From Nitrospiraceae bacterium (GTDB lineage: Bacteria > Nitrospirota > Thermodesulfovibrionia > UBA6902), in contig CP070632.1 in assembly GCA_020356065.1 (NCBI GenBank), positions 534,437 through 598,436 on the forward strand: a stretch of 64,000 nt of DNA. The letters are read 5' to 3'. Shown here piece after piece: positions 1 through 64,000 of this stretch. A model generated the notes under the pieces. The model had not been told where the DNA came from, searched no databases, and saw only the letters and a program-made list of their open reading frames with translations. Position 1 is the first letter of the stretch; each line of letters opens with the position of its first letter. The position numbers and the translations under genes were made by a program.

Positions 1-116
1 GATGGGTAAAAGAAAACTGATCTTATCAGATTCGGTAGTAAGATTTTAATTAAAAAAATATGATAGTTAATATATCATGGTTTGTCAAATGGACAGGGTA
101 TATCAAATAAATGTTT

Positions 117-128
117 TGTAAATTTACA
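117..128. promoter_or_regulatory. perfect 12-bp palindrome upstream of the -35 box
   Basis: TGTAAATTTACA reads the same on both strands. A further half-site TGTAAATT lies at 135-142 and overlaps the -35 hexamer of the promoter at 130-158. The placement suggests an operator for a dimeric repressor of the GGDEF/HD-GYP gene. No specific regulator is recognised, and AT-rich DNA produces such palindromes by chance fairly often. Confidence 0.35.
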
Positions 129-129
129 G

Positions 130-158
130 TTGATTGTAAATTATTTTGCAGTTATAAT
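130..158 (+). promoter_or_regulatory. sigma-70-type promoter for the GGDEF/HD-GYP gene
   Basis: The sequence shows TTGATT (130-135), a 17-bp spacer and a perfect TATAAT (153-158). Transcription would start near 165, leaving a leader of about 70 nt before the ATG at 235. The ATG has a modest AGGGA ribosome site. This gene therefore looks housekeeping-transcribed, unlike the sigma-54 and sigma-28 genes further on. Confidence 0.65.
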
Positions 159-234
159 ACGCTATTACGTAAAAACATATAACATAATGCGTATATCTTT
201 TTATTTGCTTTTTAACGCATAGGGAACTACATCA

Positions 235-1818
235 ATGTCCAAAAGCAAAATATCCATTTTAATAGCGGATAACAGTCCCCCTGAAATCAAAAATATTAAA
301 TCAACCTTAAAAGGTCATGATGATATTAATATATCGATTCACACTGCGAAATCAGGTTCAGATACTCTTGAAAAAGCGATGGATAAGAAATTTGATCTTC
401 TGCTCATGAAGCAGAACATGCCCGGAAAGAACGGGATAGTAGTTCTTCAGGAGATAATAAAAAAGAAGCTTGGCGTGCCTGTTATCATGATTGTTGCTGA
501 AGGCGAGGAGAAGCTGGGCGTAAAGGCCCTGGAAAGCGGAGCATATGACTACCTCACAAGAAATGAAGTCAAAACAGCTGCACTTAACCGGGCTATCCGT
601 CGGGCTATGCAAAGAAAGAAGCTGGAGAATGATATTTCAAGATCTTTGCAGAAGCTTGAAAAACTGGCTATCAGGGATGGTCTTACCGGACTTTATAATC
701 ATCGACACTTCCTTGAAGTGATTGGTAAGGAATATAAAAAATCCAGCAGACATGTACAACCTTTATCATGCATGATGATTGATCTCGATTACTTTAAATC
801 TGTAAATGATAATCACGGGCATCAGTTTGGCGATCACGTGCTTGTTGAATCAGCCCGGATTTTAATGAAGCTTGTGAGGGACACAGACTTTGTTGCACGG
901 TATGGCGGGGAAGAGTTTTTTGTTGTGCTTCCCAATACGTTTTTACAGGGTGCACTGATTTTAGCCGAGAGGATCAGAAATGCTTTTGAAAAAAATACAT
1001 TCAAGGACGGAAAGGCAACTGAGGTTGTAACCATAAGTATAGGGTTGTCGTCTATAGCAGATGATAATGTGACCGGAGCTGCTGATCTGGTTTCAAACGC
1101 TGACAAGGCGCTTTATCGCGCCAAGGCTGAAGGAAGAAACCGGGTCGTGCCTTATGACGACAAGATAGAAGAAAGCAGTATCATCAAGGAAGAGTACAAC
1201 AAATTGGCAAGTTTTAATAGCAAACTTGAAGCTTTTCAGAGAGAAGTTAAAGAGCGCTGTATTGAGTCGGCACACAAGATACTGTGTGAAATTGAGACAG
1301 GATGGGGAACATTCAGCAAACACTCTGTGAGAGTCAGCCGTTATGCCGAGAATTTGTCGAGAGAGCTTGCCATGTCAGACGATGATGTCGATGCGGTAAA
1401 GCGTGCTGCTCTGCTTCATGATATTGGAATGATCGGGGTGAACTCCCGCATATTGCATAAAAGAAGCAAACTGACGGCAGATGAATATAATCTGATAAAA
1501 AGACATTCGAATATGGGCGTAAAACTGATGGAGAAAACCAGGCTTTTCGAGAGAGAACTGCCCATGATCCTGCATCACCACGAGAGGGTTGATGGAAACG
1601 GTTATCCTCAGAGGTTGCGGGGTGACAGTATCCCAGCTGGCGCACGAGTTCTTGCTATTGCAGACGCATATGATGCCATGAGAACAAATTCATCCTACAG
1701 CAAATCCCGCTCTGCATCAAAAGCCATAACTGAACTTAAGAAATGTGCGGGAACACAGTTTGATCCCAGGATGGTCGATGTTTTTATTGACATTATCAGA
1801 AAAAATCCGGAATCCTGA
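235..1818 (+). CDS. pseudo-receiver / GGDEF / HD-GYP c-di-GMP regulator
   Basis: The 527-residue protein has a receiver-like domain (about 1-125), a GGDEF domain (about 145-310) and an HD-GYP domain (about 360-520). The cyclase signature is GGEEF (224-228), with an RxxD product-inhibition site (RDTD, 215-218) five residues before it. The HD-GYP part keeps HD (near 395), HHE and GYP (near 457), so it may hydrolyse c-di-GMP. The receiver lacks the usual phosphorylation chemistry: K59 sits where the acceptor Asp belongs, the acidic pair is DN, and the conserved Thr/Ser and Lys are replaced. It is probably a docking or dimerisation domain. Which activity dominates cannot be read from sequence. 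It is monocistronic and upstream of the flagellar island. Confidence 0.9.
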   Translation: MSKSKISILIADNSPPEIKNIKSTLKGHDDINISIHTAKSGSDTLEKAMDKKFDLLLMKQNMPGKNGIVVLQEIIKKKLGVPVIMIVAEGEEKLGVKALESGAYDYLTRNEVKTAALNRAIRRAMQRKKLENDISRSLQKLEKLAIRDGLTGLYNHRHFLEVIGKEYKKSSRHVQPLSCMMIDLDYFKSVNDNHGHQFGDHVLVESARILMKLVRDTDFVARYGGEEFFVVLPNTFLQGALILAERIRNAFEKNTFKDGKATEVVTISIGLSSIADDNVTGAADLVSNADKALYRAKAEGRNRVVPYDDKIEESSIIKEEYNKLASFNSKLEAFQREVKERCIESAHKILCEIETGWGTFSKHSVRVSRYAENLSRELAMSDDDVDAVKRAALLHDIGMIGVNSRILHKRSKLTADEYNLIKRHSNMGVKLMEKTRLFERELPMILHHHERVDGNGYPQRLRGDSIPAGARVLAIADAYDAMRTNSSYSKSRSASKAITELKKCAGTQFDPRMVDVFIDIIRKNPES

Positions 1819-1866
1819 TGATCTGCATCAATTAAAATCTTGATTTTATTAACAAGAGGATTATAC

Positions 1867-2442
1867 ATGAAGATGAAGGTAATCGCATTTTGTGGAAGCC
1901 CCCGGAAAAAGGGAAATTCTGAAACCCTGTTAAACGAGACCATTAAGGGGATAGAAAAAACCGGATCAAGAGTTGAAGTTTTCTATCTTAATACAATGAA
2001 CATACAGCCTTGCCAGGGGTGTGGAGGATGCTATCAGACCGGAGAGTGTGTTTTTCATGATGATATGGACAGGGTCAGCGGCGCGATAAGATCATCAGAC
2101 AGGATCGTACTCGCTTCTCCCATATTTTTCTACTCCGTCAGTGCTCAGACCAAGATAATGATTGACCGGTGCCAGAGTTTCTGGAGTGAAAAGTACCTCC
2201 TGAAGAAACCTGTTGAGGGAGGAAAATATGGTCGGAAGGGTCTCATGCTTCTTACCGGAGGTATGAAAAATAACACCGGGATAAAGTGTGCTGAGGCCTG
2301 TGCTACAGCTTTCTTCAGAACAATAAGTGTTCCGGAACATGTGACGCTGAGTTATCTGGAAATAGACAGTAAAGGCGACATTCTGAAACATCCCACAGCG
2401 CTCAAGGATGCATATGAAGCGGGCGTGACATTGGTATCTTGA
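1867..2442 (+). CDS. flavodoxin-fold NAD(P)H-dependent FMN oxidoreductase
   Basis: A protein of about 191 residues starts with the FMN-binding loop CGSPRKKGNSET of the NADPH-dependent FMN reductase / iron-sulfur flavoprotein family. A cysteine cluster follows (PCQGCGGC, then another Cys after five residues), as in members that bind a 4Fe-4S cluster. The motif SPIFFYSVSAQTK fits the second flavin-contact loop. The ATG at 1867 is preferred because AGAGGA precedes it at good spacing; an in-frame start at 1840 has no ribosome site. It follows the c-di-GMP regulator in the same direction. The substrate is unknown and no flagellar role is evident. Confidence 0.8.
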   Translation: MKMKVIAFCGSPRKKGNSETLLNETIKGIEKTGSRVEVFYLNTMNIQPCQGCGGCYQTGECVFHDDMDRVSGAIRSSDRIVLASPIFFYSVSAQTKIMIDRCQSFWSEKYLLKKPVEGGKYGRKGLMLLTGGMKNNTGIKCAEACATAFFRTISVPEHVTLSYLEIDSKGDILKHPTALKDAYEAGVTLVS

Positions 2443-2585
2443 TTTGTCCTTCTCAAACATCTACCCAGGCTGATGTACTTTCTGAAATTGGAATTTTGAT
2501 ATTCATTTGGCATTCGGGTGTTGTCATTTGACCTGGTATAAAATAATCCGCTGTTTTTTATGTTGTGTGTTAATGTCTTCAGAGA

Positions 2586-3674
2586 TCACCGGACATATGC
2601 CGCCCTGAGTTGTCCGCAAGCAGCTGAGATATCGTCGCCACTGCTTTTTCGAACGGTTGCAATAACTCCTGCGTTTACCAGTATGTTCTGGAAGTCCTGT
2701 ACTCTCCTTTCATCCGGCCTGACGAATTCAGGATAACTCTCTGAATGGTTAAACGGAATAAGGTTTATTTTTGATCGTATTCCCCGTAGAAGTTTTACCA
2801 ATCGATGAGCATCATCACGTGAATCATTAATGTCTTTTAATAACACGTATTCAATAGTGATGCGTCGTTTCGGTGGCAAAGGATATGCTCTGCACGCTTG
2901 AAGGAGTTTTTTTATGGGATATGTTTTGTTAATGGGCATAAGCCTAGTTCGTGTTGAGTCGGTTGTAGCATTGAGTGATATTGCAAGGTTTACGGCCGGT
3001 CCCTTTTCAGAAAGTTTCTCTATGCCGGGGACTATGCCAGATGTGGACACGGTAATTTTTCTTTTGGAAATACCGATTAAATCGGTAAGTATAAAGAGAG
3101 ATGTCAGGACTTCGTTCATATTACTAAAAGGTTCTCCCATCCCCATGAATACAATATTTGAGATGTCACCTTTTCCAATCCGGAAGTTTCTTTTGACAGA
3201 ATCAGTAAGCATATCTGAAGAACTTTGCTTCAGATATCGCTGCACTGCCAATACCTGATCAATAATTTCATATGCCTTTAAATTTCTGATTAACCCAAGC
3301 TTGCCTGTTTCACAAAACGTACATCCCATTGCACAACCTGCCTGAGATGATATGCATAATGTATACATATTCTTGCCCCTTGTGTTTGGGATTGCGACGC
3401 TTTCGATTGTGTCACCATCATCAAGCTGGAACAGAAATTTTATTGCCCCATCCATAGAGATATATGTATTCAGAAGTTTAAGTTCACTTAGTATGGCAAT
3501 ATCTTTCAATGTAGCAGACAATTGTTTCGGCAGATTAGACATTGCATCAAAGGATACGGCATGCTTTCTATACATCCAGTCAATAATTTGATCAGCTCTA
3601 TATGATTCCCATCCAAGTTCCTGAATACAGGCCTTAAACTCCTCTTTTTGCAGCTGTTTAAAGTTTATTTTCAT
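2586..3674 (-). CDS. rlmN: RlmN, dual-specificity rRNA/tRNA adenine-2 methyltransferase
   Basis: The 362-residue radical-SAM enzyme methylates C2 of 23S rRNA A2503 and of A37 in some tRNAs. The cluster-binding motif C-x3-C-x2-C is at C114, C118 and C121 (CAMGCTFC). The second catalytic cysteine is C353 near the C-terminus (ISAACGQL), as the ping-pong mechanism requires. The N-terminal accessory region (RADQIIDWMY) and the GMGEP motif are typical. Length and order match the family throughout, and it is intact. It is a housekeeping gene transcribed away from the cheY/cheC operon and convergent with the oxidoreductase gene. Confidence 0.96.
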   Translation of the reverse strand: MKINFKQLQKEEFKACIQELGWESYRADQIIDWMYRKHAVSFDAMSNLPKQLSATLKDIAILSELKLLNTYISMDGAIKFLFQLDDGDTIESVAIPNTRGKNMYTLCISSQAGCAMGCTFCETGKLGLIRNLKAYEIIDQVLAVQRYLKQSSSDMLTDSVKRNFRIGKGDISNIVFMGMGEPFSNMNEVLTSLFILTDLIGISKRKITVSTSGIVPGIEKLSEKGPAVNLAISLNATTDSTRTRLMPINKTYPIKKLLQACRAYPLPPKRRITIEYVLLKDINDSRDDAHRLVKLLRGIRSKINLIPFNHSESYPEFVRPDERRVQDFQNILVNAGVIATVRKSSGDDISAACGQLRAAYVR

Positions 3675-3757
3675 ATATACCGAGTATAAATGTGATTTAG
3701 TTTATTATAAATGAGAGAGGGATGTTTCTGTACAGGTATCGCAAAACATGAAAGCGC

Positions 3758-3786
3758 TTGACAAAAAGAAGATGATTTTGGATACT
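3758..3786 (+). promoter_or_regulatory. sigma-70-type promoter for the cheY/cheC/cyclase operon
   Basis: A perfect TTGACA (3758-3763) is followed by a 17-bp spacer and GATACT (3781-3786). The predicted start is near 3793, about 48 nt before the ATG at 3841. No sigma-54 or sigma-28 signature is visible here, so this signalling operon may be expressed independently of the flagellar cascade. Confidence 0.6.
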
Positions 3787-3840
3787 TAACCTATTAAATT
3801 CATAAAATAAGATATATTGAACTTCAGATGTGTATTACAG

Positions 3841-4221
3841 ATGAACAATAAAATATTGATAGTAGATGACTCCCCGATTGCACGAAAGATGCTGAGGAGC
3901 TGTCTGCCCAAAGATCAGGGGTTTGAATTCTCCGAAGCAGCTGATGGTAAAGAGGGATATGAAAAATATCAGGAACTTAATCCAGACGTAACATTTATGG
4001 ACCTGACAATGCCGGTCATGACCGGGTACGAGTCAATAGAGAAGATTATTGCATATGATAGAAATGCGATCATTATAGTTGTGACTGCAGACGTGCAGAT
4101 GAATGCTATTAAGACGGTTATGGATTCAGGGGCATTTATGGTTTTGAAAAAGCCGTTGAAAAAAGAAGAGTTGAACCTGGCATTAGGGAAAGCTCTGGAG
4201 ATGTTGAAACAAGCTACGTAA
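3841..4221 (+). CDS. CheY-like single-domain response regulator
   Basis: A 126-residue stand-alone receiver. The acidic pair (VDDSP), the acceptor Asp (TFMDLTMP), the switch Thr (VVTAD) and the conserved Lys (LKKPL) are all present, so it should be phosphorylatable. There is no output domain. ATG 3841 is chosen because the receiver fold begins right after it; a TTG 24 bases upstream would add an unconserved tail. It is followed one base later by a CheC-type phosphatase gene, whose product could dephosphorylate it. It is distinct from the two CheY copies in the chemotaxis operon and may serve another output. Confidence 0.88.
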   Translation: MNNKILIVDDSPIARKMLRSCLPKDQGFEFSEAADGKEGYEKYQELNPDVTFMDLTMPVMTGYESIEKIIAYDRNAIIIVVTADVQMNAIKTVMDSGAFMVLKKPLKKEELNLALGKALEMLKQAT

Positions 4222-4222
4222 T

Positions 4223-4861
4223 ATGAATGTGCAGAATATTTTAACAGAAGAAGACATATCTATCCTGCAGGAAATAATGAATATTTCCTTTGGACAGTCA
4301 GCTGCTGACCTTGCGGATGTAATAAGTACGAATGTTGTTTTGAGTGTTCCTTACATAAGTATTGTTGACGTGCCGGACTTGCCCGAGTATATCAGAAGTC
4401 ACGTTAAGGATTATAAAAATATAAATATTGTTGAGCAAAAATTCTGGGGGAAATTCAGGGGAGATGCTCTTCTGATATTTTCATCAGGTGCAGGAAAAGA
4501 GCTTATATCGCTGCTTCAGAGTGATGTCAGCGAGCATGCTTCTGCTGACCCGTTTGATGTATTGGAGAGGGAAACCTTAATGGAAGTGGGAAATATTCTT
4601 ATCGGGGCATGTGTTGGAAAATTCTCTGAGCTGCTCAAGGATGTTGTGACCTATACACCACCGAGAGTCGTTGTAGAGAAAGATTATCGTGAGGCGATTA
4701 CCAATGGTCATTATGATCCGGATAAGTCAGCAATTATTTTAAAAACCGACTTTCGTTTTGATGAAGGGGATGTAAGCGGTTTCCTGTTCCTTGTGACGAG
4801 CAACGACTCAGTTTTGTGGCTGAAGGATGCCCTCCGGACATTTATCGAACAATATGAATGA
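4223..4861 (+). CDS. cheC: CheC-type CheY-P phosphatase
   Basis: The 212-residue protein carries both copies of the CheC/CheX/FliY phosphatase signature (D/S/E)-x3-E-x2-N-x22-P. The first is S13, E17, N20, P43; the second is E117, E121, N124, P147. Both active sites therefore look intact. Known CheC proteins remove phosphate from CheY-P and may bind CheD, but no cheD is in the window. The gene sits between a CheY-like receiver and a diguanylate cyclase, overlapping the latter by ATGA. This suggests a phosphorelay branch that meets c-di-GMP signalling. A CheZ-type phosphatase is encoded separately at 25044-26282. Confidence 0.88.
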   Translation: MNVQNILTEEDISILQEIMNISFGQSAADLADVISTNVVLSVPYISIVDVPDLPEYIRSHVKDYKNINIVEQKFWGKFRGDALLIFSSGAGKELISLLQSDVSEHASADPFDVLERETLMEVGNILIGACVGKFSELLKDVVTYTPPRVVVEKDYREAITNGHYDPDKSAIILKTDFRFDEGDVSGFLFLVTSNDSVLWLKDALRTFIEQYE

Positions 4862-5760
4862 TACTTAATCAGGTTTTTGATGCTATAAACATCGGCATAG
4901 TCATCCTTGACCGGGAAATGAAGGTGAAAAAGTGGAACCGGTGGATGGAAATCAACAGCGGCATTAACGCCGATAAAATTTTAGACTCTTCAGTATATGA
5001 TTTTTTCCCCGACCTGGAAAATCCAAAATTCATAAGAAGCTGCAAATCCGTTTTTTCTTTTGGGAATTTCTGTTTTTTTTCACAAAAGCTGCATAAGCAT
5101 CTTTTTCAGTTCAAGTCGTCAGGTTATCTTAATGCAGATTTCGAGTTTATGCAGCAGAATTGTGCAATGGGTCCTTTGCGGAATGAGGAAAACGAGATAC
5201 AGTACCTGTTTATTTATGTCCAGGATGTTACAGAGGTCGCCGTCTACGAAAGAAAACTGATAGAAATGAACATGAAAGACGGCCTTACAGGTATTTATAA
5301 CAGGAGATATCTTGAATCAAGACTGAAGGAAGAATTCAGCCGCCACAAGCGATACTCGGGAAATTTTAGTGTAATCATGTTTGACTTAGACCATTTTAAA
5401 GATGTGAATGATGAGCATGGCCATCAGTGTGGTGATTTTATTTTAAAGTCAGTATGTGCCAGGATCAGCTCAATCATAAGAAATATTGATATCTTTGCCC
5501 GTTACGGCGGGGAAGAGTTCTGTTGTCTGCTTCCTGAAACGAGCAAGGATGGGGCAATTTATGTTGCTGAAAGGTTTCGAGAGGCAATTGAGGAACAGGA
5601 CAATCATTTTGATGATCTCAATATCAAGGTAACAATCAGTCTCGGTGTTGCAAATTTAAAGGATAACATTTCATCTCCGGAAATGTTACTCAAGATGGCT
5701 GATGATGCCCTGTACAGAGCTAAGAATGAGGGACGTAACAGGGTCGAATGCGGTAAATAG
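4858..5760 (+). CDS. PAS-GGDEF diguanylate cyclase
   Basis: The 300-residue soluble protein has an N-terminal PAS domain (about 1-125) and a GGDEF domain (about 135-298). The active site reads GGEEF (about 217-221), and an RxxD inhibitory site (RNID) lies five residues before it, so it is likely an active, feedback-inhibited c-di-GMP synthase. No membrane segment is seen. Its start overlaps the stop of the CheC gene (ATGA), implying translational coupling and a shared role. The PAS ligand cannot be predicted. The FlrA/FleQ-type regulator gene begins 47 bases later. Confidence 0.92.
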   Translation: MILNQVFDAINIGIVILDREMKVKKWNRWMEINSGINADKILDSSVYDFFPDLENPKFIRSCKSVFSFGNFCFFSQKLHKHLFQFKSSGYLNADFEFMQQNCAMGPLRNEENEIQYLFIYVQDVTEVAVYERKLIEMNMKDGLTGIYNRRYLESRLKEEFSRHKRYSGNFSVIMFDLDHFKDVNDEHGHQCGDFILKSVCARISSIIRNIDIFARYGGEEFCCLLPETSKDGAIYVAERFREAIEEQDNHFDDLNIKVTISLGVANLKDNISSPEMLLKMADDALYRAKNEGRNRVECGK

Positions 5761-5769
5761 ACAACATAT

Positions 5770-5783
5770 GTCAAACTCTTGAC
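5770..5783. promoter_or_regulatory. FleQ/FlrA-like inverted repeat in front of flrA
   Basis: GTCA-AACTCT-TGAC lies 24 bases before the flrA start. The form GTCA-N6-TGAC matches the known Pseudomonas FleQ site (GTCAATAAATTGAC). The right arm overlaps a possible -35 hexamer TTGACG (5779-5784), so bound activator could repress its own gene. Identical arms occur at 7254, 33037 and 56992. Confidence 0.55.
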
Positions 5784-5807
5784 GTTGATTTTTTAATATG
5801 GCAATAT

Positions 5808-7211
5808 ATGTCTATGCATCGCATTCTGGTAATTGATGATGAGCAGTCCATCAGAGAGCTTCTAAAAGACTTTCTCCAAACCAAAGACTTTGAAGTCATA
5901 ACATCTTCAGACGGCGAGACAGGCGTTCAATTGCTGAAACAGGAAAAATTTGATCTATTTTTAATGGATCTTATGATGCCCGGTATCAGCGGACTGGATG
6001 TTCTCAGAGCATGCCGGTCTGAAGATATTGATGTCCCCTGTATCGTAATAACGGCCCATGCAAGTGTACAGACCGCTGTTGAAGCCATGAAACTGGGTGC
6101 TTACGATTATCTCCCCAAACCTTTTGTACTTGAAGATGTGAATATGACCATACATAGGGCCCTTGATGTTTATAGCCTGAAAGAGGAAAACAGGAGCCTT
6201 AAATCAGAACTCAAGAAACAGAATACCTATAATAAGAGGGCACTTGACCGGATAATTGGCACGTCTGCGTCCATACAGAGTGTTATAAAATTTGTAGAAA
6301 AAATTGCTGATACTGACAGCACTGTTCTGATAACAGGAGAAAGCGGTACCGGCAAGGAACTGATAGCAAAAAATATTCACTATAACAGTAACAGGGCAGG
6401 CAAACCCTTTGTGCCGTTAAATTGTGCTGCAATTCCCAAAGACATTCTGGAATCTGAACTGTTCGGCCATGAAAAAGGAGCCTTTACAGGTGCTGTTTCT
6501 ACGAGAATAGGCAGGTTTGAACTTGCCAATCAGGGGACTCTTCTCCTTGATGAGATAGGAGAGCTTGCTCCTGCCCTTCAGGTAAAACTGTTAAGGGTAC
6601 TTCAGGAGAAGGAATTTGAAAGGGTGGGCAGCATAAAGACCATCAAAACTGACGCACGGATCATTGCCGCAACGAACAGAGATCTAGAAAAGGCTGTCAG
6701 GGATGGGGACTTCAGGGAAGACCTGTATTATAGACTGAATGTAATACCCCTGAAGCTTCCTCCTTTAAGAAATATGAAAGAAGATATCCCCCTGATGATT
6801 GACCATTTTATCACTCACATGTCCAAGCGAAAGGGAATGTCGGTTCCGACCATTACGAAAGAAACCATGAAGTGCCTGACAAGTTACCATTGGCCGGGAA
6901 ATGTCAGAGAGCTTGAGAATCTCATAGAGAGACTGATCATCTTAAATGACGGCAGTGTTGTTGAACCGGTTGATCTTCCTGAAAGAATGCACTCAAAAGT
7001 ACGTGCAGGAAGTGTATCGGGGAAGGAAAAATTGTCACCGGATGGTGTCGATCTGAATATCATGCTGGAAGAAATCGAAAATAATATGATTATTCAGGCC
7101 CTTGAGATCTCTAGGGGTGTCAAGAGTAAAGCAGCCAGCCTTTTGGGTCTCAACAGGACCACCCTGATAGAGAAGATGAAAAAGAAGGCGATAGAATTTA
7201 ACGCATCCTGA
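5808..7211 (+). CDS. flrA: FlrA/FleQ-type sigma-54 activator with intact receiver
   Basis: The 467-residue protein has a receiver (D54 in LMDLMMP, intact acidic pair), an AAA+ domain with a GESGTGKE Walker A (about 177-184) and a perfect GAFTGA sigma-54 loop (near 224), and a C-terminal Fis-type helix-turn-helix. The recognition helix reads RTTLIEKM, closely resembling FleQ/FlrA rather than NtrC. This fits a role as master regulator of class II flagellar genes. Unlike FleQ, whose receiver is degenerate, this one keeps its acceptor Asp. An inverted repeat like the FleQ site lies just upstream, suggesting autoregulation. ATG 5814 is an alternative start. Confidence 0.88.
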   Translation: MSMHRILVIDDEQSIRELLKDFLQTKDFEVITSSDGETGVQLLKQEKFDLFLMDLMMPGISGLDVLRACRSEDIDVPCIVITAHASVQTAVEAMKLGAYDYLPKPFVLEDVNMTIHRALDVYSLKEENRSLKSELKKQNTYNKRALDRIIGTSASIQSVIKFVEKIADTDSTVLITGESGTGKELIAKNIHYNSNRAGKPFVPLNCAAIPKDILESELFGHEKGAFTGAVSTRIGRFELANQGTLLLDEIGELAPALQVKLLRVLQEKEFERVGSIKTIKTDARIIAATNRDLEKAVRDGDFREDLYYRLNVIPLKLPPLRNMKEDIPLMIDHFITHMSKRKGMSVPTITKETMKCLTSYHWPGNVRELENLIERLIILNDGSVVEPVDLPERMHSKVRAGSVSGKEKLSPDGVDLNIMLEEIENNMIIQALEISRGVKSKAASLLGLNRTTLIEKMKKKAIEFNAS

Positions 7212-7253
7212 TGTTTCATAAACAATAGTCCGTACTCCACTTACATTTCAAAC

Positions 7254-7267
7254 GTCATTATTATGAC
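7254..7267. promoter_or_regulatory. FleQ/FlrA-like inverted repeat upstream of the flrBC operon
   Basis: GTCA-TTATTA-TGAC sits within a larger perfect palindrome (CGTCAT...ATGACG, 7253-7268). It lies about 43 bp upstream of the -24 element of the sigma-54 promoter at 7309-7325. It matches the GTCA-N6-TGAC pattern seen before flrA, fliL and the glycosyltransferase gene. It could instead be a weak transcript-end hairpin for flrA, but no T-tract follows. Confidence 0.55.
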
Positions 7268-7308
7268 GATCCTCAAACAGAAAATCATTTAAAATCAAAC
7301 TGATATCT

Positions 7309-7325
7309 TTGGCATGCTAATTGCT
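7309..7325 (+). promoter_or_regulatory. sigma-54 promoter of the AMIN-TPR/flrBC operon
   Basis: TTGGCAT-GCTAA-TTGCT has GG at 7311-7312 and GC at 7323-7324, exactly ten bases apart, matching the TGGCAC-N5-TTGCA consensus. The predicted start (about 7335-7336) is one or two bases before the annotated ATG at 7337. The transcript would be nearly leaderless, or translation starts further in. Confidence 0.8.
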
Positions 7326-7336
7326 TTTTTGTTGGC

Positions 7337-9802
7337 ATGAATTATTTTCAGATGTTTTCAGCCTTGATATTATCACTGATACTGTTTCACGCACATACTG
7401 TAAGTGCTGCTTTCAGGACAGACAGTCCGAATTCAGTTGATCTGAGGTATGGAAATCACAAAGAATACGTGAGAGTCGTAATCGAAGGACCAGACGATGT
7501 TATCTCCCGTGGGAAAGTAAAACATGCAGAAAGTGAAGTAAGCGTTACCTTTGCAGATATGGATCTAAGGGTAAAGAATAAAAAGCTTCCCATATCTTAC
7601 AGCATAGACAAAAATCGTCTGTTCTTTCGAAAAAGAAATCTTGAAAAGATCGAAGTTCGCACTCTTGCGAATCCGAGCAGACTGGTCATTGATTTTTATG
7701 AGAGAAAAACAGAAAAAGAGCAGGCACACACCAGCCAGGTAAAAAAAATGACTGAACAATTGAAAAATATAAAGGCCATGCCAGAGAAGAAAAAGGGGCA
7801 GAAAACTGCCGGGCCTGAATCGACCAATAAGAAAGAAGTGAAAACGGCGAAAACCATGCCAGAAAAAAATCCGAGTGAAACAATGAATGAAAAGGAGGAC
7901 ACAAACAAGATCAACACAAATGAGATCAAGCATGATACAGAGCCAAAGCAAATCAGTACTGCTGGTGAAGAAAAAACCGCTGTTTTGAAGGATGACAGAA
8001 GTCTTAAAGAGTACGATAAAGTGGATAAAAGTAATATAAGGGATTTTGTTCCACCGCAGTATAAAAAATTATGGACTCTGCTTGAGTCCGGCAATAATTA
8101 TGGTTTATTAACAGTTCTGCCCGAGTATAAACCTGAAGATGCCCAGTCTGTTGCCATATACCATTATATGTACGGCGCTGCAAGTTATGGTGCAAAACAG
8201 TATTTCGATGCGATTGAACATTTAAGACTGGCATATATCTATGCTTCACATCCGGCAGTAAAAGAGAAATCACTGTCTATGAGGGCCAGGTCATATATGG
8301 ATGCAGGTTTTTATCAGGAGGCAAGAGCAGATTATATGATGCTCATCAATAATTTTCCATCATCAAAAAGAATAAGAAAAGCGCATCTTGGATTGGCTAA
8401 CAGCCTTTCAATGCTCGGACTCTACAGTAAGGCGATTGCCGAATATGACAAAGCGGGACAGGGTGCAATCGTACTCTATAGCAAAGCCAATGCATTGCAG
8501 CGCCTGGAACGGGTCAAGGAGGCTGAGACGATGTATGTAAAAGCCAAACTTGCAGATGAAACGTATCTGGATAGATCGCCTGAAACGTACTTTCTTCTTG
8601 GGGAGAACATGAGAATGTCCGGAAATCTGTCAGCAGCAGAAAAACATCTATCTAAAATAACAACCGGAGAATACAAGGACAGTGCGCGAATAAGTCTGGG
8701 TCTTATCGCGCTTAAAAAAGGTAAGGTAAATGAAGCATTCAGTCACTTTTCGTCAGCTTCTCTTGCGAAGAACAGAAAAATTAAAATCAGTGGTCTTTTT
8801 AATCTTGCCCTGGCCCAGGTTTCTGCCGGAAAAATTAAGGAAGCGACACAGAGTCTGGAGACAATCAGACACGATCACGTGGATTCATATGTATATAAAG
8901 ACACTCTTCTCGCACTCTCAAAGATATACAGAAAAGAACATGAAATAAGAAAATCCCTTTCATTGCTAAAGGAGCTGGTGTATGGCAAACATCCTCCGCA
9001 GGAAGCATTTGTTGAACTGGAAAAGATCATACTGGAGAGCGGTAAAGACGATGACGGTCAACAAAAGGATAAAATGAGTGTCTCAGATATCTGGAAAGAA
9101 GTTGGTCAATGGCTTATCGATGAAAAGAGGGAATCGTTTCTGGTCGATGTTTCAGACAAGCTAAGAAACAATGGTCTGCTTTTTCTTGAATTGTCCAGCT
9201 GGTTAGTAAAAAACGCTTCGCAGGAGACCAAGGCAGTCGCTGCACTCAACCTTGCCGACTACTACGCTGATATCGGAGAAATCAGCCTGGCGAAAATATA
9301 CATAGCGATGGCAGTAAATAAAAAGATTCCTGATGATGATGTTTTAAGGACCGAAGTAAAAATACTGAATGCCAGCGGAAAAAGGAAACTGGCGATCGAC
9401 AAACTGGTACAGATGAGAAATATCCAGGACCGTGATATTGAAATGCTCGGAAATATAATTTTTAATATTCGCAACCCGGAATCAGCAACCGTAAAAAAAG
9501 GGATAGAGTTCTATGAAAAAGTGGTTAGCAAATCTGACTGGAATGCAGAAGTATATACGAGGCTGGCGGATCTTATGGATGCGTCCGGACGAACATCAGA
9601 CGCAATTAAATATTACAGGATCGCGCATGAGAAAAATCCTGAGGATGAATGGACCATGTACCGAATAGGTCGTTGGTCGACGGGCGATGAATCAGAGAAA
9701 ATGTACAGTCAGTTGCAGGATAATGAATCGCTGCTGGGACGTGTTGCAAAGACAGAGCTGACAGGGATGAATATATTAAATAAGATTCACGAGGTGTATT
9801 AA
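7337..9802 (+). CDS. secreted AMIN-like / TPR repeat protein of the flrBC operon
   Basis: The 821-residue protein begins with a signal peptide (about 1-24, cut after VSA). An AMIN-like beta-sandwich follows (about 28-115, ending LVIDFYE), then a Lys/Glu-rich linker (about 118-235) and many TPR-type helical repeats (about 240-820). AMIN domains in other proteins bind peptidoglycan or envelope machines, so a periplasmic scaffold role is plausible. It is translationally coupled to the flrB kinase gene (TAATG), suggesting it senses or helps flagellar assembly. No exact named homologue is recognised. The start has no Shine-Dalgarno and lies next to the predicted transcription start; ATG 7352 is the other possibility. 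Confidence 0.8.
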   Translation: MNYFQMFSALILSLILFHAHTVSAAFRTDSPNSVDLRYGNHKEYVRVVIEGPDDVISRGKVKHAESEVSVTFADMDLRVKNKKLPISYSIDKNRLFFRKRNLEKIEVRTLANPSRLVIDFYERKTEKEQAHTSQVKKMTEQLKNIKAMPEKKKGQKTAGPESTNKKEVKTAKTMPEKNPSETMNEKEDTNKINTNEIKHDTEPKQISTAGEEKTAVLKDDRSLKEYDKVDKSNIRDFVPPQYKKLWTLLESGNNYGLLTVLPEYKPEDAQSVAIYHYMYGAASYGAKQYFDAIEHLRLAYIYASHPAVKEKSLSMRARSYMDAGFYQEARADYMMLINNFPSSKRIRKAHLGLANSLSMLGLYSKAIAEYDKAGQGAIVLYSKANALQRLERVKEAETMYVKAKLADETYLDRSPETYFLLGENMRMSGNLSAAEKHLSKITTGEYKDSARISLGLIALKKGKVNEAFSHFSSASLAKNRKIKISGLFNLALAQVSAGKIKEATQSLETIRHDHVDSYVYKDTLLALSKIYRKEHEIRKSLSLLKELVYGKHPPQEAFVELEKIILESGKDDDGQQKDKMSVSDIWKEVGQWLIDEKRESFLVDVSDKLRNNGLLFLELSSWLVKNASQETKAVAALNLADYYADIGEISLAKIYIAMAVNKKIPDDDVLRTEVKILNASGKRKLAIDKLVQMRNIQDRDIEMLGNIIFNIRNPESATVKKGIEFYEKVVSKSDWNAEVYTRLADLMDASGRTSDAIKYYRIAHEKNPEDEWTMYRIGRWSTGDESEKMYSQLQDNESLLGRVAKTELTGMNILNKIHEVY

Positions 9803-10662
9803 TGGAAGAGGCAGTGAAATTAAACGAAGCGTTCAACAGCTTTACCAAGGCATCCAGGAGTCTGGAGGTATATTATGAAAAATTAAGTGATAAAGTCAGA
9901 TCCCTTACTGCCGAAGTAGAGATGAAGAATGCACAGTTAAATGAGCTTCAGAACCACCACAGGAGAAATCTGAGACTCATTGCCATGGGTGAGATGGCAG
10001 CAAGTATCGTTCATGAAATCAGAAGCCCCTTATGCAGTATTGAGCTGTATTCAAGTATGCTTTCCAATGACCTGAAAGGGTCAAAGCATTCTGACATGGC
10101 GAATGGCATATCAACAGGAATTAAAAGCCTGAACAATATTCTCACCAACATGCTGTTCTTTGCAAAACCGCAAAAGCCTTCCATGCAAGATATAAACATA
10201 AATGATGCGTTAGAAGAATCCCTGAAGATTCTTGCACCACTCATCGATATAAGGGGGATTACATTAGTCAAAGATAATTCAGACGTAATTATATCAGGAG
10301 ATATAGAACTTCTGAAGCAGGTTATGATGAATATCTTGTTAAACGCTGTGCAGGCCATGCCTCAGGGAGGGGAACTTAAGGTCTACAAAGAAGAAGGAGA
10401 AAATTATATTGCTTTTGCGGTTCGCGATCAAGGAAGAGGCATTGACATTGACAATATCGAGAGAATATTTGATCCCTTTTTTAGCACAAAGGACAAGGGG
10501 ACAGGACTGGGTCTGACCATAGCACACAAGATTATGCAGAGTCACAACGGATTTATAAAAGCTGAAAGAAATAGAGACAGAGGCAGCACATTCAGACTTT
10601 ATTTTCCAAAGAAAGGAGTGGCTGATAAGCGAGCTGGCAGAAATCAGCCGGTAAATGAATGA
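9802..10662 (+). CDS. flrB: FlrB/FleS-type sensor histidine kinase
   Basis: A 286-residue soluble kinase with a coiled-coil N-terminus (about 1-55), a HisKA domain with phospho-His H71 in VHEIRSPL, and an HATPase domain with the N box (LLNAVQAMP), G1 (DQGRGID) and G2 (GTGLGL). There is no transmembrane segment, as in FleS and FlrB, which are thought to sense export-apparatus status in the cytoplasm. The PAS domain common in FleS is not evident, so it is shorter than usual. The gene overlaps flrC by ATGA, making the pair a clear two-component system. Confidence 0.9.
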   Translation: MEEAVKLNEAFNSFTKASRSLEVYYEKLSDKVRSLTAEVEMKNAQLNELQNHHRRNLRLIAMGEMAASIVHEIRSPLCSIELYSSMLSNDLKGSKHSDMANGISTGIKSLNNILTNMLFFAKPQKPSMQDININDALEESLKILAPLIDIRGITLVKDNSDVIISGDIELLKQVMMNILLNAVQAMPQGGELKVYKEEGENYIAFAVRDQGRGIDIDNIERIFDPFFSTKDKGTGLGLTIAHKIMQSHNGFIKAERNRDRGSTFRLYFPKKGVADKRAGRNQPVNE

Positions 10663-11957
10663 TAAAGTCAATTCTTGTTGTAGATGATGACGATCAGATG
10701 AGGGCAGCATTAAAAGAGGCGGTTGAACGAATGGATTACCGGGTCGTTATGGCTGAAGATCCTGTAGATGCGCTGAAAAAAATTGAAACTGAGAATATAT
10801 CGATGATCATAACAGATATGAAGATGCCGCGGATGGACGGTCTTGCCTTTATCAGGGTAGCGAGAAAAAAGTTCGGCAGTCTGCCGATCCTGGTCATTAC
10901 CGGTCATGGGACAGTTGAAAATGCGGTTGAAGTAATGAAGGAAGGTGTCTGCGAGTACCTGATGAAACCATTTTCATTTGATTCATTAACAGAAACTATT
11001 GCCTCCATCATGGCCAGGACATGTCATAAGAAGAATGAAGTCATTACTGATAATGACTATATTAGGAACCTGTTACAGCTTGCGGGAAATGTTGCCCTCA
11101 GTGATATGACCGTTCTTATTCTTGGAGAAAGCGGTACCGGCAAGGAACTGCTGGCAAGGTTTATTCATAAGTCAAGCAGAAGAAGCAGTAAGCCCTTTAT
11201 TGCAGTAAATTGCGCCGCAATTCCTGACAATCTCCTGGAGTCCGAACTGTTTGGATTTGAAAAGGGATCATTCACCGGTGCCGCAGAGAGAAAAACCGGA
11301 AAGTTTGAACTTGCGAATGAAGGAACAATCCTGCTGGATGAGATAGGCGAGATGTCTGCAACGCTTCAGGCCAAACTGCTCAGGGTATTGCAGGAGCGGG
11401 AGGTTGACAGGATAGGCGGCAAAGAGCCGATACCGGTAGATGTGAGGGTAATTGCAACAACAAACAGGGACCTGCAGACAGAGATCGAGGATGGCAGATT
11501 CAGGGAAGATCTGTATTTCAGATTAAGTGTGTTTCCTTTGAAGCTTATCCCCTTGAGGGAAAGACCGGAAGACATAAAGCTTCTGGCAGAACATTTCATG
11601 AAAAAGTTCTCTGTGGAACTTAATAAAAATGTATCAGGCTTCAGTGAAGACGCTGTTGAGTTTCTTGAGACAAGAAACTGGAAAGGGAATATACGGGAAT
11701 TTGAGAATGCAATCCAGAGGGCTGTTCTGTTATCCAGAACCGATCTTATAGGTAAGGATGATTTTATGATTGACAGTAGAGTTTCCGAAAGTAGCACGAT
11801 AAGTGGAAGTTTAAAGGACATGGAAATGGATTTAATAAAGAAGACTCTTGAAGATACAAATGGCAATAAGACAAAAGCAGCAAAACTGCTGGGTGTCAGT
11901 GTGAGAACCATAAGGAATAAACTCAATGATTATGGGAAAAATGTACCGGTTGCATGA
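10659..11957 (+). CDS. flrC: FlrC/FleR-type sigma-54 response regulator
   Basis: The 432-residue protein has a receiver (acceptor D53 in ITDMKMP), an AAA+ ATPase with GESGTGKE, and a Fis-like HTH (SVRTIRNKL). It should be phosphorylated by FlrB and activate class III genes such as the hook and basal body operons. The sigma-54 contact loop reads GSFTGA (203-208) instead of GAFTGA, a conservative change at its second position. Its recognition helix differs from that of FlrA (RTIRNKL versus RTTLIEKM), so the two regulators should read different DNA sites. ATGA overlap with flrB indicates coupling. Confidence 0.92.
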   Translation: MIKSILVVDDDDQMRAALKEAVERMDYRVVMAEDPVDALKKIETENISMIITDMKMPRMDGLAFIRVARKKFGSLPILVITGHGTVENAVEVMKEGVCEYLMKPFSFDSLTETIASIMARTCHKKNEVITDNDYIRNLLQLAGNVALSDMTVLILGESGTGKELLARFIHKSSRRSSKPFIAVNCAAIPDNLLESELFGFEKGSFTGAAERKTGKFELANEGTILLDEIGEMSATLQAKLLRVLQEREVDRIGGKEPIPVDVRVIATTNRDLQTEIEDGRFREDLYFRLSVFPLKLIPLRERPEDIKLLAEHFMKKFSVELNKNVSGFSEDAVEFLETRNWKGNIREFENAIQRAVLLSRTDLIGKDDFMIDSRVSESSTISGSLKDMEMDLIKKTLEDTNGNKTKAAKLLGVSVRTIRNKLNDYGKNVPVA

Positions 11958-12061
11958 AAATATTTCCGATGCCTGATGAGCAGAAAATAACCTATGAAAC
12001 CAAACGTATTGAATAAAAATAATTTTATGACAATTAATTTGGCAGATGTTATAACACATAG

Positions 12062-12076
12062 TGGCATGACAATTGA
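12062..12076 (+). promoter_or_regulatory. sigma-54 promoter of the flgB operon
   Basis: TGGCAT-GACAA-TTGA has GG at 12063-12064 and a GA in place of GC at 12075-12076, with the correct ten-base gap. The predicted start is near 12087, giving a 25-nt leader containing GGAGGTGAG. The -12 deviation makes it weaker than the promoters at 7309, 19185, 57149 and 62683. FlrC is the likely activator. Confidence 0.55.
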
Positions 12077-12111
12077 AATATTATTGAGGACAATAAGTGC
12101 GGAGGTGAGGT

Positions 12112-12480
12112 ATGGATAAAGAAATGACAGTACTGCAAAGGATTATCCAGTCTGCAAATATCAGGCAGAAGGTCATTTCTTCTAATATTGCGAATGCTGA
12201 CACCCCGGGGTATAAGTCCAAAGATGTGCATTTCGGGGATCTTCTGAAAAACAATATCAAACTGCTTACCACGAACCCCGGTCATGTAAAGAAACCGGAT
12301 GATAATGGAATCAACTCAACAATTACTGTGAATAATGATCCCGGGTGGGGTGACCGCAACAATGTACTGCTGAATTCAGAGATGGCTAAAATGACTGAAA
12401 ATTCTCTTACCCATGACGCAGCGGTTAAGCTGCTTAACGCTAAAATTAAAATGTTCAGAAGTGCTATAAGAACAAAATAA
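12112..12480 (+). CDS. flgB: FlgB, proximal rod protein
   Basis: A 122-residue rod subunit of the flagellar axial family. The N-terminal helix carries the family signature (SSNIANADTPGYK), and the C-terminal helix (NSLTHDAAVKLL) pairs with it in the assembled rod. The protein has no signal peptide and is exported through the flagellar type III apparatus. It starts the flgBC-fliEFGHIJ operon, with a strong GGAGGTGAG ribosome site. Length is normal. Confidence 0.96.
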   Translation: MDKEMTVLQRIIQSANIRQKVISSNIANADTPGYKSKDVHFGDLLKNNIKLLTTNPGHVKKPDDNGINSTITVNNDPGWGDRNNVLLNSEMAKMTENSLTHDAAVKLLNAKIKMFRSAIRTK

Positions 12481-12519
12481 TGATTAATAAACGAATCTTA
12501 AGTATTGAGGAGACAATAA

Positions 12520-12924
12520 ATGGACCTATTTGATGTAAGCGCATCAGCTCTGGAAGCACAAAGGATGAGAATGAACACAGTAGCATCCAATATGGCCAAT
12601 GCACAATCAACAAAAACAGAGGCAGGAGGGCCGTATGTAAAAAAAGATGTTTCATTTGCATCCATGTTGATAAATCCGGGCGAATCGGACGGACTTGTTG
12701 GAGTAAAGGTCAATGGTATAGTTGAGGATTCAAAACCTCCAATCGTTGTGTATGATCCGGGCCATCCCGATGCTGATGAGAACGGCAATGTGTCGATGCC
12801 TAACATAAATGTTATTGAAGAGATGGTGAACATGATGATGGCATTACGTGCATATGAGGCAAATGTAAAAGCATTTAATATGTCCAAGGGTATGTATCAG
12901 AAGGCCCTTGAGATAGGGAGGTAA
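12520..12924 (+). CDS. flgC: FlgC, proximal rod protein
   Basis: The 134-residue protein has the axial-family N-terminal motif (MNTVASNMANAQSTKT) and the conserved C-terminal helix (EEMVNMMMALRAYEANV). FlgC joins FlgB and FlgF in the proximal rod in the periplasm. The gene follows flgB by 39 bases with AGGAG, and its stop TAATG overlaps the fliE start. Typical length, nothing unusual. Confidence 0.96.
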   Translation: MDLFDVSASALEAQRMRMNTVASNMANAQSTKTEAGGPYVKKDVSFASMLINPGESDGLVGVKVNGIVEDSKPPIVVYDPGHPDADENGNVSMPNINVIEEMVNMMMALRAYEANVKAFNMSKGMYQKALEIGR

Positions 12925-13223
12925 TGATGTCAGATCTTCCAATAAAAAGTATTGGCAGTATAGGCTCAATTAATGGAGTGCAGCTGGAAGAGGCTAAACC
13001 AGGGACAGGCAAGGGCTTTGATTCGGTTATTAACGAAGCCATGAGTAAAGTTACGCAGGTGCAGAATGATGTTGAGAAGGCAGTGAATGAACTGGCGACA
13101 GGGGGAGACATAAGTGAAGCTGTCCTCGCTATTGAAAAGGCGGACATGTCATTTCAGCTGATGGTCGAAATCCGTAACAAACTGTTAGGTACATATGAAG
13201 AAATAATGCGGATGAGTATATAA
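12924..13223 (+). CDS. fliE: FliE, MS-ring/rod adaptor
   Basis: A 99-residue protein that links the MS ring to the rod and is the first rod component exported. The C-terminal two-thirds (GFDSVINEAMSKVTQVQND, then AVLAIEKADMSFQLMVEIRNK) are characteristic. The N-terminus is variable, as usual. Its start overlaps the flgC stop (TAATGATG), so ATG 12927 is equally possible. Confidence 0.95.
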   Translation: MMSDLPIKSIGSIGSINGVQLEEAKPGTGKGFDSVINEAMSKVTQVQNDVEKAVNELATGGDISEAVLAIEKADMSFQLMVEIRNKLLGTYEEIMRMSI

Positions 13224-13263
13224 ACTCTATATGCAGAATAAAAATTAATAACCAGAGGAGAAC

Positions 13264-14817
13264 ATGGCAGATTCAAACAACATTGTAGAACAGTTCAAGG
13301 CATGGCCGACAATGAACAAGATCGGTCTGTTGGCAGTATTGATAATGACCATCGCAGCTATGGTGCTTCTATTTACATGGATACAGAAGGCAGATTATCA
13401 GGTGTTGTATTCAAATCTTTCTGAAGAAGATGCGGGCAGGATTGTTGAAGAGCTGCAGAGCAGGAAGGTACCTTATGAGCTGGTGTCAACAGGGACTGTT
13501 CTTGTTGCTGCCAATAGAGTATATGATCTCAGACTTGAACTTGCCGGACAGGGGCTTCCCCAAGGGGCAGGCGTCGGCTTTGAGATATTTGATAACACGA
13601 GTTTCACGACCAGTGAGTTTGTACAGAAGCTGAATTACAAGAGGGCATTGGAAGGTGAACTGTCAAGGACAATACGGTCTCTGGCAGGTGTTCAGCAGAG
13701 CAGAGTGCACCTTGTTATGCCTGACAAGTCGATATTTGCTTTTGAGGAGAGCCGACCTGAATCTACAGCAGCAGTATTTGTGACTCTTCAAAAGGGCAGA
13801 AAACTTAACAGAACCGAAATCCAGGGGATTGTTCACATGGTTTCAAGCAGTGTTGAAGACCTTGATCCTAAAAACATAACCGTCGTAGATAACAAGGGTG
13901 AACTTCTCACCAAATCCTCCGATGATTCAATGATGAATATGAGCGGGTCCCAGATGGAATTCCAGCATGCGTATGAACAAAATATGATGGCAAAGATATT
14001 AAGTATCCTTGAACCGGTAGTCGGCAAAGGGAAAGTTCAGGCAGAGATATCAGCATCGTTTGATTTTACAAGGAGCGAAAAAACAGAAGAGATATACGAC
14101 CCTGACGGAGTTGTAGTGAGAAGCGAACAGAAGAGCACTGAAAAAACAACATCAGGCTTTTCCGGCGCCGGAGTTCCCGGCGTAACTTCAAATCTGCCCG
14201 GGGGGGCTACTCCTTCCGGCGGGAATATGGGAGAGTCACAGAAGCAGGATGAGATGATAAATTACGAAACTAGCAAAACAATTACAAGGATTATTAATTC
14301 TCCGGTGGAACTTGAGAGACTAACGGTTGCCTTGCTGATTGACGGCATACTTGCATCTCAGAAGGGTGCAGTAGAAAATGCAGACCAGTATGTTGTCCGG
14401 TCGGATGAAGACCTGAAATATTATGAAGACATCGTAAAAAAGACCATAGGATTTACTGAAGACAGGGGGGATGAGATCAGCCTGTCTGTTATGCCGTTCA
14501 AGGCTCCGGAAGTTGTTGAAGTTGGCGAGGTTGAGAAGGAATACCTGCCTCTGATTTTAACAGTTCTGAAATATCTTGTGCCTGTCGTGATTGCACTTCT
14601 GTTCTTCTTGATGATTGTACGTCCTCTTATGCAATCATTATCCAGGCTACCGTCAAATGCCGTACCCAGGGCAATTGCTGGTGAAGAGGGCGTTCAGAAA
14701 ATTGAAGCGGCAGCACCAGCAAATGAAATTTCTCTGGAGGATCAGGTGGTTGACTGGGCCAGCGGCAATACAGACCAGGCTGCAGGAATGATAAAAGGAT
14801 GGCTGGAGGAAAAATAA
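13264..14817 (+). CDS. fliF: FliF, flagellar MS-ring protein
   Basis: The 517-residue protein forms the inner-membrane MS ring on which the basal body is built. Two membrane segments flank the periplasmic ring domains: about 17-39 and about 428-450. The N-terminal YscJ-like ring-building motifs are present (QVLYSNLSEEDAGRIVEEL). The short C-terminal tail (EDQVVDWASGNTD...IKGWLEE) is the FliG-binding segment. A strong AGAGGAG precedes the ATG, and fliG follows immediately. Confidence 0.97.
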   Translation: MADSNNIVEQFKAWPTMNKIGLLAVLIMTIAAMVLLFTWIQKADYQVLYSNLSEEDAGRIVEELQSRKVPYELVSTGTVLVAANRVYDLRLELAGQGLPQGAGVGFEIFDNTSFTTSEFVQKLNYKRALEGELSRTIRSLAGVQQSRVHLVMPDKSIFAFEESRPESTAAVFVTLQKGRKLNRTEIQGIVHMVSSSVEDLDPKNITVVDNKGELLTKSSDDSMMNMSGSQMEFQHAYEQNMMAKILSILEPVVGKGKVQAEISASFDFTRSEKTEEIYDPDGVVVRSEQKSTEKTTSGFSGAGVPGVTSNLPGGATPSGGNMGESQKQDEMINYETSKTITRIINSPVELERLTVALLIDGILASQKGAVENADQYVVRSDEDLKYYEDIVKKTIGFTEDRGDEISLSVMPFKAPEVVEVGEVEKEYLPLILTVLKYLVPVVIALLFFLMIVRPLMQSLSRLPSNAVPRAIAGEEGVQKIEAAAPANEISLEDQVVDWASGNTDQAAGMIKGWLEEK

Positions 14818-15804
14818 ATGGTGATGAACGGATATGAAAAAGCGGCAATTTTTCTTAGCTCGGTTGGTGAAGATGTTGCCGCCCAGATATTACGGCTGCT
14901 TGATCCGGAAGACATAGGCAAAATTTCATCATACATGGCCAGGGAGAAGAAACTGGACAGAAAAAAAGTAGATCTCGTACTGCAGGAAACACTGGACCGG
15001 GTTTCAAGCGGCGATATTCCGGTAGCCGGACAGGATTATGTAAAAAAGATCCTTTCATTGGGGCTCGGAGACGTTGATGCTGAGAAAATACTGGAAATGG
15101 TCTCAAAAGAAAGCCCATTGGAATCGCTGAAATGGGTAAGCCCGAAAATTCTTTCAAGCTTTCTGGCAACTGAGCATCCTCAGACGATTGCATTGGTCCT
15201 TTGCCTGTTGGAATCAGAACAGGCTTCCGAGGTCATGGAAGCTTTACCAGAGCATATAAGAGGTGATATCGCCATGCGTGTTGCTGCTACTGAGAGAATA
15301 CCTGACAGTGCTCTGGTGGAGATAGAAGAAGTACTCAGGACACAGCTGGACATGGGACAGGGCAAATCAGGCAAGACATTTGAGGGAACCAAGGTCATCG
15401 CTGAAATACTGAACCAGTGTGACAGGAGCACGGAACAGAGTATTTTCGAGAAAATCGAAAGCCAGAATGAAGTTCTGGCTGAATCCATCAGAGAGCTTAT
15501 GCTTACATTTGATGATCTTGAGAATATAGATGACAGGGGAATTCAACTTATCCTGAAAGAATTAAGCACTGAAGATTTGTCACTTGCACTCAAGACTGCA
15601 TCGGATGTTTTGAAAGACAAGATCTTTAATAATATGTCCAAGAGAGCTGTTCAGATTCTTAAGGAGGAGATGGAAACCAGGGGACCGGTTAAGGTATCTG
15701 ATGTGGAAGCGGCACAGCAGATTATTGTGAGAGCTGCGCGCAAACTTGATGAGGAAGGAAAGATAGTAATTGCGGGAAGAGGAGGAGAAGAGCTTGTTGA
15801 ATAA
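14818..15804 (+). CDS. fliG: FliG, motor switch protein
   Basis: The 328-residue cytoplasmic rotor protein converts ion flow through the stator into torque. The N-terminal FliF-binding domain, middle domain with the EHPQT motif (about 119-123) and C-terminal torque helix region (MLTFDDLENIDDRGIQLILKEL) with alternating charges are all present. The ATG directly follows the fliF stop, and the 3' end overlaps fliH. ATG 14824 is a possible later start, but 14818 has better ribosome spacing from GGAGG. Confidence 0.97.
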   Translation: MVMNGYEKAAIFLSSVGEDVAAQILRLLDPEDIGKISSYMAREKKLDRKKVDLVLQETLDRVSSGDIPVAGQDYVKKILSLGLGDVDAEKILEMVSKESPLESLKWVSPKILSSFLATEHPQTIALVLCLLESEQASEVMEALPEHIRGDIAMRVAATERIPDSALVEIEEVLRTQLDMGQGKSGKTFEGTKVIAEILNQCDRSTEQSIFEKIESQNEVLAESIRELMLTFDDLENIDDRGIQLILKELSTEDLSLALKTASDVLKDKIFNNMSKRAVQILKEEMETRGPVKVSDVEAAQQIIVRAARKLDEEGKIVIAGRGGEELVE

Positions 15805-16522
15805 GAAGATAATAAAAGGGGAGCATGCAACTCTTTTTTGTATGCCCTCACTCGAGGACGAAAGGGCATACCTTGATGAACAGACGATCAGGGAGAAGGC
15901 AGAGGAAATACAGCGTCAGGCATACGAAGAGGGATTTATATCCGGAGAAAAGGCCGGGTATGAAAAAGGGGAGCAGAAAGCCGAAATCCTGATTTCAAGC
16001 CTTTATCAGATCATTGAGGAAATTTCAGGTTTTAAAAATGATCTGATTGATAATCTTGAGTCCCAGACGGTTGATCTGTCATTAACCATAGCCAGGAAAA
16101 TCATAAAGGAAGAAGTAAAGACAAGACCTGAAGTTATCGTGACCATGGTAAAGGCGGCACTACGGAGATTACAGAGGTCTGGAACTATTTCAGTAAAGAT
16201 CAATCCCGTACTTCATGACCTGTTTATTGAGAAGAAACCAGAGCTCATGGAAGTGCATAGTGATATAACGTTTGATGTTAATTCCCATATATCAGTTTCA
16301 GGTCCCCTCGTTGTAAGCGAAATTGAAGAAGTAGTTACTGATATTGATTCATTGCTCGATAAAATAATCAATGAACTAAATTCCAGTAAGGCTGACACCT
16401 CACGGGCAATTAAAGTGATGAAGAAATTAAATGAACATATTCCTGAAGAAAGTGAACAGGCAGATTCAGCAGAAACCGATAGGACAGCTGTTCACATGAA
16501 AGACGAACAATCAGGTGAGTAA
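15797..16522 (+). CDS. fliH: FliH, export ATPase regulator
   Basis: A protein of about 241 residues, the peripheral stalk of the flagellar export ATPase. It has the Glu/Gln-rich amphipathic helix with GxxxG-like spacing (GFISGEKAGYEKGEQKAE) and the conserved C-terminal domain (LSLTIARKIIKEEV). The start is inferred to be TTG at 15794 or 15797, because GGAGGAG at 15781-15787 sits at the right distance and no ATG or GTG fits. It overlaps fliG by eight bases and fliI by eight bases, implying tight coupling. Confidence 0.88.
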   Translation: MNKKIIKGEHATLFCMPSLEDERAYLDEQTIREKAEEIQRQAYEEGFISGEKAGYEKGEQKAEILISSLYQIIEEISGFKNDLIDNLESQTVDLSLTIARKIIKEEVKTRPEVIVTMVKAALRRLQRSGTISVKINPVLHDLFIEKKPELMEVHSDITFDVNSHISVSGPLVVSEIEEVVTDIDSLLDKIINELNSSKADTSRAIKVMKKLNEHIPEESEQADSAETDRTAVHMKDEQSGE

Positions 16523-17846
16523 AATCGATCTTGCATCATATATACAGACAGTAGAAGAATTTGATCCATTAAAGGTATATGGGCGGATTGTTGAGATAAC
16601 CGGACTCACAATCAAGGCAACCGGACTTGACGTCAGCATAGGTGAGTCTTGCCAGATATATTCTGACAGGGCTGATCCGGTTGACGCAGAGGTCGTAGGT
16701 TTTAAAGAAGGCAAGGTCATACTGATGGCAACCGGAGAAGTCTCAGGTATCAGACATGGAAGCAGAGTCATGCCTTTAGGGAAGAATATTTCAGTCAAGG
16801 TCTGTGATGGTCTGATAGGAAGGATCATAGATGCTACAGGAAATCCAATCGATGGCAAAGGCCCTGTGCATGGCATTGACTGTCCCCTGTATTCTCTTTC
16901 TCCAAACCCACTCACAAGAAAAATAATAGATAAGCCCCTTGATATCGGCATACGGTCAATTAACGGATTACTCACTTGTGGAAAAGGACAGAGAATAGGG
17001 ATAATGTCGGGATCAGGAGTCGGAAAAAGTGTATTGCTTAGCATGATTGCCAGGTATTCAGAAGCAGCAGTTAATGTCATAGCGCTCATTGGGGAAAGGA
17101 GCCGTGAAGTAGGGGAGTTTATTGAAAGAAACCTTGGTGAGGAGGGTTTAAGAAAATCAATCGTGGTTGTATCCACCTCAGAGCAGGCCCCCCTGGCAAA
17201 AGTAAGAGGGGCATTTACTGCCACAGCCATAGCAGAATATTTCAGAAATGCCGGCAAGGATGTTTTACTTCTTATGGATTCTCTGACACGTGTGGCCATG
17301 GCACAGAGAGAAATAGGCCTTGCGGTTGGAGAGCCGCCAACGACCAGGGGATATACACCCTCAGTTTTTGCACTGCTTCCCAAGCTGCTTGAGAGGGTAG
17401 GGACCTCTGACAATTCCGGCAGTATAACAGGGCTGTATACGGTGCTGGTTGAAGGTGATGATATGCTTGAACCAGTTGCTGATATGTCCCGTTCCATACT
17501 TGATGGACATATCGTCCTTTCCAGGGAGCTTGCAATGGAAAATCATTATCCGTCCATAGATGTTCTGCAGTCCATTAGCAGGGTAATGCCGAATATAATT
17601 GATGAAAAGCATCGGGATAATGCTGTCAAATTCATTGATACCCTTTCCACGTATAAAAAATTTGAGGATATGATCAATCTCGGTGCATATAAGCATGGCT
17701 CGAATTTCAAGGTAGATTACACAATCAAGATGATAGAGAGATTGAAACATTACCTTAAGCAGGACATGAACACGCATATTGACTATGCTGACAGCCTGCA
17801 GGCACTGTATTGCATTTTTGATGAGGTTGAGAATGAAGGCGCGTAA
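16515..17846 (+). CDS. fliI: FliI, flagellar export ATPase
   Basis: The 443-residue protein is related to the F1 beta subunit and powers unloading of export substrates. Walker A reads GSGVGKS (about 165-171), and the catalytic region GERSREVGEF and Walker B DSLTRVAMAQRE are intact. It starts with GTG inside the fliH end. The N-terminal region (VYGRIVEITG) is typical. A 328-codon open frame on the opposite strand here is a shadow. Confidence 0.97.
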   Translation: MSKIDLASYIQTVEEFDPLKVYGRIVEITGLTIKATGLDVSIGESCQIYSDRADPVDAEVVGFKEGKVILMATGEVSGIRHGSRVMPLGKNISVKVCDGLIGRIIDATGNPIDGKGPVHGIDCPLYSLSPNPLTRKIIDKPLDIGIRSINGLLTCGKGQRIGIMSGSGVGKSVLLSMIARYSEAAVNVIALIGERSREVGEFIERNLGEEGLRKSIVVVSTSEQAPLAKVRGAFTATAIAEYFRNAGKDVLLLMDSLTRVAMAQREIGLAVGEPPTTRGYTPSVFALLPKLLERVGTSDNSGSITGLYTVLVEGDDMLEPVADMSRSILDGHIVLSRELAMENHYPSIDVLQSISRVMPNIIDEKHRDNAVKFIDTLSTYKKFEDMINLGAYKHGSNFKVDYTIKMIERLKHYLKQDMNTHIDYADSLQALYCIFDEVENEGA

Positions 17847-18276
17847 CAAAAAGACCATATCAAAGATTCTGAAGCTGAAAGACAGCAGAAAAAAAGAACT
17901 GGAGCTTGAGGTTAAAATGGCAGCGGATAAAGTTGATGAAGAAGAGTCAAAACTTAATACGCTGCAAGATAATTATGAAGAAACCCTCAGGTATTTTAAT
18001 GAGAAGAATGACAGCGGTTCACTGGATATACATAACATCAACTCGTATTATGATTTTTTTTCCCGCATTAACGGAAAGATTGACGCACAGAAAAAAGTAC
18101 ATGACCGGTGCCAGACAGAACTTTCATCACTTAAGAACAGCCTTGTGAATGCCCATAAAGAAAAGAAGATGTATGAAATATTGACGGACAAGGCAATAAA
18201 GGCTGATAAAAGGGAAAACGCTTTGTCTGAACAAAAAGACGCAGATTTTACTGCTATTTCAAGGAGAATAAAATGA
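17833..18276 (+). CDS. fliJ: FliJ, export chaperone/stalk
   Basis: A 147-residue, almost wholly alpha-helical coiled-coil protein rich in Lys and Glu. FliJ is the gamma-like stalk in the FliI hexamer and helps cycle export chaperones. Sequence conservation is low in this family, so the call rests on length, composition and position after fliI. ATG 17833 is chosen from GAGG at good spacing within the end of fliI. Confidence 0.85.
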   Translation: MKARNKKTISKILKLKDSRKKELELEVKMAADKVDEEESKLNTLQDNYEETLRYFNEKNDSGSLDIHNINSYYDFFSRINGKIDAQKKVHDRCQTELSSLKNSLVNAHKEKKMYEILTDKAIKADKRENALSEQKDADFTAISRRIK

Positions 18277-18725
18277 ATAGAATTATGCCTGGCATTTTCA
18301 TTACATTGATGCTGACAAGCTCTGTTTATGCGCAGAGTGACCTGGACATGGTGAGTATCATTGAGAAGCAGCGCCAGGAATTGGTCCAGAAAGAGGAAAT
18401 CATAAAAAAAGAAACGGAAAGACTTAAGACATTAAAAAATGAGATAGCAGATAGTATAGTCAAATATAACGAACTTCTTAAGCAGATAGACAATTCTCTT
18501 TTGATGGCAGAAGAATTGGGCAATAAGAGACTGAAACATGTTGCAAAGGCCTATGAGGCCATGCAGCCTGAGGATGCTGCGTCAAGACTCTCCGGCCTTG
18601 AAGCATCAATAGCAGTCCAGATTCTCCTTAAAATGAACAGCAAAAAGGCTGGTCTGGTCATAGGGATGATGGACACGACAAAGGCAACCAGGATTACAAA
18701 GGACCTGGCTAAACTAAAAAAGTAA
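18273..18725 (+). CDS. MotE-like periplasmic coiled-coil/MgtE-N protein
   Basis: The 150-residue protein has a signal peptide (about 1-20, cut after VYA), a coiled coil (about 25-85) and an MgtE N-domain-like segment (EAMQPEDAASRLSGLEASIAVQIL). Such proteins follow fliJ in many bacteria and include MotE, a chaperone or scaffold for the stator protein MotB. It is coupled to fliJ by ATGA and closes the operon. A stator-related role is inferred; motAB are not in this window. Confidence 0.75.
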   Translation: MNRIMPGIFITLMLTSSVYAQSDLDMVSIIEKQRQELVQKEEIIKKETERLKTLKNEIADSIVKYNELLKQIDNSLLMAEELGNKRLKHVAKAYEAMQPEDAASRLSGLEASIAVQILLKMNSKKAGLVIGMMDTTKATRITKDLAKLKK

Positions 18726-19184
18726 ATCCTCTCACGAGTAACATTATTAAAGCAGGGCTAATATTCAGGGGCAAGAGAGATATTTGAGATGTTTATTATA
18801 TTGTATCACTCTACACTCGGTTGCGCAGGTCTGAGACTGCCTCAGTAATCCAGTTAGTATATGCTTCCCCGTTCACCAGAAATCCATCAACATTTGGCGT
18901 GAAAAACTTAAGCTAGGTATATACTTGCGGTCATCCCGGTTTTCGTCCATCCTGCCATGATATTGGAAAAAGTTTCCCCTTCGTGAAATATTTTCTGATA
19001 AAATCTTGCATGATTCATCATTAATTGCAGATTAATCTCACTCAATTGATTGATACCTGCCCATAAGTGCTTTTAGATGAGAGGTAGTAATGTCCTGATT
19101 AAACATGAGTTTTCTCGCGTAAGGGTGCATTGAAAATGAATGTTTGATTGTTGAACAAGCGGTTAAACTGTCAACAGGACTTGC
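18726..19184. other. intergenic region between the motE-like gene and fliK
   Basis: No open frame or RNA gene is supported in these 459 bases. No clear terminator follows the motE-like gene. Two weak features could be enhancer sites for the downstream sigma-54 promoter: CTCA-ATTGAT-TGAT at 19041-19054, a 6-of-8 match to the FleQ-like arms and about 130 bp from the -24 element, and the inverted arms TGTTGA/TCAACA at 19149-19176. Confidence 0.4.
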
Positions 19185-19200
19185 TGGCATACCACTTGCT
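19185..19200 (+). promoter_or_regulatory. sigma-54 promoter of fliK-flgD-flgE
   Basis: TGGCAT-ACCAC-TTGCT is a near-perfect match with GG 19186-19187 and GC 19198-19199. The predicted start (about 19210) is only one or two bases before the fliK ATG at 19212. The C of GC lies 13 bases before the ATG, exactly as in the AMIN-TPR gene at 7337. Confidence 0.8.
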
Positions 19201-19211
19201 CTATCAGGGTC

Positions 19212-20771
19212 ATGAATATTTTTACCTCATCAATGCAGGATGTTCATTCCGATCAGTTCATGGGTAACAGGCCTGCATATTCAAGTCAGTATAACGATAA
19301 TGTTGAAAACTCCACATTTGCAGGGTTAGTCAATAATGAAGAAGAATCATTCGCAACTGAAAATAAAAAAGAAATATTCAGTCAAAAGGATGATATGACT
19401 CCTTCAAAGTCTGAGACCATAACAGACGATGATGAGATGAAAACAGGACAGACTCAAAGCAGTTATGTTGAAGGACAGAATACCGGAAATGATAATTCAG
19501 ACCAGAAAGTCTCTCAGGATGAGCAGAACAGGGACGACAGTGCTACAAATGGAAAAGTGTCAGAAGGAAACACTGTGAATGTCCAGGACGCAGAGGCAAG
19601 GCAATCTGATCTTACAGACTATGATATAAAAAGTGATGAGGCGGAAAGTGATAAAAACGATCATGAAACAGAGAAAGACAAGGCACAGAATGCGGAACCG
19701 ATGATCGCTTCACTTGAGCAGATCCTTTCAACTGAAGTATCAATGCCAGATCAGACCGGTGAACAGGTTGCGGCAGCAGGAAATAATACTGGCCAGGCAA
19801 GTTTATTTAAATCAGATAGCAACATTATTGATAATATTACCCATATACATAATGAAAGTGAAGGAACTGTAAATAATCTTGTGATGGATGAAGTTATTTC
19901 CGAAGAATTGAATGCCGAGGATAAAGAGCATATTACTTCAGAAAAGGGGAATAAAGCCCACAGAAAAAATGCGGATGTTGGAAAGAGAGACCTCGAAGAA
20001 TTATCTGAAGATATTAATCCTGACGAGGAACTGAAGGAAAAGATAAAACTCGGTGCAGCAAGAGATCTCCCTGAGAAGTATGTAATGAAAACTGTAAAAG
20101 ATCAGTCCGACGAAAAAACAGTTTTATCACAAATAAAAGCAGTTGATCCGGGCGTTTTGAAAGAGTTAAACGACTTTAAAACATTACAGGACAAAATGTT
20201 ATTCGGAAATACGCAAAATACAGCCGGTAACAGCATACTCAAAAGTGCGGTCAGGGGTGTGTCTGACACAGCTCTTAACTCCCTTGAGTCTTTTAATTCA
20301 AGTACGACCGCAAGCAATACTGACGTGGGACAGCACCAAGCCATGGCAATGGCAAACAGCAAAGCAGGATTAGGACTTTCTCAAAGCAATGTAGCAAGAA
20401 CTGCCGGATTCAGCGAGCTATTAAATCAGGTCGTGTATGTGGCAAAAGGCAGGAACAAACTGGGAGTTACGGTTAATCATGAGGAATTTGGCAAGCTTAA
20501 GATTAATGTAACGATCGAAAAGGGAATGATGAATATTCATGTTAATGCATCAGAAAAGGTAGTGAGAGAGTTTCTTGAAAGCAATGTTCAGCACATTATT
20601 GAACATCTTGTTAAAGACGGAGTCAATGTAGGCGGATTCTCTGTTGCGCTTAAAGAACACAAAGATGATCCAGAAAATAAATTTATGATGGATAGCGGGC
20701 TTGAAAGGCAATATGACAAGAACCCGTCACCTGTTTATTCGAATCAGGGTCTGGTTAATGTTTTTGCATAG
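19212..20771 (+). CDS. fliK: FliK, hook-length control protein
   Basis: The 519-residue export substrate sets hook length and triggers the switch to filament export. The first 350 residues are acidic, Gln/Asn/Ser-rich and likely disordered, as is usual. The conserved C-terminal domain (about 400-480) has LGVTVNHEEFGKLKINV and the helix VREFLESNVQHIIEHL. The ATG has no clear Shine-Dalgarno and abuts the predicted transcript start; Met8 (ATG 19233) is an alternative. Identification relies on the C-terminal domain and on position before flgD. Confidence 0.88.
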   Translation: MNIFTSSMQDVHSDQFMGNRPAYSSQYNDNVENSTFAGLVNNEEESFATENKKEIFSQKDDMTPSKSETITDDDEMKTGQTQSSYVEGQNTGNDNSDQKVSQDEQNRDDSATNGKVSEGNTVNVQDAEARQSDLTDYDIKSDEAESDKNDHETEKDKAQNAEPMIASLEQILSTEVSMPDQTGEQVAAAGNNTGQASLFKSDSNIIDNITHIHNESEGTVNNLVMDEVISEELNAEDKEHITSEKGNKAHRKNADVGKRDLEELSEDINPDEELKEKIKLGAARDLPEKYVMKTVKDQSDEKTVLSQIKAVDPGVLKELNDFKTLQDKMLFGNTQNTAGNSILKSAVRGVSDTALNSLESFNSSTTASNTDVGQHQAMAMANSKAGLGLSQSNVARTAGFSELLNQVVYVAKGRNKLGVTVNHEEFGKLKINVTIEKGMMNIHVNASEKVVREFLESNVQHIIEHLVKDGVNVGGFSVALKEHKDDPENKFMMDSGLERQYDKNPSPVYSNQGLVNVFA

Positions 20772-20824
20772 GCATATTTATAAATAATTGAGTCAACTCA
20801 AATGACGGTATGAAAGGAGGAATC

Positions 20825-21472
20825 ATGGATATAACAGCTTTAGGAGGCGTAAGCGCAATTACAGAGGCCACCGGTGGCAAGGTCCTTGGAAAGGATGATT
20901 TCATGACGCTGCTGATAAAGCAGTTAAGTCACCAGGACCCGCTGAATCCAATGGACAGTGCTGATTTTACGTCCCAGTTAACGGAATTTTCATCGCTGGA
21001 AGAGCTTACCAATATTAAGGACTCTTTGGGAAGTGTGCTGGCATATCAGCAGTCAATGCAGAATGCAACAGTGGCAAACCTGATAGACAGGACTGTCGAA
21101 ACAGAAGGAGATTCCTTTTATATGCAGGACAATGCTGATGTAGGATTTGAGCTGGAAAGCGATGCAGCATCCGTAGTACTGTCAATACATGATGCTAGCG
21201 GAGCAATGGTCTGGACAAGAGAACTGGGACAGTATTTAACAGGGATCAATTCTTTCAGATGGGATGGCAAGGACATAAATGGAAACCAGCTGCCTGCCGG
21301 ACAGTATACATTTGGAATTGAGGCAAGAGACATATCTGGAAATGAAGTGCATGCCTCAACAATAGAAAAGGGGCTGGTAACAGGCATATCGTTTGAAAAT
21401 GGCCTCACATACTTAACACTTGACGGGAACAGGAAAATTAACCTAAGTGATATCAGGTCAATAAGTTTATAA
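20825..21472 (+). CDS. flgD: FlgD, hook-capping scaffold
   Basis: The 215-residue hook-assembly cap. The N-terminal segment (DDFMTLLIKQLSHQDPLNPMD...LTEFSSLEEL) is diagnostic, followed by Tudor-like and FnIII-like domains (FRWDGKDINGNQLPAGQYTF). ATG 20825 is chosen because AAGGAGGA precedes it at ideal spacing; ATG 20810 lies upstream of that site. It is exported without cleavage and removed when the hook is complete. Confidence 0.95.
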   Translation: MDITALGGVSAITEATGGKVLGKDDFMTLLIKQLSHQDPLNPMDSADFTSQLTEFSSLEELTNIKDSLGSVLAYQQSMQNATVANLIDRTVETEGDSFYMQDNADVGFELESDAASVVLSIHDASGAMVWTRELGQYLTGINSFRWDGKDINGNQLPAGQYTFGIEARDISGNEVHASTIEKGLVTGISFENGLTYLTLDGNRKINLSDIRSISL

Positions 21473-21485
21473 CAGAAAGGAGGTA

Positions 21486-21512
21486 ATGGATCAGCATCTG
21501 AGATGCTGCTGA
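21486..21512 (+). other. seven-codon leader ORF over a perfect hairpin
   Basis: Between flgD and flgE a strong GAAAGGAGGT precedes an ATG that opens only seven codons before TGA. Within it CAGCATC-TGA-GATGCTG (21492-21508) forms a perfect stem-loop. In some other flagellar operons a small gene sits here, so this could be a remnant of one or a translational or stability element for flgE. Nothing more can be supported. Confidence 0.3.
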
Positions 21513-21574
21513 TAACATTGCAGAAAAATGGAAATAGCCTTAAAGACACTAAATATAATTAAGGAGGAATTGGA

Positions 21575-22861
21575 ATGGCTTTAACATCATTATTTACAGC
21601 AGTCAGCGGAATGAATGCAAACGGTACCGCACTTTCGGTCATCGGTGATAATGTGGCTAACATGAACACAACCGGATTTAAAACAAGCAGGGCCGCCTTT
21701 GCTGATATCCTTGCCCAGCAGGTTGGAGAAGGACAGATCGGGCGTGGTGTAAGGATGAATTCTGTATCACCGACATTTACGCAGGGCACATTTGAGAATA
21801 CTGCAAATGTACTTGACCTAGCGGTTGATGGCGAGGGGATGTTTATAATGGAAGACAGCTCCGGCACCTATTATTCACGGGCAGGGCAGTTTAGTATTGA
21901 TAAAGACGGGTTTGTTGTTAATCCAAGCAGCCAGCGTTTGCAGGGATATCTGTTTAATCAGTCCGGAACAGCCACAAGCGGTCTGGGTGATATTAACCTG
22001 TCATCACTAAACAGCGCACCCACAGCAACCACAGATATAACAATTGCCGCGAACCTTGACTCACGAGAATCAATACCGGTTGCAGCTTTTGATGTGAATG
22101 ATCCAAATAATACATCTAATTTTTCAAGTTCAATTACGATATATGACTCACTGGGTAACAGTCATGTCGTTGACATATATTTCAGAAAGTCTGTTGAGTT
22201 ACCTACAGGAAATACCTGGCAATGGTATACTGTCGTAGGATCAACAGACACATTCAGTGGAAATACAGAAGTCCAGGCCAACGGCACCATCACTTTTAAC
22301 AACAACGGATACCTGGATTCAGAAAGTCCCGTAACATTTCCAGGCGGTGGTTTTAACTTCACCGGAGGGGCCGCTGCTAATCAGACAATTGCATTTGATT
22401 TCGGCACCTCAATAACAACCGATGGAGGTGCAGGACAGGACGGTACTGTTCAGTATGGCAGTCAGTCAGCGACGATGTTCCAGAATCAGGATGGATATTC
22501 CTCAGGGGCATTAAAGAACATCGTCATAGACCAGGACGGTACCATGACAGGCATCTTCACAAACGGCCAGACCAGGGGTGTAGCACAGGTTGCACTGGCC
22601 AAGTTCCTGGCTCCCCATGCACTTACAAAAATGGGAAGAAACCTTTTTGCTGAATCAACCAATTCAGGACAGCCGCTTATCAGCATACCGGGTACCTCTG
22701 GTACAGGAACGGTGCTTTCCAATACATTGGAGCAGAGTAATGTTGACCTTGCCGAAGAGTTTGTTAAACTCATTCTTCACCAGAGGGGATTTCAGGCCAA
22801 TTCGAGGATGATCTCAACTTCTGATGAGCTTATGATGGAGCTGGTTAACCTGAAACGGTAA
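21575..22861 (+). CDS. flgE: FlgE, flagellar hook protein
   Basis: The 428-residue hook subunit has the axial N-terminal motif (LFTAVSGMNANGTALSVIGDN, with NMNTTGFK) and the C-terminal helix (SNVDLAEEFVKLILHQRGFQANSRM). The central part (about 150-330) is the variable Ser/Thr/Asn-rich hook domain. A strong AAGGAGGA ribosome site precedes it. A clear terminator follows, ending the fliK-flgD-flgE unit. Confidence 0.96.
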   Translation: MALTSLFTAVSGMNANGTALSVIGDNVANMNTTGFKTSRAAFADILAQQVGEGQIGRGVRMNSVSPTFTQGTFENTANVLDLAVDGEGMFIMEDSSGTYYSRAGQFSIDKDGFVVNPSSQRLQGYLFNQSGTATSGLGDINLSSLNSAPTATTDITIAANLDSRESIPVAAFDVNDPNNTSNFSSSITIYDSLGNSHVVDIYFRKSVELPTGNTWQWYTVVGSTDTFSGNTEVQANGTITFNNNGYLDSESPVTFPGGGFNFTGGAAANQTIAFDFGTSITTDGGAGQDGTVQYGSQSATMFQNQDGYSSGALKNIVIDQDGTMTGIFTNGQTRGVAQVALAKFLAPHALTKMGRNLFAESTNSGQPLISIPGTSGTGTVLSNTLEQSNVDLAEEFVKLILHQRGFQANSRMISTSDELMMELVNLKR

Positions 22862-22878
22862 GACAAAAAGATAGTGAT

Positions 22879-22912
22879 CAGTAGTCAGTAGTGAGGGAAC
22901 ATAAAAGCAGGA
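22879..22912 (+). repeat. dispersed AGTAGTCAGTAGT repeat, copy A
   Basis: CAGTAGTCAGTAGTGAGGG and the following 15 bases closely match the stretch at 46336-46368 before flgI. The core is a tandem heptamer-like unit (AGTAGTC). Both copies are intergenic. No inverted ends or gene are associated, so it is not an insertion sequence. Confidence 0.55.
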
Positions 22913-22938
22913 CAAGATCTGAATCCTGTCCTGCTTTT
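22903..22938. terminator. bidirectional rho-independent terminator after flgE
   Basis: The arms AAAAGCAGGACA (22903-22914) and TGTCCTGCTTTT (22927-22938) pair over 12 bp with a 12-base loop. A T-rich tract follows on the plus strand, and the A-run on the left serves the minus-strand two-CW gene. It lies between the convergent ends of flgE and that gene. Confidence 0.85.
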
Positions 22939-22961
22939 ATTATTTTTTAAAATATTGCGTG

Positions 22962-23273
22962 CTATTTGGAAGACCTTTGATAAACCTGTCCGGGTTTTAA
23001 TAATACAAAACTATCAATGCCCTCTTCTGATTTAATGTTTTTAAACACTTCGCAGGACATACATGAAACGGATTTCTGAGCAAAATCTCCCTGGACTTTG
23101 CCTCCGCAGAAAGTGCCAGCAATTGCCCAGCATATACGACCGCCGTTCTTGCCGTCGTTTACTCCATCTACCGTTGCATCTGTTGCAGCTGGGCAGATAC
23201 CAAGGTCACCGGTTTTATCTCCCCCGGGCTCCCTGCTGCATTTTTTTATTTCCCAGCAATTTAACTTAGACAT
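22962..23273 (-). CDS. two-CW domain protein
   Basis: A 103-residue small Cys-rich protein with paired motifs, NCWEIKKC...CPA near the start and GGRICWAIAGTFCGGKVQG followed by CMSCEVF. This matches the two-CW domain family, probably a metal- or cluster-binding module of unknown function. ATG 23273 has AAAGGAG at eight bases; ATG 23279 is too close to it. A possible sigma-28 promoter lies upstream, so it may be co-expressed with motility genes. No transmembrane or signal segment is seen. Confidence 0.75.
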   Translation of the reverse strand: MSKLNCWEIKKCSREPGGDKTGDLGICPAATDATVDGVNDGKNGGRICWAIAGTFCGGKVQGDFAQKSVSCMSCEVFKNIKSEEGIDSFVLLKPGQVYQRSSK

Positions 23274-23351
23274 TGTCATGCTCCTTTCTCAATCAGTACA
23301 TATTAAGGTTATGCGATATTACCGATAAGAAATATCTTTTTATGTACTTTT

Positions 23352-23379
23352 CTATCGGAGCGTTTTTCAGAAACCTTTA
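23352..23379 (-). promoter_or_regulatory. possible sigma-28 promoter for the two-CW gene
   Basis: Read on the minus strand, TAAA (23379-23376), 16 bases, then TCCGATAG (23359-23352). The -10 matches GCCGATAA at six of eight positions, and the spacer is one base longer than optimal. The predicted start near 23345 gives a leader of about 72 nt. Confidence 0.4.
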
Positions 23380-23431
23380 GATTGAGATTTTTCAAATATA
23401 TCAAATACTCAAATGACGTTAAGAATTCGAC

Positions 23432-24472
23432 TTATACGGCATTGACAATTTCACCAGCTATTTCGTCCAGTTTCACAATTTTATCAGCGACGCCTGCTTC
23501 AACAACGGATTTTGGCATCCCATAGACAACACAGCTTTCTTCGCTTTCAGCAATTGTCCTTCCGCCCTTGTTTTTAATTTCTTTCATCCCCTGAGTGCCG
23601 TCATTGCCCAGGCCGGTGAGTATGACGCCGAGCACCTTTCCCGAAAAGGATTCGGTGACTGAAAGCATCAGGTGATCTGCCGAGGGCTTGTATATATATT
23701 TACTGGTATTCTGTGACAGAGCAATGGCAGACTTCGTTAATTTAATTCGCCTTACTCCCATATGGCCTCCACCCGGCGCAATATATACGGTTCCTTTTTC
23801 AATTGGTTCACCGTCTTCAGCTTCTTTTACATATACCGCACTTATCTGGTTCAATCGTTCTGCGAACGGGCCTGTAAAAGAAGGCGGCATATGCTGAGCG
23901 ATCAGTATCGGAACAGGAAACTCTCTCGGAATATTCGAAATAATCGTTTGTAGTGCTTTCGGACCTCCTGTTGAAGAACCGATTGCCACAATCCCTGTCT
24001 TTCTGTGAGACGTATATTCAGATGGTTTCGGCATTTTAAGAGGCTGGATTAATACATTATTTTTATATTTAACAAGACCTTTGCTGCCAATATTTTTCAG
24101 TTTATCCAATAATACTTTCTTTATCTTGACAATATTAATTGACAGGTCTGAAAGATTTTTCGGTATGAAATCAACAGCGCCGAGATCCAGAGCATCAAGT
24201 GTTGCCTCTGCACCCTCTGTCGTTAATGAACTTACCATCAAAACGGGAACGGGGTTTTTAGACATTATATGTTTAAGGGCTTCGATCCCGTCCATTCTCG
24301 GCATTTCTACATCCATAGTAACGATATCGGGCTGCAAAGAGGCGACCTTGTCAATTGCCTCGATACCGTCTCTTGCAATGCCTATTACCTCAAGATCAGG
24401 ATCTGAAGCAATCATGCTGGAGAGAGTGTTTCGCATAAATGCTGAATCATCGACAATTAATACTTTAACCAT
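23432..24472 (-). CDS. cheB: CheB, chemoreceptor methylesterase/glutaminase
   Basis: The 346-residue protein has a receiver domain (acceptor D54, VTMDVEMP) and a C-terminal methylesterase. The catalytic Ser lies in GSSTGGPKAL, His in AQHMPPSF and Asp in LGNDGTQGM, so the triad is complete. Phosphorylated CheB demethylates chemoreceptors for adaptation. It is the last gene of the minus-strand chemotaxis operon, 65 bases after cheW. No chemoreceptor gene is in this window. Confidence 0.97.
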   Translation of the reverse strand: MVKVLIVDDSAFMRNTLSSMIASDPDLEVIGIARDGIEAIDKVASLQPDIVTMDVEMPRMDGIEALKHIMSKNPVPVLMVSSLTTEGAEATLDALDLGAVDFIPKNLSDLSINIVKIKKVLLDKLKNIGSKGLVKYKNNVLIQPLKMPKPSEYTSHRKTGIVAIGSSTGGPKALQTIISNIPREFPVPILIAQHMPPSFTGPFAERLNQISAVYVKEAEDGEPIEKGTVYIAPGGGHMGVRRIKLTKSAIALSQNTSKYIYKPSADHLMLSVTESFSGKVLGVILTGLGNDGTQGMKEIKNKGGRTIAESEESCVVYGMPKSVVEAGVADKIVKLDEIAGEIVNAV

Positions 24473-24537
24473 CTATATTCCGTATTATGTATAAAGATGT
24501 ATCATGACTGAACACTGATTTAATGCCTCAAGATTAA

Positions 24538-24993
24538 TTATGATGCATCTTCATTCCCAAGCAGCCTGTCAATATCTAGCAGAATAATAAGTCTCCCCTC
24601 CAGTTTGGCTATCCCTCTGATAAATTGACTGTTCTGCTCTGCAGACATCGGAGGAGCAGGCTCAATGAAGGATGCAGGAATTCGTAAAACCTCAGATACC
24701 GAATCAACTATCAGACCGTTCGTGATATTCTGTATTTCCATGATTATAATTCTTGAACTGTCATCTGCTGTCTTTTCTTCAAAACTGAATTTCTTTCTCA
24801 GATTAATAATTGGTATGACTTTACCCCTGAGATTGACAACACCTTCAACATAATCTTCTGAATTAGGCACTTTTGTTATTTCTGTTATCCGGTTTATTTC
24901 CTGAACACTCAGTATGTCTACAGCATATTCCTCATTATTGAGATTGAATGTGACAAATTGTAAAATATCTTCTCCAACTGTTGCTGTTTCCAT
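24538..24993 (-). CDS. cheW: CheW, coupling protein
   Basis: The 151-residue single CheW-like domain couples chemoreceptors to CheA. Typical core motifs are present: YAVDILSVQEINR, VEGVVNLRGKVIPIINLR and the C-terminal RGIAKLEGRLIILLDIDRLL. GGAGG precedes the ATG at good distance. It is one of two CheW domains in the operon; the other is fused to CheZ immediately upstream. Confidence 0.96.
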   Translation of the reverse strand: METATVGEDILQFVTFNLNNEEYAVDILSVQEINRITEITKVPNSEDYVEGVVNLRGKVIPIINLRKKFSFEEKTADDSSRIIIMEIQNITNGLIVDSVSEVLRIPASFIEPAPPMSAEQNSQFIRGIAKLEGRLIILLDIDRLLGNEDAS

Positions 24994-25043
24994 GCTACAC
25001 CTCCGTCATTACTGATTAAATTTATATCTAATAAAACGTATCA

Positions 25044-26282
25044 TTAGAATCCAAAATCATTAAGGAGAGCCTCCACATCAGACTGAGAGACTTTTTCAAG
25101 AGGTTCTTCACTTGGCCACTCATTTTCAACTTCCTTAACTTCCTTATTATTCTCCAAGTCAGCATTCTCTACGCGTAAAGGCATACCATGATTGCTTATG
25201 AGACCGACCAATTCCACTTCCACTGTATTAACAAGGGAAATGACCTTCTTGATAGTCTGTCCGGTTATGTCCTGAAACTGCTGAGCCGTAAGAATATCGG
25301 TCATGTCATTATCCATAGCCTCTTTGAATGTTTTCAGGTAATGTAAAGACTCCTCAGGACCGGACAGCTTTCCAATATGCTTTGAAAAATCATCAGATTC
25401 ATCAAAGTATCTTTCAACAATGGCCATGGTTTTGTTGGCAGCATCTTCTGTCCTGTTCATGACGAACTGTAACTTGTCTACTGCATTTGGTACGCTTTCG
25501 TTCGTGATTTTGCACAATCCTGAATCAATCGACATCTTGAAATCATTTATGGAGTCATGTAACTTTCTTGTGATCATGCCAACTTCCCTAAACAGATCAC
25601 TGTCAGTGTCTATGACGAGTTCATTAATTACAGCTTCGACCTTACCGTAGTCCTGGTTTGCCATTGCATCCAGGAGTTTAACCATTTTATTGAACACGAT
25701 ATGCTTTGGATCATCACTTTCAAATTTATTGTCAAGGTAATCTTTCGCATCATGCAGCTCTTTCACAGTAATGGTGCCTCCTATTGTTTCAATTTCTCTG
25801 ATAACCTCTACATTTTTACCATCTCCCATATCCGTTACCTTGACGGCGACCTCTTCCAGCAGGCTGATGTCATGAAGGGGAAGCAGCTTACGAGTATCAA
25901 GCAGCACGATAAGTTTGTCCTCCAGTTTTGCAACGCCTTCGATATGATCAATCTTGCCGCTAAAAAAACCGTCAGGAGGATCAATTCTGGAAGGATCTAC
26001 ATTAACGACGCCGGTTATACCGTCTACAACTATACCAAAGGTTATTTTTCCTGTTGCTATAACTATAACAGTACTTCCCGAGCAGTCGGCAGTGCAGTTA
26101 TCAAGAAGACATTTAAGGTTGAGAATGGGAATGATAGAACCTCTCAAATTGGTAACACCATCAATATATTTGGGCAAATGAGGTAGCCCGGTCACGGAAG
26201 GCGCTTTAATTATTTCCCGGACTTTTAGAATAGGGATCATATATTCACTTGAGCCATTCCTGAATCCGATATACTGTTCCAT
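25044..26282 (-). CDS. CheW-CheZ fusion protein
   Basis: The 412-residue protein has a complete CheW domain at about 1-140 (GVTNLRGSIIPILNL; EGVAKLEDKLIVLLDTRKLL). A linker follows, then a CheZ-type phosphatase from about 225 to the end. The catalytic motif FQDITGQ (336-342) keeps D338 and Q342, equivalent to E. coli CheZ D143 and Q147. The C-terminus SDVEALLNDFGF (401-412) matches the CheY-binding tail of CheZ. A CheY-P phosphatase is therefore tethered to the receptor-kinase array through CheW, replacing the CheA-short tethering of enterics. AAGGAG precedes the ATG. Between about 145 and 225 the helical linker has no clear match. Confidence 0.9.
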   Translation of the reverse strand: MEQYIGFRNGSSEYMIPILKVREIIKAPSVTGLPHLPKYIDGVTNLRGSIIPILNLKCLLDNCTADCSGSTVIVIATGKITFGIVVDGITGVVNVDPSRIDPPDGFFSGKIDHIEGVAKLEDKLIVLLDTRKLLPLHDISLLEEVAVKVTDMGDGKNVEVIREIETIGGTITVKELHDAKDYLDNKFESDDPKHIVFNKMVKLLDAMANQDYGKVEAVINELVIDTDSDLFREVGMITRKLHDSINDFKMSIDSGLCKITNESVPNAVDKLQFVMNRTEDAANKTMAIVERYFDESDDFSKHIGKLSGPEESLHYLKTFKEAMDNDMTDILTAQQFQDITGQTIKKVISLVNTVEVELVGLISNHGMPLRVENADLENNKEVKEVENEWPSEEPLEKVSQSDVEALLNDFGF

Positions 26283-26292
26283 ATGATACTCC

Positions 26293-28185
26293 TTAACTGT
26301 TTTTTGTTATTTCAACAAGGTTTCTTGAAATACCGGAAACGTCAAGAATAAAAACCACTTTGCCGTCTCCTGTAATTGTAGCGCCGAGGACAAATGAGGA
26401 TGAAGTGTCAATACCGTCAAGAGTTTTGATAACAACCTCTTCCTGCCCAAGGAGTTTGTCTACCGCAATACAGTATTTTCTGTCTCCCATAGAAATGACA
26501 ATAATATACTTATGGTCTGCCTTGTTCGCACCATTGCCTCCTGTATGAAGGAGATCATTTAGTTCAAAAAGCGGACACACCTTATCTCGTATGACGATCA
26601 CATTCTGCCCTGAAACATTTTCAATTTCCTCAGCTGATACCTTCAATGTTTCTTCAATTGGGGACAGTGGAATGGCGTATTTTGCATTGGAAGCCTCTAC
26701 CATTAATGCGTGGATTATTGCTAATGTCAAAGGAATACAGATCCTGAACGTTGATCCAACATCTTTTTCTGTCGAAATTTCAACATAACCATTTAACATG
26801 GAAATATTATTTTTAACCACGTCCATGCCCACGCCACGTCCACTGAGTTCCGTAGCCACTTCTTTTGTTGAAAATCCTGCCATGAAAATCAGCTCAGTAG
26901 CAGCTTTATCAGTCATCTTCGCTGCTTCATCCCTCGTGATAAGACCCTTATCAATCGCCTTTTTCTTCAGCTTGCTTATATCCATTCCCTTGCCATCATC
27001 AGTTATTTCTATTACTACCTGAGTTCCTTTTTGAAATATGTCTATCTTGACCCTGCCTTTTGACGGTTTGCCTTTTGCCACTCTTTCTTCAGTGGATTCA
27101 AGGCCGTGGTCAATAGAATTTCTGAGGATGTGTGTTAATGGATCACCTATATGTTCAATAACCGTTTTATCAACTTCTGTTCCTTCGCCGGTAATTATTA
27201 ATTCCACATCCTTATTAAGGCTGGCTGACATGTCTCGAACAAATCTGGGAAATTTGCCAAGGACTTTTTTAATTGGCTGCATTCTGATTCTCATGACCGC
27301 GAGTTGCATGTCTGAAGTTACACGATCAAGGAACGACACTGTTTCAGTTAATGATTCCGACTGGGGATCATTATTATACTTCTGGTCAAAATAATGAGAA
27401 AGATTTAACAGGCGGTTCCTTACAAGTACAACTTCTCCGGCGAGATCCATTACCTTGTCGATTCTCTCCACATCTACGCGGAGGTTTTGAGCAGATTTAT
27501 CTTTTAGTTTCAGACCATGGTCCTTCGGCGGGATCGCAGGGTTTTTGATCTCATCTGTATCGTTCAGTGCCAGAGCCTCTTCTTTGAGAGATTCCGCATC
27601 CGGCAGATGTTTTATCACTTCCGGAGCATCAGGTAAACGTTCCGCCTGAACTGACGCAGGTGCATCTGGTGCACGATCTGAAACTGCATCCATCTCAGGT
27701 GCAGGTGACAGCTTAGAGAAAACAGTTTCTTCCTGTTGTTGAGCAGATGTCTGATTATGACTGTCAACTTTGACAGTAATTTCACCCTGACCGCCAGTGG
27801 CACGTGACAGGGCTGATCCAAGTTCTTTGACCAGGGGAGCAACATCTTCTTCAATACCGTCCTTTTCCTTGATATGATCAAGGAGCAGCCTCAGCATATC
27901 TATGGACTTGAGGATTACATCCATTAGCTCCCGGGAAAGAGATATTTCGCCGTCACGGAGTTTCTTCATGATGTTCTCTGATGAATGAGCAACATCAACA
28001 ACTAACTGATAACCAAGAAATCCTGCGGCACCCTTGATCGTGTGCATAGATCTGAAGATATCATTGATGAGGTCCCTGTCTTCGCCTTTTTGTTCGAGTT
28101 CAACAAATAACGGCTCTATTCTGTCAAGTGACTCTTCTGCCTCGGTAATAAACTCGGATATAATTTCTTCCATTTCATCGGTCAT
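26293..28185 (-). CDS. cheA: CheA, chemotaxis histidine kinase
   Basis: A 630-residue kinase. The P1 Hpt domain has phospho-His H48 (MHTIKGAAG). P3 dimerisation (VERIDKVMDLAGEVV), P4 ATPase (LRNSIDHGLE; DDGKGMD; GRGVGMDVV) and P5 CheW-like domains follow. The stretch of about 130-235 is Pro/Ala/Glu-rich with no obvious P2 domain, so CheY/CheB may dock weakly or elsewhere. It should phosphorylate the two CheY proteins and CheB of this operon. GGAG lies before the ATG. Confidence 0.97.
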   Translation of the reverse strand: MTDEMEEIISEFITEAEESLDRIEPLFVELEQKGEDRDLINDIFRSMHTIKGAAGFLGYQLVVDVAHSSENIMKKLRDGEISLSRELMDVILKSIDMLRLLLDHIKEKDGIEEDVAPLVKELGSALSRATGGQGEITVKVDSHNQTSAQQQEETVFSKLSPAPEMDAVSDRAPDAPASVQAERLPDAPEVIKHLPDAESLKEEALALNDTDEIKNPAIPPKDHGLKLKDKSAQNLRVDVERIDKVMDLAGEVVLVRNRLLNLSHYFDQKYNNDPQSESLTETVSFLDRVTSDMQLAVMRIRMQPIKKVLGKFPRFVRDMSASLNKDVELIITGEGTEVDKTVIEHIGDPLTHILRNSIDHGLESTEERVAKGKPSKGRVKIDIFQKGTQVVIEITDDGKGMDISKLKKKAIDKGLITRDEAAKMTDKAATELIFMAGFSTKEVATELSGRGVGMDVVKNNISMLNGYVEISTEKDVGSTFRICIPLTLAIIHALMVEASNAKYAIPLSPIEETLKVSAEEIENVSGQNVIVIRDKVCPLFELNDLLHTGGNGANKADHKYIIVISMGDRKYCIAVDKLLGQEEVVIKTLDGIDTSSSFVLGATITGDGKVVFILDVSGISRNLVEITKNS

Positions 28186-28205
28186 TGCATATCTCCATTA
28201 TTAGA

Positions 28206-28613
28206 CTAAGAATTCACTTTCTGATCTAAAGCTATCTTATCAAAGATCTTGTCAAGCTTTTCTTTTAATATCTCTCCGGTAAAAGGCTTGACAACATAAT
28301 TGTTCACGCCGGCCTGTATGGCGTTTATGACTTTTTCCTTCTCTGCCTCGGCCGTTACCATCAGGACAGGCATGTCCTTTAACTCAGCGTCCTGGCGGAT
28401 GGCTTTAAGCATGTCTAGTCCATCCATATTGGGCATGTTCCAGTCACTTACGACCAGACCAAATCCTCCATTTTGCAGCTTGCTAAGGGCCTGGGCCCCA
28501 TCCTCTGCTTCCTCAATATTGGAATAGCCGATCTGTTTTAAGAGATTCTTTACTATTCTTCTCATCGTTGAGAAGTCATCAACTACCAGTACTTTTATTG
28601 ATACATCTAACAT
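28206..28613 (-). CDS. cheY: CheY, chemotaxis response regulator
   Basis: A 135-residue receiver of classical CheY type ([16 protein letters not shown]; acceptor Asp in [12 protein letters not shown]; switch Thr in MVTAEA; Lys in VVKPFT). It is closely related to enteric CheY and is the best candidate for the FliM-binding motor regulator. AAGGAGGG overlaps the end of the preceding receiver gene. It lies directly before cheA. Confidence 0.96.
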
Positions 28614-28616
28614 CTG

Positions 28617-28997
28617 TTACCCTCCTTTGTTAAATATCTGCTTAACTATGGATTTTATTTCACTGGCAATAGCATCACCGGTTACAGGTTTGGTCAAATA
28701 ACCATTAGCACCACTCCTCAGAGCCTTTTCTTTCTCTATTTCGTCATTTTCTGTTGTTACCATTAATATCGGTAATTCAGAGTGCACCGGATCGGATCGT
28801 AACGTTTTGACAAGTTCCAATCCATCCATATAGGGCATATTGAGATCTGTCATGACGAGGTTCACAGTATGCGTCCCGAGTTTTTCAACAGCATCAAGCC
28901 CGTTTTCGGCATAAACAACGGAATACCCTCGGGACCTCAGATAGTGGCCGAGAAGCTTCCTTGTTATGGAGCAGTCATCAACTATCAGTATCTTCAT
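28617..28997 (-). CDS. second CheY-like receiver of the chemotaxis operon
   Basis: A 126-residue single-domain receiver with all key residues (VDDCS, acceptor Asp in VMTDLNMPYMDG, MVTTEN, LTKPV). It differs clearly from the neighbouring CheY and could be a phosphate sink or a regulator of another output. Located between cheR and cheY with three-base spacing, it is surely co-transcribed. GAGG precedes the ATG. Confidence 0.9.
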   Translation of the reverse strand: MKILIVDDCSITRKLLGHYLRSRGYSVVYAENGLDAVEKLGTHTVNLVMTDLNMPYMDGLELVKTLRSDPVHSELPILMVTTENDEIEKEKALRSGANGYLTKPVTGDAIASEIKSIVKQIFNKGG

Positions 28998-29045
28998 GAC
29001 GATACCTCATATCGAATGTCTGAATGTATTAACTTTAATCGCATA

Positions 29046-29870
29046 TTAAACCTTCTGATACATGATCACTTTGTTTATAATGCTGGGTCTGAAAGCCCGG
29101 GTGATACTGTGGAGGCTTTCTGACGATCCTATAATTAAATACCCTCCCGGATTTAAACTGTTATATAAATTGGAAACGACCTTTTGCTTGGCTTTTGTAT
29201 CAAAATATATGAGAACATTTCGACAGAAGATTACATCAAAGCCCCTTATCGATCTCATGCTCTTCTCATCGATCAGATTTATCTTTCTGAAATGAACAGA
29301 GTTTTTTATGGTGGATTTGAGATTGAAGCTATCCCCTGCTGATACAAAGTATTTATTCAGATAAGAATCAGGAATATTTCTGACAGAGTAGGAATTGTAA
29401 ACAGCCTTTTTTGCCGATGCGAGGACTGCCTCACTTATATCTGACGCATGAATTTCAAAGTGCTGTGTTGTCAATCGTTGTTCCATGAGCATCATGGCGA
29501 TGGTGTATGGCTCTTCGCCGGTCGAGCACGCAGCTGACCAGATTTTTAATTTGCTGGATCTATTATTGTTCTTCAGAAGCGGGGGGAGTACATGATCTAT
29601 AAGAGTCGTGAGCTGCTGTTCCTCTCTGAAGAAAAATGTTTCATTGGTCGTGATAGCATCAAATAACCTGGTGAGTTCATGCGCGTTTGAATTGAATTTC
29701 AAAACTTTCAGATAATCTTCAAAGCTATTCAAATTGTTATCAAGAAGTATCCTTGACAGTCTGTTTTCGATCAGATATTTTTTAGTGTCTGAAATATATA
29801 TGCCGCTTTTGTCATATATGTAATCCCTGATATTCTTGAATGTCGTATCAGAGAGCAGTATATTCAGCAT
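29046..29870 (-). CDS. cheR: CheR, chemoreceptor methyltransferase
   Basis: The 274-residue SAM-dependent glutamate O-methyltransferase has the helical N-terminal domain (about 10-80), TTNETFFFRE, the SAM loop (WSAACSTGEEPYTIAM) and the later motif FDVIFCRNVLIYFD. No C-terminal pentapeptide-binding extension or TPR is present. The gene start overlaps the stop of the HEAT-repeat gene by seven bases. It methylates chemoreceptors opposite to CheB. Confidence 0.96.
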   Translation of the reverse strand: MLNILLSDTTFKNIRDYIYDKSGIYISDTKKYLIENRLSRILLDNNLNSFEDYLKVLKFNSNAHELTRLFDAITTNETFFFREEQQLTTLIDHVLPPLLKNNNRSSKLKIWSAACSTGEEPYTIAMMLMEQRLTTQHFEIHASDISEAVLASAKKAVYNSYSVRNIPDSYLNKYFVSAGDSFNLKSTIKNSVHFRKINLIDEKSMRSIRGFDVIFCRNVLIYFDTKAKQKVVSNLYNSLNPGGYLIIGSSESLHSITRAFRPSIINKVIMYQKV

Positions 29871-31288
29871 GAAACCCCTGAGTTGAAATTTTCGGCATAT
29901 CGTGAAACCATTTCCTGAATAGGTCTGTCAAATTCGTTAATTCGCTGTAGAAATAATCTGTTATTAATACTCATAAGAGCTCTGATGACTTCGTCAATGA
30001 CGTCTTTGTACTGTTCATTTTTCAACATTGACATGAGAGGTTCAAAAGCTGACATGTCCCCTATTTTTCCAATGGTTGATACGGCAGATTTTCGTACGTG
30101 ACTGTCATGGTCACTAATGGCTGCAATCAGATATTCCCTGGATTCATCACTTCTGATTTTGCCCAGTGATTCAACGCTTGTTCTTCGCACATCCCTGTGA
30201 TCACTGTTCAGTAATTCAATAAGAATGGGGACAGCCTCTGAACACCTGAGATCTCCTGCGAGTTCTATTGCTATAACCTTGCCTCTGTACTTAACTGAAG
30301 GATCTTTAAGAATATCCAGTATTTGACTGTTACATTCAAAATTCTGAAGCAGTTTTTTGATAACGTATACTGTTTCGTCACTCTCCGGGTCTGAAATCTC
30401 CAGAGAGCCTGCAAAGTCGACTATTTGACGTATTGCTTTCTCATACCTGATTGATACAAGTCCTTTGATGGCAGTTAATTTATCATTGATGTCATCCTCC
30501 TGGAGGAGCTCCATTAACGCGTCAGCAATGTCTGGAGAAGAGGGGAGCGTCCCGATATTGACAAGACTCTTTACCGTAGCACGTTTTTCATTATCCCGGG
30601 ACCTGGACAGGTGTTTAATCAGATGTTCTTCAGTGATCGATAATTGCATTTTTCCAAGCGCTTCAATTGCTGCAAATCTGATTGCATCTGACGGGTGTTG
30701 TAAAAGTTCCATCAAGGCATGTGATGCTTTTTCATCGCGAAAAGTCGTGAGTGACTCAAGTGCGGCGAAACTGACCCATTCGTCATCTTTTAAGGCAGTA
30801 ATCAGCTGAGGTAGTGCCTTTTTGTATTGCAGTTTGCCGAGTGTTTTTGCAGCTGCAGCACGTACATTAGCGTTTGGATCACCGGTGAGCAGTTCAACTA
30901 ATTTCTCAGGATAGTTGCAGTATTCGATATCGTGAATGAGATCAACAGCAAATTTTCTTATATCATCGTCCTTGTCATCAAGCAGTACATACAGAAGAGG
31001 TACTGATATCTTTCCGAGTTCCTTGAGTATTATTAACGCGGTATTACGCAGTAATGCATTTTCTCTGAGCAGGGGGAGTACCATGTATGCCGTAGTTTCA
31101 CTCTGTAACTCAGTAAGAGACCTCATGGCCGCGTCCTGTACACCGGGGTGTTCATCTCTCAGGGCTTTGATTAAAGGATATATTACCCTCTCGTCTCCAA
31201 TGGCGAGTTCTTCAGCAGCGGAACGTCTGATTTCAGGATTGCCATCATTCAGCTGCCTTAATAATTTCTGTAATTTTGCTGTGTGCAT
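29864..31288 (-). CDS. HEAT-repeat protein heading the chemotaxis operon
   Basis: The 474-residue protein consists of about fourteen HEAT-like helical pairs (for example EELAIGDERVIYPLIKALRD, then DDDIRKFAVDLIHDI and HRDVRRTSVESLGKI). No enzymatic motif or signal peptide is evident, suggesting a cytoplasmic scaffold. HEAT-repeat proteins occur next to cheR in some bacterial chemotaxis clusters, but their role is not firmly known. It is coupled to cheR by overlap and lies behind a putative sigma-28 promoter. AGGAG precedes the ATG. Confidence 0.85.
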   Translation of the reverse strand: MHTAKLQKLLRQLNDGNPEIRRSAAEELAIGDERVIYPLIKALRDEHPGVQDAAMRSLTELQSETTAYMVLPLLRENALLRNTALIILKELGKISVPLLYVLLDDKDDDIRKFAVDLIHDIEYCNYPEKLVELLTGDPNANVRAAAAKTLGKLQYKKALPQLITALKDDEWVSFAALESLTTFRDEKASHALMELLQHPSDAIRFAAIEALGKMQLSITEEHLIKHLSRSRDNEKRATVKSLVNIGTLPSSPDIADALMELLQEDDINDKLTAIKGLVSIRYEKAIRQIVDFAGSLEISDPESDETVYVIKKLLQNFECNSQILDILKDPSVKYRGKVIAIELAGDLRCSEAVPILIELLNSDHRDVRRTSVESLGKIRSDESREYLIAAISDHDSHVRKSAVSTIGKIGDMSAFEPLMSMLKNEQYKDVIDEVIRALMSINNRLFLQRINEFDRPIQEMVSRYAENFNSGVSC

Positions 31289-31391
31289 TCACTCCTCATG
31301 TTCATGGTTATTGACGTCTACAGACAATGTCACTGCGTTTCTTCAGTAAACAGAAAAACATATGCCTGTAACCAGGTACCTCTTAAGATAA

Positions 31392-31418
31392 TTATCGGTA
31401 TACAGGAAGTATTACTTG
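31392..31418 (-). promoter_or_regulatory. possible sigma-28 promoter of the chemotaxis operon
   Basis: On the minus strand, CAAG (31418-31415), 15 bases, then ACCGATAA (31399-31392). The -10 is seven of eight to GCCGATAA; the -35 is poor. The predicted start near 31385 gives a leader of about 97 nt to the HEAT gene. Confidence 0.45.
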
Positions 31419-31559
31419 AATGGGAGAATGAGATAGGATGATTTATAAATCAAAGTGTTACAAGGCAGGAACAGGTTGTTTACGTCCTCTCGACAGTTTA
31501 CTTACGTATTACATATTTATGCTGCATGCATGACAGAAGGTTTCCCGGGATATTTGCAA

Positions 31560-32882
31560 TTAAATAAATTCAGTAATCTGATCAGCATCATCCAGTACGA
31601 GTTCGCTATTATTTACATCATCTTCCGTCATGACTGTATTTCTGCCGGATTTTTTTGCCAGGTATAGGGCATGGTCAGCTCTATCGAAGAGAGAATTCTG
31701 GTCATCACCCTTTCTGAACTCGCTTACTCCTATACTGATTGTCAATGGGATCTGCGTCCCCTTATATGAAAATTCGGCATTATCGATAAATTCACGCAAT
31801 CCTTTTCCTGCTATGGTGGCTCCTTCGAGATCTGTATGGGGTAATATAATTGCAAATTCTTCACCACCGTACCGGGCGATAAAATCATTAATCCTAAGAC
31901 GCTCCTTGAGAAGCGTAGTCATCTTTTTTAAGGCAAGATCACCGACATTATGACCATAGTTGTCGTTTATCTTTTTGAAATAATCAATATCACATAGAAT
32001 GAAAGATGCTTTTATGTTATATCGATTTACATGAGCTATAGTTTCTGAAATTTTATCATCATACCCTCTGCGATTATACAACCCTGTCAATGCATCGGTA
32101 ACTGCCTCGACTTCGATTGCCTGGGACCTTCTCCGTAACACTTCAGCCTCCTGTTTCATTTCAAACATTCGGTTGCCCATTTCCTCGAGACTATTCTCAG
32201 TTTCCTTCAGGCGCTTCATATCCTGCGCTCTCTTTTCAGTGATGCGGGAGTTAATACTTACTATTTTATTCATCAGGACTGATTTGATAGAGCTGATATT
32301 ACGCGATACATTGATAACAACTGACATGGTATTCATGTTTCTGGTAATCTGGTCTGTAAAACATCTGTCTTCCCTGAACTTGTCTTTCTGGGATGATAGT
32401 TCACTTGAGAGCTGAACCTCAGTTTCTGACAGGTTCTGCATCGCAACTACCATGAATTCCTCCAGTTCCTTATTCCTGGATGTAAGGGAATGTATATGTC
32501 TCTTAATAATGTTGATCGGTGACTCAAGCCACTCCCTCGAATTATGTACATCAGGACTGCTATGAACAGAATCCTTAATCTCGTTAAGTTTATCTGTCAT
32601 GGAACTAGGTAACAGGTCCTTTAATTTATCGAGTATTGCGTCTGAAATTTCCTTAAGGTATGCTGAGTCAATGCTGTCCTCAGGTTTATTTCTGTCATGA
32701 TCTGAGAACAGTTTCTTTAAAGATGCTCTCCAGACCATCTTTTCCGCTATGAGTTTGCTGCTAATCTGCTGTCTGTTTTCCTGGTGCAGCTCTTTTATAA
32801 TATAAAGGACTTCGTCAGCTATAATTGAAACCTTTTCTTCGAAGTCCAGTTTTTCATCCACTAATTTATAATTAATGTCCAT
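31560..32882 (-). CDS. diguanylate cyclase with helical N-terminal region
   Basis: The 440-residue soluble protein has a long helical and coiled-coil N-terminal part (about 1-270) without a recognised sensor, and a GGDEF domain (about 275-420). The active site GGEEF (about 338-342) and RxxD (RIND) inhibitory site are intact. It is the third GGDEF protein in the window. GGAGGGA lies before the ATG, and a near-consensus sigma-28 promoter is upstream. It may adjust c-di-GMP as motility is switched on. Confidence 0.9.
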   Translation of the reverse strand: MDINYKLVDEKLDFEEKVSIIADEVLYIIKELHQENRQQISSKLIAEKMVWRASLKKLFSDHDRNKPEDSIDSAYLKEISDAILDKLKDLLPSSMTDKLNEIKDSVHSSPDVHNSREWLESPINIIKRHIHSLTSRNKELEEFMVVAMQNLSETEVQLSSELSSQKDKFREDRCFTDQITRNMNTMSVVINVSRNISSIKSVLMNKIVSINSRITEKRAQDMKRLKETENSLEEMGNRMFEMKQEAEVLRRRSQAIEVEAVTDALTGLYNRRGYDDKISETIAHVNRYNIKASFILCDIDYFKKINDNYGHNVGDLALKKMTTLLKERLRINDFIARYGGEEFAIILPHTDLEGATIAGKGLREFIDNAEFSYKGTQIPLTISIGVSEFRKGDDQNSLFDRADHALYLAKKSGRNTVMTEDDVNNSELVLDDADQITEFI

Positions 32883-32955
32883 TAATTCTTCCCTCCGTGG
32901 TTAAATCGTTCCATACCCGAGTTATCAAACTGTCTAATTGACTGAGATGTAATAT

Positions 32956-32983
32956 GTATCGGGGAAACCCTTATAAAACTTTA
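32956..32983 (-). promoter_or_regulatory. possible sigma-28 promoter for the diguanylate cyclase gene
   Basis: Minus strand: TAAA (32983-32980), 16 bases, then CCCGATAC (32963-32956), six of eight to the -10 consensus. The predicted start near 32949 gives a leader of about 67 nt. The spacer is one base longer than optimal. Confidence 0.4.
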
Positions 32984-33036
32984 GAGGTAAAGTCTTACCA
33001 ATAATAAAGCGTTCACAGACGCCAAATTTGATGGGA

Positions 33037-33050
33037 GTCAGTTTCTTGAC
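33037..33050. promoter_or_regulatory. FleQ/FlrA-like inverted repeat upstream of fliL
   Basis: GTCA-GTTTCT-TGAC matches the repeat seen before flrA, the flrBC operon and the glycosyltransferase gene. It lies about 46 bp before the possible sigma-54 promoter at 33095-33110 and could also influence the divergent cyclase gene, about 150 bp away. Confidence 0.55.
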
Positions 33051-33094
33051 ATGGTACGGCCACTTAATATCATTATTTATCAGGGATTTATCTC

Positions 33095-33110
33095 AGGCAT
33101 GGTATTTGTA
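33095..33110 (+). promoter_or_regulatory. possible sigma-54 promoter of the fliL operon
   Basis: AGGCAT-GGTAT-TTGTA has GG 33096-33097 and GT instead of GC at 33108-33109, with the correct ten-base gap. It is weak alone; the FleQ-like repeat just upstream raises its likelihood. The predicted start is near 33120. Confidence 0.4.
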
Positions 33111-33171
33111 TATTCTCAGCCATAAATAGAAACCTGAATTAATACATAAAAACACTCAGGAGGAGTTAAAA

Positions 33172-33663
33172 ATGGCAGAAGAAAAAGATGATATTGGAAT
33201 TGAAGGCTCTGAAGATGCACCAAAGAAAAAAGGCAACAAAACTCTCATCATTATAATTGCCGCTGCATGCATAGTTCTTGGGGCAGGTGGCTTTGTAGGT
33301 TTTAAACTGCTGGCAAGCAAAGGAGTGGAGGAAGAACCTAAAAAAGTGGAAGTGGCTGAAAAAACCAGCATCATATCGCTTGACCCGTTTGTATTGAATC
33401 TTGCTGACAGAGGGAGGTATCTGAAAGTAACTATCCAGTTTGAGATAGCGGACAATAGCTTTCAGGAAGCATTGAACCGGAAGACGCCTCAGATTAGAGA
33501 TACAATCATAACTCTGGTGAGCAGTAAATCCCTGAACTCAATATCCAGTCCAGAGGGTAAATTTCAGCTGAAAGATGAGCTCCTGTTCAGGGCAAATCAG
33601 ATAATGGGTCTGGATAAGGATGTTATCAAGAACCTTTATTTTTCAGAATTCGTAATGCAATGA
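33172..33663 (+). CDS. fliL: FliL, basal body-associated stator-supporting protein
   Basis: The 163-residue inner-membrane protein has a short cytoplasmic charged N-terminus, one membrane segment (about 24-46) and a periplasmic SPFH-like domain (SLDPFVLNLADRGRYLKVTIQFE). FliL rings surround stators and support torque. AGGAGGAG precedes the ATG. Its stop overlaps the fliM start (ATGA), so it opens the fliLMNOPQR-flhBA transcript. Length is normal. Confidence 0.95.
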   Translation: MAEEKDDIGIEGSEDAPKKKGNKTLIIIIAAACIVLGAGGFVGFKLLASKGVEEEPKKVEVAEKTSIISLDPFVLNLADRGRYLKVTIQFEIADNSFQEALNRKTPQIRDTIITLVSSKSLNSISSPEGKFQLKDELLFRANQIMGLDKDVIKNLYFSEFVMQ

Positions 33664-34634
33664 GAGACAAGATACTATCACAGGATGAAGTCGATGCCCT
33701 TCTTAAGGGTGTAGCCTCCGGTGAGATTGACACGGATGATGCCAAAGAACAATTAATGGATGGGGTGAGAAGTTATGACTTCACCAGCCAGGAGCGCATC
33801 ATCCGCGGAAGGATGCCCGGACTTGAAATGGCAAATGAAAGTTTTTCCCGACTGTTCAGGACCTCAATTTCCAATCTCATTATGAAATTTGTCGATATCA
33901 GCATTCAGAATATTGAGATAATAAAGTTTGGTGATTTTATAAAAACCATTCCCGTGCCTTCCAGTATAAATATTTTTAAGATGGAGCCTCTCAAGGGGTA
34001 TTCCTTATTAGTTATGGAGGCGCCACTTGTTTTTGCATTTGTTGAGTTTTTCTTTGGCGGCACAAGCGCGCAGCATATCAAATCAGAAGGAAGGGCATTT
34101 ACTTCAATCGAGCAGAGAGTGATTCAAAGGGTTGTGAATATGGCGCTTCATGATATGGAAACATCCTGGAACGGTATATCCCCGATTAAGCCTGAATTTG
34201 TAAGTTCAGAGATCAATCCTCAGTTTGTCACGATAGTGACACCTGCTGAAATTGTCATAAATGTTGAAGTTCTTATTGAGATTGAAGATTTTGCCGGAAG
34301 ACTCTTTTTCTGCATCCCTTATTCAATGATAGAACCGGTAAAAGAAAAACTGGCTTCAGGGATACACGGTGATAAGCTTGAGACAGATCAGAGATGGTCA
34401 AAAATCATGAAACAGGCACTTCGGGAAACGTATGTTAATCTGACTGCCGAGATAGGCAGGGTGGAGCTGACATTTGAAGACATCATGAATTTTGAAGTCG
34501 GCAATATCTTAAACCTCGGAAAATCTTCTCATGATGACCTTGTCCTGAAAGTTGAAGACCTCCCGAAATTCTTGGGTCGTCCCGGAAACAGCAGGGGGAA
34601 CCAGGCCATTAAATTAACAGGAGAAATAGAATGA
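33660..34634 (+). CDS. fliM: FliM, motor switch protein
   Basis: The 324-residue C-ring subunit. The N-terminal CheY-P-binding peptide (ILSQDEVDALLKGV, about 4-17) is well conserved, followed by the CheC-like middle domain and the FliN-like C-terminal domain (EIGRVELTFEDIMNFEVG). CheY-P binding here switches rotation. It is coupled to fliL by ATGA. Confidence 0.97.
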   Translation: MRDKILSQDEVDALLKGVASGEIDTDDAKEQLMDGVRSYDFTSQERIIRGRMPGLEMANESFSRLFRTSISNLIMKFVDISIQNIEIIKFGDFIKTIPVPSSINIFKMEPLKGYSLLVMEAPLVFAFVEFFFGGTSAQHIKSEGRAFTSIEQRVIQRVVNMALHDMETSWNGISPIKPEFVSSEINPQFVTIVTPAEIVINVEVLIEIEDFAGRLFFCIPYSMIEPVKEKLASGIHGDKLETDQRWSKIMKQALRETYVNLTAEIGRVELTFEDIMNFEVGNILNLGKSSHDDLVLKVEDLPKFLGRPGNSRGNQAIKLTGEIE

Positions 34635-34705
34635 GCACATCCATCGCCGGATATGCCGTAGACGAAATGAAATACAGGAACAGTATTAAAGGAGGGTTGC
34701 AATGA
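34631..34705 (+). CDS. 24-codon micro-ORF linking fliM and fliN
   Basis: An ATG overlaps the fliM stop (ATGA) and opens 24 codons whose stop TGA overlaps the fliN ATG, again as ATGA. The internal AAAGGAGGG serves fliN. The peptide has no recognised motif. It is either a translational relay that couples fliM to fliN or chance; the double overlap is suggestive but not proof. Confidence 0.3.
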   Translation: MSTSIAGYAVDEMKYRNSIKGGLQ

Positions 34706-35028
34706 CAGAACAGGACGTTCAACAGCCGGATTTCGAGGATTTAAAGGAAGAAACGCATGACAATATATCGCGGGACATCGAATTTCTACTTGATATTCCT
34801 GTAGAGATTACTGTCCAGCTGGGAACCACAAGAATGCTCATCAAGGAGCTGTTACAGCTTGGACAGGGGTCTGTCGTAGAACTGGACAAGCTTGCAGGTG
34901 AGCCAATGGAAATCCTCGCAAATAACAGACTCATTGCCAGAGGTGAAGTAGTCGTAGTAAATGAAAAATTCGGAGTAAGACTGACGGACATAATAAGTCC
35001 CTCGGAAAGGTTAACAAAGCTCAAATGA
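34702..35028 (+). CDS. fliN: FliN, motor switch protein
   Basis: A 108-residue C-ring protein with the conserved SpoA domain (FLLDIPVEITVQLGTTRMLI; LLQLGQGSVVELDKLAGEP; VNEKFGVRLTDI). FliN tetramers form the base of the C-ring and bind FliH. AAAGGAGGG precedes it, and the stop overlaps fliO by ATGA. It is short, without a long N-terminal CheC extension such as in FliY. Confidence 0.96.
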   Translation: MTEQDVQQPDFEDLKEETHDNISRDIEFLLDIPVEITVQLGTTRMLIKELLQLGQGSVVELDKLAGEPMEILANNRLIARGEVVVVNEKFGVRLTDIISPSERLTKLK

Positions 35029-35339
35029 CAGGCACCTATATACAGATGGTAGGAGCGCTCACATTTGTGCTCTTCCTGATATTCGGGACGGCATATCTTG
35101 TAAGAAAGAAACAGAACAGACTGGATCTGATGAGCGTAGTGAGTTATCAAAACATAGGTCCTAAAAAAGGTGTTGCCGCATTAAAGATAGGAAAAGAGGT
35201 CCTGATACTGGGAGTCACAACGAATGAGGTAAGGCTTTTAAAAACGTTCAGGGATGATGAGCTTGACCTGGAACAGGTTGAAGGTTTCCAGAGTAAACTG
35301 GAAAAGTTCAAAAGACAGGAGAGACAGGGAATTGACTGA
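35025..35339 (+). CDS. fliO: FliO, export-apparatus assembly protein
   Basis: A 104-residue single-pass protein with one membrane helix (about 8-26) and a basic cytoplasmic domain (KKGVAALKIGKEVLILGVT). FliO helps assemble the FliP-FliQ-FliR export gate. Sequence is poorly conserved in the family; the order fliN-fliO-fliP and the membrane helix support the call. Overlaps fliN by ATGA. Confidence 0.85.
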   Translation: MTGTYIQMVGALTFVLFLIFGTAYLVRKKQNRLDLMSVVSYQNIGPKKGVAALKIGKEVLILGVTTNEVRLLKTFRDDELDLEQVEGFQSKLEKFKRQERQGID

Positions 35340-35361
35340 CATACGACGCAGGAGATCACAC

Positions 35362-36075
35362 ATGTTAAAGTCATTTATAACAGGTATAGCAGTTGTGGCG
35401 TGCGAGTTATTGCTTACATCACCGGCTGAAGCGATCGACTTCAAAGAAATAAACAGTCCCGTCATAGAGGTATTTCTTCTTATAAGTTTTCTGTCGTTCC
35501 TGCCTGCTGTACTAATAATGTTCACTTCATTTACACGAATAGTTGTTGTTCTTTCATTTCTGAGACATGCATTTGGAGGACAGCAGGTACCGCCGAACAT
35601 GGTCATCATAGGACTTTCACTCTTTCTCACGTTTTTTATTATGTCACCGACGATCAACGTTATAACTGAAAGTGCGATAACTCCCTATATAGAAGAGGAT
35701 ATTAAATTTGGCGAAGCGGTTGATGAGGCTGTTCCTCCACTGAAGAAATTCATGCTCAAACAGACGCGACAGAAAGACATCGCATTATTTGTGGGCCTGA
35801 CTAAACAGGAGAAGCCTGTTTCACCTGAGGAAGTGAACATGAGTATCCTGATACCGGCATTTGCAATAAGTGAACTCAAGACGGCATTTGAGATCGGTTT
35901 TTTACTGTTCCTGCCTTTTTTAATTATTGATATGGTTGTGGCAAGCATATTGCTCAGTATGGGCATGATGATGCTTCCCCCAATCATGATATCTCTTCCG
36001 TTTAAACTTCTGCTGTTTGTGCTTGTTGACGGATGGAACCTTATAGTCGGATCAATGATGAGGAGCTTTTCATGA
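35362..36075 (+). CDS. fliP: FliP, export-gate protein
   Basis: A protein of about 237 residues with a signal peptide (about 1-22, after SPAEA), then four membrane segments. The signature regions are present: FTRIVVVLSFLRHAFGGQQVPP and ILIPAFAISELKTAFEIGF. FliP forms a pentamer around FliR and FliQ in the export gate. ATG 35362 is chosen because GGAG precedes it and the signal peptide begins there; the open frame extends upstream without a ribosome site. Confidence 0.96.
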   Translation: MLKSFITGIAVVACELLLTSPAEAIDFKEINSPVIEVFLLISFLSFLPAVLIMFTSFTRIVVVLSFLRHAFGGQQVPPNMVIIGLSLFLTFFIMSPTINVITESAITPYIEEDIKFGEAVDEAVPPLKKFMLKQTRQKDIALFVGLTKQEKPVSPEEVNMSILIPAFAISELKTAFEIGFLLFLPFLIIDMVVASILLSMGMMMLPPIMISLPFKLLLFVLVDGWNLIVGSMMRSFS

Positions 36076-36341
36076 CTACGGAATTCGTGAAATTAATATC
36101 AGCAGAAGTATTTAAAGTGGTCATGTATGTCGCAGGCCCTGCCCTTGTTGTAGGGCTGGTTGTTGGACTGCTCGTCGGGTTTTTTCAGACAATAACACAG
36201 ATCCAGGAATTTACGCTGACCTTCGTACCGAAGATGCTGGCAGTGTTTACGTGTCTGTTCCTGCTCATGCCGTGGATGTCGGAAAAACTCATTACGTTTA
36301 CCACCAACCTGATACAGCAGATACCTTCATATATACGATGA
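36072..36341 (+). CDS. fliQ: FliQ, export-gate protein
   Basis: The 89-residue two-helix membrane protein of the export gate (membrane segments about 17-39 and 50-75, with VGLLVGFFQTITQIQE). ATG 36072 overlaps the fliP stop as ATGA and has GAGGAG ahead of it. Typical length. Confidence 0.95.
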   Translation: MTTEFVKLISAEVFKVVMYVAGPALVVGLVVGLLVGFFQTITQIQEFTLTFVPKMLAVFTCLFLLMPWMSEKLITFTTNLIQQIPSYIR

Positions 36342-36392
36342 CTATGTACAGGATTGATATGAAATATACACGTGATTTGCAGGGAGTATAAA

Positions 36393-37169
36393 ATGGATCA
36401 GGCATTGATACAGGAAATAAAAGAATTTTCGCAGTACATACCCAACTTTATGTTCATTCTTTTGCGATCGAGCATTCTGATCAGTTTACTCCCGGTAATA
36501 GGAGGTAAGCAGATGCCGAAACAGTTCAGGCTGGGGCTTGCTGTAATGATCTCCATTCTCCTCACACCGGTTGTTCAGTTTGAAATAGCTGAACACAGTA
36601 TTCCGTTGCTTGTCATGAAGGAAGTGCTGATAGGGCTTGCTCTTGGACTTACCGTGAGATTCATTTTCATGGCAGTCAACATGGCGGGACAGTTCATCAG
36701 CTATACCATGGGAATGTCCATGGCACAGGTCTTTAACCCTGATATGGGGCAGTCAACAAGCATTGCAGAAGTGTACGGCATTATGGCAATGCTGTTTTTT
36801 CTGATTCTGGATGCCCATCATGATCTTATATATGTATTTGTTAAAAGCTTTGAGATGCTTCCCGGAGGCGATGTTAATGTACAGGCTCTTGTTCCTGTTG
36901 TTTTGTCCATGATGAGCGGTCTGTTTGTGCTTGCACTGAAAATCTGTGCACCGGTAACAGTAGGAGTACTGATATCTCATCTGATGACCGGTTTTTTATA
37001 CAAGGCAGCCCCTCAAATGAATATCTTTTTTGTAACCATGCCCTTAAATATCTTTCTCGGTTTTCTGTTAATTATTTTAAGCATTCCGGTATTTGAGTAT
37101 TTAATGGGAGTCAAGTTTAGTGACATGCGCAGTGAAATGGTAAAAATTGTCTCTTTGGCCAGAGGATGA
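36393..37169 (+). CDS. fliR: FliR, export-gate protein
   Basis: The 258-residue polytopic protein has about six membrane segments and the signature MSMAQVFNPDMGQSTS. It completes the export gate. ATG 36393 follows GGGAG; an upstream GTG has no conserved residues. It lies 51 bases after fliQ, a looser junction than elsewhere in this operon, and flhB follows by 19 bases. Confidence 0.95.
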   Translation: MDQALIQEIKEFSQYIPNFMFILLRSSILISLLPVIGGKQMPKQFRLGLAVMISILLTPVVQFEIAEHSIPLLVMKEVLIGLALGLTVRFIFMAVNMAGQFISYTMGMSMAQVFNPDMGQSTSIAEVYGIMAMLFFLILDAHHDLIYVFVKSFEMLPGGDVNVQALVPVVLSMMSGLFVLALKICAPVTVGVLISHLMTGFLYKAAPQMNIFFVTMPLNIFLGFLLIILSIPVFEYLMGVKFSDMRSEMVKIVSLARG

Positions 37170-37188
37170 AAGGTAATAGATAGATAAT

Positions 37189-38229
37189 ATGGAAGAACAG
37201 GGATTTCAGGATAAAACAGAACAGGCGACCCCGCGAAAAAGAGAAAAGGCAAGAGAAAAAGGGCAGGTTGCGAGGAGCAAAGACCTTACCTCCATGTCTG
37301 TCATGGGGGGGATACTGCTTACGTTTTATCTTGGAGGATCTCACGTGATTAATAGTCTGAGCGATATGACAGGACAAATACTAAGCATGCAGTTTGGAAA
37401 TGATCCTCTCCATGTCTCAAAAGTCGCGATAATAAAAGGCGTTCAGGTAGTAGCTCCTTTCTTCCTTGCTTCTGTAGTTCTGGCTACTGTTTCAACAGTG
37501 GCACAGGGTGGAATCGTATTCAAGCCTCTTAAGATTGAATTGAAAGCATTGAATCCTGTCAATGGCATACAGAGAATATTTTCCATGAAAGGCGTTACCG
37601 AATTTCTTAAAAGTTTCCTGAAATTTGCGGTTGGAGGCTGGGTGGTATATTTCATTATCAGGAAAAATCTTGATGTATTGCCGATGCTTTCCGCAATGGA
37701 AATACATGAACTTGTCAGAGTTTCAGGGAAACTTATGCTGGAGGCATTTACCATAGCATTCTTACTGTATCTTTCTGTTGCCTTTGTAAGTTACGCACTT
37801 GAAAAGTGGCAGTTCGAACGTTCCATGAGAATGACAAAACAGGAAGTCAGGGATGAAAACAAGGAATCTGAGGGTGATCCCATTGTGAAGTCCAGGATTA
37901 AGAGCCTGCAGAGAGAAATGGCCCGAAAGAGGATGATGCAGGAAGTTCCGACCGCGACAGTGGTTATCACCAACCCTACACACCTGGCCATAGCCATTAA
38001 ATATGAGGACAAGGTGATGTTTGCACCTAAGATCGTTGCAAAAGGTGCCGGTGCAGTGGCTGAAAAAATACGGGAGATTGCGAGGAAGCATGATGTTCCG
38101 ATAGTTGAAGACAAACCGCTTGCCAGGTCGCTCTTTAAACTGGAATTGAATTCCTATGTGCCTGAGACACTGTATGTGGCTGTTGCAAAGATCCTCGCAT
38201 ACATCTACAAATTGAAAGGTAAAATATGA
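37189..38229 (+). CDS. flhB: FlhB, substrate-specificity switch of flagellar export
   Basis: The 346-residue membrane protein has four membrane helices (about 30-210) and a cytoplasmic autocleaving domain. The cleavage motif NPTH is intact at 262-265 (VVITNPTHLAIAIKY). Autocleavage and FliK contact change export from hook to filament substrates. The N-terminus EQATPRKREKAREKGQVA is typical. Its stop overlaps flhA by ATGA. Confidence 0.97.
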   Translation: MEEQGFQDKTEQATPRKREKAREKGQVARSKDLTSMSVMGGILLTFYLGGSHVINSLSDMTGQILSMQFGNDPLHVSKVAIIKGVQVVAPFFLASVVLATVSTVAQGGIVFKPLKIELKALNPVNGIQRIFSMKGVTEFLKSFLKFAVGGWVVYFIIRKNLDVLPMLSAMEIHELVRVSGKLMLEAFTIAFLLYLSVAFVSYALEKWQFERSMRMTKQEVRDENKESEGDPIVKSRIKSLQREMARKRMMQEVPTATVVITNPTHLAIAIKYEDKVMFAPKIVAKGAGAVAEKIREIARKHDVPIVEDKPLARSLFKLELNSYVPETLYVAVAKILAYIYKLKGKI

Positions 38230-40259
38230 AATATCTGTTAATGTTAAGACAGAGAGAAGACGTAGCTGTTGCAATACTGATGGTATCGGTCATAGGCGTG
38301 ATGCTGCTGCCCATGCCCCCGTTTTTCCTTGACATATTACTTTCATTATCTATATCTCTCTCATTAACAATTCTCATCACGTCCATATATATTAGAAAGC
38401 CTCTTGATTTCTCTGTCATGCCTTCAATTCTTTTGATGGCAACGCTGTATCGCTTGGCATTGAATGTAGCCACAACCAGACTCATTCTCCTGAATGGAAG
38501 TGAAGGGGTAGAATCAGCGGGCCAGGTGATCAAGTCATTCGGCAATTTTGTTGTCGGCGGCAATTATGCGGTCGGGATCATAATATTTCTGATACTTGTA
38601 ATCGTAAATTTTGTGGTTATTACAAAAGGTTCAGGAAGAATAGCCGAAGTTGCCGCCAGATTTACACTTGATGCTATGCCCGGAAAACAGATGGCCATTG
38701 ATGCAGACCTGAACACAGGACTGATTGATGACACAGAAGCGCGCAGGCGAAGATCAGAAATTGCAGAAGAAGCTGACTTTTATGGTTCCATGGATGGTGC
38801 GAGCAAGTTTGTCAGGGGTGATGCAATTGCCGGTCTGATTATTACGGCGATCAACATTCTCGGAGGTCTCGTTATCGGTACACTGCAAAAGGGCATGCCC
38901 GTCGGCGAAGCCGCCACGACCTACACGATATTGACTATTGGTGACGGTCTGGTTTCGCAGATTCCTGCGCTTTTGATTTCTACGGCTGCAGGTATTGTTG
39001 TCAGCAGGGCAGGTACGGACAGCGACATTGGTAAGGATATTTCAAGGCAGATCCTTATAAATCCGAAGGCACTGGTGACGGTAGCTGGTGTGCTCATGGC
39101 GCTCGGACTTGTTCCCGGACTTCCTCATGTGCCCTTTTTCCTTATAGCTGGCCTGGCCGGGTTATTGGCGTATGTGCTTACAAAAATGCCGGCCGGTGAT
39201 GAATCAGCTGTCGAGGCAGCCGCTGAAGATATGGCTGAAGAATCGACAATAGAATCATACCTTGAGCTTGATCCGCTCAGCCTGGAAATAGGTTATGGCC
39301 TTATCCCGCTTGTTGATGAATCAAATGGTGAACTTCTTGGAAAAATCAAGGCAATGAGAAGACAACTGGCAACAGAACTTGGTTTTGTAGTAGCACCAAT
39401 ACATATTAAGGATAACCTTCAATTAAGACCGCATGAGTACAGTTTCCTCATTAGGGGAGTGGAAGTTGCCAGAGGTGAGGTAATGATGGGTAGCTGGCTG
39501 GCTGTTGCATCAGGCAATGTTGAAAAGATAGAGGGCATTCCAACAAAGGAACCTGCTTTTGGGCTTCCTGCTTACTGGATCGAGGAGGATGCAGTTGAGA
39601 ACGCCCAGCTTGCAGGATATATGGTTGTTGATACGGCAACGGTAATCGGAACACATATTACTGAACTTGTAAGGGCCCATGCATGGGAGCTTCTGACGAG
39701 GACTGAAACCCAGAAGATGCTGGATAACGTATCGAAAACATATCCCAAGATTATAGAGGAGCTTGTGCCTGCCAACCTGACGCTTGGAGCAGTTCAGCGG
39801 GTACTGCAAAACCTGTTAAAGGAAAAAATCCCGATCAAGGACATTATGAGTATATTTGAAACGCTGCTTGACTATGCGCCGAATGTGAAGGACCCGGAAA
39901 TTCTGACAGAGTATGTACGACAGGGGCTTTCACGGACAATAACAAAACTGTATGTTGATGAAGATGGAAGGCTCCCGGTTTTCACTTTGGATCCTGCATA
40001 TGAAAAAATCCTGTCCCAGGTTGATGACGGCGGAGTAACACCGGACATTATTAACGGGATCGCAAAGAGTGTAGAAAAAGTATTGACCTCTGGCAAGTTG
40101 AAAGGGGCACATCCGATCATACTCTGCTCGGCAAATATACGGAAATACCTTAAAAAGATTGTTGAGAGGATCAGTTCATCATTTGTTGTCCTGTCCAGTT
40201 CAGAAATATTATCTACGACTAATCTTGATATCAGAGGAATGGTGAAGTATGAAAATTAA
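38226..40259 (+). CDS. flhA: FlhA, export-gate ring protein
   Basis: The 677-residue protein has eight membrane helices (about 15-310) followed by a large cytoplasmic domain that forms a nonameric ring for chaperone-substrate docking. The FHIPEP signature region is recognisable (RLALNVATTRLIL; KGSGRIAEVAARFTLDAMPGKQ). The C-terminus overlaps flhF by 11 bases. Complete. Confidence 0.98.
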   Translation: MKYLLMLRQREDVAVAILMVSVIGVMLLPMPPFFLDILLSLSISLSLTILITSIYIRKPLDFSVMPSILLMATLYRLALNVATTRLILLNGSEGVESAGQVIKSFGNFVVGGNYAVGIIIFLILVIVNFVVITKGSGRIAEVAARFTLDAMPGKQMAIDADLNTGLIDDTEARRRRSEIAEEADFYGSMDGASKFVRGDAIAGLIITAINILGGLVIGTLQKGMPVGEAATTYTILTIGDGLVSQIPALLISTAAGIVVSRAGTDSDIGKDISRQILINPKALVTVAGVLMALGLVPGLPHVPFFLIAGLAGLLAYVLTKMPAGDESAVEAAAEDMAEESTIESYLELDPLSLEIGYGLIPLVDESNGELLGKIKAMRRQLATELGFVVAPIHIKDNLQLRPHEYSFLIRGVEVARGEVMMGSWLAVASGNVEKIEGIPTKEPAFGLPAYWIEEDAVENAQLAGYMVVDTATVIGTHITELVRAHAWELLTRTETQKMLDNVSKTYPKIIEELVPANLTLGAVQRVLQNLLKEKIPIKDIMSIFETLLDYAPNVKDPEILTEYVRQGLSRTITKLYVDEDGRLPVFTLDPAYEKILSQVDDGGVTPDIINGIAKSVEKVLTSGKLKGAHPIILCSANIRKYLKKIVERISSSFVVLSSSEILSTTNLDIRGMVKYEN

Positions 40260-41322
40260 AAAGATAAGGGCAAAAAACTTCAGCGATGCCCTTGCCCAAG
40301 TAAAGAAAGAGCTTGGCAGTGATGCAGTAATTCTTTCATCTGAAGACAGAAAAGGAACCAGACCGTATGTGGAAGTGACGGCAGGGGTGGATTATGACAT
40401 TGAAACAGGGATTGCTTCTGCCCCCAGCCGGCAGTTGTTACCTTCTGTATCCGGTCCGGATGAGTATGTGGAAATCCGGAACGAACTCAGGAATCTGAAA
40501 GATTACATTGAGGCCATGAAGGACAGTGGATTTGAGTTAAAACTTCACGGGGAACGTAAAAACCTGTTTAATTTCCTGAAGGAACGATCAATTAAGGATG
40601 AGTATGCGCTCAATCTTGTAAAAAGGGCCCGTGATATATCAGATATAGAGACAATAATGTCTGATGATCTGAACATCGAAAGGCAGTCCCGTTCCCAACA
40701 ATGTGCGCATGGCAGTATCAGCAGCGACCACAATAGAGAAATCAAAATGTTAATCGGCCCGACAGGATCAGGCAAGACAACGACCCTGGCAAAGCTCGCT
40801 TCAAGGGCAATCAGGGAAGGTAAGAAAGTAGCTTTCATCAGCATTGATACATACAAAATCGGAGCGGCAGAGCAGATCAGGATATATTCGAGAATGATCG
40901 GCATTCCGCTGGATATAGTTTCGGATAGGGATGGATTAAGAAAAAGCATAAGCAGGTTATCCGACAGGGATGTGCTGCTTGTTGATACAACAGGGCAGAA
41001 TCCAAGGGACACAAAATATATTGATAAACTCAAGGCATTGTATGAGATGCATCTCCCCCTGGAGACACAACTCCTGTTGAGCACATCAAGTGATTGTGAA
41101 TTTCTTATGGATACCTATAAGTATTACAATTCACTCCCCATAGATTATGTGGCTTTTACAAAGACTGATGAAGCGGTGAAGCTGGGATCAATATATAACC
41201 TTTGCAGTCTCTATCAGAAACCGGTTGCATATATTACTACAGGGCAGAGGGTGCCGGGGAATATCGAGTTTGTAGACAGCAGAAAACTAACAAATCTTAT
41301 ACTTAGAACAGGGAGTGCATAA
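40249..41322 (+). CDS. flhF: FlhF, SRP-type GTPase for flagellar placement
   Basis: A 357-residue protein of the SRP54/FtsY GTPase family. The basic N-terminal B domain is followed by the NG domain, with G1 GPTGSGKTTT (about 170-179), DTTGQNPRD and TKTD. FlhF selects the pole for assembly in monotrichous bacteria. The first residues (MKIKKIRAKNFSDALAQVKKEL) are typical. It lies directly ahead of flhG, overlapping its start. Confidence 0.96.
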   Translation: MKIKKIRAKNFSDALAQVKKELGSDAVILSSEDRKGTRPYVEVTAGVDYDIETGIASAPSRQLLPSVSGPDEYVEIRNELRNLKDYIEAMKDSGFELKLHGERKNLFNFLKERSIKDEYALNLVKRARDISDIETIMSDDLNIERQSRSQQCAHGSISSDHNREIKMLIGPTGSGKTTTLAKLASRAIREGKKVAFISIDTYKIGAAEQIRIYSRMIGIPLDIVSDRDGLRKSISRLSDRDVLLVDTTGQNPRDTKYIDKLKALYEMHLPLETQLLLSTSSDCEFLMDTYKYYNSLPIDYVAFTKTDEAVKLGSIYNLCSLYQKPVAYITTGQRVPGNIEFVDSRKLTNLILRTGSA

Positions 41323-42143
41323 TGGAAATCACTGAAGGCAAGACAGTAAGAACTATTGCAGTGGCAAGCGGGAAAGGAGGCGTTGGAAAGACAAATATTA
41401 CAGCAAATCTTGCAATCGGGCTCAGCAGGATGAACAAAAAGGTCATGATATTTGATGCCGATCTGGGACTTAGTAACATTGATGTGATTCTGAATCTGGC
41501 AAGCAAGTACAACATTAAACATTTATTTTCAGGTGAGAAGAACCTGAAAGACCTGATCGTTGAGGGTCCTGAAGGGATACAGGTACTGCCGGCAAGTTCA
41601 GGAATTCAGGAATTGACGGAACTCGATGAGTTTCAGAGGCTGCGATTGATTGAAGAATTTGAGTCATATAACGGTGATATAGATTATTTACTCATAGACA
41701 CTTCGTCCGGCATTTCTTCAAATGTGGCTTTTTTCTGTATGGCGGCCCAGGAAATTATTGTGGTTACATCAGCTGAACCGACAGCAATGACAGACGCTTA
41801 CGCACTGATTAAAGTGCTCTTTACTAAATATCAGGAAAAGGATTTTAAGGTACTTGTAAATTCAGTCAAAAATGAAAAGGAGGGGACTGAGGTTTTCAGG
41901 CGGCTTTCAACAGCAGCTGAACAGTTTCTCAGTATTTCACTGGATTATATTGGGTTTATTCCTCTTGACAGTTCGGTTCCAAAGGCGGTCCGGCAGCAGA
42001 GGGCTTTGCTGGATGTGTATCCGGAATGTGAAGCTTCCAGCAGCATACTGAGGATTTCTGACAGGATCAATAGTATTGAAAACAACAATATTAAGGGAAC
42101 ACTTCAATTTTTTCTCGGAGGTCTATTGAAAGCAAAATGTTAA
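41322..42143 (+). CDS. flhG: FlhG/FleN, MinD-like ATPase limiting flagellar number
   Basis: The 273-residue ParA/MinD-type ATPase has the deviant Walker A KGGVGKT (about 18-25) and MIFDADLGLSNID. It restricts flagellar number and, in FleN, antagonises FleQ. The DQAxxLR motif that activates FlhF in some species is not evident at the N-terminus. A MinD-like amphipathic C-terminal helix (TLQFFLGGLLKAK) is plausible. Adjacent to flhF and fliA, as in polar-flagellated bacteria. Confidence 0.95.
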   Translation: MEITEGKTVRTIAVASGKGGVGKTNITANLAIGLSRMNKKVMIFDADLGLSNIDVILNLASKYNIKHLFSGEKNLKDLIVEGPEGIQVLPASSGIQELTELDEFQRLRLIEEFESYNGDIDYLLIDTSSGISSNVAFFCMAAQEIIVVTSAEPTAMTDAYALIKVLFTKYQEKDFKVLVNSVKNEKEGTEVFRRLSTAAEQFLSISLDYIGFIPLDSSVPKAVRQQRALLDVYPECEASSSILRISDRINSIENNNIKGTLQFFLGGLLKAKC

Positions 42144-42868
42144 AGTACAAAACGGAAATAAGGGAAGAAGAAAGGGAAGAAATAATCAAGGAGTTTCTTC
42201 CTTATATCAAGTATACTGCATTCAGACTCTCATGGAAGCTTCCACCTCATGTGACAATTGATGATCTGATCAGTGTCGGCCTTATGGGATTAATGGATGC
42301 TCTCAGCCGCTTTGAACCGGGTAAAGTCAAACTCAAGACATATGCGGAACTGAGGATCAAGGGTTCAATGATCGATGAACTAAGGGCAACAGCATGGATA
42401 CCCAGGTCCATGCGAAAGAAGATTGATGACATCAACAAGGCAAAAGCAAAACTTGAGCGGAAGCATGGCAGGGTCCCGGATGATGTTGAAGTTGCAAAAT
42501 CCATGAAGATGCCGCTCACCGATTATTTCAGGATACTGCAGTATGCTACATCATCCAATCATATCAGGCTGGAGGACTTCAGAAATAAAAAATATGCAGA
42601 CAGTGAGCTGAACATAACAGAGTGCATACCTGATCCTAAAGCCAAGAGCCCTCTGAGCATACTGGAGGAGAAAGATACTCAGAAAAATCTTTCAGACTTA
42701 ATTGAATCGTTACCTCAAAAGGAAAAATTTGTGCTTTCACTGTACTACTATGAAGAATTGACGATGCAGGAGATAGGCAAGGTACTCAGGATCACTGAAT
42801 CACGTGTCTGTCAGATTCATAGTCAGGCACTCTCAAAACTCAGAACCAAACTGCAGCCGGCTACATGA
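42137..42868 (+). CDS. fliA: FliA, sigma-28 factor
   Basis: A 243-residue sigma factor with region 2 (YIKYTAFRLSWKLPPHVTIDDLI) and region 4 (LTMQEIGKVLRITESRVCQIHSQAL). It should transcribe the promoters found before flgM, flagellin and probably the chemotaxis operon. It is coupled by overlap with flhG. FlgM (47977-48270) is the partner anti-sigma factor. Confidence 0.97.
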   Translation: MLKYKTEIREEEREEIIKEFLPYIKYTAFRLSWKLPPHVTIDDLISVGLMGLMDALSRFEPGKVKLKTYAELRIKGSMIDELRATAWIPRSMRKKIDDINKAKAKLERKHGRVPDDVEVAKSMKMPLTDYFRILQYATSSNHIRLEDFRNKKYADSELNITECIPDPKAKSPLSILEEKDTQKNLSDLIESLPQKEKFVLSLYYYEELTMQEIGKVLRITESRVCQIHSQALSKLRTKLQPAT

Positions 42869-42916
42869 TGACTGATTATAATCTGAACAGGGAAATACAT
42901 ATGAATTAAGGTTGTT

Positions 42917-43078
42917 ATGACTATTGAAGGCTTAAAAAGCACATACAGCATCCCGGGCTTAAAGAAAGAGAGAGAGACAGACGCAAACCAGAGAAGAAAG
43001 AAGAACCGGATTTTAAAAAAGAGAAAAAGAGATGAAGAGAATAAAAAAAGTAATGGAAAAATTGATATCAGGATATAG
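42917..43078 (+). CDS. 53-codon basic small protein after fliA
   Basis: ATG 42917, preceded by TAAGG, opens 53 codons ending at TAG 43076-43078. The peptide is very rich in Lys, Arg and Glu in its middle, with a conserved-looking short C-terminal tail GKIDIRI. I believe small proteins with a similar IDI-type tail follow fliA in other deltaproteobacterial-type clusters, but no family name is certain. It is likely cytoplasmic and disordered, and may be cotranscribed with fliA. The position, ribosome site and tail favour a real gene. Confidence 0.55.
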   Translation: MTIEGLKSTYSIPGLKKERETDANQRRKKNRILKKRKRDEENKKSNGKIDIRI

Positions 43079-43257
43079 GGTTGAGTTTTTCCTGGGCGGA
43101 AAAATTTTCCCAATTGAGAAATTGAATATAACATGACAGATAATAACACAATGGCAACTTGTTACAAACACGCATTTTATGGTCGTATCGATATGAATTA
43201 TTACAGCAAAAATACTGGAACAAAATTTGCAAACAAATAATAAGAGGATAAAAGAAC

Positions 43258-43965
43258 ATGTATAAAGGAATGTATATTGCATTGTCGGGAGCGGTATTAA
43301 AGCAGAAGCACATGGACATATTTGCTCAGAATATATCGAATAGCAATACAACGGGCTTTAAAAAGGAGAGGATATCGTTCAGGGATTATTTAATTCCTTC
43401 TGATAATGCTTCAGGAGTCATTGAAGATGGCAGGTCCATGACAAGATTATCAGAGAAGGTGACTGACTTTTCTCATGGACCAACGCTGAGGACCGAAAAC
43501 CCCCTTGATCTCGCCATTGAAGGGGAAGGATTTTTTGCACTTGAAAATGACAGATTCACCAGAAACGGAAATTTTAAAATCAGCAGTGAAGGGTATCTCA
43601 CTACACAGGATAATATACGGGTCTTGGGGGATGGCGGACCTATCGCAATAGATGGAAGCAGAATCGATATCAGCACATCCGGAGAGATATTTGTTGATGA
43701 AATATCAACAGGGAATATCAAAATAGTTGACTTCGAGGATAAAAAGAGGCTTGACAAGGCAGAGGGAGGGTATTTTATATCCAACGATCCAGGACAGGAA
43801 ATTATTCCGGCCATAAACCAGGGTTATCTGGAGACATCTAATGTGGACGTAATGAGAGAAATGGTTCAGATGGTGACAGCACTGAGGGACTTTGAGTCAT
43901 ATCAGAAAATGATACATGCATTTGATGAAGCGAGTTCAAAAACTATTAACGAGATGGGTAGATAA
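43258..43965 (+). CDS. flgF: FlgF, proximal rod protein
   Basis: A 235-residue rod protein with the axial N-terminal motif (FAQNISNSNTTGFKKER) and C-terminal helix (EMVQMVTALRDFESYQKMI). It differs from FlgG next door by a shorter central region. AGAGGA precedes the ATG. The promoter is unclear; upstream sequence lacks a good sigma-54 or sigma-28 site. Confidence 0.93.
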   Translation: MYKGMYIALSGAVLKQKHMDIFAQNISNSNTTGFKKERISFRDYLIPSDNASGVIEDGRSMTRLSEKVTDFSHGPTLRTENPLDLAIEGEGFFALENDRFTRNGNFKISSEGYLTTQDNIRVLGDGGPIAIDGSRIDISTSGEIFVDEISTGNIKIVDFEDKKRLDKAEGGYFISNDPGQEIIPAINQGYLETSNVDVMREMVQMVTALRDFESYQKMIHAFDEASSKTINEMGR

Positions 43966-44022
43966 TAAAAAATGATCGGCATTGTCAATAGAACGACAGA
44001 TTGGCCGGTACGGGAGGTGTAA

Positions 44023-44811
44023 ATGCAAAGATCAATGTTTATTGCGGCAACAGGAATGGAAGCCCAACGTCTGAATATCGATGTGATATCAAACAATCTT
44101 GCAAATGTAAATACGACTGGCTTTAAAAGGAGCAGGGCTGATTTTCAGGAATTGATGTATCAGGGTCTTAAATCAGCCGGGGCCACGTCTGCAGAAGGAA
44201 CAATACTTCCTGCCGGTATTCAGGTTGGGCTCGGAGTCAAGCCTGCGGCTGTTCAGAAGATGTTTAAACAGGGCGACTTTGTTTCAACTGAGAACCCCCT
44301 TGATCTGGTAGTGGAAGGTAAAGGTTTTTTCCAGATTTTAACACCCGAAAATGAAGTTGCATATACGAGAGCCGGGGCATTCAAGCTTGACAGTGAAGGT
44401 AATATTGTGAATTCTGATGGGTATCCCATTGAGCCTGCCATTACCATTCCGGAAAATACCCTGAACATTACAATAACAACCGACGGTACGGTTTCGGTGT
44501 TGCAAGATGGAAATACATCACCTGTTGAGGTCGGACAGATCGAGCTGGCCCGTTTTACCAATCCGGGCGGCCTGACATCTATCGGTAAAAACCTTTTTGT
44601 TACGAATGAAGCATCAGGCGAAGCAACAACGGGTACTCCCAGTGCAGAAGGATTTGGAACGGTGAACCAGGGTTTTCTGGAACTCAGCAATGTAAATGTT
44701 GTTGAAGAGATGGTAAACATGATTGTAAGTCAGAGAGCGTATGAGCTTAGCTCAAAAGTAGTACAGACTTCAGATGAAATGCTGGCACTGGCTAATAATA
44801 TCAAGAGATAA
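44023..44811 (+). CDS. flgG: FlgG, distal rod protein
   Basis: The 262-residue distal rod subunit. The N-terminus ([30 protein letters not shown]) and the C-terminus ([24 protein letters not shown]) are strongly conserved. GGGAGG precedes the ATG. FlgG is the last rod section before the hook. Confidence 0.97.
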
Positions 44812-44879
44812 TAATGATTAATAGGTTATTGGAACAACAGGGAACAAACAGCACTGCTGATATCGTAAAGGTCATTGCG

Positions 44880-45569
44880 ATGAAGTGGATGTGTAAAATC
44901 TGGAAAGTACTTACAGTATGTATCGTCAGTTTATTTCTCATTGCCGTCAGCAGCGTTTCATCATCTTCATCAATAATCCGGGATGCTCATGCGATATTAA
45001 AAAGTCATATACGGGATAACTATCCCTGGAAGAATATTGAAATAAGGGACATCAGAGTTACGGGTGAGTTGAATGAGGAGATCCCTGAAAAAATTGTTGT
45101 TGAAAAAGGCCCTCTAGGCAAGGCAGTTTTCCTTTTGTATTCAAAAAAAGGCGATCGGGTAATTGTACGGGCTAACATTACAGCATATGGCCGAATTGTA
45201 ATGAGCAAACGATCTTTCAGAAAAGGCCATATTATTGGTGAAGATGATGTATATGTTGTGAAAAAGGATATCTCCAAAATGCCTAAAGGTTCTCTTACAG
45301 GAATAGACATGATCATAGGAAAGTCATTAAAAAGATCAATTGCAGCCAATATTCCGGTTGTAGAAAACATGATACATACGCATCAACCAGTCAGGAGAGG
45401 AAAGATAGTGAAACTGCTGATAGGGAATGAAGACTTTAGTATTTCAGCAACAGGTAAGACAAAAGAAAAAGGTTATGTCGGTAAATCTGTAAGAGCGGTA
45501 AATCTGTCATCAAAAAAAGTAGTAACCGGAGTGCTTGTTGATGAAAGAACTGTTCGGGTGGGACTGTAA
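44880..45569 (+). CDS. flgA: FlgA, P-ring assembly chaperone
   Basis: The protein (about 229 residues from ATG 44880) has a signal peptide beginning MKWMCKIW and ending near AVSSVSS, then a SAF-like domain (VVKKDISKMPKGSLTG; GKSLKRSIAANIPV). FlgA chaperones FlgI in the periplasm. ATG 44880 is preferred because AAAGG precedes it and the signal peptide starts there. An in-frame ATG at 44814, right after flgG, is possible but gives an odd N-terminus. Confidence 0.9.
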   Translation: MKWMCKIWKVLTVCIVSLFLIAVSSVSSSSSIIRDAHAILKSHIRDNYPWKNIEIRDIRVTGELNEEIPEKIVVEKGPLGKAVFLLYSKKGDRVIVRANITAYGRIVMSKRSFRKGHIIGEDDVYVVKKDISKMPKGSLTGIDMIIGKSLKRSIAANIPVVENMIHTHQPVRRGKIVKLLIGNEDFSISATGKTKEKGYVGKSVRAVNLSSKKVVTGVLVDERTVRVGL

Positions 45570-45570
45570 T

Positions 45571-46317
45571 ATGAATAAATTACATAGGCACATGCATGTT
45601 TTAAGAACTCTGCTGTTGAGTGGCGTGTCGGTATATTTAATTACCGTTACAGGGTGTGCTTCAACACCATCTGCAAAACTTCCTCCGCCTCCGCCCAAGT
45701 ATGTTTATCAGATGGAAGAACAGGTAGCCGTACCTGTAGCAAATTCACTCTGGCATGATTCTACCAACCTCTTTGAAGACAGAAAGGCCAGACGATTGAA
45801 CGATCTTGTAACAATAAATATCATTGAGAGTCTGTCAGGATCAGGAACTGCAGATACTTCAACAAGCCGGGATTCATCAGGTGATTACCAGGTATCTAAT
45901 TTGTTTGGAATGCAAAGTGATTTTGGCATTCAGAATTTACCAGTAATAAGGAATGCTTTCGGAAGTTCTGATTCATTTGATCCGTCTGTCCAGGGCAGTG
46001 CCAGATCGGATTTTAAAGGTAAGGGTGATACAACAAGAGAGGGTGAACTCATAGCTACGATCACTGCTAAGGTAATGGAGGTCTTGCCTAATGGCAACCT
46101 CATGCTGGAAGCGAGAAAGGAACTGACAATTAATGAGGAACGGCAGATTCTGGTCCTGAAGGGAATGGTCAGGCCGGATGATATCTCAATGAACAACGTG
46201 GTGATGAGCAATAAAATTGCAGATGCAGAGGTCTTTTATGTAGGCGACGGTGTCATTCAGGACAAGCAGAAACCCGGATGGCTCGTCAGGGGACTTGATA
46301 AGGTATGGCCATTTTAA
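45571..46317 (+). CDS. flgH: FlgH, outer-membrane L-ring lipoprotein
   Basis: The 248-residue lipoprotein precursor has a lipobox ending at a Cys in TVTGCAS (about residue 24). The beta-rich core has SGSGTADTSTSRDSS and GMVRPDDISMNNVV, the signature near the C-terminus. ATG 45571 follows the flgA stop by one base; an upstream frame start would not form a signal peptide. L-ring protein implies an outer membrane. Confidence 0.95.
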   Translation: MNKLHRHMHVLRTLLLSGVSVYLITVTGCASTPSAKLPPPPPKYVYQMEEQVAVPVANSLWHDSTNLFEDRKARRLNDLVTINIIESLSGSGTADTSTSRDSSGDYQVSNLFGMQSDFGIQNLPVIRNAFGSSDSFDPSVQGSARSDFKGKGDTTREGELIATITAKVMEVLPNGNLMLEARKELTINEERQILVLKGMVRPDDISMNNVVMSNKIADAEVFYVGDGVIQDKQKPGWLVRGLDKVWPF

Positions 46318-46335
46318 AAAGCAGGAGACAGGAGT

Positions 46336-46368
46336 TAGTAGTCAGTAGTCAGGAAACATGAAACAGGA
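46336..46368 (+). repeat. dispersed AGTAGTCAGTAGT repeat, copy B
   Basis: TAGTAGTCAGTAGTCAGG and the following 15 bases resemble the copy at 22879-22912. The neighbouring CAGGAG-rich sequence supplies the flgI ribosome-binding site. No gene or inverted ends accompany it. Confidence 0.55.
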
Positions 46369-46384
46369 GTCAGGAGTTATAAAC

Positions 46385-47494
46385 ATGAAGAAAAGAATAA
46401 AACGAATCAGCACAATTTTTCTACTCACTGCTATCTGCTGTCTACTATCTACGGTTGTTTACGCTGAGCGTATCAAAGACATAGCCAGATTTGAAGGTGT
46501 AAGAGAAAACAAGCTTATCGGGTATGGTCTTATTGTAGGACTTGACGGCACGGGTGATAAAGGCCGGGCTGCCGTGCAGGGGATAATAAACATGCTGACC
46601 AGGATGGGTGTAACTCTTTCGACTTCTGATTTGAGTACGAAAAGTATCGCATCTGTTATTGTAACTGCCACATTGCCTCCCTTTGCAAAACCGGGCATGA
46701 AACTCGATGCCCTGGTTTCAACTATAGGCGATGCTAAAAGCATCCAGGGAGGAACACTGCTTCTTACCCCGCTGAAGGGTCCTGACGGAAATATATATGG
46801 CCTTGCCCAGGGACCCGTATCAATAGGTGGATTTGCCGCAGAAGGAGAAGGCGCATCTACACAGAAGAACCACCCGACAGCCGGGAAAATACCAGACGGT
46901 ATAATGATAGAGAAAGAACCACTGTTTACTCTTGGTAATGGTAAGGATATCAGGCTTTTTTTAAGGAAACCTGATTTTACGACTGCTGATAACATATCAA
47001 GAAAGATCAACACTGAATTAAATGGACTCTACGCATCAGCAGTTGATCCGTCATCAGTGGTTATGAAGATCCCTGAACAGTATGCCGGAAATATCGTAAG
47101 ATTTATTACGATGATAGAAAAGTTAAAAGTAGAAATGGATACGGTCGCAAAAGTAATTATCAATGAGCGGACCGGTACCGTGATAATTGGCAATCAGGTC
47201 AAAATATCTCCCGTTGCCATAGCACATGGGTCTCTTGCCATTGAAATCAGGGAACGTCCGGAAGTATCTCAGCCCTTACCTTTTTCACCTAAAGGATCTC
47301 AGACAACCGTTGTGCCCCGGACAGGTATTTCAGTGACGGAACAGAAGGCATCATTAGTAGAGATAGCTGGTGTTACCCTGGGAGAGGTTGTCAGGGCATT
47401 AAATACACTTGGTGTGAGCCCGCGGGATCTGATTTCAATCCTGCAGGCACTGAAGGCATCCGGGGCATTAAAAGCGGAACTGGAGATTATATAG
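46385..47494 (+). CDS. flgI: FlgI, P-ring protein
   Basis: The 369-residue periplasmic protein has a signal peptide (cut near VVYA). Conserved regions are GVRENKLIGYGLIVGLDGTGDK, ASVIVTATLPPFAKPGMKLD and INERTGTVIIGNQVKI. It forms the P-ring in the peptidoglycan layer. ATG 46385 is chosen because GGAG precedes it and MKKRIKR begins the signal peptide; ATG 46358 lies inside the repeat. Confidence 0.96.
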   Translation: MKKRIKRISTIFLLTAICCLLSTVVYAERIKDIARFEGVRENKLIGYGLIVGLDGTGDKGRAAVQGIINMLTRMGVTLSTSDLSTKSIASVIVTATLPPFAKPGMKLDALVSTIGDAKSIQGGTLLLTPLKGPDGNIYGLAQGPVSIGGFAAEGEGASTQKNHPTAGKIPDGIMIEKEPLFTLGNGKDIRLFLRKPDFTTADNISRKINTELNGLYASAVDPSSVVMKIPEQYAGNIVRFITMIEKLKVEMDTVAKVIINERTGTVIIGNQVKISPVAIAHGSLAIEIRERPEVSQPLPFSPKGSQTTVVPRTGISVTEQKASLVEIAGVTLGEVVRALNTLGVSPRDLISILQALKASGALKAELEII

Positions 47495-47850
47495 TGAACA
47501 TAAATTTTCTGGTACATTCCATGCTATCGTCAAATAACGTCAGTGAGAAACAACAGTCACAGGCGAAACAGGGAATGAAAGAACATACTGAGCAAAGTCA
47601 GGCGTACAAAAAAGTGGCCGAGGAAATGGAATCGCTTTTTGCCTATCAACTCATAAAGACAATGAGGCAAACAGCAAATAGTTTTAGTGATGAAAAAAAG
47701 AGTAGCGGACATGACACCTATATGAGTATGTTTGATATGGAGATATCAAAGCTGTTTGCAAAGAGGGGGATGGGTTTGCAGGAATCCATTCTGAACTGGC
47801 TGGAGAGAATGCCCGGCCCAGTGCATAGTATTACGGATATGAAGAAATGA
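47494..47850 (+). CDS. flgJ: FlgJ-type rod-binding protein without muramidase
   Basis: A 118-residue protein corresponding to the N-terminal rod-cap domain of FlgJ (KVAEEMESLFAYQLIKTMR; TYMSMFDMEISKLFAKRG). The muramidase half is absent, as in many non-enteric bacteria, so another enzyme must open the cell wall. Starts with GTG overlapping the flgI stop (TAGTG). Confidence 0.88.
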   Translation: MNINFLVHSMLSSNNVSEKQQSQAKQGMKEHTEQSQAYKKVAEEMESLFAYQLIKTMRQTANSFSDEKKSSGHDTYMSMFDMEISKLFAKRGMGLQESILNWLERMPGPVHSITDMKK

Positions 47851-47851
47851 T

Positions 47852-47878
47852 TAAAGATAAATTACGTTATGCCGATAC
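47852..47878 (+). promoter_or_regulatory. sigma-28 promoter P1 of flgM
   Basis: TAAA (47852-47855), 15 bases, then GCCGATAC (47871-47878): full match except the last -10 base. The predicted start is about 47886. It begins two bases after the flgJ stop. Confidence 0.8.
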
Positions 47879-47891
47879 TAAAAGATGAGTG

Positions 47892-47918
47892 TAAAAATAA
47901 ATTACATGGGTTCGATAT
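47892..47918 (+). promoter_or_regulatory. sigma-28 promoter P2 of flgM
   Basis: TAAA (47892-47895), 15 bases, then TTCGATAT (47911-47918), with CGATA conserved. It is offset exactly 40 bp from P1 and shares 19 of 26 positions with it, so the pair looks like a tandem duplication. Predicted start about 47926. Confidence 0.55.
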
Positions 47919-47976
47919 ATAAAAGTAATATATATGGAAAGTAATTTGTAGCAGACGTAGAGAAAGGGATAATGAT

Positions 47977-48270
47977 ATGAAAATATATGGAAATAACCCT
48001 ATCGAGGGAAAAGATCTTTATAGCAAGGTCAATGATCTCAATAAAAAAGAAACAACCGGAAGAATTAATGATATTGAAAAAGGCCGCAGTGAGAACGATA
48101 AAATCAGTCTGTCCGGAAAAGCCTACGAATTTAATGAACTGAAGAAAATCATTAATGATCTTCCGGATATGAGAACTGACAGGGTAGAGGAGTTGAAAAA
48201 AGTTATTGAGGCCGGTTCGTATACTGTTGACTCTCTAAAGGTGGCAGAAAAAATACTGGAAGAAATATGA
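47977..48270 (+). CDS. flgM: FlgM, anti-sigma-28 factor
   Basis: The 97-residue protein holds FliA inactive until the hook is complete and is then exported. The conserved C-terminal FliA-binding part is visible (DKISLSGKAYEFNEL...VEELKKVIEAGSYTVDSLKVAEKIL). The N-terminus is short and disordered. Two tandem sigma-28 promoters precede it, consistent with the known feedback loop. Its end overlaps flgN by ATGA. Confidence 0.93.
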   Translation: MKIYGNNPIEGKDLYSKVNDLNKKETTGRINDIEKGRSENDKISLSGKAYEFNELKKIINDLPDMRTDRVEELKKVIEAGSYTVDSLKVAEKILEEI

Positions 48271-48722
48271 CATCTGATCAGGCCATTATAAGTATTCTCA
48301 CGGAACAGGTAAATTCATACAGGATACTTCTTGATCTTCTGAAAGAGGAAAGGAAGGGTCTTGTTAATTTGGATGCTGAAAAGATAGAGCATATTTCCAA
48401 GGAAAAGGATACTGTTGTAATGAGATTGAGGTTGCTGGAAGAAGAGAGGGTGAGATTAATTGGAGAATTTGCTGAACATAATGGTATTGAAAAAGATATT
48501 ACTCTCGTTACTCTTGGTGAGTTAACCCATAATGAACTGATACCTGAACTGCGTTCCCGGTTGTTGTCCCTTTTACAAAGCATAGAAGAAATGAACAGGT
48601 TTAACACTGTACTCATTGACCGGTCATTACAGCACGTCAGGACATCATCCAGTTTTTTTAATTCATTCTCAACGGAACATACTCCACCCAATACCGGCGT
48701 ATTATTATCAAAGGAGACCTAG
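48267..48722 (+). CDS. flgN: FlgN, FlgK/FlgL export chaperone
   Basis: The 151-residue protein is nearly all helical. The N-terminal part (ILTEQVNSYRILLDLLKEERKGLVNLD) resembles the FlgN family. It keeps the hook-filament junction proteins export-competent. The call rests on fold, length and position between flgM and flgK, since the family diverges strongly. Confidence 0.88.
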   Translation: MTSDQAIISILTEQVNSYRILLDLLKEERKGLVNLDAEKIEHISKEKDTVVMRLRLLEEERVRLIGEFAEHNGIEKDITLVTLGELTHNELIPELRSRLLSLLQSIEEMNRFNTVLIDRSLQHVRTSSSFFNSFSTEHTPPNTGVLLSKET

Positions 48723-50357
48723 GTGTCGCTTTTTGGAATTCTTGATTCAGCAAAATCGGCAATTTTTGCAAGTCAGACGGCACTTAACGTTGTCAGTAAT
48801 AATATAGCGAACATCAATACTCCTGGTTACAGCCGTCATGAAGTTATTCTTGAAGTGGCCAATCCTGTTCAGGTGAGGGGTGATTTCATCGGAAGGGGTG
48901 TCCAGTCTGGAGGTATCAGGAGACATTATGATAAGTTTCTCCATCTCCAGATTATCGGTCAAAACCAGAGTTTCGGCAGATCTTTTGCATTAGATCAGGG
49001 GCTTCAGACGATAGAACAGGTTTTTAATGAGGCACGCGATCTTGGACTGGCAAATTATATGAAAGATTATTTTAATGCATGGCATGATGTATCCAATAAT
49101 CCTGAAGGACAGCCTGAAAGGACAGCATTAATCCACAAGGCCCGGACCCTGATACAGACGGCCAAACAGATGGAGAATGATATTCTGGATACAATGAAAT
49201 ACATAAACAGTGATATTGATAATGTCATACAGGATATTAACTCCATTACTTCAAAAATCAACGTATTAAATGAAAAGATAAGCTTATTGGAGGCCGGTCT
49301 CACAGAAAAAAATGCCAGTTATTTCAGGGACCAACGGGACACGCTTTTAAACGAGCTTGCAGAATTGACGGATTATTCCTGGTTTGAACTTTCCGATGGG
49401 CAGATTTCTGTTCTTATAGATGGTAGAGGACTTGTGAATCCTGGCGAAACATATAACTTGTCAACTCAGTTCGATCAGGAAGGGAAAAAAAGAATATACC
49501 TCAGAGGTGTTGACATAACCGCTTCATTTACTAACGGTAAATTAGGAGGATATTTATCTGTTCGGGATGATATTGAGGCTACTCCTCTGGTCAACCTGCG
49601 CAAATTAATGGCATCGGTGGTAAAAGAAACCAACCTCCTTCATAACTCGGGTTATGGTCTGGACGGTTCAACCGGCAATGACTTTTTCAGTCCATTGTCA
49701 CTCAATAATCTGGAAAAATCACTGGGAGGGTATATCAGTGCATCCAGCATTACTGATATTTCAGCTCTTACACTTGATGAATATGATATCAATTTTACGT
49801 CAGCATCGAGTTATGAAGTATACAATCGCCGAACAAGCACACTTGTAACATCTGGAACAGGTTTTTCAGCAGGAGATACGATAAGTTTCGAGGGAATAGA
49901 TGTTACTGTTGATGGAACACTTGCTGCAGAGGACAGCTTTCTGATCAGCCCCCTGAGAGGACTGATACATAACCTTGATACAGCATTAACGGATCCGCAG
50001 CAGGTCGCTGCAGCAGAATCAGATCCTACCACAATTTCCGGACCGGGTGATAATTTAAATGCCGTTACTATAGCGGGGCTGGCAACCACCGGGAATTCCG
50101 ACCTGAGCGGTGCTACCTTTGAAGATTACTATGAAGGGATTGTTACAACTGTTGGCACAATGAGCAAGGCGGCTGCTGACGGTCTTTCATATGATGATAA
50201 CGTCAGATTCGAACTTGAAAAAAAGAGGGACGCTGTGTCCGGTGTTTCACTTGATGAAGAGGCTGCCAATCTTATCAGGTTTCAGAGAGCGTATGAGGCA
50301 GGGGCGAGAATGATACGCGTAACAGATGAACTGCTGGAGACAATATTAAACTTATGA
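48723..50357 (+). CDS. flgK: FlgK, hook-filament junction protein 1
   Basis: The 544-residue protein has the axial N-terminus (SQTALNVVSNNIANINTPGYSR) and the C-terminus (VSGVSLDEEAANLIRFQRAYEAGARMI). The start is GTG, supported by AAGGAG; no ATG fits. Its stop overlaps flgL by ATGA. Confidence 0.96.
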   Translation: MSLFGILDSAKSAIFASQTALNVVSNNIANINTPGYSRHEVILEVANPVQVRGDFIGRGVQSGGIRRHYDKFLHLQIIGQNQSFGRSFALDQGLQTIEQVFNEARDLGLANYMKDYFNAWHDVSNNPEGQPERTALIHKARTLIQTAKQMENDILDTMKYINSDIDNVIQDINSITSKINVLNEKISLLEAGLTEKNASYFRDQRDTLLNELAELTDYSWFELSDGQISVLIDGRGLVNPGETYNLSTQFDQEGKKRIYLRGVDITASFTNGKLGGYLSVRDDIEATPLVNLRKLMASVVKETNLLHNSGYGLDGSTGNDFFSPLSLNNLEKSLGGYISASSITDISALTLDEYDINFTSASSYEVYNRRTSTLVTSGTGFSAGDTISFEGIDVTVDGTLAAEDSFLISPLRGLIHNLDTALTDPQQVAAAESDPTTISGPGDNLNAVTIAGLATTGNSDLSGATFEDYYEGIVTTVGTMSKAAADGLSYDDNVRFELEKKRDAVSGVSLDEEAANLIRFQRAYEAGARMIRVTDELLETILNL

Positions 50358-51232
50358 GAATTACATCTATTTCAATTTTTAACCAGCTTACCAGATCGCT
50401 TCATAACAACCTGAGAGTACTGTCCAAATTATCAAACAGGTTAGCTACAGGAAAAAACATCAGCAGTCCATCGGAAGATATTACGGTCATGGGACGCAGT
50501 ATGGACTACAAAGTTACATTGAATGAATTAAATCAGTTAAGGAAAAATATTGATGAAGCTGATGCGCTGTTAAGTTATACAGATTCGGTCATGTCTGTTA
50601 TGGCCACTACCTTGACCAGATCAAAGGAACTGGCTATTCAGGGATCTACTGACACGTTGACTGATGTGGACAGGGCGGCTCTTGCCAGAGAAATACTGGT
50701 GATGAGAGATGAGGTAGTCAGTCTGTCTAACAGTAAATACAGGAACAGGTATTTATTTTCCGGTTTCAAGACAAATATCAATGCATTTGATGCATCGTTT
50801 AACTATCAGGGTGATTCTGGAGAGATACATGTCCTGATTGACCGCGGTTCAACAATGTCTGTTAATATACCTGGAGATTCTGTTTTTGGAGATGGTGCCA
50901 CAAGTATTATGGGCATGCTTGATCAGTTTTATAACGATCTGATCAGCGGAAATAAGGCAGGCATACAGGGGGCTGTTGATTCCATAGATAATGCGCTTGA
51001 TACAATTGCCGATGTCAGGGCCGAAATGGGAGCGAAATTAAGAAATCTTGATGAGCAGAGACTGAACCTTGACAACAGGGGCTTTAATATACAGACGCTG
51101 CTTTCCAATGTTGAAGATGCTGATATAGCAGATACGGTAAGTGAGATTTCAAAAACAGAAGTGGCTCTTCAATCATTGAGGGCTGCCGGTGCAGAAGTGT
51201 TTTCCAAGTCACTTCTTGATTTTCTTCGGTAG
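50354..51232 (+). CDS. flgL: FlgL, hook-filament junction protein 3
   Basis: The 292-residue flagellin-like protein has N- and C-terminal helices of the D0/D1 type (LSNRLATGKNISSPSED; VSEISKTEVALQSLRAAGAEVFSKSLLDFLR). It joins the hook to the filament after FlgK. Length is normal. Confidence 0.95.
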   Translation: MRITSISIFNQLTRSLHNNLRVLSKLSNRLATGKNISSPSEDITVMGRSMDYKVTLNELNQLRKNIDEADALLSYTDSVMSVMATTLTRSKELAIQGSTDTLTDVDRAALAREILVMRDEVVSLSNSKYRNRYLFSGFKTNINAFDASFNYQGDSGEIHVLIDRGSTMSVNIPGDSVFGDGATSIMGMLDQFYNDLISGNKAGIQGAVDSIDNALDTIADVRAEMGAKLRNLDEQRLNLDNRGFNIQTLLSNVEDADIADTVSEISKTEVALQSLRAAGAEVFSKSLLDFLR

Positions 51233-51305
51233 AAGTGTTAAATAAAATTGATTTATAGAACCTGTTTAATGAAATAATAAATTATCAAAAATAAGGAGCG
51301 GCAGG

Positions 51306-51536
51306 ATGCTGGTATTGACAAGGAAGTCAGACGAATCAATTAACCTTGGTGATGATATTACCATTACGGTAGTTGAGATCAAGGGTAACTCAGTAAGGCT
51401 TGGTATTAAGGCACCGGAAAAATTAAAAATATACAGGAAAGAATTATATGACAGGATCAAGAAAGAAAATCTGCTGTCGTCAAATCTGTTAATGGAGCAA
51501 TTCACTAAAATCAGAAGTGTATTGAGGTCAAAATGA
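51306..51536 (+). CDS. csrA: CsrA/RsmA, RNA-binding translational regulator
   Basis: The 76-residue dimeric RNA-binding protein. The first strand [12 protein letters not shown] and the RNA-contact loop [11 protein letters not shown] are conserved. It binds GGA loops in mRNA leaders. Here it is next to fliW and just upstream of flagellin, as in Bacillus, where FliW antagonises CsrA and flagellin mRNA is the target. Its stop overlaps the fliW ATG. Confidence 0.95.
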
Positions 51537-51943
51537 TAAAATTGAAAACATCGAGATTTGGTGAACTTGATGTTGAAAAGGATAAAGTTGTTGATTTTCC
51601 AGATGGTCTTATCGGACTGCCTGATACAAAAAAATTTATACTTATCGATCATAAGGACACTCCGTTAAAATGGCTCCAGGCTGTTGATGATCCTGACATT
51701 GCATTCATTGTTGTCCCTCCTGATGAAATATCGGAAGGCTATAACATAGACCTTGATAAAAAAGTGCAAAATTATCTTCAACTGGACAATAAAGAAGATC
51801 TGGCTGTGCTTGTAACCATGAGAGTTGATGGTGAGGATGTAATTGCCAATTTCCAGGGACCCCTGCTGATTAATGCCGGTACGAGAAAAGGAGTCCAGGT
51901 CGTCCTGGAAAATACCGAAAAGACATTCGAGAAGATAGGATAA
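51533..51943 (+). CDS. fliW: FliW, flagellin-binding CsrA antagonist
   Basis: The 136-residue protein has the FliW core ([55 protein letters not shown]). FliW binds either flagellin or CsrA, linking flagellin supply to its translation. It is translationally coupled to csrA. Confidence 0.95.
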
Positions 51944-51945
51944 GT

Positions 51946-51964
51946 GTTGCTCTCCAGAAGCAAC
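51946..51964 (+). terminator. possible terminator after fliW
   Basis: GTTGCT and AGCAAC form a 6-bp stem with a seven-base loop, followed by TTTATTATTAT. It would separate csrA-fliW from the flagellin promoter. Confidence 0.5.
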
Positions 51965-52180
51965 TTTATTATTATCCCTCTTTATATTCATTATTCCATG
52001 TATTAATCGACAATATTAATATTCACAGTATTATACGGAGACCCTCAGTTTCAGGACGTTTCAGTCTTGATTTATCATCAGTCATGCTCCAAATGCGTAT
52101 GATGAAATAGAATAAAATGGTCCTTTGCACCATGAATCTTGAATATAAATTCGATTTCCCGAATTTCCCACTTTTTATTC

Positions 52181-52207
52181 TAAAGATTTGCAGTAAAAAG
52201 CCGATAA
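52181..52207 (+). promoter_or_regulatory. sigma-28 promoter of flagellin
   Basis: TAAA (52181-52184), 15 bases, then a perfect GCCGATAA (52200-52207). This matches the sigma-28 consensus fully. The predicted start near 52215 leaves a long leader of about 163 nt. Confidence 0.9.
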
Positions 52208-52214
52208 GTAAGCT

Positions 52215-52377
52215 AAAGATTAAATAGGTGATGGTCAGGAAAGGAGGGAGTGATAACCGACAAAATGACCTAATCCTGAGTTGTTAAAACGGGCTTGAGC
52301 CTGTTAAAACCGGCACGGAAGCCAAAAAGAGTCAATCTCATATAAATTGAGTTTGACTAAAATCAAGGAGGAATAAC
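52215..52377 (+). promoter_or_regulatory. structured flagellin mRNA leader, candidate CsrA target
   Basis: GGA triplets, the CsrA recognition core, occur at 52238 and 52243 (in a decoy AAGGAGGG), at 52317, and at 52367 and 52370 in the true ribosome site AAGGAGGA. Two stem-loops are visible. AACGGGCT/AGCCTGTT lies at 52288-52305. A 10-bp stem with one T-T mismatch (AGTCAA-T-CTCA paired with TGAG-T-TTGACT) lies at 52330-52358, ending six bases before the ribosome site. Next to csrA-fliW this strongly resembles CsrA control of hag in Bacillus; regulation here is inferred. Confidence 0.55.
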
Positions 52378-53226
52378 ATGGGTTTAGTCGTCAATACTAA
52401 TCTACTTTCTCTGAATGCTCAGAGAAGCCTTAATCGTACACAGAGTAAACTTGGAACATCTGTAGAGAGACTGTCTTCAGGTCTGAGGATCAACTCCGCA
52501 AAAGATGATGCTGCAGGAATGGCCATTTCAATGAAGCTGACTGCTCATGTCAGGGGGCTCAACCAGGCGGTCAGAAATGCGCAGGATGGTATATCTGTTG
52601 TTCAGATTGCAGAAGGTGGCATGAATGAGATTCACAACATCCTTACCAGGATGAGAGAGCTTTCAATGCAGTCTGCTACCGGAACACTGTCAGCTTCTGA
52701 CAGGACAGCTCTGCAGACTGAGTTTTCAGACCTTAAGAGCGAAATAGACAGAATATCCGACACAGTTGATTTCAACGGTTTTAAACTGATGGATGGAAGT
52801 TTGAGTGCTACCGGCGTGTCACTCCAGGTCGGTATCAATAACACGGCAAATGACAGAATCAAGATCTCCACAACAACATTTGGAAATATTGATGCATCAG
52901 CTCTCGGTCTCACGACAGCTGCACTGTCAAGCATTGATGCAGTCGGTGCTGCCCAGTCAATGCTGACTGTCATTGACAGCGCTATTTCAACTGTCTCTAC
53001 GAGGAGAGGTAATCTCGGTGCTGTTCAGAACAGGCTCGGCAGTACAATTGCCAACCTTGAGATCGCAGCCGAAAACCTTTCAGCTGCAAACTCAAGAATT
53101 GCGGATGCTGACTTTGCAATAGAGACAGCAAACCTTACAAGAAGTCAGATCATTCTGCAGGCTGGAGTTGCCGTTCTTTCACAGGCAAACACAATCCCGC
53201 AGTATGCTCTTCAGCTGTTGTCGTAA
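52378..53226 (+). CDS. fliC: flagellin, the filament protein
   Basis: The 282-residue flagellin has conserved N-terminal (INTNLLSLNAQRSL type; RLSSGLRINSAKDDAAGMAI) and C-terminal (ADFAIETANLTRSQIILQAG) D0/D1 regions. The D2/D3 outer domains are essentially missing, giving a compact filament. Ser and Thr are plentiful in the exposed middle (about 145-210), possible glycosylation sites. It is the only flagellin gene in the window. A perfect sigma-28 promoter and a strong AAGGAGGA precede it. Confidence 0.97.
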   Translation: MGLVVNTNLLSLNAQRSLNRTQSKLGTSVERLSSGLRINSAKDDAAGMAISMKLTAHVRGLNQAVRNAQDGISVVQIAEGGMNEIHNILTRMRELSMQSATGTLSASDRTALQTEFSDLKSEIDRISDTVDFNGFKLMDGSLSATGVSLQVGINNTANDRIKISTTTFGNIDASALGLTTAALSSIDAVGAAQSMLTVIDSAISTVSTRRGNLGAVQNRLGSTIANLEIAAENLSAANSRIADADFAIETANLTRSQIILQAGVAVLSQANTIPQYALQLLS

Positions 53227-53249
53227 CGTCAATTAAGACGCTTTATGCA

Positions 53250-53274
53250 GGGGCAGAGTTTTAAGCTCTGCCCC
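53250..53274 (+). terminator. strong stem-loop after flagellin
   Basis: GGGGCAGAG (53250-53258) and CTCTGCCCC (53266-53274) form a perfect 9-bp GC-rich stem with a 7-base loop. The T-tract is weak, so it may act as partial terminator or as a 3' stabiliser of the abundant flagellin mRNA, with read-through into flaG. Confidence 0.75.
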
Positions 53275-53306
53275 TGATAATAAAAGGATGGAGGTAGTGA
53301 GATAAC

Positions 53307-53672
53307 ATGATAAACGGCATTTTCGATAAAAAGGCAGGGATAGAGTTAATGCCAGCAGCAGAAGCTCATAATCGAAGTGATGTAAAAGCAGAAAAAGCAG
53401 CAAAGGAAGAAGCAAAAGTAGTAAATAATGAAGACCTGAAAAAGCAGGATAATGTTGACATCAGCGAGGCTATGGCAAGAGTAGCCGGCACTGCCCAGTT
53501 ATTCAACAGGAAAATACATCTTGAAATAGAAGATGATATTGATATGGTGATAGTCAAGATAATTGACAGTGAAACAGAAGAGGTCATCAGGCAGGTTCCA
53601 CCGGAAGAGCTGGTAGAGCTTTCTAAAAATGCAAAAGAATTAAAAGGTCTCCTGATAAGCAAGGAGGGATAA
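53307..53672 (+). CDS. flaG: FlaG family protein
   Basis: The 121-residue protein has a variable Lys/Glu-rich N-terminus and the conserved C-terminal domain (LEIEDDIDMVIVKIIDSETEEVIRQVPPEEL). FlaG proteins influence filament length and are found between flagellin and fliD. Its function is not well defined. GGAGG is 12 bases before the ATG. The stop directly abuts fliD. Confidence 0.92.
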   Translation: MINGIFDKKAGIELMPAAEAHNRSDVKAEKAAKEEAKVVNNEDLKKQDNVDISEAMARVAGTAQLFNRKIHLEIEDDIDMVIVKIIDSETEEVIRQVPPEELVELSKNAKELKGLLISKEG

Positions 53673-55043
53673 ATGTCAAGCTTCAGCATTGGCGGACTCA
53701 ACACCGGGATAGATTATAATGAGTTGATATCTCAACTCATAGAGATCAGACGACGTCCCATTGACATACTTGAAACCAAAAGGACTGATTATAACAGCAA
53801 GATAAGCACATATGCTGAGCTGTCAACAAAGCTTTCAGACCTCAGAAACGCACTCAATAAATTAAAAACAACTTCAGGTTTTTATGTGAAGACGAGCTCT
53901 GCGAGTGATTCGACCGTGATTGATTCAACAGCAACAGGGACAGCATCTGTGGGGAATTACTCGGTGTCCGTTACTACCCTCGCTTCAGCAGAAAAGGAAG
54001 TGCATAATGGGACGGGTCTGACCGCATCAACAGACATTGTAAACAGCAGTGGAAGTGATAAGGTCTTCCAATATACATATGGAACATCGCAAAGATCTCT
54101 GACAGTTGCCGATGGTACTACTTTAGATGGTCTGAAGAATCTTATTAATGATGATACGAGTAATCCCGGAGTTACAGCAACTGTGGTTAACGATGGAACA
54201 AATTATCGTCTGGTAATATCCGGGAATGAAACAGGCGCTGCAAACACGGTCACTATAGATACAGGTACAACACTTGATGGTACAGGCAGTACAGTTGATT
54301 TTACTGCTTCTGCATTTGCAGAAAATAAAACTGCGGCTGATGCTGAGTTTACGGTAGACGGCCTGCAGATAACCAGAAGCACGAATTCCATCAGTGATGT
54401 GATTAATGGAGTAACTCTGACATTAAAGAAAGAAAATTCATCATCTACCGTTACGGTTTCAGCTGATAATGAGTCAATTAAGGAACAGATACAGGAATAT
54501 GTGACTTCTTATAACGATGTGGTTTCATTTATTTCGACCAATTCTATTTATGACACAAATACCAAAGAAAGCGGAATTTTCGTCGGGGAGGGAACCACAA
54601 GACATATCCAGGACAATTTAAGAACTCTGGCTTCAAACAGTGTGTCAGGGCTTTCAGGCAGTCTGAGCATACTTGCTCAGATCGGCATAACTACGGATTA
54701 TGAAACCGGCAATCTTGAGATTAACTCAGCCACATTGGAAACCAAACTTGGAACGAATCTGGATGACGTGGCAGATCTGTTTAAAGACAGTACTGAAGGG
54801 ATAGCGGTAAAGATGTCAGATTATATTTCTAATATCTTAAGTAAGGTTGATGGATCCATCGAGTTAAGGAAAGATGGCCTGCAGGATGTTATTAACAGCA
54901 TTTCAAATACAATAAGAAACATGGAGTACCGGCTTGAAAAGGCAGAGGATGATATGGTGAGAAAGTTTTCAGCTCTGGAACTGCTTGTGGGAAATTACAA
55001 CACCATCGGTAATTACCTGACTGGATTTTCAACTCAGGCTTAG
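53673..55043 (+). CDS. fliD: FliD, filament cap
   Basis: The 456-residue cap protein has the conserved N-terminus (SIGGLNTGIDYNELISQLIEI) and C-terminal coiled coil (LRKDGLQDVINSISNTIRNMEYRL). The central domain is Ser/Thr-rich and includes a flagellin-hook-like repeat region. It folds incoming flagellin at the tip. AAGGAGG precedes the ATG. Confidence 0.96.
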   Translation: MSSFSIGGLNTGIDYNELISQLIEIRRRPIDILETKRTDYNSKISTYAELSTKLSDLRNALNKLKTTSGFYVKTSSASDSTVIDSTATGTASVGNYSVSVTTLASAEKEVHNGTGLTASTDIVNSSGSDKVFQYTYGTSQRSLTVADGTTLDGLKNLINDDTSNPGVTATVVNDGTNYRLVISGNETGAANTVTIDTGTTLDGTGSTVDFTASAFAENKTAADAEFTVDGLQITRSTNSISDVINGVTLTLKKENSSSTVTVSADNESIKEQIQEYVTSYNDVVSFISTNSIYDTNTKESGIFVGEGTTRHIQDNLRTLASNSVSGLSGSLSILAQIGITTDYETGNLEINSATLETKLGTNLDDVADLFKDSTEGIAVKMSDYISNILSKVDGSIELRKDGLQDVINSISNTIRNMEYRLEKAEDDMVRKFSALELLVGNYNTIGNYLTGFSTQA

Positions 55044-55054
55044 GTGAAGTTTCA

Positions 55055-55453
55055 ATGGATATAGCAGCTTATAAAAAAACAGTTATTCAAACCACGGACA
55101 GAGTTCAGATAGTGCTCATGTTATATGACGGTGCAATAAATCACTTAAAAAGAGCCAAGGTCAAAATCAATAGTGGTGATAACATTTCCAAAGGACATCA
55201 TTTTTCAAAAGCAACCTCCATTGTCAGCGAGCTTTCCAATGTTCTTGATATGGAAAAGGGCGGTGACATATCAGTGAATCTGAGACGTCTGTACGACTTC
55301 GTGTTGCAGCGCCTTCTTTATGCAAACTTACATAATGATGTCAAAGCATTGGAGGAGGCAGAGGAAGTCTTAAGTACAATCAGGAGTGGCTGGAAAGAGA
55401 TGATGGATGGCATGAAACATTATCAGCAGACAGGAGCAAGTGCGAGCCTGTAG
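55055..55453 (+). CDS. fliS: FliS, flagellin export chaperone
   Basis: A 132-residue helical chaperone with the family core (TTDRVQIVLMLYDGAINHLKRA; LYDFVLQRLLYANLHNDVKALEEAEEVLS). It prevents early flagellin polymerisation. It lies 11 bases after fliD and closes the filament operon. A paralogue is at 61747-62115. Confidence 0.95.
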   Translation: MDIAAYKKTVIQTTDRVQIVLMLYDGAINHLKRAKVKINSGDNISKGHHFSKATSIVSELSNVLDMEKGGDISVNLRRLYDFVLQRLLYANLHNDVKALEEAEEVLSTIRSGWKEMMDGMKHYQQTGASASL

Positions 55454-55742
55454 TAAATCGTGTACTATCAATACCTTTTTTAAAACCTTCCTTCAATTCA
55501 AATTCAACGACGATTCTGCAATATTTCGACTGCTGTATTGTCATTCGTACATGTATCAATAATATCTGCTTTGCCGCATGTTCAATTCAGTTTAATCACC
55601 TGCATGTTAACCTTAACTTTATTAAATCTGATTTGTTGTGGTACAGTTACAAAAGTGGAGACCATCAGACGGGTGTCATGAGCAGGAGATCAAGTGCCTG
55701 ATACGTATAAGAGCTATCATTAGTCAAACTAAACACTTAATT

Positions 55743-56975
55743 ATGAAAGAGTCCGCAGTAACAGACGAAGGCATTCCCGTTGGTCAATTCATTTTATTTC
55801 CATCAAATTTATCGAACTCTCCGTGTGAAATGTGTGGAAAATGCTGCAAAAACAACTGGTCGATAGAGTTAAGTGAAGAAGAGTTTCTCCGATATAAAAC
55901 GATCCTGAAAAATTCTAATTTACCTGAAGAATATGAATCATTTTCCGAAGAGATTCAGCAAAATGGAGAGCCTATGTATAAACTCTTGCTTCGAAATAGT
56001 GGATGTATATTCATGCTTGATGATGACAGGTGTTACATTCATAGTCGGTATGGACCTGAATCAAAGAGCCGCGCCTGCAGATACTTCCCTCTTGAGGTAA
56101 GCGGTTATTCACCTCGTGGAATGCACCTTAAAACAAGCTTTGCCTGTCCTTCAATACTCAGGTCGCTTCTTTCATCTGAAGGGGTAACGATAACCCGGGT
56201 TGACTGGAAAAATAATTTGCGTTGCGCAAGCCATCTTATTTTTTATCGTGGTTACACTATTACGTGGGAAAGACTGTTCTCTCTTAGTGACGCAATGTCA
56301 TGCCTTTTTGTACAAAATTCATTTGATGTAGAACAGAAGCTGCTCATTGCCGGGAAATGGATAAACGATATGTATGAGGCATATAATCTGGGCAATTCAG
56401 CCATGATAGATGTGATGTCGGGCAGGGAATACCTGTTGGATCATAAACAATCCTTTCTTGATGAGTGTGAGCAACTGTCCCCACTGTATGCAGAAAAGAT
56501 GAACCTCATGTCCCATATTGCACATGTCATGTCTATGAGTGCATTTATCAACGAAACAGAGGTAGCAGGTTCCTGCGAGAACACGGGCATTTTAAAATCA
56601 AAAGAGATGATTGCTAATGTAAGAAACCGCTTGCAGGAAGTATATCATGATATCTATCTAAAAGAGCTTCAGAAATTTTCCAATATCATTGCAAAATACA
56701 TATTGCATAAGTTACAGAGCGTGGGAATCTTTACACAAAAGGGATTTATTTACGGTGTTAACCATCTTATTCTCTGTTACGCTTTTTTTCGCATGTTTTT
56801 ACTCACCCAGCTCATATCTGAAAAGAAGACGATTATTTCCGCCGATGTCATAGAAGCGATCACTTTTGTGGAGGAAAATTTTTTTCACAGGAAGTCAGCA
56901 AAATATCTGACATCTCCTCAAATGGCGAAAATTCTTTCTAATCCCAAACTGTTTCATTTTCTACTAAAGCTTTGA
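55743..56975 (+). CDS. FliB-like Cys-cluster protein (possible flagellin lysine N-methylase)
   Basis: The protein (410 residues from ATG 55743) has an N-terminal cysteine cluster C-x2-C-x2-CC (C28, C31, C34, C35). A second set follows in GCIFMLDDDRCYIHSRYG...CRYFP, as in YkgJ-type clusters and in FliB, the flagellin lysine methylase of Salmonella. The remaining helical part (about 150-400) has no clear motif. Its position behind fliS supports a flagellin-modifying role, but the cluster is shared with other families. No Shine-Dalgarno is visible; an upstream GTG (55638) is possible. No promoter was recognised. Confidence 0.6.
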   Translation: MKESAVTDEGIPVGQFILFPSNLSNSPCEMCGKCCKNNWSIELSEEEFLRYKTILKNSNLPEEYESFSEEIQQNGEPMYKLLLRNSGCIFMLDDDRCYIHSRYGPESKSRACRYFPLEVSGYSPRGMHLKTSFACPSILRSLLSSEGVTITRVDWKNNLRCASHLIFYRGYTITWERLFSLSDAMSCLFVQNSFDVEQKLLIAGKWINDMYEAYNLGNSAMIDVMSGREYLLDHKQSFLDECEQLSPLYAEKMNLMSHIAHVMSMSAFINETEVAGSCENTGILKSKEMIANVRNRLQEVYHDIYLKELQKFSNIIAKYILHKLQSVGIFTQKGFIYGVNHLILCYAFFRMFLLTQLISEKKTIISADVIEAITFVEENFFHRKSAKYLTSPQMAKILSNPKLFHFLLKL

Positions 56976-56991
56976 CTCCAGTAAGGTTATT

Positions 56992-57005
56992 GTCATTTCA
57001 TTGAC
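56992..57005. promoter_or_regulatory. FleQ/FlrA-like inverted repeat upstream of the glycosyltransferase gene
   Basis: GTCA-TTTCAT-TGAC lies about 145 bp upstream of the -24 element at 57149, a normal enhancer distance for sigma-54 promoters. The arms are identical to those before flrA, flrBC and fliL. Confidence 0.6.
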
Positions 57006-57148
57006 ATTGACTAACTGGAAGAAAATAATGAAAAGAATGAATTAAGGTTGACATTACCAGCCGTTAATACTTTATTTAACAGGCAGTTAACACGTTTATA
57101 GCGATTCTATTTGTGCTGCAAAGAGTTGTACGATCCTTTTATTTTATC

Positions 57149-57164
57149 TGGCAGTGTTCTTGCA
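57149..57164 (+). promoter_or_regulatory. sigma-54 promoter of the glycosyltransferase gene
   Basis: TGGCAG-TGTTC-TTGCA has GG 57150-57151 and GC 57162-57163, exactly ten bases apart. The predicted start (about 57174) is 78 nt before the ATG. With the FleQ-like repeat upstream, this places the gene in the flagellar regulon. Confidence 0.8.
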
Positions 57165-57252
57165 AAGATTCTTAAATATAAAATTGTATCAGGGATTGCC
57201 ATGCTTGCATTCTCTAATTGATTCAAGTGCATTATGGGTAACAAAGGATTGA

Positions 57253-60200
57253 ATGAGACTCGAAAACTTTATTTGTGATTCATCCGGAATATATAAAGCA
57301 AGGGAAGAGGGAACACCTGCGGGTTATATGGATGGAGCTGAAAGTTACCTTTTAGATGTACTGGATAAGAGCAGAGATCTAAGCATATTCTCATCTGAAC
57401 TTAAGTCAGCTATAAGGGACTGGCCCAGCCTTTATCATCTCAGCCCATACCGAAACACAATATTGGATTGCCTGGAGCTGAGTGACCGGGACTCACGTGT
57501 CCTGGAGCTGGGAGCCGGTTGCGGAGCCATTACGCGCTGGCTTGGTGAAAATTTTAAGGAAGTCTGCTCAATCGAAGGTGGACTTCACAGGGCCAAGGTT
57601 GCTCATATGCGTTGCCATGATCTGGATAATGTTGATATACATGTAGCCAATTTCCTGGATCTGAAATTATCAGATATGTTTGACATTGCCACGTTAATAG
57701 GAGTGCTTGAGTACAGTCATATGTACCATCCCGTACTTTCAGACTCACCATTTCGATCTGCCTTATACGCTTTGGAGCTTGTTTATAATGCGTTGAGGGA
57801 CAGCGGTATATGTATACTGGCTATTGAGAACAAGTTCGGGCTGAAGTATTTCAGCGGCTCCAGGGAGGACCACTCAGGAAGGGTCTTTGACAGCATTCAG
57901 GGATATCCACGGCTGGACTCTGCTGTTACCTTCAGTTCGGCAGAGATTGAAGATCTGCTGCGGATGGCTGGCTTCTCTTCTTTTAACTTTTATCTCCCTT
58001 TCCCTGATTATAAGCTTGCTTCCACCATCATAAACGGGGAAGAAATAACAGCTGAGAATTATTTGCATAACTGGATTGAAACTCCTTTTAAGGACAGGTG
58101 CTCGGGTCAAAGGACCATGCCTTTTAATGAAAGTCTTGTTACCCGTGAACTGATAAAGGGCAGAATGCTCAAGGACCTATCAAATTCTTTTTTAGTAGTT
58201 GCTTATAAAGGTGATCAGGAAAAAGCCCTAAAGCACCATGGAATAGCACATCAATCATGGATTGCAAAACATTATTCACTTGACAGAAATCCATCATATT
58301 GTAAAAAAGTTACTTTAACAAAGGCTGTAGATGGGACATTAGTAATAGAGAATACACATGCAGTGCCGGTAAAAGATGAGAGATTGAAAACGTCAGACGT
58401 ATTTAAGCAGAAATTATCTGAAGAGATATTTCATCGCGGTGATCAACTCCTTTTTACCGTTTTTAAAATAATGACGCAGAATGATGCTGACCCAAAATTC
58501 CTGAGACTTCTTGAATCTCTGAATCAATTTCTGCTGGATAATTATTCATCAGATAAAGAAGACACGGTGGGCATCCCTCTCTTAAAGGGAGAGGCATATG
58601 ATATTACGTTCTGGAATATTATAGTTGAAGAAAGTACCGGAAAGTGGAGAGTGATTGACAGGGAATGGATTTTCAATGGCTTGATTCCGGTAGACTTTAT
58701 TATATGGCGGAACCTTTTTCATTTAATACTCAGATATAATGCATATTTTCCTGAACCATTTGATCATAAGACGGCCAAGATATTTACCATACAATGTATA
58801 CGCAATTATTATCCGACATTTGATGAGAAACGTTATGACCAGTCCCATGACATGGATGACTATTTCCAGCATTATGTTGAACATGGAACTCTTCCCTGTT
58901 CATTAGATCAATTGCCGGTTTGTATGCCCTTTGAGCAGCATCATGCAGATCATTCAGAACTATTGCCTGATTCTGCTGAACATACAAATAAAAATCACGA
59001 AGAGGTAGTAACATATGAACTTGTTTCAATCATTATCCCAGTCCACAACAAAATTGAATTTACAATAAAATGTATCGAAAACCTTGCAAGAAATACAGCA
59101 TATGAACCATATGAAGTTATTATTATTGACAATGCTTCAAGCGATGGAACTCGAGAATTTCTCGGGAGTCTGGAAGGTGATGTGAAAATCATATCAAATG
59201 CTACAAATCTCGGTTTTGCCATTTCCAATAATCAGGGTGCAAAAAAAGCAAAAGGTGAATACCTCTTGTTTCTGAACAACGATACGATTCCTCAGCCGGG
59301 CTGGCTCGAAAGCATGGTAAAAGTAATGAAAATACAGCAGGATGTAGCTGTAGTAGGAAGTAAACTTATATATCCGGATAATACTATTCAGCATGCCGGT
59401 GTAGTGTTTGATATTTCCGACTCAGCATTGCACATAGCACATTTGTACAAGGGTTTTGACAGGGGTCGAAAGGAAGTGAATCATATACGGGAAATGAATG
59501 CAGTGACTGCTGCATGCATGTTGGTAAAAAAGAATTTCTTTATCACTGTTGGAATGTTCGATGAAGGATTTCTGAATGGGTATGAAGATATTGATTTTTG
59601 TCTGAGAGTAAGAGAGATGGGATACAAAATTATCTATACTCCTGAAAGTGAACTGTATCATTATGAAGAGACAACAGAAGGAAGGCTTTTATATGGTGCA
59701 AGGAACAGCAGACACTTTCTGAATAAATGGAAGGAGAAAATAAAACCGGATATTCAGGATAAGGCAAAAGAAGACGGGTTCAGAATCGAATATACGCCAG
59801 ATAACAGGTCGGTATATATCAAAGTTGATGCAGGAGAGGATCATAAAGAAAGATCATGCGAGACAGATGATGACTATAAAAGTTATTCAAATAAAGATGG
59901 GCAATATAAAATGGAGGTTCATAAGGATGCAGAAGAAGCCAGGAAAATAGCCATCGTAAGAGGAGCCAATCTTAATAAGTGGGAGATGCAGAATTATGAA
60001 CCCATGCTTGAAAGCTTTGATCTCAAGGCTTTTACATCTGATCAAACTAACTTTGATATAAGTAACATTGAAATTCCTGTTGTCCAGCTCCCCTCTAAAC
60101 ATCAGGGCCTTTTAATGGAGATGGAAGGACTGGAAGATGCCCTGGCTGACACGGACCTCGTGTTCTCTGCTGATATAACGTATAAATTTTCGGCACAGGC

Positions 60201-61440
60201 TGTGTATGCCAAACAGCAGTACGGATGTAAAGTGATATGTCTTGAATGGGAAAACATTCCTTATAACTATGAAGAGTATGAAGAGGTACATCATATTAAG
60301 GAAACAGTACGAAAGGGGGCAGATCATTTCATAGCGGCAACTGATCGTGCGAAAGAGGCCCTTATGATTGAGGGCGTTGCTGAAGACAGAATAGATGTCA
60401 TCCCAATGGGCGTTGACCTGAATGTATTCAGGCCTGTTCGGGATGATTTTGAAACGGAACGAGAAAAAACAGGAATTAACAGTAACGACATTGTTGTCCT
60501 GTTTATCGGCAGAATGGTATGGGAAAAGGGTATATATGATTTTCTCAATGCTGCTGCAAAAATATGTCGCGACACTCATCTGAATGATAAACAGATTAAA
60601 TTTATATTAGTAGGTAAGGGCCCTGAGCTTCAAGGAGCACGCGAAAGAGCAGGGGCATTAGGCATTTCCGGTTCAACCATATTCATAGAGGAATATCCAT
60701 ATGATGATATGTACAAGCTTTATAATATGGCCGACCTATTTGTTCTTCCCAGTATTTCGACCAGGTCATGGCAGGAGCAGTTTGGAATGGTACTTATAGA
60801 AAGCATGGCATGTGGAACACCTGTGATATCAACGTACTCCGGCTCCATCCCTGAAGTTGTAGGAGATGCTGGCAAACTTGTCCAGCCGAATGACCACCTT
60901 TCTCTTTATATGGCCCTGAATGAAATGATAGTTAATGACGATCTTCGACATGATCTGGGGAAGAGGGCTCTTAAGAGAGCAAAAAACAAGTTTGATGCAA
61001 AAATGATAGCTGATAAAGTTAAAGCTGTTTTTGATAAGGTGATGTCACGGAAAAATGAATCAGACCTTCTCAGGGAATCACATGAAATCTCTGTTAAGGA
61101 TTGGGAGCAGGGGGATAAGGATAAAGCCTTCAGCCTGGTCTGTGAGATCTTCGGAAAAGATCAGGACAATAAAAATGTTCTTGATTCAGTCATCTCCATG
61201 GGTATGGAACTTGAACAGTATGATAAGGTAGAGGAGTCTATTAAGGAGTTTCTGCTGTGTCATCCCGCAAACCTTGGCGCACTCACTTCACTGTCTGAAG
61301 TATTCATCAGAACCGGAAGGGAAGAGCAGGCTGAAAAAGAGCTGAGAAAAGTGTTGATATTTGATACTCAAAACAGGAGAGCTCATGTACTGCTTGATCA
61401 AATTAAAGAAAACAGGAGTTCTGTAGATCAATTGAGATGA
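57253..61440 (+). CDS. methyltransferase / kinase-like / GT2 / GT4 / TPR multi-domain glycosyltransferase
   Basis: The 1395-residue protein joins several modules. A class I SAM methyltransferase comes first (about 60-280; SAM loop LELGAGCGAI near 85). A kinase-like region follows (about 300-550; YDITFWNIIVEE and VIDREWIF resemble the catalytic and metal-binding parts of aminoglycoside-kinase folds). Then come a GT2 glycosyltransferase (about 590-830; SIIIPVHNK, IIDNASSDGT, FLNNDT), a GT4 glycosyltransferase (about 890-1270; FIGRMVWEKG, and E-x7-E in EQFGMVLIE) and C-terminal TPR-like helices (about 1300-1395). The methyltransferase-kinase pair recalls WbdD, which caps O-antigen chains. It may build and cap a flagellin or surface glycan. 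No membrane segment is seen. ATG 57253 has a modest AAGGA. Confidence 0.85.
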   Translation: MRLENFICDSSGIYKAREEGTPAGYMDGAESYLLDVLDKSRDLSIFSSELKSAIRDWPSLYHLSPYRNTILDCLELSDRDSRVLELGAGCGAITRWLGENFKEVCSIEGGLHRAKVAHMRCHDLDNVDIHVANFLDLKLSDMFDIATLIGVLEYSHMYHPVLSDSPFRSALYALELVYNALRDSGICILAIENKFGLKYFSGSREDHSGRVFDSIQGYPRLDSAVTFSSAEIEDLLRMAGFSSFNFYLPFPDYKLASTIINGEEITAENYLHNWIETPFKDRCSGQRTMPFNESLVTRELIKGRMLKDLSNSFLVVAYKGDQEKALKHHGIAHQSWIAKHYSLDRNPSYCKKVTLTKAVDGTLVIENTHAVPVKDERLKTSDVFKQKLSEEIFHRGDQLLFTVFKIMTQNDADPKFLRLLESLNQFLLDNYSSDKEDTVGIPLLKGEAYDITFWNIIVEESTGKWRVIDREWIFNGLIPVDFIIWRNLFHLILRYNAYFPEPFDHKTAKIFTIQCIRNYYPTFDEKRYDQSHDMDDYFQHYVEHGTLPCSLDQLPVCMPFEQHHADHSELLPDSAEHTNKNHEEVVTYELVSIIIPVHNKIEFTIKCIENLARNTAYEPYEVIIIDNASSDGTREFLGSLEGDVKIISNATNLGFAISNNQGAKKAKGEYLLFLNNDTIPQPGWLESMVKVMKIQQDVAVVGSKLIYPDNTIQHAGVVFDISDSALHIAHLYKGFDRGRKEVNHIREMNAVTAACMLVKKNFFITVGMFDEGFLNGYEDIDFCLRVREMGYKIIYTPESELYHYEETTEGRLLYGARNSRHFLNKWKEKIKPDIQDKAKEDGFRIEYTPDNRSVYIKVDAGEDHKERSCETDDDYKSYSNKDGQYKMEVHKDAEEARKIAIVRGANLNKWEMQNYEPMLESFDLKAFTSDQTNFDISNIEIPVVQLPSKHQGLLMEMEGLEDALADTDLVFSADITYKFSAQAVYAKQQYGCKVICLEWENIPYNYEEYEEVHHIKETVRKGADHFIAATDRAKEALMIEGVAEDRIDVIPMGVDLNVFRPVRDDFETEREKTGINSNDIVVLFIGRMVWEKGIYDFLNAAAKICRDTHLNDKQIKFILVGKGPELQGARERAGALGISGSTIFIEEYPYDDMYKLYNMADLFVLPSISTRSWQEQFGMVLIESMACGTPVISTYSGSIPEVVGDAGKLVQPNDHLSLYMALNEMIVNDDLRHDLGKRALKRAKNKFDAKMIADKVKAVFDKVMSRKNESDLLRESHEISVKDWEQGDKDKAFSLVCEIFGKDQDNKNVLDSVISMGMELEQYDKVEESIKEFLLCHPANLGALTSLSEVFIRTGREEQAEKELRKVLIFDTQNRRAHVLLDQIKENRSSVDQLR

Positions 61441-61680
61441 TGAAGGCAATTCATTAAAGTTGTCGATCGCATGTTATGTGTTGAGAAGATGTTACCGGGC
61501 AAAGTTTTCCATTGCAGGAATTATGTTCCTCATTCCTGTATATCGGAATCTATATTGGCAGTTCGTTATTATCTTTCAAATATCGGGATATAATGAATTT
61601 TGCCTTATTATGCTGAGAATACATGATATGAGAACTAAGTAGCTGAATAAAGGATGAAGGAACATTTATATATGTACATC
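61441..61680. other. intergenic region between glycosyltransferase and fliS paralogue
   Basis: No convincing gene is found. One open frame of about 60 codons (61460-61642) has unlikely composition and no ribosome site, and is rejected. No terminator or FleQ-like repeat was found. Confidence 0.4.
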
Positions 61681-61696
61681 GGGTACAGATATTGCT
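61681..61696 (+). promoter_or_regulatory. possible sigma-54 promoter of the second fliS
   Basis: GGGTAC-AGATA-TTGCT has GG 61682-61683 and GC 61694-61695 at correct spacing. The -12 is perfect and the -24 matches TGGCAC at four of six. The predicted start is near 61706, 41 nt before the ATG. Confidence 0.5.
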
Positions 61697-61746
61697 TAAC
61701 AATATTTTGAACAGGGATTGAATTTGATCATAAAGGAGGATATGAC

Positions 61747-62115
61747 ATGAAGGGAGCTACTATGATTGAAAAGCAGGAGTCAATCGTATCAGACAGGATT
61801 CAGATAGTAACCATGCTTTATGACGGAGCCATCAATTTCATCGGCAAGGCAAGAGAGAAAATGGATGCGGGAGATTCAATCGGTAAATCCCGCTTCATTA
61901 AAAAGACAACAGCCATAGTTCAGGAGCTTTCCGGATCCATTAATATGGAAGGCGGTGAGATCGCAAATAACCTGAAGAATCTTTACGGCTTTGTGCTTGA
62001 AAGTCTCTCAAAGGCTGACATAAGCAATAATCGTGATGCCCTGAATGATGCCGAAAAAGTTGTGGAAATACTGCGGGAAGCATGGCAGGAGATCCAGCAG
62101 GCAGAGAATGTATAA
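61747..62115 (+). CDS. second FliS-type chaperone
   Basis: The 122-residue paralogue of FliS has the same core (VSDRIQIVTMLYDGAINFIGKARE; LYGFVLESLSKADISNNRDALNDAEKV). It lies between the glycosyltransferase and sulfotransferase genes, far from flagellin. In some bacteria FliS-like proteins pair with modification or other export clients, so a dedicated role is possible. AAGGAGG precedes the ATG at seven bases. A possible sigma-54 promoter is upstream, in contrast to the filament fliS. Confidence 0.9.
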   Translation: MKGATMIEKQESIVSDRIQIVTMLYDGAINFIGKAREKMDAGDSIGKSRFIKKTTAIVQELSGSINMEGGEIANNLKNLYGFVLESLSKADISNNRDALNDAEKVVEILREAWQEIQQAENV

Positions 62116-62682
62116 AAACAGTAAGTCAATTCAAATTATTAATGACTAAACAGACAATATAAGATGATATTTGTCGGATTCTGTTTCATCCTTGTTTTAT
62201 CAACATAAAATGAACGATACAAGATAGCGTATTCAACGAATAATTGCAAAAAACTGAAACAATTCCTCAGTAATCAAATGAAAAAATCGAAACAACCCGC
62301 TCGCTCATATGGTAACATCATCAAAATAAGAAATTATACTTCGCTGTAACCGCCATCAGATTCAGGACGTTCTGTAATTATTAGCAGCATCTACTCTACT
62401 TCAAATTATTGACGTCTAATGTATATTTGACATTGAAAACGAGATTTATCCTGTTCACTATTGAAGTATTTTTATTCTTCTCTTGTCTTTCGTACTGATT
62501 AATAATGAGAAGATATTAATATGACATGATCACGCAAATAAATTTAAATATCTCCAATGTATTGATAATAAACAGAAATATTGTCACTCTCTTGATAATC
62601 CAGTGAATGGATTTATACATTATCTTTTCTTGAATCAAAATCTTATTTATAAAGTTAATTAGTTTTAAATCATTCACATGCA
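62116..62682. other. long AT-rich intergenic region before the sulfotransferase gene
   Basis: Almost 570 bases without a supported gene. It holds a near-match to the FleQ-like repeat (62583-62596) and a 15-mer at 62357-62371 (CAGATTCAGGACGTT) that matches 52046-52060 upstream of flagellin at 14 of 15 positions. Nothing else recognisable. Confidence 0.4.
62583..62596. promoter_or_regulatory. near-match FleQ-like repeat upstream of the sulfotransferase gene
   Basis: GTCA-CTCTCT-TGAT differs from the GTCA-N6-TGAC pattern by one base. It lies about 87 bp upstream of the sigma-54 promoter at 62683-62698. Confidence 0.4.
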
Positions 62683-62698
62683 TGGCACACATATTGCA
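62683..62698 (+). promoter_or_regulatory. sigma-54 promoter of the sulfotransferase gene
   Basis: TGGCAC-ACATA-TTGCA is a perfect consensus match, with GG 62684-62685 and GC 62696-62697. The predicted start is near 62708, leaving a leader of about 135 nt that contains two very short ORFs. Confidence 0.85.
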
Positions 62699-62843
62699 TT
62701 CTCATACATACGATTTGATTTATTTTCTCAGTGGCTGAGTGATAAGTAAGAAGGCCATTATGAGAAATCACAACAATATCAACTCAATGATGAAGGCAGA
62801 GGGGTGATAATCATTTGAAAAGTATGGAAGTGGTGCAGTCAGT

Positions 62844-63668
62844 ATGAGGTGCATAATCGTTGGATGTCAAAGGTCTGGAACAACATTGCTCAGGCATGTT
62901 CTCAGTGAAGGCAGTGTATTTATATTTGACGAAAACTGGATTGCCTCTTATCTTTACCGCGAAAGGTTCCATGCAAACCAGTGGAGAGGACTGGGTTGGG
63001 AATTTGATGATGAAGATACAGACATTTGGGACAAGAAAGCCCAACAATTCCTGTGGGACACATATCATGCATACTTCAGAAAGGTGAAAGCTCCCCACCA
63101 TGTTGCATGGGGGATGAAATCTCCAGGGTTCAATATGGCATGTGCGATACCATATATGGCGAAATTATTTGCAAGTCTGAAGTTTATCTATCTTGTGCGG
63201 GATCCGAGAGATACATTTGCATCGATGGAACGTTCCAAAAAAATGATGAACTACCTGCCGCGTCATTTTAACAGGGACAGCATAAACAGCCCTGACCTGG
63301 TAGATCTTTCCCAGCGCCCCTATGAATACTGGGCTGATGTTAACAGAGAGATACTTGAACATAGCAGTAGCATGCCTGACCGGTTTTATACTCTAAGGTT
63401 TGAAGAGTGGATGGAGGACCCTCTGGCCAAAACAGAGGCAGTGTGTAATTTTCTTAATATTTCCTTCAGCACCAGTATGCTTGAACCCTTTACAAAAAGG
63501 ATATCCCGGTCTTCGGTGGTATCCATTAGTAAAGATGACTTTGCGTCGGGAAATATTACAGTGCAAAAAACAGCGGTTGGCCGGTGGAAAAGAGACCTTA
63601 CGTCTGCTCAGGCAGAAAAAGTTATGAGGTACTCAGAGGACGTTGCCCGTGAAGTCGGGTACGTCTAG
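62844..63668 (+). CDS. PAPS-dependent sulfotransferase family protein
   Basis: The 274-residue protein begins with the 5'-phosphosulfate loop CQRSGTTLL (8-16). The 3'-phosphate-binding motif LVRDPRDTFAS is near residue 117-127. It resembles the sulfotransferase families that sulfate glycans or proteins. The sulfate acceptor is unknown. Its perfect sigma-54 promoter and position in the modification region suggest sulfation of a flagellar or surface glycan. The ATG overlaps the stop of a seven-codon ORF (ATGA); the ribosome site is weak. Confidence 0.85.
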   Translation: MRCIIVGCQRSGTTLLRHVLSEGSVFIFDENWIASYLYRERFHANQWRGLGWEFDDEDTDIWDKKAQQFLWDTYHAYFRKVKAPHHVAWGMKSPGFNMACAIPYMAKLFASLKFIYLVRDPRDTFASMERSKKMMNYLPRHFNRDSINSPDLVDLSQRPYEYWADVNREILEHSSSMPDRFYTLRFEEWMEDPLAKTEAVCNFLNISFSTSMLEPFTKRISRSSVVSISKDDFASGNITVQKTAVGRWKRDLTSAQAEKVMRYSEDVAREVGYV

Positions 63669-63687
63669 ATGGAGCATTTTAGAAAGC

Positions 63688-64000
63688 ATGTATAATGAAG
63701 TGCAGAAAATAAATCACGATATGACCGGAATGTGTAAGAGACTGGAACATAACGCAAATTTGCTTATACAACAATCTTTAAGTGTCCCTGATATGGAAGC
63801 ACTGCGAAAAAAAATTGATGAAATAAAACCGCTTAATATTCTTGCGGTCGGCACTTCAGCAGGTGCAGTATTACTGCTTGCTTCCTGTTCCCCTGAGGCA
63901 TCAGAGATTCATGTCATAGGTCCTGGTCCTATGGAAGATCGTGATAGTCCCAGTTTAATCCATGCATTTGCACAAAGAGTAATTGAAGATGAGGGTATTG
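63688..64000 (+). CDS. partial unknown protein at the window end
   Basis: An open frame from ATG 63688 continues past the window, with at least 104 codons. The N-terminus is helical; residues about 50-70 form a small-residue loop (AVGTSAGAVLLLAS) after a strand (LNILAV), like the nucleotide-binding start of a Rossmann or related fold. I do not recognise the family. It follows the sulfotransferase gene by 19 bases and is probably in the same operon. AGAAAG gives only weak ribosome support. Confidence 0.55.
   Translation, partial: MYNEVQKINHDMTGMCKRLEHNANLLIQQSLSVPDMEALRKKIDEIKPLNILAVGTSAGAVLLLASCSPEASEIHVIGPGPMEDRDSPSLIHAFAQRVIEDEGI

Follow-up and report, generated by a model that had tools for sequence, protein, structure and literature searches.

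The window analysed here, a stretch of 64,000 nucleotides from a Nitrospiraceae bacterium, contains a single gene encoding, in this order, a methyltransferase, a kinase-like domain, a GT2 and a GT4 glycosyltransferase and a TPR-like region. Judged from its sequence, the product is probably a cytoplasmic flagellin glycosyltransferase bearing a methyltransferase-kinase (MT-kinase) pair of the Klebsiella ORF6^O7 type, which would leave a methyl-phosphate decoration. Several lines of evidence point this way: the order of the domains, an N-terminal half homologous to the ORF6^O7 type with its catalytic residues retained, a location among flagellar genes in several genomes, and the absence of a Wzt_C partner. 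The best reading is that a flagellar glycosyltransferase gained a methyl-phosphate capping module, and this suggests that the sugars of the flagellum carry a methyl-phosphate cap like the surface sugar chains of relatives.

Methyl-phosphate caps are known to signal chain stop and export in O antigens that leave the cell by ABC transporters. If the proposed reading is true, the presence of the MT-kinase pair in flagellar loci of two Nitrospirota classes means that glycans linked to protein are capped in this way as well, independently of export and chain-length control. It leads to a specific prediction, namely methyl-phosphate on flagellin glycopeptides in Nitrospirota, and would provide a clear case of domain exchange inside a single flagellin glycosyltransferase.

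Architecture of the fusion protein

The fusion gene is one uninterrupted open reading frame of 1395 codons from ATG (Table 1), and its start codon is backed by the motif MRLE-x-F, conserved in four genomes. The order of five parts in one chain, as given in the preliminary description, was confirmed by the open frame, by Pfam matches and motifs, and by an ortholog (L021). A class I methyltransferase was recognized by Pfam at residues 84–241 (best E 6.5e-6), with the SAM loop LELGAGCG identified by motif inspection. The Pfam match of the GT2 module spans residues 592–808 and the signatures DNASSDGT, FLNNDT and YEDIDFC are retained; that of the GT4 module spans residues 1014–1264, and its EX7E motif is EQFGMVLIE (residues 1175–1183). 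The TPR match in the window protein is weak (residues 1337–1383, E 0.025), and the assignment is firmer in relatives that share the GT4-TPR core, with E values as low as 4e-8. Residues ~290–560 were matched by neither Pfam nor NCBIfam models.

Table 1. Features of the fusion gene and of the surrounding flagellar cluster (window coordinates).
Feature	Position	Strand	Evidence or remark
Whole ORF, MT - kinase-like - GT2 - GT4 - TPR	57253..61440	+	1395 aa; full-length ortholog L021:8001-12176
Class I SAM methyltransferase module, residues 1-250, ORF6^O7-N type	57253..58002	+	Pfam PF08241/PF13489; SAM loop 84-91
Kinase-like module, about residues 290-560, ORF6^O7-N type	58120..58932	+	Family alignment, profile scores
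Catalytic loop D450-ITFW-N455 and metal-binding I-D469-R-E471-W472 motifs	58600..58668	+	Conservation across 19 homologs
GT2 glycosyltransferase, about residues 589-830	59017..59742	+	PF00535 E 3.5e-29
GT4 glycosyltransferase, about residues 900-1268	59950..61056	+	PF00534 E 2.3e-39
TPR-like C-terminal region, residues 1271-1395	61063..61437	+	Weak Pfam match; significant in relatives
Flagellin	52378..53226	+	PF00669/PF00700
FliD filament cap	53673..55043	+	Sequence and order conserved in L021, L022
fliS copy 1 (flagellin chaperone)	55055..55453	+	47.6% identity, residues 14-116, to PF02561 protein at 61747
FliB-like flagellin lysine-N-methylase	55638..56975	+	NCBIfam NF038110, 89.3 bits vs cut-off 85
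fliS copy 2, closing slot of fusion gene	61747..62115	+	PF02561 E 9.9e-29
Sulfotransferase, first gene of downstream glycan island	62844..63668	+	PF13469 E 9.5e-22

The ortholog L021 (1391 aa), encoded at the equivalent locus of another Nitrospirota genome, keeps all five parts, with identities to the window protein of 52% in the MT-kinase half, 62% in GT2, 63% in GT4 and 44% in the TPR region. Since the same architecture is encoded at the same locus in this second genome, the fusion is no sequencing accident. The MT-kinase half is present as a single copy in the window's genome.

The linker between the kinase and the GT2 module comprises only about 30 residues. No coiled coil was predicted in the window protein, in L021 or in a second close relative (L020) by a home-made COILS script with a hand-entered matrix; this script detects the coiled coil of WbdD and predicts none in three further homologs (L040, L043 and L048). 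The shortness of the linker therefore weighs more heavily against a coiled-coil spacer than this prediction does.

Relationship of the MT-kinase half to ORF6^O7

The preliminary description had likened the protein to the WbdD capping pair fused to the enzymes that build the glycan. The fusion of an MT-kinase pair to glycosyltransferases was borne out, whereas the family is that of ORF6^O7; WbdD was dropped as the nearest family in favour of this protein, the published residues of which are all present. ORF6^O7 of Klebsiella pneumoniae O7 is an MT-kinase proven to put methyl-phosphate on the chain end (Kelly et al. 2024, PMC11231755). Its kinase was abolished by the D441A substitution, the methyl-phosphate product was detected by NMR and MS, and according to its authors this kinase differs from that of WbdD (PMC11231755).

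The methyltransferase residues Y28, Y66, G91, G93, E112 and Y158 of ORF6^O7 correspond to Y25, Y61, G87, G89, E108 and Y154 of the window protein, and the catalytic D441 aligns with D450. The residues published for ORF6^O7 land on conserved columns of the family alignment, and in a Pseudomonas homolog (L040) the six methyltransferase residues are numbered identically to those of ORF6^O7, with the catalytic Asp at 443 compared with 441; the kinship is based on these published residue numbers and on architecture. Both the window protein and ORF6^O7 contain, in one polypeptide, an N-terminal methyltransferase, then an unannotated domain (an AmiN-like kinase in ORF6^O7, a putative one in the window protein) and then glycosyltransferase modules. 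However, where the window protein has its short linker, ORF6^O7 has a CBM-like region followed by a coiled coil; it also carries two GT2 modules instead of GT2, GT4 and TPR, and operates with a Wzm/Wzt exporter, whereas the window protein occurs in a flagellar setting. By alignment and architecture, the window protein is a variant of the ORF6^O7 terminator-polymerase fusion, with the MT-kinase half in common. As neither the coiled coil nor the Wzm/Wzt exporter of that system accompanies it, it was placed outside the O-antigen terminators.

The E. coli O9/O9a WbdD also pairs a methyltransferase with a kinase, caps its glycan with methyl-phosphate and has the catalytic loop motif D-x3-W-N in common with the window protein. 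Its kinase appears, however, to be of another type by sequence. WbdD also has no glycosyltransferase modules, and it uses a coiled coil and acts on an O antigen exported by an ABC transporter. The K. pneumoniae O12 protein WbbB resembles the window protein in joining polymerase and terminator modules in one polypeptide (PMC11231755), but its published description sets it apart by other glycosyltransferase families, another terminator and an O-antigen system.

The middle domain

In a nine-sequence alignment, H340, R345, K351, D450, N455, E471, W472 and R486 were invariant. The D450-x4-N455 and E471-W472 motifs were invariant in all 19 homologs, and D469 was kept in 18 of them, including all 13 flagellar copies; in L039, a homolog from an exporter locus, E replaces the metal-binding D. 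Compared with APH kinases, a profile of the kinase domain reached a score of 29.7, where shuffled profiles averaged 13.0 and did not exceed 21.7; with the WbdD kinase its score was 28.2 and the highest shuffle 24.1. Significance was assessed by 150 column shuffles, none of which scored as high for either family. These hhalign profile alignments are short (20–23 columns) and centred on the catalytic loop, and the comparison with WbdD yields the catalytic-loop motif only. A PDB profile search with the kinase region retrieved no kinase and nothing relevant, and a PDB search with the family profile retrieved methyltransferases only, with no match to WbdD.

Fold prediction of the middle region, proposed in the preliminary description as a check, was carried out. 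Two AlphaFold models, built from 4 and 3 sequences, reached mean pLDDT values of 44 and 46, and fold searches with these models, too poor to decide on the kinase, supported the methyltransferase and gave no convincing or significant kinase match. The assignment as a kinase is therefore made by homology and not by structure; on that basis it is strong, and the domain is best read as a kinase of the Klebsiella O7 ORF6^O7 type and not of the WbdD type.

The E of L039, and a kinase fold that these models could not confirm, would also suit an inactive or structural kinase-like domain, the methyltransferase then directly O-methylating a sugar hydroxyl of the flagellin glycan. Relatives whose slot protein (see below) has a plain methyltransferase ahead of GT4-TPR, and the O8 WbdD, which is a methyltransferase only (PMC3482155), are in line with such direct methylation. 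Nevertheless, a dead domain is expected to lose its conserved residues, and the retention of D450, N455, E471 and W472 in every homolog and of D469 in every flagellar copy makes this alternative unlikely.

The flagellar locus and the fliS-fliS2 slot

Upstream of the fusion gene lie flgK, flgL, fliW, flagellin, flaG, fliD, fliS and the gene of the FliB-like methylase (fliW and flaG were named by sequence inspection). A FliB-like homolog occupies the same position in G001 (L106), a genome of the same genus as the window. On the 3' side, the second fliS is followed by the sulfotransferase gene, and beyond the window, where several genes were named by inspection, by methyltransferase-like and asparagine-synthase-like genes, a GT-TPR protein, two glycosyltransferases and a GT9; a response regulator and motA/motB-like genes come after the GT9. 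No match to Wzt_C (PF14524) was found in the window's genome. Together with the near absence of a kinase-GT2 linker, this argues that no exporter-coupled chain-length ruler operates.

In the window, L020 and L021, the fusion gene is flanked by two fliS genes; in L022 it follows fliS. These three close relatives are annotated as Thermodesulfovibrionia or Nitrospiraceae MAGs. The L020 protein (699 aa) is an MT-kinase-TPR protein from which GT2-GT4 has apparently been lost; this loss may be an assembly collapse, since the same MAG contig has a frameshifted flagellin and a split FliD. The L022 stretch ends at a run of N.

The interval after fliS was surveyed in ten relatives of the window's family; it is closed by a second fliS wherever the retrieved sequence extended to one. 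In eight of the ten, the slot holds a GT4-TPR protein with other N-terminal modules, the GT4 region being 61–76% and the GT4-TPR core 54–73% identical to the window protein. The two remaining relatives have a protein of the MT-radical SAM-GT2 kind (domains checked in L107). None of the slot proteins in these ten relatives matches the MT-kinase profile. G001 has a plain MT-GT4-TPR protein in the slot, and in G030 a TPR protein of the MptE-like (Maf-type) kind is also present there. It is thus very probable that the slot serves flagellin modification and, as it appears, that the MT-kinase-GT2 front came in by module swapping. More tentatively, the slot might be a site of module exchange throughout this bacterial family, where GT4-TPR is refitted even between congeners (with nothing, a plain MT, MT-GT2-GT2 or MT-kinase-GT2 in front). 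The window lineage could thereby have moved an O-antigen methyl-phosphate terminator onto flagellin, without exporter or coiled-coil ruler.

Homologs at flagellar and exporter loci

Homologs of the N-terminal half were gathered from Nitrospirota genomes, several of which are MAGs, and from two plasmids; no relative was found on viral contigs. Five homologs, on a Citrobacter plasmid, a Pseudomonas plasmid and at three Nitrospira loci, directly follow Wzm and Wzt, which is the layout of the Klebsiella O7 ORF6^O7, and both exporter genes are also found in the cluster around a sixth homolog (L043). No DNA match to the MT-kinase of the Pseudomonas homolog was found in E. coli genomes, and the best 15 of 225 records retrieved with the Citrobacter query match exporter genes only.

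In a tree of 19 MT-kinase modules, for which the tree program flags long branches, one branch (98/98) parts the flagellar-locus from the exporter-locus copies. One genome (G251) has a copy of each kind. The GT2 of the window protein is 48–54% identical to that of the Nitrospiria flagellar-locus homologs, compared with 24–37% for exporter-locus homologs. The Nitrospiria flagellar copies have a common downstream set of genes, consisting of GT9, a DUF3880-type glycosyltransferase, GT9 and, where the contig extends, flagellin; these GT9 and DUF3880-type enzymes are related to glycosyltransferases downstream of the window. Some of these copies reach 2496–3496 aa and contain multiple GT2 and TPR domains.

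The exporter-linked homologs bear on a further alternative, namely that the window protein terminates the chain of an ABC-exported O antigen or other surface polysaccharide and lies in the flagellar cluster incidentally. Wzm/Wzt genes do adjoin the closest relative that has been characterised, as well as the homologs on plasmids and several of those from Nitrospira. Nevertheless, this is improbable: the genome has no Wzt_C, the exporter-linked copies form the separate branch, three genomes share the location between fliS genes, the GT2 begins so close to the kinase that there is no space for a coiled-coil ruler, and the slot neighbours in relatives include the Maf-type protein. Of the two targets named in the preliminary description, a flagellin or a surface glycan, flagellin fits much better (fliS neighbours, tree branch and lack of Wzt_C).

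Proposed mechanism and precedents

In the favoured reading, the GT4-TPR core, with the GT2 in front, would act in the cytoplasm and assemble a short sugar chain on flagellin, the TPR part probably serving as the docking surface for flagellin or FliS. We infer that the kinase and the methyltransferase are both active: the former would phosphorylate the outer sugar and the latter would then methylate that phosphate, giving a methyl-phosphate cap. Since there is neither an exporter (no Wzt_C) nor a coiled-coil spacer, the length of the glycan would be set by the number of glycosyltransferase modules.

Limited literature searches found nothing on flagellin glycosylation in Nitrospirota, and no methyl-phosphate on flagellin came up in them. 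The flagellin glycosylation islands of Geobacillus also have variable glycan genes in the filament cluster, including methyltransferases, and a second fliS; a term search of that report found methyltransferase genes and no mention of a kinase or fused protein (PMC5109656). For phosphate-containing flagellin glycans, C. difficile 630 offers a precedent, the type A modification, in which GlcNAc carries a phosphorylated N-methyl-threonine (PMC4441256).

In the light of that precedent, and of the CDP-glycerol phosphotransferase-like domain added in two Nitrospira flagellar homologs (L044, by Pfam; L047, by similarity) and the PEP mutase-cytidylyltransferase gene near L047, the MT-kinase half might instead take part in another phospho-transfer, such as forming a phosphodiester with an amino acid or with glycerol, but this has little probability, the window protein having no CDP-glycerol phosphotransferase-like domain and its MT-kinase half being collinear with the ORF6^O7 terminator.

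Neighbourhood of the fusion gene and its homologs

The gene for the FliB-like methylase was also present in G001 (L106), a genome of the same genus, and none was seen in L020, L021 and L022, which carry the same locus in close Nitrospirota relatives. Sulfation of the glycan presumably handled by the fusion protein is possible through the sulfotransferase. The apparent loss of GT2-GT4 in L020, a MAG contig, is doubtful, because the adjacent flagellin is frameshifted and FliD is split.

Features and their coordinates
Feature	Coordinates	Remark
FliB-like flagellin lysine methylase	window 55638-56975	immediately upstream of fusion gene
Sulfotransferase	window 62844-63668	first gene of downstream glycan island
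FliD and flagellin	L020:4112-6323	
MptE-like (Maf-type) protein with TPRs	L107:4345-7383	within fliS-fliS2 slot of a relative; neighbour, MT-B12/radical SAM-GT2 protein
PEP mutase-cytidylyltransferase fusion	L047:5622-7004	adjoins MT-kinase homolog
MT-kinase homolog	L047:7166-11434	Nitrospira flagellar locus
Long flagellar-locus homologs	L072:5549-14635, L073:2618-13108, L074:5201-14095, L075:6347-13837	2496-3496 aa

The N-terminal domain of the L047 homolog is CDP-glycerol phosphotransferase-like, as in L044, also from Nitrospira, and the L047 gene pair is a hint that phosphonate or phosphodiester groups decorate flagellin. In three of the four long homologs, Pfam showed the MT-kinase module flanked by multiple GT2 and TPR domains.
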